Made by a program: the position numbers and the translations under genes
Origin: Dermatophagoides farinae
Taxonomy: Eukaryota > Arthropoda > Arachnida > Sarcoptiformes > Pyroglyphidae
NCBI RefSeq assembly: GCF_024713945.1
Contig: NC_134677.1
Location: 7,133,001 to 7,197,000, forward strand
Direction of reading: 5' to 3'
Length of the DNA stretch: 64,000 bases
Part shown: positions 1 to 64,000 of the stretch, in pieces
How the letters are laid out: each line of letters starts with the position of its first letter
Numbering within the stretch: position 1 is the stretch's first letter
Notes under the pieces: generated by a model
What the model was told of the DNA's origin: nothing
Databases searched by the model: none
Seen by the model: the letters and a program-made list of their open reading frames with translations, nothing else

Positions 1-1657
1 TCTTCTTCTGATTCATTTATATACACAACGGTATTCGATACACAAATCGTTTCGAATCAAATCGGTTGGGTGAGAACCCAAGATGCCAGACAAATAATGA
101 AAAAAAAATCCTACCACCAAGTTAATCGATAAAATCGGATCGAGTAGAGCAGGTTCATTTTTTCTATACGTACACCAGATACCAGAAAAAAAGGGTTACC
201 TAACACATACAGAAAACAGCGAAAGAGTGAGAGAGAGAACAGATTGAGGAAATCGGAATGAACAAAAAAAAATTCAATTTGATTGATTTGAATTTGGATT
301 CGGTTGTCGCCAAATAAGATGAAGCAACCAACAAAAAAAAAACTGAACCTGTTTTTTATAAACACAACATAAATACAGAACATGATGATGATGATGATGG
401 TTGGATTGTAGAAAAAAATGCCGAAAGGAAATTATTATCTCGACAGATGTAACCGGATAATGTGTCATACATTTGAACAATTATACAATTCATTAGAGGT
501 ATTGTGTGAAGAAAAAGTTTCGAATCCATTTGGTAGTTTGAATTTTTTTTTCTTCCAGTTTTTTTCCTGCTACCATATAATTGTGATTGGCAATTATGGT
601 TCCCCGTTTTTTTTTTTTTTTTTTTTGGTTTTGATATTATCAACGGTTACAATCAAACATTGAGCTACCAATCAGTTTATCAGGATTTTTGTATTTTTTT
701 TTTTTTAGAATTTTTATTTTCGTACTTTTATTTGGTTTGCTTTGTGAATTTTTGAAATGTCCGAGTTTTGTTTTTGCACCAAAAAAAAATTGTTTTGAAA
801 ATGTTTGGAAAAAATTATCACGAAAATTGATTAATTGATAAAGATTTTTGAAAAATTCATCATCTGAAAAAATGACAAATACCAGAAATGCCGAAAAAGT
901 AATAAACAAAAATGACAAAAGTAATTTCTATAGATTTATAAAAATTTTCTGAAAATGAAATGAATGAATATTTGTATGAATTATGCATAAAAGTTTGCTG
1001 ATAAATAAACAACAACAAATCAATTGTTATTTATGGATCGCTACATATATAACTTCCGGAATATAAGATATTAATTTTTTTGTTGTTTGAAAAATGATAA
1101 ACAACAACGCCACAGGTGTGTACTTAAATATAATTAGTTACCAAAGGATATATGGAAAAACAAAACAAACGGCAAAAAAAAACCAAAAAAACAAATGACA
1201 ATTTTATTCAAACATAATGTGAATGAATAAATGAAAATTTAAATACGCTATATAAGATGCAATGGACCGTCAACCTAATCATCTAACTTCAGCTATCAGT
1301 CCATTTCCTTGTTGGGGCTCTATTTTTAGAGTATAATCTGTTATTGATTGGACTACTACTGTTCTCTTTCTTCTTCCTCTCTTCTCATGATCATGATGAT
1401 GATGATGATGATTGAGACAAAACAAAAAAAAAGAGGAAGAACGCATAATTTGAAACAAAAAAGAAAAAAACTATGCTTAGCGTTAATTACACGATCAAAA
1501 TTATATAATCAAACAACAACAGTTATCATATAATAATATTAGAGCTACATAAATTGTTAGAATTAAAAAAAAAGAGTAAAATATTAACAGTATCTGGTCT
1601 GTTATAAATGGATTGATGATTGAATTTGTGTGGACAAAATTTTTCCTATGAACAAAG
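1..1657. other. non-coding A+T-rich stretch upstream of the first peptide gene
   Basis: I see no coding region here. Open frames are short and made of homopolymer and ATG/GAT repeat translations. Poly-T and poly-A runs are frequent (for example near 608-627). A TATA-like decamer GCTATATAAG at 1247-1256 on the plus strand is the only promoter-like signal; it is identical to one in front of the paralogous gene near 4.37 kb. Confidence 0.6.
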
Positions 1658-1665
1658 TATAAAAA
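1658..1665 (+). promoter_or_regulatory. candidate TATA box of secreted peptide gene A
   Basis: TATAAAAA lies about 210 bases before the ATG at 1874, so the 5' leader would be about 180 bases or would hold a small intron. A second candidate, GCTATATAAG at 1247-1256, is farther away but matches the paralog's TATA element exactly. I cannot decide between them. Confidence 0.35.
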
Positions 1666-1873
1666 CACCTTTCGAATGCTATACATTTTTATTATTCAAA
1701 CGAATTTAATTTATTTTGTTGATGAACATCAAAAATTGTTTTTTTTCACCGTTCCATAGTTGTTTTGGTGAAATAGTTTTTAAATCTGTTTTATTATTAA
1801 TTGTTTCAAACGAACAAAAAACAACGATAACTGTAACAACCAAAAATAACCTCAAAATAATAAAAAAAAAAAA

Positions 1874-2245
1874 ATGTTCAAATGTTGTAACAGAATGGCC
1901 ATTATTGGTTGTTGTATTGTAATGTACATCACTTTATCAATAATGATCATCACAATTACAGAAGCCGGTGACAAAAAAGGTGGCGATCTATTCATTATTG
2001 GTGGTAAATCCGGTTGTGGTCCAGCATTATTATATAAATCTAATGGTAAAAAAGGTGGCAAAAAAGGTGGTGGCGAAATGATCATCATAAATAATTGTGA
2101 AAGCCATAGCGAACCATCATATAGTTATGTACCATACCCAATTTATTCACATGGTGGTGGATATTCACATGGTGGTGGATATTCTCATGGCGGTGGTGGT
2201 GGTGGTGGTGGTGGTGGTGGTAGCTATTATCATCGACGCCGATGA
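1874..2245 (+). CDS. small secreted Gly/Lys/His-rich protein A (unrecognised family)
   Basis: Single open exon of 123 aa. I do not recognise the family. Residues about 8-31 form a hydrophobic signal peptide with likely cleavage after TEA. The mature part starts DKKGGD and holds two units of the form KKGG-D/E followed by a hydrophobic strand (LFIIGG, MIIINN). There are two cysteines (GCG and NNC), then a Tyr/Pro segment (YVPYPI), tandem YSHGGG repeats, a long glycine run coded by GGT repeats (about 2191-2221) and a basic end HRRR. The protein at 3906-4235 on the other strand has the same order of parts, so the two are paralogs. AATAAA signals follow the stop near 2270. A secreted structural, cuticular or defence peptide is possible, but function is unknown. 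Start chosen at the first ATG; the Met at codon 8 is an alternative. Confidence 0.72.
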   Translation: MFKCCNRMAIIGCCIVMYITLSIMIITITEAGDKKGGDLFIIGGKSGCGPALLYKSNGKKGGKKGGGEMIIINNCESHSEPSYSYVPYPIYSHGGGYSHGGGYSHGGGGGGGGGGGSYYHRRR

Positions 2246-2738
2246 TGATAGCCATAATAATGAAAAAAAAATAAATAAATCCTTAATTGGTACCAATCAA
2301 CATTACTTTATCATCATCATCATCATCAATATTTTAATCATAATCATCAAATAATCGTTGACGAAGAAAAAAATTCATCTTTAATGTGTTCTCGTTATTA
2401 TATATTTTGCCTCGTATATACACAACATAACAACAATATTTGATCATCATTCAAAATCATCGTTCATTCAGAAAAAAAAATATTTCTTCATAACATTTTC
2501 CAATCTTTTTTTTTGTTATTCATAAATTGATTACATTACCAACACAAACGGACACATATACACACCTATAAATTTTCAACATCATCATCATTTTATTATT
2601 GATAAACTTTTTTTTTGTTACATTTTTTTTTTGATTGAAATGAAAATTTTAATAATAATAATAATAATAATAAACACCCTTTGATATCATAAATTCAATA
2701 ATCATTTTGATCGATTACTGTGATGACGTTTTATTGCG

Positions 2739-2771
2739 GTGTGTGTGTGTGTGTAGCGTAATTTACTCAAT

Positions 2772-2806
<35 letters not shown>
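2739..2806. repeat. (GT)8 followed by (CA)16 microsatellite pair
   Basis: A 16-base GT run (2739-2754) is separated by 20 bases from a 32-base CA run (2775-2806). The two are complementary, so this is both a microsatellite and a possible hairpin or cruciform. Confidence 0.9.
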
Positions 2807-2807
<1 letters not shown>

Positions 2808-3899
2808 GTTAAATAACATTGATGAGAAAAGAAAAAAAAATTGCCCGATCCATTTGGAATGACAACAGATGCGCAAAGACCAATCGATTCACGTTGTCTT
2901 TCATTCATTGTTGCAGATATGGCCAAACCATCATCATCAGCATAAGCATCGTGTATACAAAGACAAGACCTGATTCGAAATAACAAAAAAAAAGAAGATG
3001 AGATCGATCAAATCGTCTTCGAGTTGACGAGGTCGACACATATGGTCATACAAACATACATACACATAAAATCAAATGAAAAGGTTACATGCAGGAAAAA
3101 TTTTTTCAGTTAATGTTGGATGCCAGGCCCATTTTGTACCAAACGAAAAAAAAACAATCGATCTTTGTCGCAACGGATGACATAGTACGTATATGATCAA
3201 AGGGTTCTTTTTTTTCTCTAAAATTTCTCGTTTCAATGTCATTCAATCGTCACTGGCATCATCATCTACTACTGTTGCAATTATTGATCAACTTTGACAC
3301 TAATTTACTTCGCACAAGTTGTCACATTGAATTTTAATAACAACAACAAAAAAAAACGGAACACACACATGCATAACAACAGAAAAAACCTCCGAAACTA
3401 TAGTCGACATTGATGGACGAGATGAGCATGATTATTATTATTATGATGATGATGATGTACGGATCTTTGAACGCCACCGAATAGATCATCATTAAAACAT
3501 GGATTTTGAATACGAATAAAAGAAAATTTTATTTTTTGTCATTATAACAAACATATAACAAAGCAACTCAAAGGAATAAAAGGATGAATAGATGAACGGG
3601 ATGTGAATCTGTCATTTTATTCATCCAAAAAAAAAAAAAAAAAAAATCTAAACTCGTTCAATTTGAAATGACAAACTTTTACTTTCAATAAAAAATGTGA
3701 AAAAAAATAAATCCCAGTGAGATAAAGAAATTTTGATTACAGATTTAAAAATATAACAACAACAAAGAAAAAAATGATCAAATATATTTAGATTAAGAGA
3801 GAGAGATAGAGAGGATATGTTTGCGTTGATCGATTTGATTATTGATGATTGGCTGCAATTAGTTGTATCCGTATTTTGACCCATCAAATCATATTTTTT

Positions 3900-3905
3900 T
3901 TTATT
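3900..3905 (-). terminator. polyadenylation signal abutting the stop codon of peptide gene B
   Basis: On the minus strand the stop codon TAG (3906-3908) is followed directly by AATAAA. If used, the 3' UTR would be only about 15-30 bases. Confidence 0.45.
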
Positions 3906-4235
3906 CTACAATTTACCCAAAATTGATCGCCGTTTACGTCTATAAACACCAGGATCAGCATGTCCACCACCATATCCACCTCCAATACCATAAGGTACCG
4001 GAATATAATGTGTATCTTCATGTTTACAATCACCACCTATGATCAATATATCGCCTTTTTTTCGATGACCAGTTTTGAGAAAAATATGTCCACAACCATG
4101 GCCACCATGGCCACCTTTAAGAATCAATATATCACCACCTTTACGGCTTGCATCAACGATGGTTAACATGTTGAAAAATGTTGAAAAGCCAAAACACAAC
4201 ACTAATAATATTATAATCTGTCTCATCATAATCAT
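3906..4235 (-). CDS. small secreted Gly/Lys/His-rich protein B, paralog of A
   Basis: A 109 aa open frame counted from the first in-frame ATG at 4235; the frame extends upstream to a GTG but has no earlier ATG. Signal peptide is MRQIIILLVLCFGF onward with cleavage near VDA. The mature protein begins SRKGGD and repeats the unit RKGGDILILKGG / RKKGDILIIGGD. It has a HGGHGCGH stretch, two cysteines at the same relative places as in protein A (GCG and GDC), a YIPVPYGIGGGYGGG segment matching YVPYPI plus glycine repeats of A, and a strongly basic end (RRKRR) that resembles a proprotein convertase site. Family unknown to me. The pair is convergent, about 1.7 kb apart. Confidence 0.72.
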   Translation of the reverse strand: MIMMRQIIILLVLCFGFSTFFNMLTIVDASRKGGDILILKGGHGGHGCGHIFLKTGHRKKGDILIIGGDCKHEDTHYIPVPYGIGGGYGGGHADPGVYRRKRRSILGKL

Positions 4236-4365
4236 AATGTTGATGATGATGATGGTAGTTTCACAATAATGGAATTTCAAACACCAAATTATAAAATCTA
4301 CACCGTTCACATTAATTTCGTTGTGTTATCTAAAATGAATCAATCACAACAAATGTGCACCATAA

Positions 4366-4375
4366 CTTATATAGC
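4366..4375 (-). promoter_or_regulatory. TATA box of peptide gene B
   Basis: GCTATATAAG on the minus strand, about 130 bases before the ATG at 4235. The presumed leader holds an ATG directly followed by TGA, a minimal start-stop upstream frame (about 4307-4312). Position and sequence fit a core promoter; the start site was not seen directly. Confidence 0.5.
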
Positions 4376-5147
4376 TTCAAAACAAAACGAAAATAACATT
4401 CCATGCTCTGAGAGAATTCAAAACATTCGATAAATGTCTGTTATCGTCAATATGATTATTGTTCGAATTCGAATTTCTTCAAATCAAAAAAAAAAAAAAA
4501 AAGTTATCAAAGAGAAAATCAATAAAATTAACAATGAATATTTTTTTCCAATCACTCAATTCATGCTTGACGAAGTTTTTTTCGTATTTGATCATTTTGG
4601 ATCATCGATTGTCAAAAAATGTCCTCGTACCAAATGGCGCCTATTCTTTATTAAATTTGAAATCGAATAAAGTCATCACCATCATCATCATCATCAACAA
4701 CAACAACATCGACATTGTGAAATGAATTTGATTATTTCCTGGATCAAAAGACAAAAAATCAAAAAAATTTTTTTTATTTTTTTTCGAAAACGATTTTGGA
4801 TCGATCGAAATGTTTGAAAATTGTTTGTCACACGTGTACCACCACAACCAGGATATGAATCATTGAATATTGTTTTTTAATTTCTTGTTTTACTTTAATA
4901 AAATATTAATATAATGCATAGATAATGTTCATGGTTGAAAGTGCACAAATGATATTACGTAATTGATTTTGATGTTTTTCAGTTGTCAAATAAGAAAAAG
5001 AAAACTATTTATTTTCCCATTGAGAACCCTGTAATTTGTTGCTACTGGTATGTTGTCGTTGTCAGAGTTTGTTTGTCGTTTGATCTCTAAAAAAAAGACA
5101 AAATGTTTCGTCGAAAAAAAGAGGAAGATATGGTTGATATAACCATT
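4376..5147. other. intergenic, low-complexity
   Basis: Between the promoter of peptide gene B and the stop of the ANKMY2-like gene I see only A+T-rich DNA with a poly-A run near 4487-4502 and ATC repeats near 4675-4695. No coding exon supported. Confidence 0.5.
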
Positions 5148-6449
5148 TCATTGTTCTATTGGCTGACAATTTTCCTGATCCTCGTCGCTATTTTGTTTTT
5201 TCACTTCACGATCATCATCATCATCATTATCTTTGTTGCATTTTTCATCAACTTCACAGCTATTTGGCTCAATCAAATCTGGCTTATCATCGTCAACTGT
5301 TAATAGCTGTGATTCAACTGGTTCTTGGCATACTCGTTTATGAACTGGCCAATGTAATCGCTGACAACGTTCATCGCAATATGTAGCTCGTTTACATTTT
5401 GAACATCGTTTGTTTGGATCAAATTCAGAACATGTGAAACAGGTATCGTTTTCTTCGATACCGATTGATTTGCCTAATATGGTCTGACTTAGAATAGATA
5501 ATGCGCTTGGTTCTTCACCAATTTCAATTGTAGACAATGTACGGACTAGTTGTTGAAACAATGCGTTCTCCTGATATGTATATGAACGAATGGCTTGTCG
5601 TAACAGTCGTTCCATATTTTCTGGAAAATTTTTAGCATTTGGTTTGAGCCAAAATTTTATGATATTATGAAATACTTTGCGAATTTCTTTCGAATCAAGT
5701 TCATTTTCTGTTGATGATTTTGCTTTTTGTAAGGCATTATTCAATAGATTGAATAGAAAATTCATATAATGAACTTTTAGGGATAACATTTCGTTCGGTT
5801 CGTTTGATCGAAACAATTTCTCATATATATGATCCATTACAATGTTGATCTTTTTCACTTCTTCAAATAAAGACAGATTCGATTCATAAAAATAGGCGAT
5901 TCGCACAGGATTCACAGCAACCAAACAAACTAACGAATGCATTGTTGATATGAATCGTATTGGGAGTCTAGGCTCTTTTTCTTGGCCATTGATTCTACTG
6001 TAATATTCGATATATTCACGAGGAATAAAATTATTTATAACCGATACTGATTGATGCTGACCAACAAATGCAGCCATTTGTGATGCATTACGACCAACAG
6101 TATTTTTCTGTTCGGTATCTGCTCCATTTTCAAGTAACAAATTAATAACTGCTTTATGACCACCAAGTGCAGCAAACATCAAAGACGTATATCGATGTTC
6201 ATGATCATTTTGATTAACATCGGCACCACGTTCAATCAGATATTTGGCAATCTCTAGATTGCCTCTATAGCAGGCATGCTGTAATGGACTCATACCATTC
6301 TCATCTTTACAATTGATGTTGATTGTTGATTCACCACGACTTATAAAATTAACCACTTTATCCAATGAATTTGAAGAAACAGCTTGAATTAATTGTGATT
6401 CATTTTCGGACAATGATGATGGCAATGGTGATGAGGACATTTTCGCCAT
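5148..6449 (-). CDS. ANKMY2: ankyrin repeat and MYND zinc finger protein (ANKMY2-like)
   Basis: Intronless 433 aa frame, close to the usual ~440 aa of ANKMY2. The N-terminal third carries ankyrin repeats (motifs GMSPLQHACYRGN, RYTSLMFAALGGHKAVINLL, GRNASQMAAFVGQH). Residues about 335-372 form a MYND zinc finger with CFTC, CSKC, YCDERCQ and HWPVHKRVC, so all eight ligands are present. The last 50 residues are acidic and Asp/Glu/Asn rich. In vertebrates ANKMY2 acts at the base of cilia with FKBP38 and adenylyl cyclases in Hedgehog signalling; whether that holds here is inference. ATG at 6449 is followed by MSSS after three codons; either Met could start. Confidence 0.85.
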   Translation of the reverse strand: MAKMSSSPLPSSLSENESQLIQAVSSNSLDKVVNFISRGESTININCKDENGMSPLQHACYRGNLEIAKYLIERGADVNQNDHEHRYTSLMFAALGGHKAVINLLLENGADTEQKNTVGRNASQMAAFVGQHQSVSVINNFIPREYIEYYSRINGQEKEPRLPIRFISTMHSLVCLVAVNPVRIAYFYESNLSLFEEVKKINIVMDHIYEKLFRSNEPNEMLSLKVHYMNFLFNLLNNALQKAKSSTENELDSKEIRKVFHNIIKFWLKPNAKNFPENMERLLRQAIRSYTYQENALFQQLVRTLSTIEIGEEPSALSILSQTILGKSIGIEENDTCFTCSEFDPNKRCSKCKRATYCDERCQRLHWPVHKRVCQEPVESQLLTVDDDKPDLIEPNSCEVDEKCNKDNDDDDDREVKKQNSDEDQENCQPIEQ

Positions 6450-7641
6450 TATTTGTTAATATCGAATAAACGATGATGATAATAATTCAATAACCAGTAT
6501 ATTGAATCTAAAACTAAAAATTAATTTTAGCTAAAAATGATCAATCCATATCAATGTTGTCAATATTATCGAGTTGTCAAGAGTTTATTTTCAGCTGAGG
6601 GACAACAAAATATTGACGCACAAGCGCAGATCAAACATTCAAAGATTTGTGCTTGTATGCATGTATGATGATGATGATCATCATCATTCAGAAATTAATT
6701 GGAAAAAACAATCGCCTGTAAACTGATGATCCATGATCGTTAAAAAAAACCAATTTAGGTTGGAAAAAAAGGCCTTTGAAAACAAAACATAAAATAGAAA
6801 ACAAAACAAAAAAGTTGGAAGTTCATAAGGAAGATATTTTTATTGATTGAATTTAGTTCTTCATACACAACATAATCCAAGATCGAACAATAAATTAATT
6901 AGTCCATTGATAATTTCCGATTAAACAAGTCTATATTTTTTTTGTTGTAATAATAAAAAATAATATATACTATATATATACAAAAATACAATATACTTTT
7001 CCATTTGATGAAATAAACAATCGATTAATTAATTTTGAAGCAAAATCATTTTCACCATTTTAAATGCGCAGATATAAACGATGCCACCACAACGAAAAAA
7101 AAACAAACAAAAACGAAGCGTTGAATTGAATCAATTATTAATTAAAATATTGTAATTGTAATCAATAATAATAATAATGACAAAATAAAATAAAAAAAAT
7201 CATTGATTCGATCGATATTCAAAATATTGTTGCTAAGGAATTATTTTTCAAAGTAATAAAAAGAAAAAAAATCCATATGAAATAAACATATCGCGTATAC
7301 ACAATTTTAGAGAAAAAAAATGAAAAATAATGTCCTGTGTGAAAAATTTTAGTTTAAAATTTCAAAATGCAAAATAATTAGCAAAAAAAAAATAAGGACA
7401 TATTTTGCATCGTTGAAATGAATTTATGAACAAATGTATAACCAGTGAATATATATCGACAAAAATTTCCATTCGATTTCCAGATGATTATGATTGTTGA
7501 ATATTTACAAAAAAAAACGAACCAAAAAAAAAAATTTTCAAATAATAAACTTGATGCAATATTCATAAATCGAGATCGATGATATTTTCATTTTTGTTCA
7601 GTTATATTTAGCAATTTGATTGTTGTACTTTGATGTAGTGT
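6450..7641. other. intergenic between ANKMY2 and CNOT1
   Basis: A 1.2 kb stretch between two genes on the same strand, so it should contain the ANKMY2 promoter and CNOT1 3' UTR. It is A+T rich with ATG/ATC runs near 6666-6690. No coding exon supported. Confidence 0.5.
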
Positions 7642-10600
7642 TTATGTTGATCGTGAAAAATATTTTTCAATCTCCGGAACACATTTGATGAAATTATGTT
7701 CCAATAATTTGTAATTAGGATTACGAAATAATTCATTAATCAAATATTCGATTCCCCATGGATGTGGTCGTTGAGTGATGTAACGTTCAAGTAATACTCG
7801 AACAATTTGTTCACGAATATGTTCATTATTTTCTTTGAACAATGTTAAAAGTAGACATATAAATAAAAGAGTTTCATTGTTGGGATAACGTAGATGATCA
7901 ACCATCGAATTGATTAGTATATATCGACCTTTTTATAGAAGCAAATGTGAGAAGAATTTCAATAAATTAAAAATTTAATTATTACCTTGAGAATCAAAGT
8001 TCATCAACAAGTGTTGGAAAATTTCGAGATGAACCGAATTATGAATTGAATTAATAGTCACTGATTTGTTGGTCTGAATGGCCGATATGCCAATATATAG
8101 CGTTAAAGCATTAATCAGTGTAGTGAAACTGGATTGCTTCTCGGCATTCAATAGATTTGCGCTTAAAGCCTGAGCTAAATCAGTGAGAAAATTGCTGGGA
8201 GTACGATGAAGCAGATAGCTTTCCAATTCTTTTTGAAAATATTGTAACTGATCGCACAGAATAGTGCTTGAAATTCGAACAGGTGGTATAATTTCATAAA
8301 GATTGTCCACTTTGAGATTTGAAACATCAGGTATATTGATTGGATTAGCACTCAGAATAATGTTTCTAAGTTGCACAGCTCGAATAGGAATGATGTCACA
8401 CAAATTATAACAATATTCACATAAAAATTCAGGAAAATCATGAAACAAAATTAGAAACAATTTCAATGTACCCTGAATAATAATGAAAAAAAAAAAATTA
8501 ATTTAACAATTTTTGAATAAAAAAAATGTTTACCTTGTAAAGTTCCATGTTTGTATTTACTATGAATGAATCCATATTCTGCAAGATTGGCTTCAAGAAA
8601 AGTAAGAGGTCAGTCAATAGAGCACAATAGATGGGCCATGTTTTGTGATTAATTTGATGACTGTTATCTAAACACTTTCCCATGAAAATTCGATGTGAAA
8701 TAAAATCTAGCCATGCAAACGTAAATGATGGCATTTTTGATGGACACATTTGATGCAAAAAATTACAATAATTTCGAACCAGGTGAAACTTGAAAACTTC
8801 GAATAGATTGTCATTACTGACAATTAATTCCTGAAAGCCAAAATTCAATGGCGAATAGAAAAATTCGATAAAAATCGATAGCATTATTCGGTAGTATGTC
8901 AATGAAAAAAAATCTTTATGATGAATTTCCTGATCACGGTAAGCTGTGTTTGTCAATATGGTCAAGATACGGATTAGAAATTGAAATTTTTGATCCAAAT
9001 TTCCTTGGTTGCCACTTTGTTTTATGAACAATATGACCAATACAGAATACGAATCAATCAATTCATAGCATTTAAGATGGATATTATTCAATGGAAATGT
9101 TGGATGTTGCACAGCGTATGAAATAATTTGATAGCATCGTTCGACACAGAATTCGAGAAAAAATTTAAAAAAATTTGCAATCGATTCATCGTTTTTGAGA
9201 ATGCCCTATACAACAAGAAAAAAAAGATATTTATTTCATATTCAAGTCAAAGAATAAAATCTGTTTTACCTGTGCATTCATATTCTTCACAACAACAGGG
9301 AAAGAATTGTTAATATCTTTAGAATTGTAATATCGTATCCAATCCTTTACGATTGTTTCGAGAGCTGAACCATCCATCATTTCATTATTCGATTGATTAG
9401 GTATATTGATTCGTGCCAATGAAAGAATATGTTTTAGTTCTATGATTAACTGAGTATTGGTAGGACTCTGTTGATTCATTTTCATTGCGACGATTCGTTG
9501 TAATAAATCCAATGTTGTAGGAAAATGATTTGCACTAATGTTGCCTAGATAATATTTGAGGAAATTCAAAATCATCGGAAAACTGGTGGAACCATTTTCT
9601 AGTATCTGATAGAATTCATTGTCGAGAAAATTGAGGTTGATCAATTCTTGACGATTAAGAATGTCAAAAAGATCATCCGGAAACGTGGTATTCATTGCTA
9701 CCCAATGTTCAAGAACAGAACGGGTTACATTCAATGTTGTGAAACGAAGATTATAAGCTCGTTGATCGGCAAGAGCTTTCAAAAGTATGAGGTAAAAATC
9801 CCGTGCACGGGATATGACAGCCAAATCGGTGACACCAGTTTCAGCATTCAACAACAATTCTCTGAGACCATTAATGACATTCTTGATCAAACTGACAGCC
9901 GTTGCTTGATCACGAGGATTTTGCTTGCAAACTTTCAGAATTTCCAATACCTGATGCATTGCTTCTGTTGTGTAATGGACATATTCAAATTCTTGAATCA
10001 ATTCACTCAGATGTTTGATTAATTTATCATAAATAACAACAAAAGCATCTACATGAACTTGATTTCCCTGAACGTTCATGGCATTATGTTCATTATGGAA
10101 CCAACGGATAGTTGTGTGAGGAGGCGGACAAAACGTTGACACTCGGATAATTGGCAGTTTTAGCTGGTGTGTTATCCATTGGCGTATAGAATGATGATTG
10201 ATTTGTACTAAAACCGGCAATATTTCGTCCCATTTCTTCATAAATTTGCAATTGTTTTAGACTTATGGATGAACTTTTCTTATTACCATCTGCTGTGATT
10301 TTCTGTCGTGCTTCAAAATCTGGTTTCATTCGTTTATCTAATTCTTCGATGGCTCGTTCGATGCATGTTTTCTGAACAAAACACACGCACAATTCCAAAT
10401 TATCGTTTATCAGTCTTTGAATGGTCGAATCAATCAATTCTTTAGTCACGTTCATCATTGGTTTAGCCTGAAAATAGGTAAGCAATGACATTTGTATTCG
10501 ATTAAGCAACGGTTCTTGAGTGTTGATCAATGAATATCCTGCAACTAGTGAACGCATCATTTTATGGGCTGCATTACGCATTAACTCAGCATTAGATTCA

Positions 10601-13600
10601 TGGACAAAATCTTTCTTGACCAATGTTTCGGTGGTGACCATACAAACTTTGATCACTCGTTCCGAGACAAAAGTAATCCATTCTTGTACACATTTTTCGA
10701 TTAAATTACGAATAAAATTCTTATGTTGTGGGTTCAACATGATAATCTGCAAATTCGGTTGGATAACAATCGACTGAGAAAGATTCGATATATTGTTCAC
10801 GTTGATTTCATTATAATTTTGCACCTGATTTGTTGTAGCAGTTACTGTGTTTGAAACAGCTGTTTGTGGATGCATCGAATTACTATCAACCGTTGAATGT
10901 GATGAATGTAACATTCCAGAGATAGCAACATTTGGTTCTAAAACTGATCCAATGTTATTTGGGACGAAATTAGGTCGAGGCATAGAGCTAGCTCCAAGTT
11001 GTGGTTCCAGTTTCATGAATAATTCTTTATTTTTTAAATCTTGAGATTTACCCATAAAATCCTCTATTTTCAATTCAAGATGTTTGCATAAAACTTCCAC
11101 TTCAAACTTGAGATTTAATTTCAAATTAGAAACGCTGTGCAATTCGACTAAAATTTTGATCAACTTGACTGTCCATGGACATGGTGGACGAAATACTTTG
11201 GATTTAGCTGAACCCATCAATATTTTGGTGACAAACGGTACTACAAATAACATTTGTAGTTGACCTTTATGATAGGCTTCAATCAACAAATTTCTCAAAT
11301 CTAAATTTATTGTGAGAATCGGCTTATTTTGAGATAACGTAATTATGCCCAACCAATTGCCAAGATTTTTCAACAAAGTTCGATCCTGAAAATTGTCAGT
11401 TTCTTTGTTTGAGCGGAGCAGGATTTTGATGTTACGATAAGTCTCAGATAGGATTTTCACTGAAAGATCACTAGTGCTCACTTTGACCATAAATGTTGCA
11501 TATAATTCATGATAATTTGATTCTAAGCCAACACGTTTCATGACAAAATAATGCGAAAACCATTGAAAGTATTGATCTTTTTCTTTAAGAAACAATTCTT
11601 TAAATTCATCAGCTTTCTTGACAAGATTCATTTGAGATAGATTATTAATAATGAATGCAACTTTGTCCTGGAAAGCGCTTGGTGGAATTTCGACTTGTTG
11701 ACATTGAGCATCATTTGATGCTTGATTGTTTCCTGCGTTCATTTTATTGTTGCTATTTAAAAGTGTAATACGACGATTATGAGTTAGCGACGGCGGATCT
11801 GTACCCTGTCTAGCGTACTCGATGAATTCGATCAAAATAGGCGGCAAATCACGATAAGTAGGGATGTTACAAAGATGATTGCAGAATTGTGGAAATTCTT
11901 TTAGACGAGTTTTCAGCTTATTCAATGCAGCTTGTCCAAACATAAAATAACGAGATGATGATTCCGTACGTTTGAGTGCGTCCATTACGCATCGCAATGC
12001 ATTGACCATAGTAAGACCTTTGACCAAATTATTCAAAATAATACCGCCGAATATTTCTCCTGTGATGACAAGTTCTTTGTCTGGATATTGTGGCAAAAAC
12101 GGATATTCTTTGAAAAGATTTCTGATCATACAAGCAGCAATTTCTTTCTCTCTTTTATGGGACGATTCTTGAAATTTTTTCAACATGTCAAGAAATTGAT
12201 CGATAGTCAATGAATCTGGCTGATCTTGATTATAGATTCGTTGAAAGTAAGAATCGGCTTCTTCCTCAATGTCTTTAGTAAATTCTTCTTCAGTTTCTGG
12301 ACTATAAGGCTGTTGAGTAGCGTTTAGCTGAGGACTACGGATAGGATTCTCTGGAAACAAATGAGATCCGACTGAATCAAACTGGCTAGGTTTCATAGTT
12401 GTCGGTAGCTGTGAGTTTACGAATTGGTTTTGATTCACCCATTGAGTGAATTTGTTATACATTTTTATTATCTCAAATTCTATCATTGATTTTGGAGTAT
12501 CAGAAACATGATGTCGAAGACAATTCAATATAATTCGATACGTTTCGTTTGGAAGTGATGTTGTCGGTTCTGTTGCTCCAAATATAGCGCATCGTTTTTT
12601 GAGAAATTGTATACATGCATCTACAAATTGAGGGCCATTCTGTGTAATTTTATCGTTGAGCCATTTGTCAAGCTTAAGGTATTCACGTCGGGATGCAAAA
12701 CAAGCAAGATCAATCACAAATGAATACGTATTGCTTGATAGTAAAACATTTAAAACTTTTAAATCTTGAGAAAGATCAAGAATTTTCGAAAGCTTATATG
12801 ATTGTTCTTCGGGTGATGAAGATGTATAAAGCTCAACCATTGCTGTTAGCAATGATTTTTGAGCCCATGTCAATATGATTTTAGGAGTATAGACAAAATC
12901 AGTAGGCCAAATTTTTTGTATGATTAGTGTTGCATTCGGATTCGGATTATTGTGACTGACACAGATGAATTTCAATAAAGCTTTGATGAGTACATTTTCT
13001 TTTAAGCCATGATTACCGTGACATTCAATCAAGGAAAATACCAGCAGATCTGGACATTTGTTTAATGGCGTGAAAAATATCTCTTCCACAAATGAACGAG
13101 TCAATTGATTGATATCAGAAAGATCTAGCAATATCTGACATAAACACTGATATTTCCAACAATAAATCTGACAGTCAGTCTCATATTCAATTGGACATTT
13201 TAGATTTTCGATTTGAGGCACTTTCTTGGTCAGAGAAGGATGCTTGCAATTGTTTAATATCTGTTGCACCCAATCTGAAACGATACAATATCTTATGACT
13301 TGCTGTTGAAAATGAGCATTACTTTTCCAGACTTTTGAAAAAAACGTTATGCCAAGTATGTCCAATCCTTTGATCATTAGAAAAAAAATTAAAATAAACG
13401 AATGATTAAATAAATCTAAAACAGTAATTTAAGCATACCTTGTTTGTCCGATGAGCACAGATATCGACAAACGAAAAGAAATTTATTAAAGTCAAATTGT
13501 TGAAGCATGGATATTTTTTTAGAGAATTCTGTTGAGTCTAACGTTCGAAGAATTTCAGTGAGAGGTGATTCACATATTAAATTTTCTACAACATTGTTAG

Positions 13601-13799
13601 CGAATTTGATCAACATCTCTTCCGTACAATTAGTCTTTGAATCACATAGTTTGATTAGACAAGTGGCTATAAATGTTGGTGCAACACCTGAATGTCTTAT
13701 TGATTCAATAAAGTATGTGGCATCTTCAGACGACGATGTTGTCCCTGCCGTCGTCATAACGGCATTATCCGTTTTGACGAATTCCATGTCGAAATTCAT
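7642..13799 (-). CDS. CNOT1: CCR4-NOT transcription complex subunit 1 (scaffold)
   Basis: Six exons on the minus strand: 13439-13799, about 10135-13367, 9270-10067, 8534-9205, 7986-8472, 7642-7928; about 1945 aa against about 2376 in human. Clear matches: the helical N-terminal block (RREYLKLDKWL), the region with SYFQRIYN and FFQYPDKEL-like QYPDKELVITG, the MIF4G domain from about residue 675 (QDKVAFIINNLSQ, ETYRNIKILLRS, FRPPCPWTVKLIKIL), the CAF40-binding DUF3819 region, and the C-terminal NOT1 domain (GILKNDESIANFF, LILFHDFPEFLCEY, LLERYITQRPHPWG). It scaffolds the mRNA deadenylase complex in the cytoplasm. The N terminus lacks roughly 250 residues present in vertebrates. The frame change between exons 2 and 3 is not cleanly resolved: best acceptor is TTCAG before 10067, with weak donors giving an intron of 34, 67 or 73 bases. 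Confidence 0.94.
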
Positions 13800-16000
13800 C
13801 GATTAAATGGCAAAAAAAAAAACAAATTCCAATTAATGATGTATCATTTATCAATGTTTATAAGATGGGCGGTGATTGATGATATGAATATATCATTAGA
13901 AATAATAACTAAAAAAAAATTGTCATAAAAAATTGTAATTTAGCAAACAAAATAATTAAATGATGATGATGATCAAGACAAGGTAATCATATTATATTGA
14001 AACAATTCGACAAAGGATCAAAAAAAGACGAACAGAATATATATCATTAATGTTGAACATGATAATTTTGTAGATGATGACTGTTCATAATTTAACCAAT
14101 CAATACTGTCAGGTTGATTTTTTTAACCACCACCACCACCATACACACATCAACAATGACCATGATGTGACGGTTAGTGGGTAAATAATGAGCCAGAAAT
14201 GATGAAACAAAAAGTGATAATTTTTTTTTAATTTGTCCACAATTTATTGGTAGAAACGACGAAAAAAAACTAATCAGTGTAATAAATGTTGATGAATTCA
14301 CTGATCTATGTGTTGGAATTCATTTGGATGGATGGATGGATGTTCTTTAAGATGAAATTCAGGCAAAAAAATCAATGTAAATGATAATAATAATAATAAT
14401 GATGATGATGATTAAATGAATATAAAATGAATAATAAAATGAAGCAAATTTCGGATCAGGCGTTTTGTGTTATCTAACTGTTTGTAATTTTTACATTTTA
14501 TAAATTTGGAAATTTTATCATCATCATTTTTTTTTTAATTCTTCATCAACACTTTTTCTTTGTCTTTTTTTTTCTCTCCATATGAAAGACACACCGAACA
14601 CATTTATATACAATATAAATATATATATAATAAATACATAGAAAGTACTCGATTTTTTTTTTATTTTTCATAGGTTTAGGTTGACTTGGTGTGTGTGTGT
14701 GTTTGTGCCAATATTATTAGCAACGCCATACATACATCACACAAGAATACAAATAGACACACACACAACTCATCATATTAACCACTTAGAAGCTTGTATG
14801 TATGCATGAAAGAGAGTAGCATAATATCACACACACACACACACACACTTTTTTTTGATGCTGTTTTGCCATACATATACTTAATGACGGGAAATTTCCC
14901 ATTATTTTTTCTTTCTTATATTTCTTCTTCTTTTTTTGACTTTAACAATTTCAACCAATGTGTTTCAATCAATTCAAAATATTATCATTGATTATTTTAT
15001 AAATCAAATGAGAATCAACCAATTGAAATCGAATCGATCATCAACGTGATTTTTCGTTGTTGTTTTTTTTTATATATCAAATCCATTCTGGATTAATAAA
15101 TTACACAAGTAACACCATCTTTTGTACGGGAAAAAATGAATTGATTTTTTTTGTTGTTGTTGTTGCAAAATTGAAAAAGAAAATTGGATGGCAGTATTCG
15201 TGACGACGATGATGATGATGATGATGATGAATCAAATGGAGTTCTTATTTTGATTCATTTAATCTGTATTTAAAATTGACAACGACGATGGTAAATGGAA
15301 TGTTTGAAATTTTCGAAAAATAACCAAAACAATTTATTATCCAATAAAAATAAATTAGAATTATATCTATCTATGATTAAATTAGTTTAAATCAGTAAAA
15401 TTCATAATTATTTCCGTAACCGGATTGAATAAACAATTCAAATTATAAATTAGCCACCAATTGCTCCATCTCGAGACATGTGACATTGTATATTTCGTTT
15501 TTCTATGTGACGGATATATATCATTTAACAATAATTAACCAACATTTTTTTCATGTATCTTCTTTCCCTTCTTCTTTCCACTCCAAAAAAAAAAAAAAAA
15601 AAATCACAGGAATGTTGTAATCACACACACACACACATTAACACACGAAACAAGACGGCATATATGAAATGAATAAAATTAACAATATCATCATCATTTG
15701 AATATTGGGTGGTTGAGATGATTGTCGTCAATGTGCTGCTCTGGTGGCTCTGCTTTAACTATATCGACTAATGGCTGATTTATTTTTCTAACTTTAATCT
15801 TTGTTGTGTTATTAAACATTAAACATTTTTTTTTTATTGTTATTATTGCCATTAGAATCTACGCTTACAAATTACATTTATTCTAAAAAAAATAATTCAT
15901 TCATTTCTTACAAATAGGAAATTCGTCGAATTTGAATAAATGACTATAAATTAATTCGATTTAGATTTTGGATTTTGATGTTTTATATAATAAAAAAATT
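13800..16000. other. intergenic, divergent promoters of CNOT1 and the phosphoesterase
   Basis: About 2.2 kb between genes that point away from each other. It contains GATG/ATG runs (14328-14343, 14385-14415, 15205-15232), a CA run at 14828-14848, another near 15623-15640 and poly-A near 15586-15603. I see no coding exon or RNA gene. Confidence 0.5.
14828..14848. repeat. (CA)n microsatellite
   Basis: About ten CA units in the intergenic region upstream of the phosphoesterase gene. Confidence 0.85.
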
Positions 16001-17871
16001 ATGAATGCCAATGTCATCACACAAAATGGTCCAGATTCCGGCGACATTCAATATGAATCACTATGTATACTACATTTTAATGATTGTTATAATGTTGAAC
16101 CTTGTGATAAAGAACCTGTTGGAGGTGCAGCCCGTTTTGTCAACGCATTACATCAATTCGATCATCTTGATCCATTGATATTATTTAGTGGTGATATTAT
16201 TGCTCCAAGTATCAGTATGTATTTTTTTTTTAAATATTTTATCTCATAATTTATAATGAATTTCAATTTTTGCACACAGTGAGCTCATTTACTAAAGGTG
16301 AACAAATGTTACCAGTTTTGGAACGATGCAATGTTCATTGTGCTTTATTCGGCAATCATGAATTCGGTTCGGATTTTTTTTCTTATTCTTTTCGAAATGA
16401 ATTTACTAATAATAACGCTATGAATTTAATAGATTTTGGTCTCGATTGTCTATTGGCGTTTGTTGCACGAACAAATTTTCCATGGTTAATGAGTAATGTG
16501 ATCGATAAGAATACTGGTTTACCACTTGGTGGTGGAAAAATTACTCACATTATTGAAAAAGGAGATCTGAAAGTAAATGGAAATTTGTAACTGTAGACTT
16601 TTTAAAATTAAAATGTTTTATTTCCCTACTTAATGCTAGATTGGACTTATAGGATTAATCGAAGAAGAATGGCTATCAACACTCGTGCTAGACGAAGATG
16701 ATATCAAATATACGGATTTTGTTCCCGAAGGTCGTCGATTAGCCAAAACTCTTAAGGAAGAGGTATGATACTTTTTGTAAACAAAAATTCTTATTTTCAT
16801 TGAATTAAAATTTTGTTTCAGAATGGTGTTCATTTTGTGATTGCATTGACACATATGAGAACTCATAACGATATACGTTTAGCTGAACAGGTTGAAGAAG
16901 TCGACCTAATACTTGGTGGACACGATCATGTTTACGAAATTCGCAAAGTCAATGGAAAATTAGTAATTAAAAGTGGTACAGATTTTCGACAATTCAGCAA
17001 ATTAACTCTGGTTTATGATCATGGAAACCATAAAATTCGTGATATTCAAGTTGATGAGATAAACATCACGTCAGATATCGGTGAAGATCCCTATCTAATT
17101 GCCGAGTTGAATAAATTCAAAACTGTCCTTGAGGAAAAAATGGAAAACACTGTTGCAATACTTGACTGTGATCTTGATGGTCGATTTTCCAGTGTACGAA
17201 CCAAAGAAACAAACCTAGGAAATTTAATAACCGATGTGATGCTTTACGCTGTGCCTGATGCAGATTTTGCATTACTCAATTCTGGAACATTACGAAGTGA
17301 TCGAATCCATCCTAAAGGAGCATTAAAAATGCGTGATCTGGTCAACATATTACCATATATGGAATCCTTATTGGTTATAAATATTGATGGACGTCAAACA
17401 TATCGAGCTTTAGAAAATGGCGTTTCTCAATTTCCTAAATTCGAAGGTCGTTTTCCTCAAGTGTCTGGTATAAGCTTTAAATTTGATCCATCAAAACCAT
17501 CTGGATCTCGTGTTGATATCAACAGTATAATGATACAAGGAGAGCCACTTGTTGAAGATAAAATATATAAAATGGTAACCAAAGAATTTATTGTACAAGG
17601 CAAAGATGGATATGAAGTATTGAAAGAATGTTCAATATATAAAAATACTGAACAATGTTTGACACTACTTCAAGCTGTCAATGAATATCTAGAAACATAT
17701 AAATTAATACAAGCATTGAATGATAATTCAATCATTTCGAATGGAAAGAAAAATTCTATTCGCCGTAATTCATTGAAAATAATCCTGCCACAAGCTGCTG
17801 CCAATCTAAAAAATTCTAATGACTATGTTTGCCATTTAAATCCTCAGATGGAAAACAGAATTATTATCTAA
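16001..17871 (+). CDS. 5'-nucleotidase / UshA-family metallophosphoesterase, cytosolic type
   Basis: Four exons, 16001-16214, 16280-16572, 16640-16762, 16822-17871, joining in frame to 559 aa. N-terminal calcineurin-like phosphoesterase motifs: LHFNDCYNVEP, FSGDIIAPS, FGNHEFG, ALTHMRTHNDI and LGGHDHVYE, the usual metal-binding set except that the histidine of the first D-x-H motif is tyrosine, a trait I associate with invertebrate and fungal members often labelled mannosylglucosyl-3-phosphoglycerate phosphatase-like. The C-terminal 5'-nucleotidase domain shows ETNLGNLITDVM, NSGTLRSDR and the FEGRFPQVSGI substrate loop. No signal peptide or GPI tail, so it is probably cytosolic. Substrate unknown; a nucleotide or sugar phosphate is likely. 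The stop is 105 bases from the convergent SYS1 stop. Start is the first ATG consistent with the domain; an out-of-frame ATG at 15978 precedes it. Confidence 0.83.
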
Positions 17872-17976
17872 AATGATTATCATCTCAATCTCAATTATAT
17901 TCATTTGTTGTTATAAATTACAAATTTTTTTATTTTTTTTTTTGAGAAAATTAATTTTTTTTTGATGATACAATGA

Positions 17977-18513
17977 TCACAATGAACTGACTTTATTTGC
18001 AACCAACAATGGAATGGCTTTCAGTTCGGATTGAAGACAAACATATTCACCAGATATACACATGATGGTTATACAAATAATGTTTAATAGCCACCAAGAA
18101 AATGATGATGGTATTTGACCATTATAAAATCGAACCATAATAAGATGAATGATGAATAAAGTCAGTGTAAAATCTAGACATTTTTTTGCTCGTCGAACGA
18201 TGAAATGTAAAATTAGAGCCCTATAAAATTCAAATACAAATAAAAATCTATGATCAAATTAAAATGCAAAATATTTGACATACCCGAAAAAAGAATTTAA
18301 AATAAAAGAAATTGTTATGACTAGACCCAGTGAAGTTTTAAAGCTTACAATCTGTGAATTGAATATTTGATCTAATGTAGGATAATATCCAAAAAGATTT
18401 GCAATAAAGAATAGGATGAATCCAAGACTTAGATAAAATGTAGTCTGTATGGCAACAATCTGTGTAGAAATCAATATCGGATCCCAACGGGAATAGCTAA
18501 AATGACCCGACAT
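17977..18513 (-). CDS. SYS1: SYS1 Golgi trafficking membrane protein
   Basis: Two exons, 18284-18513 and 17977-18220, split by a 63-base intron (donor GTATGT); product 157 aa, matching the usual ~156. Diagnostic motifs are YSRWDPILISTQIVAIQT near the N terminus, YYPTLDQIF, RRAKKCLDFTLT, and the end FSWWLLNIICI with GEYVCLQSELKAIPL. Four hydrophobic spans. SYS1 sits in the trans-Golgi membrane and recruits ARL3/ARFRP1 with NatC acetylation, allowing ARL1 and GRIP golgin recruitment. The gene runs tail-to-tail with the phosphoesterase and head-to-head with COX4. Confidence 0.95.
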
Positions 18514-18795
18514 TTCGATCGAAAATTCGTAACAATTTCATTATTTTTAATGAATAAAATAAAAAACCGAATATGAATACGAGAAAATCGTAAAATGGTT
18601 GTCTTATAAAAAAAAATACGCAATCGTCATCAAGTAGCGCCCGCCCGTCTTTTGTGAATATACCATGTTTGTTTTGTGTTGATAAAGGTGAGAAAGAAAG
18701 TCACTCGATCGTCAGGCAAAGCATTTTTTAGACCAAATATCGGCTGTATTTTGAACATTCAACACCAATTCGTGAACCATAATTAGTCGATTAAA
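18514..18795. promoter_or_regulatory. shared bidirectional promoter region of SYS1 and COX4
   Basis: Only 282 bases separate the two divergent start codons, so both core promoters and 5' UTRs must lie here. It contains a locally GC-richer patch around 18636-18652 (AGTAGCGCCCGCCCGTC), unlike its surroundings. No TATA box is obvious. Confidence 0.55.
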
Positions 18796-19463
18796 ATGTC
18801 TTATGTATTGCGAATGTCACGTTTTAATCAAATTTTAACTATCCATCGAGCCCAAAAATGTATTGGTATGCTTCAGGCACAATCATTCCATAACCGTGAA
18901 CTGATTGGCAAACGTGAAGTAGTCGGTTTTGGATTTAATGGATCATACATGTATTTTGATGCCGCTGCTATGCCATATCCGGCCATTCGATTCCGTGAAG
19001 AAACTGATGAGATGAAACGACTTCGTGAAAAAGAGAAGAATGATTGGAAACAATTGTCTTTGGAAGAGAAAAAGAAACGTAAGTGATTGAACAATATTCA
19101 ATCTTTTTCGATATGATACTAATCTGTGTTGGTAGTCTATCGACACAGTTTTTGTCTTACATTATCCGAAGTTGAAGCTCCAACTGGCGAATGGAAAATT
19201 CAATTGGCAATCGTTTTTTTTACGATATCACTTGCACTTTACTACTTTGCATTCGCTCGTAAAAACTGTAAGTTATAATTAATGATTTCATTTTTATTCA
19301 TTTTAAAATAAAATGACTATATTCATTAGTTTATGGACCTCTGCCCGAAACGATGACACCCGAAGGCAAACAACGTACCCGTGATTTGGAAATCCTTTAC
19401 AAGACCAATCCAATTTTTGGTTTGGCTTCGAAATTCGATTATGAAAAAGGTGATTGGAAATGA
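18796..19463 (+). CDS. COX4: cytochrome c oxidase subunit 4, mitochondrial
   Basis: Three exons, 18796-19078, 19136-19267 and 19330-19463, give 182 aa. The N terminus is a basic, Arg-rich presequence fitting mitochondrial import. Family landmarks in order: GKREVVGFGFNG, LREKEKNDWKQLSLEEKK, LYRHSF, one transmembrane helix (QLAIVFFTISLALYYFAF), FYGPLPETM, and the end NPIFGLASKFDYEKGDWK. It is a nuclear-coded subunit of respiratory complex IV in the inner membrane. Both donors are GTAAGT. The stop is 134 bases from the stop of convergent WDR59. Confidence 0.96.
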
Positions 19464-19597
19464 GCAAAAACATTTTGATAGGATATGCAAAACAGTAGCA
19501 AACAGCAAAAATATTGTAATTTTTCATTTTCGTTTTGATTATTGAATAAAAATTAACAAATAAAATAAAATAAGAAATCATGTCCATTGTTTAATGT

Positions 19598-22500
19598 TTA
19601 GTTTCCAAGACAAACACACCCACAACCGGATGGACATTCTTCATGTTTTTGAAACCAGTCATTCATATGATTAGTATGGCCACCGTGGCCACATTTCATA
19701 CAATGATTGGTGGCACCTTTTACAGGTAAACGGCATATAGTACAGATTAATGATATTCGATTACAGTGGCTACAAATGTAATTGGAGCAAAGTTTTTGCC
19801 TATCCTTACAGGATTGAGTAAAACATTCATTAACAAATGAAACTATATGTGATTGATCATCATATAACATTTTCGATTCGATAGTCTTCAAAAGTTGTGC
19901 GCGTTTTTTGATCAATTTCCATCGATACAGAATGTCGAGATAAATTTTTTTATAATAATCATATTCAAGTACTAATTTTGAATCAAATGTCCTACAGATT
20001 ATAGTCGATTAAAAAAAATTTTTTTATAAAATAAAAATCGGTAAAAATAGATCTTGTATACTTACGTTTCAATACGTTCATTTAAATTAGATTCCTCATT
20101 ACTGTCGGTGCTGGATTTATCACTTTTGTTTTGATTAATATTCATTTCTTGATTTGACGAACAACTACTTGTTCTTATACGATTTTTTCCTGTTACATCT
20201 CCTCGTGCATTGACTAAACACAAATGAAAATTGATTTAAATAAAATTAATTTTATAAAATTTTTTTTCAAAATTACTTATAGCCCATTCGGTGTCCAGTT
20301 GATTGGACATTTCATCTTGGGTTGATAAATTGTAATTGATTCGGGGTTGATGTTTTCTCGGAACAAACGAAGGAACGTGTTCTTGCCAACTAAGTTTACA
20401 TGAACTTATCACGCTTGAAATCATTGCAACTGTTTGAATATCATTACATTTCAATACATAATGTTCAATCCTTTATATATAAAAAAAAGTTAAATTAGCT
20501 CCGAAAAATTCCTCATTGAACTTACATAGATTGTATCATTTTTCCACCAAATGGATGTCTGGACCAATGTGAATTTAGCTCTTCAGAAGATATGAAACGA
20601 TTTTTCAGATAAATCTCGGCGGACAATCGAACCAGATTCCATGTTTGTTGAAGATCACGACGGCCAGAAGTGGCGGCAATTTTTGCATTCATCTCACAAA
20701 AGCTTATTATGTTACCTCTCGGTGATGGTATCAGATATTGTTCGGCTAATTGTCGAGAAATCGGTAACAATTTCGTGACACTAAATACCATTACAGGACC
20801 ACAAAGATTGACGGTCTTTTTTTCTTGATATTGATGAATTTTACGAAATGATCGATGTTTTTTTGATGAATCAATATAGAATGATGAGATTGATGGAATA
20901 TTATCTTTAACACTCATATGATTCGAATTATAAGCTCGCACATGATTGTCCAGATAGGATGATAACGCTGATAATGATCGCGGTGTATATTCTGTAGGTA
21001 CATTCATCTGTTCCAGATGTGGTGGCCGTCCAAAACAGACAAGAATTTCCGATGAACAAAATCGTGCTCCGGATGTACGAGGAAATGGAACCGATGCATC
21101 CAGATAGCTAACATATTCATGAGAGGTGAGTATATCCAATACGGTAGGTTGAGGTTTAATGGTATTTACATTGTTCAGATTTAATGACGTTGATTCTTCG
21201 ATAAGATGAACAAATTGCCGAAGACATTTTTCCAGACAATTGCGATTATGTTGCACAAGAAATGTAGCTGTCGATTGTAGATCAGTGAGAATTTCTTTTT
21301 TAGTTTTATCATCCAATGATTTGACCGTATGCGAATTTTGTATCGGTGTATCATTTAGAAATGAAAACACTGGTATTGTGTTGGGATAATTAATAGGAAA
21401 GAATATTCTCAATCGACATATGATTGATGATTTTAACGATGCTATACAAGTACGTTTATTAACATTAAGTTCTTCGATCATTAGATTAGGAATGTTCGAA
21501 TTAAATAGAGAGAATTCCTGTTTCAAACTGAACACCTTATCGGATTTATCTTCAAAATTATCGAATTCACTTTTGTTTGATTCACATTTCTCCGACATTG
21601 GTGATGATAGATCACTAGATTTGCTTAGGTCAAGATTTGAAAATTTGGCAGATTGAGTATCGAAATCGGATGATATATCCTCTGTGTGATCATGTTGTTG
21701 ATCTTCCGAAAGCGAATCATGAATGTTTGCGCACAAATTCTTTAGGATTAACTTTCCACATTCTAAAAGTATTATCGCGAGCCCATGTGATCAATTCATA
21801 ATCATCCGAATCTATCATGTTCCAACCGAAATCAAGCACAACATCAAGATGTCCAGCAAATGAATGTACTGGCTGATCGAGTGAATTGATTTTCCACATC
21901 CAAAGTGAATTATTCTCACCGGTTCGTCGCATTTGTGGCACCAATGATGTCAACAATCCATTTCCAAATGGTGTATAACGAACTTTCCAAATGGGTAAAC
22001 CTGTTGTCATGTGATATTCACTTTTTCCTTTGCTACAATTTGTTAAATCCCACAACTATGCAACAGAATAATCGAAAATTAATTACGATAATCCAGCCTA
22101 AAATTATATACTGACTTTGATACTTCCATCCTGAGAACAGGTCAAAAATTTATTCTCATAGAATGGACTCCAATCGATTCCGGTTATTTTCGCTAAATAA
22201 GTTGATACATAATGCAATGGCATGTTACTTTTCTGGTAAACAAAAAAAAAAATAATCGAGAATAAATAAATGAATATCGACTATAGTTAAATAGATTTGA
22301 ATTGTTTTTTTTATGAAATTCACCCTTTTATCCCAGATTCGAACATCTCCTTCATGACTAGTTGCCAGGATATTTTCGTTTATTTTTGACCATTTGATCT
22401 GAGATGCTCCCGAAATCGAATGCATCAGATATATGGGCTTCCTTGTTTCCCTGAGATCCCAGATATAAATGTAATTATCAAACGAGGAACTTGCCAAAAT

Positions 22501-22845
22501 GGTCGGTTCTTTATAAGACCAATTCAGATCGGTAATCGTACGAGTATGGCCGCTTAGTGTATGCATCAACCAATTGCTTTCATCAATGTTGTAAATATTA
22601 ATCGTTTGAGCATTGGTAATGGCCAACTGTTTTGGTTCAGGTGGACTGAACTCAGCATGTGTGGTGTCCCATTTAGTTTCTCGGTTGATGACCGAATCAA
22701 TTTTGGCTAGATTATCCGTTCGGATGATCGAAATCGATCGTCGTGAAACGAGTGCACATTTTCCATTACCCGATGTTGCCAAACACATTGCATGTAAATC
22801 AGGATGAGAAATGGTAGTATTAGCTACTGACCAGCCAAGTACCAT
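19598..22845 (-). CDS. WDR59: WDR59, GATOR2 complex subunit
   Basis: Exons 22324-22845, 22116-22232, 20526-22055, 20277-20470, 20066-20213 and 19598-19991, about 967 aa, near the human 974. N-terminal WD40 repeats (HTLSGHTRTITDLNW, SSSFDNYIYIWDLR, SHEGDVRIWDKR, SQDGSIKLWDL, WARDNTFRMWKV), then an RWD domain (QEFSLFNSNIPN, INYPNTIP), the conserved PFPRTSGARFC block, PRSLSALSSY, SISSFY, RHPFGGKM, and a C-terminal RING-like zinc domain (CSHC, CTICRLPV, MKCGHGGH, CPSGCGCVC). GATOR2 relays amino acid sufficiency to mTORC1 at the lysosome. One problem: just after MWKVNP the frame shifts by one base at the A-run 21741-21743; removing one A restores the conserved LCAN. No intron can fit there, so it is a sequence error or a real mutation. 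Confidence 0.94.
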
Positions 22846-24079
22846 GATGAATGATTAATTTATAATCAACAGGTTAAAGAAATGACAAACTTGAAGAATT
22901 TTTTCAAAAAAAATCCATTTGAAAGATCCATGTGCATGAATCCAAATCTAAATAAAACAGAGTTGATACTCTTCATGATTCATAAACGACATAACAGGAT
23001 TCAGTGATACCTCGGTTAAATGGTGATGTTTCTGTTTAATGATTTATCTTATTGAAACGAATTGTTGTCGTTAAGCGAGATACTACTGTATATTCATAAT
23101 AAATGAAATTGTTTTATATACATAACAGAACCATGCTTGCAATACATGGCATGATCAAATGAATTCTCTGAGAAGAATCGACAACAACAACAAACAACAA
23201 ACAACAATCCTAATAATAATAATAACATCATCATCATTATTGCATCGTATAAAATATTGCACAAACAATGTGCACAAAATTTTCTACAAACAAGTGAGTT
23301 CAACCATATGCAGTTTCATATCATATATTTTCACAATATTTTTTTGGAAATTTTTCATTCATTTCCGATTTATATTTAAATCAATTCATACAATCAATCT
23401 TTTATACCTTTGAAAGTGTTGATAGTTTTTATTTGAAATTCACCAACATTAATCAACAAATTTGATTCTGCATTATTTATCGTCTTGTAAATTGCCATCA
23501 ACAACATGATGCATTCATTCATAGATTATATCCATTTAGTAGATTAATATATGATGCTGTGGTGGTACTGATCACATGAATTGATTTGGTTTCCTTCGTT
23601 CATAATAGTATTTCGTTTATTTTTGTTGTCGTTCGATTGATCATTGGTTGTTATTCTATATGAGCAATCGCAAAAATGAAAATATCCTATTGGCGCATAG
23701 TTGACGACAAATATCGTTCTTTTGGTCGTATTTCCTGTGCATCATCATCATCATCATACACTATAGTGTATATTTGTCATATTGTATTGTTAATATTATC
23801 AGTTGAATAGTTTTTTTTTCGTATATAATCAATATATAAAACACAGTTAGTGAATGTAAATAGTGCAAACCCGTAGAAGCTACCATCATTACGAAAAAAA
23901 AACAAATTTTTTTTTCTACATTCACATTCGTCGACAGATAGTTGAATACATCAGTCACAAACATCTTCATTATCATTATCACCATCATCAACAACAACAA
24001 CAATAATAATAATAATTATTGTCGCCTCTTGATTTGATATCGCATCGATGATTATTGCCGCCATATCATTATTGAAAAC
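22846..24079. other. divergent intergenic region between WDR59 and the amino acid transporter
   Basis: Contains the 87-base inverted-repeat element at 23002-23088 and otherwise only A+T-rich DNA with AAT and ATC runs (23213-23240, 23742-23758, 23975-24020). No coding exon seen. Confidence 0.5.
23002..23088. mobile_element. 87-bp MITE-like element, pogo/Tigger-style ends
   Basis: The left end CAGTGATACCTCGGTTAA pairs with the inverted right end (reads CAGTAGTATCTCGCTTAA on the other strand), about 14 of 18 matching. A TA dinucleotide follows the right end (23089-23090); the left side reads TT, perhaps a mutated TA. The ends resemble those of pogo/Tigger elements of the Tc1/mariner superfamily, which begin CAG and contain ACCTCG. 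The interior has no coding capacity. A related remnant is at 42244-42290. Confidence 0.6.
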
Positions 24080-26355
24080 ATGTCACAAGTTAAATTTCAA
24101 CGTCAAATCGGTTTATTTAATGGCATTTGTTTTGTCGTTGGCACCATTATTGGTTCTGGTATATTCATTTCACCGAAAGGAGTTTTCCAATTTGCCGATT
24201 GTTCATATTTCAATGCCATAACTGTATGGATTATCTGTGGATTGTATTCAATGCTTGGCGCCCTTTGCTATTCAGAATTGGGTACCACCATTCTTCGATC
24301 TGGTGGTGATTATGCATACATAAAATCAGGATTTGGTTCAATGCTTTCATTCGTGTATTTATGGCTTAATGTGATAATATTGAAGCCAGCCGCTCAAGCC
24401 ATCATATCGTTAACATTTGCCTATTATCTTATTGGAACATTTACTGCCACTAAAATTATGGACAACGATAACGATGATGATGGTTACATCAATAGCCAAT
24501 GTAGGCTTGATTCATCCAATCAACAATTGGAAATATCTACACGAATCATTGCAGCTCTAACGATAAGTTAGTATTTCTGATGATGGTGGAGCCAATTTTT
24601 TTTTTTGTTTTTTTCAAATTTGATGACAATCCCTCAATATCCATCCAATCTTTATTTTCATTCATTCATTCAATTTAGGTTTACTTGCCTTAATCAATTG
24701 CATCAACATAAAATGGGCAATTGGAATGCAAAACATATTCACTTATCTCAAAGTATTAGCATTGTCCGCAATCATTGTTTCCGGTATTGCCATCTATACA
24801 TTCGGTATGTTAAGATTAATTATTGAAATATGAGAATGATGCTATTTTTTTTTTGAATTATATAAATTTCCTTTTTCTTCCAATTATTTATCAAGATAAA
24901 TTACAATTACAATCGATTACAGGCGGAAATAATAATACATTATCATCATCATTATATTCATCATCATCGATGGTAAATGATTTATGGGAAGAGGATGGAA
25001 AAAAATTCGATTCATCCAAATGTAATTCAATGTATTCGTTGGCCATTTATTCAGGATTATTTGCATTCGGTGGATGGTTTGTAATTGGTTTCATTTTCAA
25101 TTTTCACATCATTGATTTATCATTTTATTTTTTTTTCGAAAAAAAAACTAGGAATTATCTAAACATTGTCACTGATGAATTGGAAAATCCTTACAAGTAT
25201 GTTATTAAAATTCAGTTTTTTGTTATCATCACATTTTTTTTCTAAATATTCAAATAACAATCTCATTATCGAATGTAATTGGTGTATATGGTGAAGAAAT
25301 CTTCCTCAAGCAGCAATGGCTGGCATCCTTATCTCAACAGTGATTTATGTGCTTGCCAATTTTTCATATTTTCTCATATTAACACCGAATGAAATTCTTG
25401 CCCGTGACGCTATCGCCTTGGTAACGAATTTTTTTTTTCATTTACATTTTTATGAAAACATCCATCATTCTTATCACTCACGGTATTATTTTTTTTTGGT
25501 ATGATTAAATTATCTTGTTGAAAATATAATAGACATTTGGAAGGAAAATTATTGGTCCATTTGGAAATTCTTTGATTTCATTTTCAATTGCCATATCAAC
25601 GCTTGGTAGCTTAAATGCCACCATATTCACAACGTCAAGGTTTGTTCATCAATGATCGATTTATTTTTTTTTTTCTAAAATCAATTTATTCGATTCTATG
25701 GATAATGATTGATATTAGGTTATTCTGTATAGCAGCCCAAGAAAAGCATTTACCATCAATGATTGGAATGTTACATCATGAACGTTATACACCGATTATA
25801 TCTTTGATATTTTCTGTATTGATCACGATTATTATGTTTCTTGGGCAAGACATTTTTGCTTTGATCAATTATTTTAGTTTCACTAACTGGCTTTGGACTG
25901 GCGTTGCTGTGCTTTCGGGTAAAAAAAAAATTTTTTTTTTCATATCGAACGTTTCTATCTCATTAAACATTTGTGTACACAGGCATTGTATTGCGACATA
26001 ACTGTAAAGATATGGATCGTCCAATTCGTCTACCATTATGGTTACTATATCTTTTCGTACTGTCATGTCTATTTCTTACCATATTGGCCGTACATAATGA
26101 TTTCCAAAATTCATTGATCGGTTTTGCTTTGATGTTATCGGGTATACCTGTATATTTTTTGAAAATTTTTCTCGAAAAAGAACAATTAAATTTCGGTATG
26201 TTTCTTAAATTTTGTAAATTTTATTATTCAAATAATCAATAACTCTTGGTGATAATAATTAATTAATACTAAATTTCATTTCATTTTTAGATTGTATAAA
26301 AGTTTTTTTACAAAAACTTTTTCTCATTGTCGAAACGGATACGGATGATTTGTAA
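24080..26355 (+). CDS. SLC7-family amino acid transporter (LAT / b0,+AT type light chain)
   Basis: Nine exons join in frame to 506 aa: 24080-24566, 24679-24804, 24923-25076, 25152-25196, 25297-25420, 25533-25639, 25719-25918, 25983-26195, 26291-26355. Twelve-helix APC-fold protein. Motifs: IVGTIIGSGIF-like VVGTIIGSGIF at residues 20-29 (substrate-binding TM1), LCYSELGTTILRSGGDYAYI, FAFGGWNYLN, TDELENPYKNLP, TFGRKIIGPFG, CIAAQEKHLPSM. Cys141 lies in the loop after TM3, where light chains form a disulfide with an SLC3 heavy chain. This places it with the heteromeric transporters moving neutral or basic amino acids at the plasma membrane; exact substrate cannot be read. Several donors are GTTAGT or GTTTGT. 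The 3' end faces MYLIP 186 bases away. Upstream neighbour WDR59 also belongs to amino acid sensing, probably by chance. Confidence 0.92.
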
Positions 26356-26541
26356 AAAATACAATTCAATACAATACAATATAATTATAATTGTTGTAAG
26401 TGATATAATTGATTTTCATCATCAACAAGCCATACATTTATAACAAAAAAAAGCAATATAATAATTATTGTTATAATAACAAATATCATCATCAAATTAT
26501 AAATTGATAAATCGATAAGATCACACACAAACATAAAATTT

Positions 26542-28383
26542 TTAAAGAAAAATTTTTTGCTTTGATTTCATTTCACATTTACAAAATGGACAAACATCAT
26601 TCTTAATATTCAGGCAGCAATGTTCACATGATGTATGGCCACATGGTATGAATGCCATACATATTTGGTCATTCAAACATATTTTGCATAATGATTTATT
26701 GTTATCCATTATTTCCTATGAATATATACATAAAAAAAAGATATATGAAAAAAATATGTATGGTTTCAAGTTTTGTATATTTTCCAATATTAAAATCAAT
26801 ATATATTTTAAAAACACATACCGAATTATCATAATGTTCTTGTTGATTAGGATAATAATGATGATGATGATGATGATGAATGATAGAATCTTGAACTAAT
26901 ACGGCATTCTGATAGTTTTTTAGCATAACATTATCAAAATGTTTATTAAAATGATAGATATAACGTCGTATATCATCATAGAATTGTTTCAATGTTTTAT
27001 CAACATCAAATACGTAGGATTTTTTATTGACTATTGTTGATGATTTTGATGTTGCAATATTCAATAACGATGGCGTTGATATTGTTTGCATTAGATCATT
27101 TAGAAATGAGAAATTAGAATTAAATCGACTTGGTACGATAGTTTGATCGATCATTGGAAGACTATAGAAAGCTCGTTTTTCAGCCAATAAACGATAGAAT
27201 TGATAATAGTCCTTTTCAGAATAGATACGAAATTTTTGCTCAGTAGTTAGATTAGTTTCATCACTATAATTGATTGTTATGATGAAACTATAATTTAATA
27301 AATGGCTTGATTTTTGATGATGAATCTCTTTCAATTTATTATACGTTATCCTGTTTGGTTAGTCGTTATCAATAATTAACAAATAAAGTTTAACAAACAA
27401 ATATTCAAATTACTCACAGTTTTATATCGTTATTATTTGAACTTATAGTTATGCCACGTGGTCCGATACCAACACGAAAATTTTTCTTATTTGATGTTAC
27501 GGTAAAATAATCAACGCCAAGATCATCAATTTCTAAAGCTTCTTTTAGGAATAAACTTTTAGCATGATTTGAAGAATATCCTAGAAATCTTTGGTGCCAG
27601 AATATAATCTGTTGTATTGAATCACAATGTCGTTGTTGATCACTAGCCATTGTTTTTGATTTCGACACTGTTAATGGAATATTATAATTGCTTCCATAGT
27701 CCAGTATATCACAATTTGTTGGTCGATATTTAACATTATTCAATGATCGATTTGGATTCGGTATTCGTTTTATCTGTTCCAAATGATATAGGATTGAAAT
27801 CCATTTTGAATAAAGTATTTTGAGATCATATGATTCTTCATTAAAATCACCATATTCAATTTGGGCAATTAGAGCAATCAATTTAGCTCGTTTTTCGGGA
27901 TCAATTTTCAATACTTTTGTTTCCAAATAATGACATATATTCAGATAGAATTGATGCCTTTTTTTCAATAATAAATTAACATTATTATTATTAATTATTT
28001 ACAACATGAATTGAATTTAGTCAAAATTACTAACTTGGTTGCATTCTGTTGAATATGATGTGGAAGAACATAGAATTTGACTTTAAGATATAATCGAATC
28101 GTTTTCATCCGTACGTTCATCTGTTGATTGATTCTTTTGCGTAACACTAACCAATATGGTTGACCATTACGATAATATTGTAGACCAAAAAAATTGATCT
28201 CAATAACATCAAGTAAATTACAAACCTATGAATTGGATGAATTTTTTTTTCATTATTTCACAATTAATCATCATTTTTTTTCATCATCAAACAAACCTTA
28301 ATTAAACAATCTTGACCATAAGCTCTATGGTGAAGAATAATTTCGATAGCACAGTTATTTGGCTGAAACACTAGACACTTCAT
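26542..28383 (-). CDS. MYLIP: MYLIP / IDOL, FERM-domain RING E3 ubiquitin ligase
   Basis: Five exons, 28297-28383, 28035-28225, 27418-27957, 26822-27350 and 26542-26715, give 506 aa (human 445). FERM lobes: QDCLIKVCNLLDVIEINFFG and RKRINQQM (F1), ALIAQIEYGDFNEE (F2), FRVGIGPRGITIS and KKSYVFDVDKTLKQFYDDIRR (F3). The C-terminal RING has CKIC, PCGHTSCEHC and CPFC. The family ubiquitinates lipoprotein receptors and itself, with roles in sterol uptake and the cytoskeleton. Extra length comes from a spacer after the FERM domain with a short His run and Gln/Tyr/Asn residues, and from an insertion in F3. The first exon (29 codons) is short but matches the family start. Runs tail-to-tail with the transporter gene. 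Confidence 0.92.
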
Positions 28384-30288
28384 ATTGTCAAATTAGCATT
28401 ATTATTCTCAATATATTATAGATGACTAATTAATAAGAAGTATACGAAAGGAAATCATGCAAAGAATCGTTTTTTTTTTGGTAAATAAATTATATTAATC
28501 TATAATCTATTTTTAAAAAGTGATGATTGTCATACTAACAAACAACAACGTTATTCGAATGAAGAATGGATAGACTCGTTTTTTCACTTTCTCTCTCTCT
28601 CTTTTGCTTAACTGTGTTAAATGTTCAAAGGATCATTATACAAAATTACATGCAATGGATTGTTATGACGTTAGTGGCAGTCGCCGATGACAATATGAAA
28701 AATTTCAATCAATAAAGGTTCCAAGGAAAAAATAGAAAAAAATATACGGTGGTTACCATGAGGACGACCAAGTTTTTTTTTATTTTCACTTTGATGATGA
28801 TGATGGTGACTGGTTGTCATTTCGACGACAACGACGACGATGGTGATGAGGATGGCCACCAAGAACGAAGATTATAGTTTTTCGATGATTTGACATTTGC
28901 GCACAATTTTTGTGATCAATAAATATTATTCTAGTTGGCGCAATAGTGGCGACGACTACGATGACAACGATCAGATCATTTCAAGATAATGTCAATCAAA
29001 AGAAAAAAAAAGAAAATGGAAGAATAAAATGGAAAAAAAACAACATAATCTTAATTTATTCAAATGAAGTAATATGAGAAACATTCTCTGTTTGTCTATA
29101 GATCATTCGATTCGATTCGATTCGATTCATGATGAATAAATGGCAAAAAACGGCCCTACCCAAGAATAGTTTGTTCTTTAGGTATGGCGTCACTATTTCG
29201 TGATTAATAATAATAAAAATAAAAATTTATTTGAGATTGATTGGATTGATTGGATGTCATCAAAATGAAAAAGAAAAACAAAACACTATCAATGATAAAA
29301 CCATTCATTTATCGTCATAGAATGGCCGAAAGAATTTTGATAATCTAGTTCTTTTTTCAATCATAAACACATATATAATACATACACGCATAAACAGGCG
29401 AAATTATCATTCTACTCGATGTTATTATTTTGTTGGATTAGCAAGAAACAAAGAAAAATTAAATTATGGTGTCACAAGAGCATGATAACGGCATCAATTG
29501 ATGCTAAAACATCTTTCTTATTAATGATTTTCATAATAGATGACAAATTTCTTTAATTTTTCTCATATACACATTATCATATGGTGATAAATCGTATATC
29601 GGGGTAGTATATAAAAACAAGTTGTCATGGTGTATATCATTAATGGCAACAAGGAAACCCAAAAAAAAAAAAAAAAAAAAAAAAACAACAACATATGTTG
29701 CTTTTTCTATGATTATTATCAAAGAAAAAAAATGTACGCCATTGCTATTGATTAATTGATTAAAAATTGACAAATTTTGTGCCTAAATTCGATGAAATTG
29801 TCATTATTATTGATAATTGGTCAATAAAATCATAATTTCGAATAAAATTCCATAATATTTTCAAAAAAGGGGAGGAAATCACGTATCGTTATTTATTGAG
29901 GTGCTATGAGTTTTTTTCTCAGCCTTTTTTTCACATTCATTTTAGTTATAACACAGAATATTTATCACAATCCATGTATTCATCATTGAGTTGTTTTTTT
30001 TTAGAATTATCATTGTTGTCAACCGAGTTTTTTTTATAAGTATTTTTCTCATTAAATTAGGTTAACCTCTGATGACGATGATGATGATGATGATTGTATA
30101 CATGAATGCTGTTCGTCACTTCATCGTCATTTTCAAGAATGGATTTTGTTAAATTTGATTGGATTCATTTTTTGTGATCAATTTTGTTGATTTTAATTTG
30201 ATTGTTAAAAACCTGGAATAAATAAAAAGGTATGTAATATCAATGGAAATAATAATAATAATGAGAAATTTATTTAGAAACAATTAGT
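28384..30288. other. divergent intergenic region between MYLIP and the PUB protein gene
   Basis: A 1.9 kb stretch with a CT run (28587-28603), ACG/GAT repeats near 28823-28850, an ATTCG tandem run (29105-29129), and a 25-base poly-A (29661-29685). No coding exon or RNA gene recognised. Confidence 0.5.
29661..29685. repeat. 25-base poly-A run
   Basis: Uninterrupted adenines, among the longest homopolymers in the window, in the MYLIP / PUB-protein intergenic region. No adjacent retroposon body was recognised. Confidence 0.9.
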
Positions 30289-31970
30289 ATGAACAGAATG
30301 GATGTTAACCACCTTCACCACCACCACCATCATCATCATCATATTCATAATAATCATCTTTCATCCAACAATCAGTATCATTATGGTCCTCATTCAGTGA
30401 ATCATTTGTTAATTTCGACATCAAATCATCCAGTTCAACATTCGACTAACAGATTAAACGATTTGGTACTACACGATAATGGAGACAATAATTATTCGCT
30501 ATTAACTTGCAAATCTGCCAATAATCAGACAGCTATCCGAAATCTTCGCTTAAAAATGCATGAAATTCATTTGGCCTATATCAATAGCGATCAATGTGAA
30601 GCTAAAATGAAATTACGAAAACGATTGGAAAGTTTAATCGATGAATATCTAATGATTGTACGACATACAGATAAATTTACATTCAGAGAATTTCGTGATT
30701 GTTTAGAAACCACTTGTAAAAAATCAAATTTTGACCCAGAAAAAGTTATCGCAGGTATTATTTTTTAAAAATAAATTGATGATGTTGATTCTGATTAATT
30801 TTAATTCGTACAGCTTTTGAATTAGTAGAACGATATGCTCTCAATCTGCTGAATTATCCATGGCGTCATGAATATCATAAAATATTTGCCTTTGGATACT
30901 TTCGACTAATCAAATGTTCTTTATCCGGACATTCTGAATTGTTGCAATTAATTGGCTATAATTATGATCCATCATTGGATATTTATGTCTTGACCGAAAT
31001 GCCCATTGATCCGGATAAAATGATTGCCATTTCGTTTGATTGTTTAGTTTCAATTGTGGAGATACAAATCATGTTGGACATCAAGACCAAATGTCCAGAT
31101 AAAATGTCCTGGAATGATATTTATTCCATTAGGTGCCAATACATTTGTAATGTGCAAAGTGCCGTACAGATTTTTTGTGATCTAAAACGTAACAACAAAT
31201 TAACTGAACTGAGTTTAGATCTGGATTTTCCCGATTATTCAATGAAAACATTTAATAAACTTGACCTGTGGTTACCGATAAATTCCACCATTTGTTCGAC
31301 ATCAAAAGACAATAGTCCACAACATAATAAATTGAGTCCCGAAATCATTTTACCACCACCGCCCAGCTATCTGGAAAGTGATTTAGATATGATTGATTTC
31401 ATCGATTCATCAACACCAAAGCAGAACGAACAAACTAGTTTTAAAACCAAAAGTAATACTGAATATGTCTGTCATACGGCCTTTATAGACGATTTGAAAT
31501 CTACAAATACGGCAACTCGAAGAATAATATCAGGAAATTTGAAGCCAAACAATTCTGACTCACAACAAACAAATTCTCCATCAAATCCAAACTCTTCTTT
31601 TTTGTATCGTTCGTCACCAAAAGACAACGATATTAATCCTACTAAGCGATCAATTTCAAAAGAAAATCTATTAAATAACCATAAACAGCTAATTGAACTT
31701 GAAGAAGACAATAATTTCCAACCATTGCATCCTGAACCAACCAAATCAATTATGTCCAATGGATGGTCATGTACATCCTGTACATATGTTAACGATGAAA
31801 TTGTCGAAATATGCATAATGTGTCATCGTAGTCGAACAAAAGGCAATGAATCCACACCATTGATTACTGGTGGTCGACAATGTAATAAATGTACATTGGT
31901 CAATGATAAAAAAGAAAAATTCTGCACAGCATGTGGAACATCGTTGGCCGATTCACCGACATACATTTGA
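30289..31970 (+). CDS. SPATA2: PUB-domain, NZF zinc-finger protein (SPATA2 / tamozhennic-like)
   Basis: Two exons, 30289-30754 and 30814-31970, 540 aa. The N terminus has a run of histidines. Residues about 90-250 match the PUB-like domain of SPATA2/Tamozhennic (LVERYALNLLNYPWRHEYHKI, FGYFRLIKCSLSG, LIGYNYD). A disordered Ser/Asn/Pro-rich middle contains a PPPPSY motif. The C terminus has two Cys4 zinc ribbons of the RanBP2/NZF kind: WSCTSCTYVND..CIMC and QCNKCTLVND..CTAC. In vertebrates SPATA2 bridges the deubiquitinase CYLD to the LUBAC subunit HOIP; in flies Tamo affects nuclear import of Dorsal. A ubiquitin-signalling adaptor is the likely role. Intron has donor GTATTA and is 59 bases. 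Confidence 0.78.
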
Positions 31971-32249
31971 TATGAATGTCTTGAAAAAAAAGACGACAAA
32001 AAAAACTACTAGTTGCTGTGATAAAAAAAATGCATTAATGTTTAATCACTGAATTTGAGTTTATTAATATATATTGATGATTTATAATTCAATTATTTGT
32101 TAAACATGAGTATGTGTATTTGTTTCCGGTTAACCATCAAAAAAAAAGTTTCTTTGATGAAAATAAAATAATAGCCCAATTAAGTATCGTATTAAGTTAT
32201 CGTTTCAAAAAATAATACGACCCAATAATAATCGAAATTGTTGCCAAAT

Positions 32250-33127
32250 TTAGATTCGATCATTATCACCGGAAGGAGCTACTATATTACCACCATATTT
32301 TCGTTCCTTATTAAGAAAATATGCTCCGATTCCATAAACTATTGAATTCAAGATTCCAAATACCTAGTAAGAATTTTTGAAAAACAAACAAAAAAAAAGT
32401 TTTATAATTTAAATTATTAATTAATTAATTAATAATGCACATACACCCGAAGTTATGTAAGTTCCAAAATAGCTTGTACCCAAATATGAATTGAAATAGG
32501 TCAAACTATATCGATAATCTTCACGGCAACTGTATAATATATGGATTAAGGCCGTTATGAATAAAGAAATTGCCGCAATAATCGTAAATGACAATTCTGT
32601 TGTTAGCCAATCAAATTTGGGAAAAAATACATTTTTCAATGTAACAAGATAAGCGAAACAAAGAATCAATGTAATGGCGAATGTAATGGCCAGAAAAAAG
32701 GTGAATAATCTTGAAAACCACTGTATATCATAAAACAAAAAAAAATTGTCAATTTGGTTCTATATTATTGATATATCGATTCACCATACCGTCAATGGAG
32801 GTGATATACAACTCAATGCAACAATTCCGAATAGCTAATTGGGGAATTGGATAAGAAAATGTGGAAAATAAAAAAAAAACGAAAATTCTTTCAACAAAAA
32901 TGTCCATAAACATTTGATACTGAATTTTTTTTTACCAATTCAATGAGTTTGATGACACCCGGATTAGTGCAAAAATATTGTGGATTAAAATAAAGATCAT
33001 CAACAACGCCAGTCGATTGTGCTTTTCCTCTGATAGTCATACCGGATTGACTGTATTTGGGCGCACCACGTTTCACATAAATCAATTCATTTGATGATGG
33101 ACTCTGACTTGTGTTTGAGGTCGACAT
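32250..33127 (-). CDS. four-pass MARVEL-domain membrane protein 1
   Basis: Four exons, 32936-33127, 32790-32834, 32445-32720 and 32250-32363, all split in phase 0; 208 aa. A polar N-terminal tail of about 45 residues is followed by NPGVIKLIELLFGIVALSC, the typical first helix of MARVEL proteins, then three more hydrophobic spans (FFLAITFAITLILCFAYLV, FTIIAAISLFITALIHILY, VFGILNSIVYGIGAYF). This domain is found in CMTM, MAL/plasmolipin and related proteins of membrane apposition and vesicle traffic. Exact subfamily uncertain. A diverged paralog is at 42410-43131. Convergent with the PUB-protein gene, 279 bases between stops. Confidence 0.82.
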
Positions 33128-36096
33128 AATTGGTACCGTTTTGAATTACCGAAATTTTTTTTTATCAAATTAAATATTGATGATCGTTGTCGTTATTGAT
33201 ACAAGCAAAAAAAAACCTTAAATGGCTACTAAGAGAAGGAGAAAGTTTTCTTCATAATTCAATATTGAGACATGGAACATTCTTCGTTTTTGCCTTCAAC
33301 GTTTTAAATATGAAGGATTTAAAGTTTTGTGCGTAGGCGGATGTTCGATGAAATCCAATCCAAATCAAACGAGTTTTTTTGTTTGGTGTATACGAACGTG
33401 AACATTTATTTGTGTTCAAACAAACTAAACAACCACCAATAGTCGACTGAATTGGTGACTCTATGGTTTCATTTGGATAAAATCATTTTTTTTTCTGGGC
33501 CAATGACAATTCATTCCCATCCATGATAATTATTTGACTGACATACTAGACACTGCATGCAGAAGAACCATACAAACTGACCATGAACAAACAATCATTT
33601 CAAACACCTCGATATAATACCAAGACAACCGAAAAGAATATGTTGTATAGATGAAAAAAAAATGACCACCACCTCCAAGAATAATGATTATGGCCACATT
33701 GTCCACATTATATCTGATTCGAATCAGACTCATATCGGCATCAAAAATTGAGAGAGAAAAAATTTATAGAGAACAAATTTTTAATGAGAAAACAAACTTT
33801 TAATTTATCATCGTTTTCATGACAATGTCCATTGTATTTTGTGACTTGAACTTTCATTTAAAATTAGTGCCAAACTAAACTATGGACAAATATATTAAGA
33901 ATTTAAAAGAAAACTGAAAAATGGAACAGATTTAAATGACGCATGATTATCTCCAATGGATATAATCATCATCATCATCATCATAGATAAATAGGTTTCA
34001 GGTACAATCATGAGGGCAAAATTGAATTTTCAATTTCAAATCAATCCAAACAATATAAAAAGAGAATGATTCAATCAAAAACAACCAAATAACTAATCAA
34101 TGTATAACTTTTAAAGGCCTATATTTCATTTTTTTTTGTGATTGAAAATTAAATATCAACAATTTTCTTTCTCATGTTCTATTTCGATACAAGTGAATTT
34201 GTTTTATAAAAAAAACAAAAACAAAAACAACAAAAAATTTACTATCAGATGTCAATTTATATAAATTTTTATTATTTGTTCTCTCAAGGAGGTTTTTTTT
34301 TTGATTTGTTATACATAGAATAATAACCATGTTTACAATTTTGGATTTGTAATAAAATTTTTATTTTTTGAATCAAATGATAAAAACGACCACCACCACC
34401 ACCACAACCATCACCACTACTACTATTATTGTTATGATGATTAAATGCCATTTTCATGACATCGACAATCATCATCATCATCGTCATCATAATCATCATC
34501 ATCATTATTATTATTAATAATAATTTTTTTTGTTGATGATGATGATGATGATGATAATTAATCGCAGAAATTGTAAAATAAATAAAATAAAAAAAATCAA
34601 GAACAAAAACCATTGAATGTGAAAGCAAATGTATAAATACTTTTTTTCATATATATATATCATCAATATATATACATGTCAACCATATATATACAATGAA
34701 AAAAAAAATTGCCGCGCGCGCATCTTATTAACACATCATGCCAACTAAACAAACCGACATAAAAAAAAATACGCTGTTCATCATCGCAGCAAACTTCGAC
34801 AACAACAACAACAACAACAATAACAATAACAACAGCATTGCAATAATAATAATCACGATCAGTAAAGTAAAGAAAGAAAAAAAGAAAAATCCAAGTCCGA
34901 AGACCAATTTCAATACGACATCTAAACATAACAATTCATGGAGAAGCAAAACAAATAGTCAAGATCGTCATTTCAATCATAATCATTTGATGATCATTTG
35001 ATAATATAAATATTTGGTTCCTATATTTTTTTTCTCTTTATAATGGTCATTATAATTGGTTTTTTAAGGTCAAATCATCAAAATTCTTGCAATTTGAATT
35101 TATTGTAAAGAAGATTCATTTTTTTATCATTAACATCAGCTGATCATATTATTGATTTTGGTATAAACGTTGGGTATTGATTTTTCAATCATATAAGAAT
35201 TCAAGTGCCTTTTTTTCAACAGGCAAACAAGTTCAAGGCATCATCCATTATATAAATGCACCGCCAATATCGAGAAAATATTTATATCTATTCTATATAT
35301 TATGATATGATATGATGATAATTTCAATATTTGTTGACATGATCATGATGATATTGTTTGATTTGATTCATTTTTTTCACTAACAACAAATATTATCACT
35401 GTGAATTTTTTTTTATAATATAATTTCTTTCGAATTTGTTCTTTGTTATTATTATTGGATGTCAAACAAAAAAAAAAACGGATCACCATCATACATTTCA
35501 CCCGGATCTTTTTTTCCACTGAGTGATTCTTGTTTTTTTTTTGTTCAATTTTTTATCATCATCATCATTCGTTTGTATATGTAACTGTGTTCACGAAAGT
35601 TATAAACTACACATGCAATCATCATCAATACATTCGAATGTAATACCATAATCATAATTATCATTCTCATTTCAACTACAACAACCAAACAAACCAATCA
35701 GCCACCACCACCACCACAACGACCATCAAAAAACACTACGACCACGGCGAATAAATCACTTTTTTCTTCTTGTTTTTTTTTCATCATTTGTATATGTGTG
35801 TGTATGTGTGTGTTTTTGTTGTTGGTTGAAATCTTTGATGCTCATCATCATCGTTGATCCTTCGCCATCATCATCGTTGTTGTTGTTGTCGTCGTCGTCG
35901 TCGAAATTTTCCTATATGATTTTTTTTCTGTTTTGCATCCAATTATAGAATCGATTCCTAATTCTGTTACAAATAAAAATTCTTACTATTTTAAATAAAG
36001 AGAATATATTATGAATATATTCAGTGTATTATTCAGCCAATGATCACCACTATTTGTGAGTGAAAATAATCATAATTACTAATTAATAATTCATCT
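33128..36096. other. intergenic, repeat-rich
   Basis: About 3 kb between divergent genes. It holds long ATC/GAT runs (34470-34560), a CCA run (34388-34405), CAA runs (34799-34835), AT-rich tracts near 34650-34695 and GTC/GTT runs (35875-35905). Open frames here are repeat translations (poly Met/Ile/His/Asn). No gene recognised. Confidence 0.55.
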
Positions 36097-37024
36097 ATGA
36101 TGGGTGCTAGACAAAGTACAACATCGACCAGTAGCAATAGCAACAGTAATGGTAGTCCATCTCGGATGATACATCATCAACAACAGCATCATAATCATTC
36201 AATAACTGATGATGATAATTCCTCAAACATGGGTAATTATAATTCAACATATTCGACATCATATAGAAATAATAATAGCCATCGGTCAAATAATGAAAAT
36301 AATCAAATTTTTAACAACAACAATAATAATGACAATAATTCACGACAACGTACGCGAAGTTTAGTGTTGTCCGGTGATCTTACGACATCCGGCTCGTCAT
36401 CATCACGACCATCACATTCGAGTGCCATCGATTTTACATCGACTACCTCATCATCACATGACATCCTTCCAAATGATTTAGATGTTGATATTGGTTTTTC
36501 GTCAATGACGTTTATGCCTTTTTCACTTCCAATTATTCCATATAATTATAATCGTAATTATTATCTTTATTGATTTGAAATTTAATAATCATCATAAACT
36601 TTAAAATTCTTTATGATTTTACATAGATGTCAAATGTTCGGGTTGTTCGAAAGTCATTCTGAAAGATGAACTACAATTTCATTTGATGTGTTATAAACTT
36701 CCTTTTAATTATAATGGTAAATGTTTGGATTGTTGTTAATTTTGTCATTAAAATAATAATCGATTATTATTCTATGCTTTATAAAGAGGATGTGCTCACC
36801 GAAGACAAAGGTGAATGTGTAATTTGCTTAGAAGATATGCTTAATGGTGATAAAATTGCCCGTCTTCCATGTCTTTGTATATATCATAAAAAGTAAGTGA
36901 AAAAAAAAATTTTTTTTCATTGAAATTAACATTAATTGGTTAATTTTTCATCATTGATAGATGCATCGATGCTTGGTTTAATGTGAACCGATCATGTCCA
37001 GAACATCCAACCATTTCAGTCTAA
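36097..37024 (+). CDS. ZNRF2: ZNRF1/2-type zinc and RING finger E3 ubiquitin ligase
   Basis: Four exons, 36097-36553, 36627-36716, 36787-36892 and 36961-37024; 238 aa (ZNRF2 about 242). The frame opens ATG ATG; starting at the second (36100) gives MGARQS, which fits the N-myristoylated MGxKQS start of the family, so that Met is probably used. A long Ser/Asn/His-rich disordered stretch follows. Then the paired zinc structure: CSGCSKVILKDELQFHLMCYK, YNEDVLTEDKGECVICLED, and the RING ending IARLPCLCIYHKKCIDAWF and NRSCPEHP, nearly identical to vertebrates. These ligases sit on endosomal and lysosomal membranes; they are known for Na/K-ATPase and mTORC1 links. Short introns of 64-73 bases. Confidence 0.94.
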
Positions 37025-37839
37025 TCAAATCAACAATGATCAATCAATGGCAAATATATGAAAAACAAAACACTGTTGTGGTTCGAATATATTCTCTTTC
37101 CTATCTTTCTAATATGATCCAATCTTCGAATATAATCTGTGAATTTGTTTCATTTTTATTTTTATTATCATTTTTTTCGGCTTCAGAATATTATTTTCAT
37201 TCATTTTTTGTTTTTATATCTTTCTAAATGATTGTGATATCAAATCGCTCGCCAGCAATTTTTCCGTTATTCTTTCCTCTACCCACACACACACATACGC
37301 ACACACACACACACACAAACATACACACATTCATTACACAAAAACACTCAATTCTTGTCAGAATTTGTCAATTAAACAAACAACAATCTCATTTTTCTAT
37401 AAAACAATGATGACTCAAATTGGATGGCGAAATTTTGTTATTATTGTCATTTTTTTTTTTTTTTGTGTTGACTTTATTGATTTGATCTTTTCGTTATTGT
37501 TTTTCCTTTATCAATTCACTTTCATCGTTATCATCATCATTGGGAAACATTCATCAGCTGATCAGACAATGGAATTGGCCACAAAAAAAAATTAAAGATA
37601 GTTTTAGTGCCTTATGCTGAAGTCATACTGTTAGCCGTCGTCCAAATTTAACCTTGAATGATGAAAGGTCTGAAACAACGAATTCATTAATTTTCATATG
37701 ACAACTGGTTGTAGTTGTAAAATGTTTTTTTTTATTTGAAAAAAGAATTAATTTTAAAAAACACTTTAAAGATATATATCTGAATTACAATTACAGGAGC
37801 ATATAATTTTTATTTTGTAAAGTAAATTGTAATTTATTT
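37025..37839. other. intergenic between convergent ZNRF and katanin genes
   Basis: Holds the two 3' UTRs. A CA/CG-interrupted run lies at 37283-37327 and a poly-T near 37450-37463. No coding exon supported. Confidence 0.5.
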
Positions 37840-40165
<2,326 letters not shown>

Positions 40166-42012
40166 TCAATTTTTGCATTGTAACTGTTTTTTCGTAAACC
40201 AGCTATTGTATCGAGCATGTGCTGATTCAAGTTTGCTAAATAGATGGCTAGTTAAATCACGATGAAATTCTCTTGAAACACGGTCATGAAATGGCTGTAG
40301 TTTATTACAATGAAATCGATCCAATGTTTCTTTCATTTCGATAAATTTTTTCTCGTGTGTTTGATTGGAAAACGGAATACATTGCCAAAAATGATAAAGC
40401 AATTCATTCAGGGCCATCGTAAGGTTTCTAAGTTCCATTAGAACATCTTTAGGTATTTCATCCTTGAGATTCGATGATACAACGGCTGCATCTTTCATGA
40501 GTATGCCACCGGGGGATAGATCGTTCACAACTTGGATAGCTTTTTTAGAATCTTGTATGATGCCAGAAAATGGTCGCCAATTGGATGTAATGGATGCGAT
40601 TTGTTGTAATACAGCAGCTTGTAAAGATGCTTTAAAATTTCGTTTATCATGTGGATAATCACTAGAATAATTAAAATTAACATTTTAAAAAAAATATATT
40701 AAAAGAATGCAATATGAACTCACTATGAATTTTCGGAATTTTTTAACAAAGGTGTTGGCCCATACATATAACGTTCCGTATTCGTAACTTGAAGTTTGGG
40801 TGGCTGAACTCCTTCATCAAAGTCGTCAATTGATGCTCCGATTGCAGGTTTTTTACCTGCAAGATCATCATATTCGGTAGCTTCTTTTAATCGTCGTTTT
40901 TTGGTCATTAATCTTTCATTCTCAAAACCATCATCTTTCACTTCGACAATAGATGTGGTTAATTCTTCTGTTGGTTTTTCTTTAGATTCTTTCTTTTTAT
41001 CTCCACTTATTATCGACAATGGATCTTTGTATCCACGTTCTTCCTCAGATCGACATGCATCCAAAACCATTATTGAGTGAAAGTTAAATCTTCTGATCAA
41101 AGCTTTGTTAGCAGATAGTTCTGGCTTTCCTGAGCTAGTCGTTGCTTCAGAACCCAACACGTTTTCCAACGTTGGTTCAACTGGATCGTCAAATACTCTT
41201 ATATCGAAAAATGGATCAATTATTCCTTTTTTAATAGCATTTTGAATGTCCATTTCATCTTGTTTGGCGCAATCGTTGAAAAAATCTTTCATTGAAGTCA
41301 TACGATCACGGTGAAAATAATGTGATTGAAAAAAACGTTGCCAAAATTCTTGTTCAGTCAATTTATGAGGAACACATTCAAAATGCTTCCGTTTTACGGC
41401 TGGATATGTTTGAAATATAGCTTCAATTATTTCACTTGTAATATTATAATGTATGCCATTCTGTCCATCGGATTGTGGTTTGACGTCGGCTAAAAAAGCC
41501 GAAGATACTCCCACTTTTTCTTTTTTACCGGTAGCATCAATTCCTTTCATTGCTAATTGCTTTCGTGTGGCATAAGTCTCCCAGAATTCGTCAGTTGTAA
41601 TAATGTTCGTAGCAACCAATTCTTTATAAAGTTGATAAAGACTTGGATTATCAACTAGAACTTTCCATTTCTGTTCCATTTCTTGAGACATTTTTCGGCG
41701 AAACAACGGCAACATTTGCTGTAGGATTTCTTTTACTTGATTACGATCTTCTAGCTGATCTTGTTGACCTTTAGGATTTACAAAATGAAATGTATCACTT
41801 CCATTGGCCAAAACGATTTGCAATTGAATCTTAGGCTTTCCTTCAGGTGAAATTTTTTGCGTTTTAATGTCGGCATAATTATGTGATATCGTAAAAGTAT
41901 TTTTGCCGTTCGGCATCCATGCGATTCGTTCATTCATCAAATACAATGTTCCATCGGCTTTTTTCACACGGACATGTTCAATCATAGCACGAACATCTTC
42001 TGATTGTGCCAT
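40166..42012 (-). CDS. GTF2H1: TFIIH core subunit p62
   Basis: Two exons, 40724-42012 and 40166-40661, with a 62-base intron (donor GTGAGT); 594 aa (human 548). The N-terminal PH domain (GTLYLMNERIAWMPNGK, residues to about 105) binds acidic activation domains and XPC/TFIIE. Two BSD domains follow, with YKELVATNIITTDEFWETYA and EQEFWQRFFQSHYFHRDR. The C-terminal helical part contains ELLYHFWQCIPF and LQPFHDRV. It works in transcription initiation by RNA polymerase II and in nucleotide excision repair with XPB, XPD and p52. A Lys/Glu-rich stretch near residues 340-400 accounts for extra length. Same strand as katanin, with 688 bases between the coding regions. Confidence 0.95.
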
Positions 42013-42409
42013 GATGATTAATTTGAATAATTTAAATTTTCAAATAAGAAATATTCTATCTATTATAATTATAAGTTGATAAATGAATAAAAACAATCAA
42101 TCGGCACAATAATCAGGCATGAAATATCATAACAAGATAGATGGATAGTTTCACGGGAAAATTGCTGCTGCCATCTATGATCAATTACGATAATCATAAA
42201 TTAAATCATCTGTTGAAATTTTTCCAAAATTTTTGAGTGTAAAAGTGAAACATCGCTATAATCAAGGCAGCGTTAAGCGAAGTATTACTGTAATTAAAAT
42301 TTTCAATGTTGTTGTTTTGTTTGAATAAGATCAAAGTTTATTTTTTGTACTATATTGTTTATATATACAAAATATTATAATCAAATGATTATTTAACAAT
42401 AAATACAGA
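42013..42409. other. short intergenic with inverted-repeat remnant
   Basis: Between the GTF2H1 start and the stop of the second MARVEL gene on the same strand. It contains the inverted-repeat remnant at 42244-42290 and nothing else I recognise. Confidence 0.5.
42244..42290. mobile_element. 47-bp remnant related to the 23.0-kb inverted-repeat element
   Basis: The right end GCGTTAAGCGAAGTATTACTG followed by TA closely matches the right end of the element at 23002-23088. The left end AGTGAAACATCGCTATAA is a diverged inverted copy. The interior is almost absent, so this is a deleted copy. Confidence 0.5.
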
Positions 42410-43131
42410 TCAGCTTTTAATATAGGATTGATAGGAAAAACAAGCATCGATACCATAAATGATTGAAACGATCAGACCGAATATCTATGAAACAAAAAAT
42501 CGTAATTAATTGATCAATCAAACTAATTTAGTAAATGAATTCCGAACTAACCGAACTAGTAAGTTTGCCTTTGAATCCTGGTTCGGCAGGAAATCCGTCA
42601 TCATTTTGATTTCGATTTATCAATGTTAACAATAAACTGAGCGAAACAATTAGTTGAGAAATAAAGGCCAATAAATTATAGACAAATTCCTTTAGTATAA
42701 TCAGAATAAAAAAAAAATTCAATATCTAAAATGTATTAATATTTTATAAATCATACATACAAATACTGTCTTGGGAATTATAGTTGAAGCAAATATTGAA
42801 AAATAATATATAGCTAGAATCAATGTTGTCATGAAGAATAATTCAAAATCAATCAATAGGGCAATGGTTTCAAGATTACCGCCAACAAATCCAGAATAAG
42901 TGCCTAAATATGGATCATAATTACTACGACATGAAAGCCATATGGTAGAAAATGAAATTAGACAGCAGAGCTATAAGAATACAAGAAAATATTAGTAAAT
43001 CGAATGAAATTTATTCAACAAAAATGCAAAAAACTTACACATTGAATGAATTTAAGAATACCGGGTATAGATCGAAGATAATTTTTATTCACAATAATTG
43101 GTTGTGTAAAATTTATTTTTACAAAAGGCAT
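42410..43131 (-). CDS. four-pass MARVEL-like membrane protein 2
   Basis: Four exons, 43039-43131, 42761-42970, 42552-42689 and 42410-42484, all phase 0; 171 aa. Start MPFVKINFTQP at 43131, then SIPGILKFIQCLCCLISFS as the first helix, a loop with YDPYLGTYSGF, helix LIDFELFFMTTLILAIYYFSIF, third helix EFVYNLLAFISQLIVSLSLLL, and a last helix IFGLIVSIIYGIDACFSY. First and last introns lie at the same protein positions as in the MARVEL gene at 32250-33127, and the last helices are alike, so the two are paralogs. It lacks the polar N-terminal tail. Function unknown; a vesicle or junction membrane protein is plausible. Confidence 0.77.
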
Positions 43132-45203
43132 GATGAACAAAGATGATTTGAAAATCAAGAAGGAATCAAAGAAAAATTGAAAATTATCACCATGTTGTTT
43201 GATTAATTGTTACAATTTAAACAAAATTAATTATAAAAAAAAAATTAGAGATCACCATTCAATGGATTTATTGCAATGGTGACTATTGAGTATTTTTTGT
43301 ATCGATGAAATTAGATGAGAATTCTTCATTGGCTAAAATGGTTCCAGAATAACCGAATTTTTCTTCGGTTGTTCGGATATAATAATATAAACATGCTAAC
43401 AAAAACACTATTGAATGACACAAACACAGACTCGAGCTCGTTCACCTTGCTTTTACTTTCATGAATTGTCGTTCATTCTTGTTATGCAGATGCCACCGCC
43501 CTTGAATTCTGATTCATATATTTTTTTTTTATAAATCGCAGACAACGATCAACAATGAATAACAACAATAACGTATTCAATAATTGCTGACGATGAAAAT
43601 ATAATGATTATGATGGCTATAAAGAATCTTAAACCAAAAAGCTAAACCATCATCATGTAAACAATCAAATGACGTCGACTCATAATTTTGATGATTATTA
43701 TAAATGATTAATGATCATATCCTCATCCATAATCACTATATATTTGTAAGCATTATTAAGCAGAATAGAGAAAAAATATGTTAACACAGGAACTATTGAA
43801 AAGTAGATAATTTTGACGTTTTATATTTCAAACGATATGAATGTGGTTTGAAAATGTCATCATTTTCATATATATTGAAAAAAAAACAAATAAACAAACG
43901 AGCAGCATCATCAAGTATCATTATGTTGGAATGTCATAGATTATCGAACCATACATAAAAGAAATATCCATTGACAATTATCATCAAAAAAAAAAAAATG
44001 AAAACTATCTACCACTATGGTGATTATTTATTTTTGATTTGTTTTGATATCAAAAGCGACAAATCTTATATTTGTTTTTTTTTCTTGGCCAGAAAAAAAG
44101 AGAGAGCTAAAGTTTATATCATTATTATTATCCATTATTATGATAAAGTAATCAGAAAAACTATTCAGTTTCATCCATTTATTAGATGTATATAAAATTA
44201 CAAAATATAGATTACACAGAGTATCATATCGCATATGAAATAATGGTACTTATCCTATTTACTTAAATGAATTCTTTATTATCTTATCCAATCCTTTTAG
44301 TATTTCCGATCTAAACACTTTTGTTTTGCTTGTTGCTTTGCCAACTTAAATTTGCCTTTCGCAAAGAAGGAGCATTTTGTTGTTTTGGACCAAGAATGAA
44401 TTTTTTTTTTCATAATAAAATGAATAGGAAAGTTTTATTTTTCAATTTTATTCACCATGAATAATACATTATTTGTCGTAAAATCATTGTATCAAGAAAA
44501 GACAATTAATTCAAAAAAAAAAAAGTTTTGAGACAATATTTTTGGAATGAATTCAAAAGGTATATAAATGTGTTTATGGGCATTGGTAGAGTCAAAATAT
44601 TCATTTATGAAGAAAAAAAACTGGACAAAATTGGAAAATGGTCGGCGAGCATGGTCATTCATTCATAAATTGTTTGCATGATGAATATAAATCATGAATA
44701 ATGAAAAAAAGCAACGAAAAAAATTCTATCTAAATTGGTGTATAAAAGAAAAAAAATCGGAGGAAAACAATCTCAAAATATAAGAATATTATTATAGTCA
44801 ATGGCAAAAAAGAATAGGAAAATTGTAAAAGATGATATAGTGAAAAAAAATAAAAGTAATGAGAAAAAATGGAGAAAATTCTTCTTTTTTTTTGGATTAA
44901 AAAAAAAATCTTATAATAATAGGGAGTATTATAGAATAGATAAAATCACAGCAATATATTCCTGGTGGTAAAAGGGAAAAATCGGTTGTATATAGCTAAT
45001 AAATGAAAAAGTCCGATTCATTACATTGATGAAAAAAAAGAAAGAAAAAAGTGATATAAAATAATTTTTCTGTATATCACGCGTCACATTATGATGATGA
45101 TGATGATGATAATGATAAAACAATGTATTCGATCGGATAACATCATTATAATCACAATAAAATTTTGTTTTTTTTTTCGTTTTTGGTTTGGTTTGTTTAT
45201 TAT
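43132..45203. other. intergenic, no gene seen
   Basis: About 2 kb between the second MARVEL start and the receptor stop. Poly-A tracts (for example 43988-43999, 44513-44524) and an ATG/ATC run near 45090-45112. Open frames are short and low in complexity. Confidence 0.5.
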
Positions 45204-48200
45204 TCAGATCATTATGAATTCGTATGAATGATATCGATGTTCATTTTTTTCAACACTAAAATTATTATCGTTATTATTATCATCATTATTATTATTATTA
45301 ATGGGAATATTAAGACTTTTGTAAGATATTTCACGATCACTTAATGTTATTTGTGGTTTAATAATAGCCATTTGGGATTCAATTACTGGATTATCGAAAT
45401 CATCTTTATCAATATTACTGCTATGGCTATTATTAACACGAATAATTACATCTGATATAGCTGATCGACTTCGAATTTCTGGTATAGAATCGGATTTATG
45501 TGAATTAGAGCTTGGACTTGTCGATCCAACAACTTGTAGTTGGCTTGTACAGCTTTTGATTTCATAAAAACTTTTCATTTCAGGTATATGTTGTTGATGA
45601 AATTGTTCCAATAATTCTTCGCTTAATGCAAATGCACTAGATGAACGACGATGTCCAGATCTTATTGGTTTTGTTACAACTGAAAGTGGTTTTTTTACTC
45701 TAGGTTTTCGATAAAAAGAATATGTACCAGATTTTTCATTATTATTTCGATGACTGTTTTGAGTATTCTGTTTGTTCGATTTAGGAAGTAATATTTGTAA
45801 AAAATTCATTATCCGTTCATGACTACTACTCATCAATGATGTTTGAGATTTTTTATTTGGTTCTTCAAGACGATTATTACTACCAGTTGCACCATTAGTC
45901 TGTGAATTTGTTTCCTCATTTATTTCATCTAATTCTCTTCCATACAATCTAATATGGCATTGAAAAATCATGGAATGAATGGCAAGATTTTCAAAGTCAA
46001 ATTCATCATAATTTATACGAGATTCATTCAAATTTTGCATAAATTTATCAATTAATCTATGTTCAATACATTCCAGCTGAATGATGGCATTCAATTTTCT
46101 CTTTAAGCAATCTGTTTCCATTGAACATTGCTTTCGGAATAATAGTAAAACTTTTAAAAAATAGCTACAACGATTCCTGGCCGATGAAGATGAATCGATT
46201 TCTTGCAGCAAATACAAAACATATTGATCATCACTCATTTCATTATCGATTTGTATGCTATCACAATCATTCAGATCTGAATCATTATTTGATCGTTGTT
46301 TTCTGTCTTCATTACAAAATTTTTGTTCAATAAATGCGATTAGAATAAATCTTTCTTCATGTTTGCTTCCATTTAGTATATTAAGTATTTCATGATGTTC
46401 TATGCTTTCTGTATTGTCCATTAAATATCTTTTCATTTGTTCGGTGAATATTGAACTCTGTTCAATAATTCGTTCAAATTGATCTTGGCTAAGTAATAAA
46501 TCTCCGGCGATTATAGTTGCCGTATTAGCCGTGGAACTAGCAGCTGTCGTTCGGCTAGATGAACTTGAAAAACCACTACTGAAGAATGAGGATGATGTAC
46601 TTTTGGTTGGATTATCGCTACTAAATGATAAACGACCAGTAGTTGATGTAGAATCTTTACGATTACTATAATGAGAGAATTCAAATTGAGAATCCGACGA
46701 CATCTGTAAAGAATAAAAATTAAATCATAAAAATAACAATATTTCAGAAAAAAACAAATTACCTTGCGAGCATAATTTTTTTGATTATTACGAATTAATT
46801 TATTTTTTAGCATCAATATTCCAGTTGTCATTGCGCTTGCTGGATTTTGATGTTTAACATAATGTATTGGACCATTTCTAATGGAATCATGTCGTTGTTT
46901 TTGTTGATATTCAGTTACGGTATTTGAATTGGATCCATCGCGTTCACTAACAATCATAACTACTGCATTATCGTTTTTATTAACATCAATACCTCGATTG
47001 TGACTAGATTCATGTTCATTATGTTTGGTTGAAGATGATGAAGAATTTGTTTTGTTTGTTGTCGTCGGCGTTTGTTTCTTGTGGTCACTATTATCGCTAT
47101 TTGATTTATTTTGACTAGTCGGTGATTGGATTTCATTCTCTAATGTCATGTGAATATGATTTTTACGATAATTACTTTGATAAATAATCGAGTTACTTTT
47201 AAATTGTTTTCCTGCATTCGATCTTTTTATTCGATTATTAAAACGAGAATTTGTATTCATCATTGATAATGATGGAATAAATTGTCGAATAAATTGACTA
47301 GTATATGATCGATCTCCATTATCGGATTCAATCGATCGAATTCTGTTTCGTTTATCATCAGAAATCTGAAAAGGATTGATTTTTGTCTTATTGTGACATT
47401 GACATTGACAATCATGATGATCTTGCTGTTTTTGTTGTTGTTCATCGATTTCTTTATTCTTTATCGGATTATTTATTGGATGAAGATTAATATCGTTGTT
47501 ATTATTATCGTTATCGTTATCGTTATCATTATTTTCACTGTCTGATTCTTGTTTACGTTTTTTATTACTAGAAACAATCGATTGTATTCGATGCGTATTT
47601 GGATGATGAGGAGATTGGTCTGAATTTCGTTGATTAATAGGATGATTGTGAACGCAAACTTTACAATCGCTTACTATTTGTGGACTATTAGGATCAGTAA
47701 CAGTAGATTGTCGACCACCAAAACATCGTGTACGAGATTTGAACAATTTAGAAGCATCGACTCTTTTATATAAATTTGTACATTCTTTCTTGAATTGTTT
47801 TGTGAAGAATGCATATAAAAATGGATTGGCACATGCATTCAATGGTAATACGAATATGGTAAAAATTTTTGCCTCTTCCACTGTAATCAAATGCCATCCG
47901 GCCAATGTTGTGATAGTGAAAAATGCTATAGGAGCCCAGCAAAGAAAATCGGTAAACACTAATAATCCCATTCGAATTGCTATTCTGGTATCGTTTGAAT
48001 TCCAAGCTTGTGATCCACGAATTGCACAATACATACGTAAATAACAAGCCATCAGTAATATAAAAGCAATGCCATTGAATACAATCAAACTTATAATGTA
48101 TATGAATGATACTAAATTATCGATCTCAAATGGAAGGCAGACGGCTACTTTTCGATAATCGCTTACACCAAACAATGGTAATATGGCCATAAATAAAGCA

Positions 48201-51072
48201 AAAAACCAGCCAATTGACATAACCATAACTGCAGCTCGTAATGACAATCTTTTATTGAGATGCATTGCATGTGTTATTGCATAATTCCTTTCCAGTGTTA
48301 TTACGGCCAATGTATAGACAGATAATTCGGCACTGAATACACCAGCGAAACCAGTCAATTGACATATAAATGAATTTTGCCATCGAATTGCATGTGAACG
48401 AAAATAACCAAGTGTAGCCATATCTACAATAGCCAACATGCCCAGATAAATGCCCATAAAGAAATCAGCAGCAGCCAAGTTACAAACTAAAAATCTTGGT
48501 ACATCCAATTTTGATGAACGACGTCGTTTACGACGTCCAAATACTAAAACAATTAAAACGGTTCCATTTCCTATTAATGCTAAAGGAAAAACAACCCATA
48601 CACCGAATCGTAAGGTCCACCATTCAAAAAGATCTTGACATGGCATGAATGGATCAGGTTTAGGTAAACATTTGATCGGTTTGTTTGTGATACGATCATT
48701 CTGTTGAAAGTAAACAGCCGATTTATCACCAATGTATTCATCGCTATCCATCATATTGCCCCAATTAACTGCAGCCGGTGTTTCAATTGCAGCATAAAAA
48801 TCATTAACAAACATGTCATAATTGTTTTGTTCATGATTAGGATCATCAAGATCGTTCGGTATCGGCGCAGGTTGATGAGGATGATAAAGTTTCCAGAATT
48901 GTTGAGCCAATTCAGTGATTGTTAGATTGACATTTGTATCATCCACATCTTCCAGCCATAAAATGGAATCTTGAAAATCAGAAGTTGATGGTGATACACT
49001 AGGAATTATTGAATCGACAATTTCAGGATTAATAACTTGCATGCGTCCTAAATATGGACAGCAATGATATGCATACGACATGGCCAATGTTTGTACATAT
49101 GGAAATGATTCTATAGGTGGAAAATCACGTAAATTACGATTTCCATGTACTTTGATTTCCATTATTTTCATCAAGCCTGCGGTCGGTAATTCAGGAAATT
49201 TATTATGACCAAGATTTCTAATTTTAAATAATAAAAAAATCCAGCAATCTATTTTAGATATTTTAATATTTTACACACTTACAAATCACGTAATGATTGA
49301 AGCGGTAGAAATGCATTTGGGTCAATCCACCGAATTAGATTGTTTTCCATATTTAGTACTTTAAGATTGGATAAACCAGTAAACGAATCAAATGCTATTG
49401 TTTCGATTTGGTTATGATTGAGAGATAAATCAATCAATTTATGTTGATTGTAGAATGTTTTTGATTCGATTGTTTTTATTTCATTATAGCTTGCATCACT
49501 TAATGATATGATGATATGAGAAAAGAGAAAACATTCATTCATTAGTGCAATGATGATGATGATAATAATGAAAAAATAAACAAATTCAAACATACAGTAA
49601 TCGTATTTCAATACAGAAATCCATTGGTGGTAGCCGTTGAATTTTATTTGATTTAACAATCAAACTTTTTAATGTTTTTCCCACATGATTACATAATCGT
49701 GAATCGATAGTGGATAAACGTAGCCTATCCAATCGTATATGTTCAATGGAATTGGTGCCGGTCAGATCGGGAAACTCCTGTTGAGCACGAATTTCCGAAA
49801 AATAACTATGAAAATGAGTGATAAAACAATAAAAAAAATGGTAATTAGCTTTTATTCTGATTCAATTAGTTTGTAAAAATTAATTCAAGAACATTCTTGG
49901 AAATTTTTTTTTCCATTTCTCCGTTGAAGAAGTCATTAAAATGTAGCAAACAGAAATGATCAAAATGAAAATGAAAAAGAAAAAAAATTTGAAACTGTCA
50001 CAAACATCTTGTGTAATTGGGGCATTCGAATAAAAGCATCTGATTCGAATTTTTGTAACGGATTCAATGAAAGATCAAAATTAATTATTTGACTTTTGTA
50101 ATAAAGATTCTCGTTTCGGTTATTTAAATTGTTGTCGTTGTCGTCGTCGTCGTCGTCGCTTTTGTGTTGATGATTCTCATCATTTTGTTGCTTGTTGGAT
50201 TGCCCCTGTTTGTACTCGATTTGATTGTTAATGTTGGTGATGATGGTGGTAATGAATGCCTTTGACGGGATCACTTTGATGAGATTTTGGCGTAAATTTC
50301 TGTCAAAGTTTTGGAAAAAGAAATGGAAAAAAAGGAACAATCATGAACAAATCAAATTCACGAAAAAGAAAATTACAATTCTGCATTTAAAAAAAAATAA
50401 AAAATAAAAATAAAAGTCGCATACATTTCAGTCAACTTTGGTAATATGGATGGCGAAATTGATTCACTTGGAAATATTTTAATTCTATTCGATCCAAGAT
50501 CACTGGTGAAATAAAAATTTTTTTTTTATTATTAAAATGTCATATTTGTATTTGTCAACACTATTTAACATTGACCAATGATTGCATGCATGCATGCATG
50601 CATAACCCACACTTACAGCTTTAGAAGTTTGTTTAATCCTAAAAAGCTATATGGTTCCAATTTCGTTATACGATTTGATGCCAAATTCCTGATTATGACA
50701 GAAAAGGATTAAAAAAAAAATTTTTTATAAAAATTTCTCTCAAAATGCAACTACCCTAAAATCGCAAGAGAGATAAGACGCAACAACCAATATTTTTTTA
50801 CTTAAAGCAACCATTAAAAATAAGACTATTTATCAACATTCTTTTTGTATAAAACGCGTCTTATAGTCGCGATTTTAGGGTAAATATTTGGATTCATTTT
50901 TATATGGAATGATACAAACAAATATTGTAACGATGTAAATTGTCCAAATGTTTCATTCGTTATTGTTGTCAATAAATTATTGTTCATTAATAGATTATTC
51001 AACTGTGTATACCAAAGTTTATGGCCAAAATATTCGGCTCCAATTTGAACGATTTGATTGTGGCTTAAAATC
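45204..51072 (-). CDS. rk: leucine-rich-repeat GPCR, LGR4/5/6-rickets type, 5' part missing
   Basis: Eight exons recognised: 50920-51072, 50617-50688, 50425-50502, 50006-50299, 49596-49805, 49283-49498, 46763-49217, 45204-46703; joins agree in phase and give about 1659 aa lacking the start. LRR exons split in phase 2 between repeats (NLASNRITKL, DLGSNRIKIF, NLRQNLIKVI, EFPDLTGTNSIEHIRL, DASYNEIKTI, NLGHNKFPEL). The hinge AMSYAYHCCPYLGRM and CQDLFEWW lead into seven helices with LVCNLAAADFFMGIYLG, SVYTLAVITLERNYAITHAM and VLPLNACANPFLYAFF. EFPDLTGT and the hinge point to the LGR4/5/6 and bursicon-receptor (rickets) group rather than TSH/FSH receptors. In insects rickets controls cuticle tanning through bursicon; that role here is inference. 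The cytoplasmic tail is about 840 residues, Ser/Asn rich, and ERN replaces the usual ERW. Confidence 0.85.
50754..50880. mobile_element. 127-bp terminal-inverted-repeat element (MITE) in a receptor intron
   Basis: Starts CCCTAAAATCGC and ends GCGATTTTAGGG, perfectly complementary over 12 bases, with further pairing of ATAAGACGC on both sides. It is flanked by TA on both sides (50752-50753 and 50881-50882), the target-site duplication of Tc1/mariner-superfamily elements. No coding content. It sits in the 231-base intron between two LRR exons, much longer than most introns here. Confidence 0.75.
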
Positions 51073-54000
51073 CTATAGAGAAAAAAAATTTATAAATGGA
51101 AAAAAAAGAATCAAACAAAAAAAATAGAATTAACACGTGATTCGTATAGAATTTGATTCAGGAATTCAATATTCTACAATAGTCATTTATTTTTGAATGT
51201 CCATGAAAAAAAATTTCCTGTATACAAAATTTATTAATACAGAATATCGAAATAAAAAAAAAATTCCAATAAATTAATGGAATTTATTCAGTATATTCAA
51301 TATTTGAAATGACTAGAATGTTACCATATAACCATTGAATATAAACGGAAATTTAACCAGTGAAAGAATCCTTATTAATTCCGATTGTTTGTTTTACGTT
51401 TTTTGACGTTGAATAATTTTGAATTCAATACAACAATAAACGTCAACATAGTTCCATCGTCGACGAAGTAATTTATTATATTGAAGCTTTATTGTATATA
51501 TGGTATATGGGATGTTTGTTACCAAGAAAAAAAAATGAAGTCAAGAGGAACACAACCAGATTCTAATAGATTAAATAGTATTGCAACAGAATCAGTACAA
51601 TGAGTGTATTCGAGAGAGAGAGAGAGAGAGAGAAAATATATCAGGTTCCATTAAGAATTGACTAAAGTTTTTTTTTATTTGCCTCTATCTGTTTGTATTC
51701 TTATCTCTGTTTTACAAAACAAGAGAGAATTTTTCTATCGGGAAAAATAAAACTTTACAGAACAACATAGATTTATTTATACTGTGTTACGGCTGTCAGA
51801 AACAAATATGAAGATCTCGGAAAAGTTTATGATTATGTCGTATGACAACAAAAAAAACAATCATCATCATCATTGAAATATAGTTCACAATCATAGTATA
51901 ATGAAATAAAATTTACAATAAATTTCCACAAGAGTCACTCGGTTACCAGTGAATCATGTGAAAGGTCAGAAGTTGCCAAAAAAAAAAATCTTGAAATAAT
52001 CTGAAAAAGTTGCCAAAAAAAAAAGTTTTATAAGTGGGGTAAAGATAAGTAAATCTTAAAATGACTGATTTGATTAATATGATAGTTTATTAATTCTGTC
52101 ACATTTTCAGATGATAGATAATATAATGATAAGATACTTATTATCATAAAAGAAGAAGATAAAAGAATCATTTCATTCTGAAAATTGTGATCACAAAATT
52201 TCAACTTTTTCATAAACATTTGATAATCAAGTTATCAATTATTATTTATAAATCAATGATCATCTTGATAATCATTACTATTATTATCTTGATGATGATT
52301 AAATGTCAACAACAAAATTTTGATTCATAAATGTCTACATGTCTTGAATTTTGTTCCTAACACATACATAAAACAACGGGGAAAAAAGCTTTGAAATTCT
52401 CGAATCTATTGAATATTCGAATAAGATAAACAAAGATGAAGAAATGAAAAAAAAATGTAATTCAAAAAAATTATTTAATCAATTTGATTGACTTTTTGTC
52501 CAGTTCTCGTTCGAATGAATATTAGGAATCAGGAAAAAAAACAACAAAATGACAGAATGCAGAATCGAATAACTTTCAAATTTCAATCATGTTATTAAAA
52601 ATACGGAATGAATGAAATAGGAAGAGAAAAAAATCAAAACAACTAAACATCAACAAAACAAACGTAGCCATTTTTTCATTGTATTTATATACTGCTGCCG
52701 TCCACTTGTAAAATCAAGAAGATTGGAGGAAAAAAACAATAGTCCACACTATATAATTGAATGGGTGAAAGGGGGATAGAAAACATGAAGAAATCCATTC
52801 ATTTCTGAACAATCTTTATCTTTTTTTCATACTCCCCATTCATCACCACCATGAATTCTGGAAACAAAACAAAACCAAAAAAAAATAAAATAAAGTTGAC
52901 AATCAAATGAATGCTGGCTGATCGCGCGAGACCATTACGAATTTGGTTAAAACAAATGTCAAAAACAATAAGTGACACATGTAGACAATAAAGATAATAA
53001 TAATGGGAAAAAAGCTCTAAAAAAAGTTCTTTGAACCGCTGATTTTGTCGATGATGATGATGATGATGATGATGAGTGCCCGCAGAAACCTGAATCTAAA
53101 TCCATCTCAATTGAAATAAAATTATTTTGGAAATAAAAAAAAATTTTCATTTCAAATGATTTTTATTATGTCATGGATCGCTATACGCCCATATCTATGA
53201 CACACACACACACACAAAGATAACAACATATATACACGTTCAATTATATTCAATATATGCCTTGTTGTAAATGAATGAACAAATGAACCAGAAATAAAAT
53301 ATTAAAACAAAGTTCTTTTTTGAAACGTTGATGACAGCTTGTTTTTGTTGTTGTTGTTGTTGTTGTTCAAACTGCAATTCATGTAAAGAAATAAATATTT
53401 TATATTCTGTTACGAGAATAATGAAAAAAAAATTATTGAAAACATTGATAAAAAAAATTATTCGGGAAATCGATTCTTGTTTGCTTTTGTTGTTGTTGTT
53501 GTTGTTGTTGTTGAAAAGTTCATCAGCCTTTTTTCGTATCGACAATGTTTCAGTAGTAACTTTTGAATCTTTCTCTATTCCTTTCTTACCCACACGCATA
53601 TTAAAATGTTAAAAATTCTCTGAAATAAAAAACTAAAATTTGCTCCAGAATCCAGCCCGATTCCACACATTTTTCTAATTTTTTGTTGTTGTTGTTTTTT
53701 TTCCAGATTCTCGATAGAATAATCTCTTCATTGCTTTTAATGATATTTAAAAAAAATGAATGTACTCTGATTTCTTACCTCAATATATGATCAACAGTAA
53801 AGCAAAGAATGTAATCACTTTCCATTAAATTTATTTTTGGTTGCTAAAGTAAACTATTTTTCATAGTAATTATATCCATATATTTGTTATATAAACTGCC
53901 CCCTTTTTTCCAACTAATACAAGTTGTTTGAAAACAAAAATCCCCAAAAAAAACCAGATGACAAAGATCAAGTTTCGACAATCGTTTTTCTCCACACCTC

Positions 54001-56187
54001 TCTCTTATTCTCTTAGTCCTCTCAATCAACCAATAGTTTTAATGTAAAATTAAAATTAGGTCATTCTATATACATTTGATAATGTGATCGATCAATTTTT
54101 GTTTTATCGTCAATAAACAACTTTATCGATGATGATGTTGATGATGATGACAATAAATCATGTTATGAACTACATATATATATTATTATCGTTTGTATAT
54201 GGATGGATTTATGTGTTTAGAATGTTCATAATATATAAAAATTATTGGAAACAAGATTTGTGAAACAACTTCAATTTCCAAAAAAAAAAAAATTGTTGTT
54301 CACCGAAAACAACAATAACAATACAAGACATATATAGATATGAAAAAATCTCGTTGAATAAATTTTGTTATTTGCGATGTGTGTGTGTGTGTGTACAATC
54401 GAATTTTACATTCTATGAATTTCATCCAGTTTTCATAAAATGGTTTGTTTGTTATAATGTATGGCCCCATACAAATCTTGGAATTGGATTTTTTTTCGTT
54501 TTCTTTTTTTTGAGAATAAAATTCCATGCCAATGTTAAGAATTGTGCGTGTGTGTGTCTGTGTGTGTGTGTGTGACCATAAATTAATGAAAAAACGATAT
54601 AATGAATTTATGCCGCATAACTCAAACCAAAAAAAGAAAATAGAATAAGAAAAGAAAATTAGCTTGAAAAAATTATATTTAATTAATATGGACACATATA
54701 ATATAATGATGATGATGATCATCATCATAATTTTAACAATAGTCAATGACATTGTCCATTTGAACAGTTTTTGTTCTCATTCTTTTTTGTTTTGTTTGTT
54801 TGTATCATTCATTTCATTTATTAATATCACCAAATATTAATAATAATGATGACGATGTTTTGTTTGTTTCCCCTTTTTCATTAAATTCCATAATCATCAT
54901 CATCATCATCATCATGAGCATTTCCGGAAAGCTAAATATTTTATATAACAAATATATGAGAATAAAACCAAAAAAAAAAAAATGTTGAAACATAAATAAT
55001 TCTTATATGTCCATTGGTATGTATCTGTGTGTGTGTGTGTTTGTTTGTGACGATAATTCAATTAATTCTTTGATCTTGATATCATCATCATCATCATTTC
55101 TAGTTTTTTTTTGTTATGTATGATCTATTGAGAATATTTTCTTTTTTCTTGAATTATTCTATCAGTGGATCATCTTTTGTCTTTTTTTTTTTGCTATTAA
55201 GATTGGATCAACAACAATGAGGAAATGGTTTTCTCATCAGTCTGACTTGATTCATGAGATTGTGAGAAGTGTACATTGAGGTTTTTTTCATCTTGATTTT
55301 CAAAAAAAATACACTCATGAATAGTAGAATATTTTTGTGTCTTGAAATTATAAAAAGACGAAAATGACCACAAACTAAGACAAGACATACGTAGAAAGAA
55401 TGAAACAAAATGAAACAAATAAAGGAATGCAATGACAAATGGTTAGGGCCATTGCACTCCATATGCGGCCTAATTTAATGTGCGCAAATGTATTTTATGT
55501 ATATATGATGCGTGGGTGGATGGATGAATTTTGGTATTCCTTGAATACATTATTATATTATATTAATTCTGATGTTATTATTATCATGGTCAATATTTGA
55601 GAAATTTTCATTTTATCATTCATTGCTTTATGGCAATCATTGTAAAGTCATAAAAATTGAATTTGAATCATTGATTTCTTCGATGATTGAGGAAGAAAAA
55701 ATTTTCTTACATTGAAAAGTTTATTTTCCTATTATTCAGTCAGGTTATCAATAGACAAACAAACCAATAAAAAAAAAGAAAAGAGATTAGGACTGTTGGA
55801 ATTTTTATTCTAATGTGATCAAATGTTTTCCCTTTCTAATATTTTACATTCAAAACATTCAAATGAATTAATATACAAAATCAAGGAGAAAAAAAAGTTT
55901 TTTTTTCCTTTTTTTCAATACAACAATAACACCAAGAACAACATAATAATATGGCTGCTATTCACATGCAAATACAAGATTGAAAATTCAAATGATCTTC
56001 ATACAATGCAATGCACACACACAATTTCAAAGAGTACATTTTTTTTGGAAAATTTACAATTATCAGATGTAAAATAATCTAATTGTAAAATTATGCGAGA
56101 TATATAATTGTCGTGAACAGTTTTTTTAATCTCTAATTTTTTTTATTTGTAAACGAATAATAATAATAATAAAAATAATAAAAACTA
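51073..56187. other. long stretch without recognised exons, upstream of the receptor exons
   Basis: No coding exon I can support on either strand. Because the first receptor exon seen (50920-51072) begins in the middle of an LRR, the missing 5' exons must lie at or beyond this region, so much of it may be intron. It contains a GA run (51612-51633), GTT runs (53340-53365, 53485-53512), ATG/GAT runs (53049-53075) and GT runs (54379-54394, 54548-54573). Confidence 0.45.
51612..51633. repeat. (GA)n microsatellite
   Basis: Eleven GA units in a row in noncoding DNA upstream of the recognised receptor exons. Confidence 0.9.
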
Positions 56188-58024
56188 TTAGATTCGACAA
56201 AAAGTCGTGTCGTTTTTCGTGTATAACTTTTTTGAATAACTGTTCCAAAAATTGGTTAATGTTTTGATATCGTATATAACTTCAATTTATTCTTTGATAA
56301 TCAGACTTTAATTTGCCCACCGGAAGTGGTGGCCAATCCATTCGAAATTTTAGCCATTTCTGTTTTTTGTCGTTTTTCGACCTGAAAAAATGAATTAGCG
56401 TAGTCCGATGTTTAAAATTTTTTACCTTTATTATTATTATTATTACAAATAGATACACCGCCAAAGCGGCATTTGTATCATGATAGAATAAACAAAAGAA
56501 TTATGATATAATAGCCGTACAGTATGAAATAATAATAACATTAATAATGGGATACAACGTATCCCCTGCAAATATTGTTAAACAGCATTAAATTACGTTT
56601 GTTTATCATAAAATCAGATGGACTAATTAAATTGTGATGAATTTGCCGGTGAAACGAGCATTCAAACAGGATATGATAATGGCCTTGATAATTTTGACCG
56701 CATAATTTTTTACCTTCCAGTCATCGAAGTATTGCCCGTTATTTTCAATAACCTTCTCCCATCTTTCAGGGAGTACTTCGATTCCGCGCCGGTAGAAATC
56801 CACATCCTTTTCTTCAAAATATGTTCGGAGAAAACTCCTCACATCGCCGACGTTCCGGAAACTTTTGCCATCCAAGTAATGCATCGAACAAAACAGGTGG
56901 TAATCGGATGGGGCGATATCTGGACTGTATGGTGGCTGAGGCAGTAGTTCCCATCCAAATTCTTCCAGTTTTTGCTTGGTGATTCTTGCCGTATGAGGCC
57001 GGGCATTGTCGTGATGGAAAACGACCCCTCTTCGATTAGCTAGGGCTGGTCGTTTCTGGTCAATTGCCAATTTTAATCGCTCCAACTGTTGGCAATAGAC
57101 CTCCGCTGTTATCGTATGATCCGGCTCAAGAAGCTCAAGATGAACTACGCCTCGGATATCCCACCATACTGATAGCAATACTTTTTTCTGGTGAAGCTCT
57201 GGCCTGGGCGTCGGAACTGGTGCTTGGCCTGGACTTAGCCATTGTTTCTTCATGGTGACATTATCGTAAAGGATCCATTTTTCGTCATCATTCGGTTGAA
57301 AAACGGATCAACTCTCTGTTTAAGCAACAACGATGTGCAAATCATTACACGTTGTCTAAGATTGGTTTCTGACAACTTGTGGGGCGTCCACCTGCCCAAT
57401 CTGCTAGTCTTGCCCAATGAATGAAGACGATAACGAACACCGGTGCTTGAACAACCAAGAATTGTTGCCAATTCATCGGAAGTTTGTGCCGGGTTCGATT
57501 CCACCAGTTCCAGCAACTTATCATCGTCAATCTCTTGAGGTCGGCCAGATCTCGGTTTATCTTCCAGACTGAAATCACCATCTTGAAACCGTTGGAACCA
57601 TCGTTGAACAGTGCGAGCGGTTACAACATTTGTATAGGCTTCATTGATTTCAAATGCAGCCGCAGTTGCATTGTATCCGCGCTTAAACCAGTAAGCCATT
57701 AAATGGCGGATATGAACACCAGTTGGCCAAATTTTAGTCATTGTTTTTTTTTTAAAAATTTCAAAATTTTTTTCGTTGTTGTTATTATTGTTGTTCGAAT
57801 GTTAGTGCGAAACACGAAAATGAAAAACATGCTTGACTCGAATGATAAACTGATAAAATTCTGATAAAACGCTGATAAAATCAATGAGTCACTAAAAGTG
57901 TATAATGAATTAGTCGACTTTCTACCGTTACATTCCGATATGCATTAAACCTTTACCAAATTTTTGTTACAGTTGTTCAAAAATGTTATACAAAAAAAAC
58001 GACACGACTTTTTGTCGAATCTAA
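56188..58024 (-). mobile_element. mariner DNA transposon, one frame break
   Basis: A 1837-bp element with TA on both sides (56186-56187 and 58025-58026). The terminal inverted repeats begin TTAGATTCGACAAAAAGTCG and are identical over the first 30 bases, then pair imperfectly for about 50 more. The transposase gene lies on the minus strand between them. Identical outer ends suggest a fairly recent insertion. The element is longer than the usual ~1.3 kb because of noncoding flanks of about 280 and 440 bases. Confidence 0.95.
56627..57741 (-). pseudogene. mariner transposase (DD34D), frameshifted
   Basis: Two overlapping frames. The first, from ATG 57741, carries the helix-turn-helix DNA-binding half (LMAYWFKRGYNATAAAFEIN, TVQRWFQRFQDGDFSLEDKP with GRPQEIDDDKL). 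The second, ending at 56627, carries the catalytic half: DEKWILYDN at its start, WWDIRGVVHLELL, the second catalytic Asp in VFHHDNARPHT, and the third in YSPDIAPSDYHLF with 34 residues between them, the mariner DD34D spacing. The frame changes at about 57263-57275, just before DEKW, where the sequence between FFNR and DEKW seems about four bases short of the family pattern. So the protein is not made whole from this copy. It encodes a cut-and-paste enzyme foreign to neighbouring host genes; its G+C content is visibly higher than the surrounding DNA. Confidence 0.93.
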
Positions 58025-59988
58025 TACAATAATCATTCTTTTGATCTTTTCACATTTTCATCATTCTGATAACAGTGTCATTGACTTTTTATTTATTCCG
58101 ATTCCTTTTTCTTGTTGTTTTTATTTCTATTTTGCATTTTTGTTTTTGTTTTATTCTATTTTCCTGATCCCCAGTCATTTTGTTGTTCTAAAATTTTTTT
58201 TATACTTGATTTGTCTTGTTCCATCATCATATATCTCTCTATATATTTCAATTTAAAATTCTTTCTACGCTTCATCAATCTCATTTCCTTTTCAACATAT
58301 TCATTCATATATGAAATAATTTTTTTTTTTTACCAGACTAAATTGGACGGATTGCCGGACTACTACTACTACTACTACTGTTGAAAACAAGCGGACCATC
58401 CGTTTCCCTTATGTTTTTGCCCTATTATTGCCCCTTCAGCACGTTTTTTCTTGTCTATTATTGATTTTTTTTATAGATTACAAAGTCTATTATGTTTTTG
58501 TTGTTGTTGTTGTTTTTTTATTCCATTTGTGTGTGTGTGTGTGTGTGTTCCATATGCATGTATATGCGGGTTTCATAATTTTTTTTCCATTTTAATTATT
58601 ATGGTTACACCATCTGTGCATTCTTTGTTTTCATATAATTTCATTATTACTTCTCTCTCTCTCTTTCTCTCTCATTCTATATCGCCAATCATTTGTATTA
58701 CATTCGCAATGATTTTATAATCATGATGATAGATTCTTTATCGGAATTTCAATTTTTTTTTATTCCATCATTCTCTTTTTCATTTTTTTTATCATTATAT
58801 ATGAAAACAAGAATAAAAACGACCGAATCCAAAAAAAAAAATTTATCAGATAATGATAATGGAATCATCGTTTCAATCTATATAATCAACACTTTTATCC
58901 AAAATGATTATAGTAGTTTTCTTTACAAAAAAAAAAAATTCATTCATTTAATGATTCGTATGGTTTTTTTCCACATACATTAAGAATGAAGAATCGGATT
59001 TTTTTTTCTTTGCTTGTTCTTCCAAATGATAATAATGATGTTCATCATTTTGTTCATCATAATTCAAATACTTCTAGATATCATTGATGATTAGGATGTG
59101 TGTGTGTGTGTATATATAATATAATAATTTAATATAACCCTTATGTTATGATCATTTCATGAATCCAAATGTATGGTATATATGAAAATTGTCTATTAAT
59201 GATATATATTCTGATTCTGATTCTGATGATGAGATTTTTCTTTTTTTTTTCGTTTCAATTTCAGATTAGATATGTTGTATAAAAAAAATCCTACTATTGA
59301 CAAACAATAATCACATGGAAAATTTAATTTTTTTTTTTTTTTTTTGATGCCACACATTTTCACTCTAATACTTCATTGGTTATGGGCATAGGTATGGAAT
59401 GAAAAATGAAGTAAAAACAAAAGAATAAAGAGAGGAAAAAAAATTCCAACAGATTCCATCATCATTTAAATCAAATGAATATTCTAAAGAAACAAATAAA
59501 TAAATTGTCCATGAACTTTTTTGTTTATAATAGCTGATTCATCAATTGATTTTTTCTTTTTGGCTATGCCTTGAACTATAAATAAATTTGAACGTGACTT
59601 GAAAACTGAAAGTGTGATGTTGAATCAATCGTTAACAGGGGGTTAAGGAAAAAAAAGCTATAAAGCAAATGTGTATTCCCCCCATTAATGAATTTCCGAA
59701 TAAATAAATAGAAGATTATTGATGACTTGGCGACAACTTTGGAACCAACTGTCAAACATTCATTTATCATTTGGTAGTAATGATGATGATGATGATGATG
59801 ATAGTAGTGAAATGTTGTTTTCAAATCTTTTGTTATTATTATTATCATTTTCTATTATAACAAGCAAAATAAAGGAAAAAAGAAAATCGATTCAATTCAT
59901 TTGAAAAAAAACACAATTATTTGACCCTTTTTTATAGATACCAAAACAGATAAACAAAAAAAAATATATACCGCCATTGGCAATTAAC

Positions 59989-60014
59989 CACACACACACA
60001 CACACACACACACA
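59989..60014. repeat. (CA)13 microsatellite
   Basis: Thirteen CA units in the gene-poor right end of the window. Confidence 0.9.
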
Positions 60015-61774
60015 ATATGAACAATAGAATTTCTATAATCCATTCCCACCCAAATATTGATGTTGACAATTTATATATATTGATTATTAATGATGATGAT
60101 GATGACGATGATCACATTTACTTCTACAGTATTGTAATGGCCATTGATCAATAGTTATTGTCAAGATTCATTTATTCTATTCGAATTGGGGGAAAAAACA
60201 AATACAGAAAAAAAAGATCAAACCCCTGTGCATCATTCAACCATGAATGAAGATTAATGAATTTTATAATTCTATCAATGTATCCCATGTATTTGTGTGT
60301 AATGTGTAAATGATATGTGTAATGTATCTTTTATTTTAATTTTTTTTTCTTAACCAAAAACATTTCATCAATTTAATATAAAAAAAACGGAAAAATAAAA
60401 ACAAAACTAAATCGTGAGAAATCCACATCGATTTAAATGGATAATAATGTAAACAAATCATCATTTTGATATGATGATGATTGCTGTGACAATACAAACA
60501 AACAAAAAAAAACTTTTTTTTTCATTCATCGTTCTGGGAATTGTTCATTATAATATATGCAAATGTCAATATATTGCCAATAAGCTAATTAATTAGAATG
60601 ACGATGATGATAAAAAAAAGCCAATTATAAGCATAGATGATAATTATTTTGATTTTTTTTCTGAATTCTAATTTGATGATCAAAGCAAAAATTGAGAAGA
60701 AGAAAAAAAATTGACATCTTTCTTGTTTCTTGTTTATTGTTTCCATAGCAACTTGAAAACAACTTTGTTGTTGTTGTTGTTGTTGTTGTTCATCGATTCT
60801 TTTATTCCAATGTGTCAAGAATTTTTGGAATGTTCATGAATGTCGGCGTGTGAATATTTTTTTTCCGGTAAAAAAAATATGTGTGTTTGATGGACAATCG
60901 TCATTTTTTTTTTGTTTCTCTTGGATGGGGGCCCCCTGCTTTGATGATTCATATAATAATATGATGACAGTAACAACTAGAAGAAGAGGAATAAGAAAAA
61001 AAAATCGAAACAAGTGTTGAGAAACTTATTTTTGCACCAAAAAATAAGGCCTTCATCATCATCATCATCATCTAATAAAAACGAAACGAATCAAATGTAA
61101 TGAAGCGGCTGTCCCGGCTAGTAGATATATTGTGTATTTTGTATATTTAGGTTACATCACATATCCTGCTGCTGTTGATGCTGTTTTTGTTGAAAAATTA
61201 TGCTGACTAAACACATAAAAAAAACATTTTGTCTTATAAACTTCGGTACAAATATATTTTGGTCCTTGACAAGTCATCATCATTTTTAACAATTTTTTTC
61301 CAGGTCAATAAATACATTCTATGATAGAAATAAGTTTGATAACGAAAACGAAAACGACAAAAATTTATCTTAAATATTTCCAATTAAAATATTGTCATCA
61401 TTTAATATATAGAAATTATAAATGAAAACAATTAGATTATCTCATCGAATTTTTTTTTTTCATTATCATTTTCAATCTCAACGATATTAGAAATTCAAAA
61501 ACACCAGAAAGTAGCATTGTATTCTGTGTGTGTGCGGTGTGTGGTAACTGCAATATTTTTTTTTTGTCAGAAAGCCAAAATAAAATTCTTAGCCTTATAA
61601 GAATGAGTAAATTTTTTTTTGTTTTGTTTGATTTTCATAAATATTTATGAAAATAATGATGACGTTCTGTCATAATGTTGATAATGATGATGATGATGAT
61701 GATATAGACCATGATTCTTAAGGAATTTTTATTAGCAATCAAAATTATTTTGATCAAAAATATTTCTCCTCCCT

Positions 61775-61807
<33 letters not shown>

Positions 61808-62095
61808 GTTATGTAATCGATAATTAGGTTTGTTTAGTTTTTCATCATAATCACAATTGTGTGTCATATCAATGTTTTATATGTAATAAATTATGATTCT
61901 TCACAATTATATATACAATACATTATTAAAGGAAAAAAGAAAATTTTTTTTATTGAATTAACATAATCCAGTTACATCTGGTTTTTTTTGGATGTAAGAC
62001 ATATATATTTATATAAAACACATATAATGTGGCCAATTCTCGAGGTAAATGAACGAATGATGATGGTCATGGTCATCATATGGTGATTCATTCAT

Positions 62096-62145
62096 GAGTG
62101 AGTGAGTGAGTGAATAAATGAATTAAATGAATGAATGAATGATTT
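62096..62145. repeat. GAGT then GAAT tetranucleotide tandem run
   Basis: Repeated GAGT units pass into GAAT/TGAA units over about 50 bases, a compound microsatellite in noncoding DNA. Confidence 0.8.
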
Positions 62146-64000
62146 TGTCTGACGACCCGAGAATCTTTTTTTTTTTGTTTCAGACCATTCAAAATTATCC
62201 AATAATGACCATTATACGATTACAATGAAAATTTATTATATAATACAATTTTCTATCATGTCTGTGTTTATTCATTTCAAATAAAATATTATTAGACAAC
62301 AGTCATTTTGTTTTGAAAATGAAATTCAATTCCAGTAAAAAAAATCGATTTATGATACCACAAAAGTAAATAAAAATAATCGAATAGAATCGAATTTTTA
62401 TTCAAACCATTTTAATCATATTCCAGAGTAATGATTATTATTGGTGGTGATTACATACATACAGAGAAAGAAAAAGAATTTTTTTTTTCTTCATCTGAAA
62501 CAATCCACGATGATATTCCCATGATATCGATCAATGTTTAAAATGATACGATCATGATGATGATGATGATGAGTTAACAGTATAGTTGAGAATGCAAAAT
62601 GTGGATATATTCAACAATCAACCAGTATTGAATATTATTAAAATGACTGACATATGTTGTGTATGCAGAACAATATGATCATCATCATGTATCAATATAT
62701 GATGACGATGATTCTTATTTATATTTGATTGGTAACAAACAAACAGAACAAGAAAACCAAATACATTCAGAATGAATGTCAATATTTATTCTATTGGTAA
62801 TTTTTGGACAAATTTCATTTTGGTTTTTCTTCATTTTTCTATTATTTTCTTTCTTATTTTTTTACAAAGAATGAAATATGAAATATTCATATGTATGGTA
62901 GAATAAATTTTGTTTTTTTTTTCATTGCCATCACAACGATAAAGAGAATATTCTTCTCATGTGATGTATGTTTTCTTTTTCTACAAATGATGAATACAGA
63001 CAGGCATAATAATGACAAGAATTAAACTTTTTTTTCATGAGAAACAAAACAAAACCATAACAACAACAGCAATAATAATTGTAGTATAATAACCATTCAT
63101 TTGTTAATTAGATTTTTTTTTTGTTTTGTTTTTTGTTTACACATTTTCTATTGTTATTGACCATTTTCATGGCTTCTACGTACATGAAAAATGGGTACAC
63201 CATGACAAGAGATAGAAAAACAGTGAATGAAACAAAATTTGAATCGGTAATCTTATTTCAATTGTTTGTTTGTTTGTTTGTCTGTTTGTTATTCGCACAT
63301 ATTCATAGTCGAATGAAATATAATTAATCTCAGGCTTTTGGGTTTTATTATTTTCAAATTGTAATTCGGATTCATAAAGTGCTTAGACAATGAAAACAAT
63401 ATTTTCTGAATCATTAAGAATCATCAAAATTTTGAATATGTGTGTATAAGGATGAAAAAAAAAGATGATCATCCTACAATTCTTGACACACACGCACAAA
63501 TAAAACACGACCTCAACTTTAACAAAAATGTTTTCTTTTTCGTTAACCTCAGGGGAATTTCCCAAAAGAAAATCTGTGATGTGAAGAAGATTTACATAAA
63601 ATAAAAATTTAGGCTTCTATATACGTGTGAAAGAGAGAATAAGAGAATGAGGGAGAAAATGAAAGAATAAAAGCCATTATTAGTGATTTACAATAAAAGA
63701 AGAATCTTACCATATATATACAAGACAAGACGAACACACATTTTATTATTATTCTTATTCTTATAATCTTTTTTTCATTTCATGGATGATGAAAAGTTTC
63801 TGGGAAAATTTTATTTGATTATTTTTAGAATTTCACTAATATTAGAATATGGAACAAACAAAAACAAATATATAGCACACATATATATAGTGTGTATTCG
63901 AATCTGTTGTTGAATTCATCATCATCATTATCACCATGTTACTTTGATATTACATTTAACAACACAAAGTGAACATCCTAACCGATAATGGTAAAGGTAT

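Follow-up and report, generated by a model that had tools for sequence, protein, structure and literature searches.

A two-cysteine core shared by four small, putatively secreted proteins of Dermatophagoides farinae

The window analysed here, a stretch of 64,000 nucleotides, corresponds to C1:7133001-7197000 of a 62,435,336-base genome in 22 contigs (G+C about 30%). Two genes near its start, A and B, each consist of a single open frame running from ATG to stop; they lie on opposite strands and converge tail to tail with the lengths given in the preliminary description, and a gap of 1,660 bases separates them (Table 1). The hexamer AATAAA occurs 24 bases past the stop of A and immediately past the stop of B. 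The frame of B stays open upstream to 4325, and the start used here is the one chosen in the preliminary description. An ankyrin-MYND protein adjoins gene B, and two frames further along match the CCR4-Not component Not1; these neighbours have no bearing on the pair. An Rfam scan of positions 1 to 8000 of the window gave no match. TATA boxes are found upstream of all five frames A to E and were rejected as gene evidence, as a rough estimate predicts one in every 330 bases or so for DNA this rich in A and T.

Table 1. Coordinates of the genes, their parts and related frames. Positions are those of the window unless a contig (C1, C3, C7) is given.
Feature	Position	Strand	Length	Remarks
Gene A	1874..2245	+	123 aa	Stop 2243-2245
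A, signal-peptide-like hydrophobic leader	1874..1966	+	31 aa	Cleavage after ..TITEA, placed by eye
A, conserved core	1964..2161	+		Residues 31-96 as aligned; two cysteines; used in the profile control
A, low-complexity tail	2144..2242	+		Overlaps the core end; GGGYSH repeats, 11-glycine run, HRRR end
Gene B	3906..4235	-	109 aa	Stop 3906-3908
B, signal-peptide-like leader	4149..4235	-	29 aa	Cleavage after ..IVDA, placed by eye
B, conserved core	3975..4154	-		Residues 28-87 as aligned; two K-G-D units, two cysteines
B, C-terminal tail	3909..3974	-		GGGH, then RRKRR cluster
Ankyrin-repeat and MYND-finger protein	5148-6449	-	433 aa	Single open frame
Not1 match	7642-8466	-		Two open frames, probably two exons of one gene
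Gene C	C1:7103865		93 aa	Paralog; shares the contig of A, at a distance of about 31 kb
Gene D	C7:796127		145 aa from internal ATG, 187 aa from first ATG	Paralog, other contig
Frame E	C3:3416843-3417067		75 aa	Leader, RSGGDVIILGG, GH repeats, RRR end
Frames G1 and G2	C1:8796001-8806000 (C1:8.80 Mb)			Divergent pair; glycine-rich, leaders, K/S-x-GD-x-III-GG start, later VPIPI part

An open frame by itself means little in this DNA, since 52 frames of at least 40 aa overlap the first 8 kb of the window. This number, together with the coincidence of the glycine run of A with a microsatellite, would favour the reading that the two genes are no more than low-complexity frames left open by chance where the DNA is rich in A and T. 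The whole genome was searched for relatives. The search with B returned four places, B itself, C (E = 3.7e-8), D (2.0e-4) and A (1.45e-3), and that with residues 1 to 105 of A returned A, C (4.2e-13), D (3.9e-12) and B (1.64e-3), together with a weak place at C1:8801611 (0.033) that corresponds to frame G2. With C as the query we obtained C, D (8.8e-17), A (3.2e-12) and B (8.2e-8) and no others at E<=10, and a consensus-like query again found A, B, C and D and no others. The direct match between A and B is weak by itself in both directions; at least four members were found in the genome. A search of viral contigs with A gave nine candidates, with no relative among them, while one of the 57 candidates obtained with C in prokaryote genomes, a stretch of 21 residues in an archaeal MAG, was taken as a chance match.

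Leave-one-out profiles, in which three cores were used to score the fourth, gave A 53.7, B 35.7, C 67.7 and D 64.5 bits, the core limits having been picked with all four sequences in view, which helps these scores a little. The top scores of the shuffled controls were 14.3, 16.7, 18.1 and 14.8 bits, respectively (20,000 shuffles per core, of which 19,910 to 19,995 got a score). Codon alignments of the core showed that pS was higher than pN in all six pairs, from 0.79 against 0.29 for C and D to 0.45 against 0.41 for A and D and 0.44 against 0.41 for A and B; the margin is narrow in these last two pairs, and some of the six are close to saturated with synonymous differences. Differing codons are used at 8 of the 13 invariant residues of the core. 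The family is more than chance because its paralogs are found genome-wide, its leave-one-out profiles score far above the shuffles and pS is higher than pN in every pair. A chance origin of the shared core is refuted by these same three results, and frames that are not genes are scarcely credible as an account of four paralogs on two contigs. To judge from their sequences, A, B, C and D are paralogs and form a real small family, as had been suggested from the first two.

Alignment of the four proteins showed the order of parts that had been described for A and B: a hydrophobic leader, a K-x-G-D-hydrophobic unit, GC(G), a second, K-rich G-D/E-hydrophobic unit, the second cysteine, Y..PY and a G/Y/H-rich tail. 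The layout of the core of A is KKGGD-LFII-GG .. GCG .. ALLYK .. KKGGGEMIII-NNC .. YVPYPIY. The leaders of all four, judged by eye, are hydrophobic and signal-like, which agrees with the signal peptides proposed earlier. Thirteen columns of the core are invariant (K, D, I, G, G, C, K, K, G, C, Y, P, Y). Both cysteines are invariant in the four members, no other cysteine is present in any mature chain when the cleavage sites are placed by eye, and the number of residues between the two, also counted by eye, is 26 in A, 21 in B, 21 in C and 23 in D. Since these are the sole cysteines of each mature chain and both are invariant, the formation of one disulfide, within or between chains, is likely. 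Secreted metal-binding proteins, in which cysteine, histidine and aspartate residues in the core coordinate the metal, would also account for the constancy of both cysteines and of one aspartate, and at least one histidine occurs in each of the four cores. However, there is no invariant histidine column, every invariant residue being K, D, I, G, C, P or Y, and metal binding is to us very improbable.

The duplicated internal unit of the preliminary description was recovered unevenly. Scores as high as that of the duplication were reached by none of 1000 shuffles for B, by 8 of 1000 for A and by 96 of 1000 for C, whereas in D the duplication was not recovered, another pair coming out on top with 155 of 1000 shuffles as high. 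The duplication is thus clear only in B, being fair in A and weak in C, and it is unseen in D. In every member the cysteines enclose a further hydrophobic stretch (ALLY, HIFL, KLIY, QLLM), and three beta-prone stretches would fit the alignment better than the two proposed before. AlphaFold2 gave no usable model for the mature chains of A and B (mean pLDDT of 38.6 and 34.7), an outcome that says little about the fold when each alignment holds two sequences, A and B, with C and D left out.

The tails diverge in length and composition while the core is kept across the four paralogs. The tail of A consists of GGGYSH, polyglycine and RRR, that of B has RRKRR, that of C has GGY stretches and that of D has PSY repeats and acidic residues. 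Glycine makes up 33% of mature A, 26% of B, 24% of C and 17% of D. At the DNA level, the tail of A contains an 18-base repeat (2144-2196) and a TGG repeat (2188-2221); the latter, a GGT microsatellite, encodes most of the 11-glycine run, and its length may differ between individuals. The arginine cluster noted earlier is present in A and B and is not a family trait, as it is lacking in C and D. The charge, calculated as K+R minus D+E, is +6 for A, +8 for B, +2 for C and -7 for D, which is acidic. The positive charge and the arginine-rich ends of A and B would suit glycine-rich antimicrobial or immune peptides, that is, cationic secreted peptides whose G/H/R-rich tails act on microbial membranes, and the accessible part of a review reports glycine-rich antimicrobial peptides in arachnids (PMC11772090). 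However, the conserved feature is the core and not the cationic character, and no Pfam family was found above the cut-off. Antimicrobial action is made less likely by this lack of charge conservation, and we hold it to be decidedly unlikely.

The start of the core was also looked for elsewhere in the genome. The pattern GD-x-hydrophobic(3)-GG was found at six places, against one for the reversed control. Three of these places are leader-bearing glycine-rich frames (E, G1 and G2), which have the K/R-x-GD-x-III-GG start in common with A to D, one lies inside an internal glycine-rich frame and two are in other frames. G1 is one open frame, while the two parts of G2 lie in different frames, which implies an intron. 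As in A to D, the motif of E, G1 and G2 comes straight after the leader and is followed by G/H/Y-rich sequence. The two core cysteines and the second unit are absent from all three; past the leader, no cysteine occurs in E or in the read parts of G2, and the one in the G1 frame is outside the motif. The family profile gave 7.9 bits for E, 18.2 bits for G1 and 11.1 bits for G2. Since the best shuffles score much the same, homology with A to D is unproven, and convergence could have produced the start that they share. A genome search with the first 52 aa of G1 returned G1, B (0.097) and a place on contig C3 with an internal stop (0.053), while E and the second part of G2 each matched itself only. 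A looser pattern was found at 21 places, against two for the control; six were already known, eight are one short repeat and seven are new. The short repeat reads GGYGACATTATYATCATATTTGG (for example at C2:5950822 and C2:5953185) and is perhaps part of a dispersed repeat. We propose, tentatively and as an unlikely possibility, that K-G-(G)-D-hydrophobic-GG could be a mite self-assembly module placed immediately after the signal peptide of several glycine-rich matrix proteins that differ in their other parts; in A to D two cysteines and a second unit accompany it, and E, G1 and G2 lack these. It would then be a chelicerate counterpart of insect cuticle motifs and mark a new class of matrix proteins.

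Comparison of the proteins with known families showed nothing above the Pfam cut-off for A to D, the sole match at E<=10 being DUF3976 in the leader of A (E = 1.4, 9.9 bits against a cut-off of 25), and no NCBIfam match for A to E, as expected of a prokaryotic library. A profile search of the PDB gave five sequences at E<=10, of which the best was a designed TIM barrel (8.5e-6) and the others were three designed TIM barrels (0.002-0.0044) and one ligase (1.7). The best stretches of these matches span 11 to 37 of the 60 profile positions, four of the five sequences have no stretch that passes by itself, and the matches were attributed to K/G/D/I composition. The Rebers-Riddiford domain of CPR proteins (PF00379, Chitin_bind_4) had no match at E<=10 in A to D, while the model found at least 24 places elsewhere in the genome. 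Likewise, the domain of the CPAP proteins and peritrophins (PF01607, CBM_14) had no match in A to D and at least 73 places elsewhere. CBM_14 has six cysteines, against two in mature A to D. Neither model had a match in any of 14 control genomes of unstated kind, and the counts obtained here are fitting for an arthropod. TWDL and CPF are among the cuticle families that have Pfam models, and no domain of these or other such families was found in A to D. The CPCFC cuticular proteins resemble A to D in being small and secreted with few cysteines; they differ in their C-x5-C repeats, the spacing in A to D being C-x(21-26)-C. A cuticle gene cluster was considered and rejected: among the matches listed, neither Chitin_bind_4 nor CBM_14 lies within 200 kb of A to D, the nearest being about 224 kb from D.

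We favour, with a probability of about 0.5, the interpretation that A to D are secreted structural proteins of the extracellular matrix, for example of the cuticle, that contain glycine, tyrosine and histidine. This interpretation, which is plausible and not startling, is favoured by a core that is kept while the tails diverge, with profile scores of 36-68 against 14-18 bits and pS above pN throughout, by the invariant columns that include both cysteines, by the 17-33% of glycine in the mature chains and by the start shared with E, G1 and G2. The 70 hypothetical cuticular proteins (CPH) reported in the accessible part of the study of D. pteronyssinus (PMC12105342) lead us to expect a secreted class of this sort in the genus. 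On the other side stand the missing known cuticle domain and cuticle-gene neighbours, the two cysteines, which are unusual for cuticle proteins, and the acidic character of D with its glycine content below 20%. A signal peptide would direct the secretion of each chain. The conserved segment of about 55-65 residues, in which short hydrophobic stretches are framed by K-G-G-D and G-G turns, would self-associate as a beta-sheet and serve as the assembly segment; its two cysteines would be joined in one disulfide, either inside a single chain or from chain to chain. Flexibility and tyrosine or histidine cross-linking sites would come from the variable tail, in which G/Y/H or P/Y are abundant. The destination would be a matrix outside the cells, for instance that of cuticle, egg shell or glandular secretion.

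A to D could also be non-cuticular products of a gland, whether seminal, salivary or other, such as components of a secretion that is viscous or adhesive. The accessible part of the D. pteronyssinus study reports that, of 521 small-protein genes, 157 are male-enriched and 33 show the reverse profile (PMC12105342), and tick glycine-rich proteins occur in cement according to the part of the review consulted (PMC11772090). However, the small proteins of the former study, as described there, have up to about 100 aa, a length below which only C (93 aa) falls, and the sequence gives no pointer to sex or gland; we regard this origin as unlikely. If A to D are instead matrix proteins, they belong to a part of chelicerate biology in which cuticular and matrix proteins are poorly catalogued and in which, as stated in the accessible text of PMC12105342, new chelicerate-specific families are very likely still to be found. 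A profile of the core would provide a way to look for such proteins in house dust, scab and scabies mites, and small secreted mite proteins, if abundant, would be worth checking as allergens. The family would leave general concepts unchanged.

The closest comparison is with the CPH of D. pteronyssinus. In the accessible text, known families account for 66 putative cuticular protein genes, listed beside the 70 CPH, which are secreted, without domains and mostly short (PMC12105342). The selection of CPH described there used a signal peptide and a predicted extracellular location, no assigned domain, first-decile expression and at least one cuticle-like trait, such as glycine density, PV/PY pairs or tandem repeats, the absence of mature cysteines being another of the traits listed (PMC12105342). 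A to D are like them in bearing leaders that look signal-like by eye, in being mostly short, in having no domain assigned by Pfam or NCBIfam and in their glycine-dense or PY-rich low-complexity parts (A, B and C are glycine-dense, A has a tandem repeat and D has repeated PSY). They are unlike them in that each has two mature cysteines, whereas 89% of the CPH have none in that account (PMC12105342). Counterparts of A to D may already be among the CPH. Homologues of DFP2, the D. farinae most abundant protein 2, number 32 among the CPH as given in that text (PMC12105342) and 81 in Psoroptes ovis, against the four members found here. The accessible parts of two papers that name DFP2-like and cuticle proteins in other mites make no mention of the A to D pattern (PMC6806590, PMC4930577). 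It is likewise not described in the literature consulted on mite glycine-rich, cuticle, antimicrobial and DFP2 proteins, supplementary tables aside, and six motif strings were found in no open paper searched. The statement of the preliminary description that A and B belong to no named family thus holds for the libraries and open papers searched, and within these the core of A to D appears to be undescribed. Glycine-rich proteins are defined, in the accessible part of the review of those of ticks and other arachnids, by a glycine content of 20% or more (PMC11772090). Mature A, B and C lie above this value and have GGY or GGGY stretches, whereas D does not reach it, and the hallmark of the four is the conserved core rather than a glycine repeat. 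The kind of protein is familiar, that of the glycine-rich secreted proteins of arthropods, and the distinct part is the two-cysteine core.
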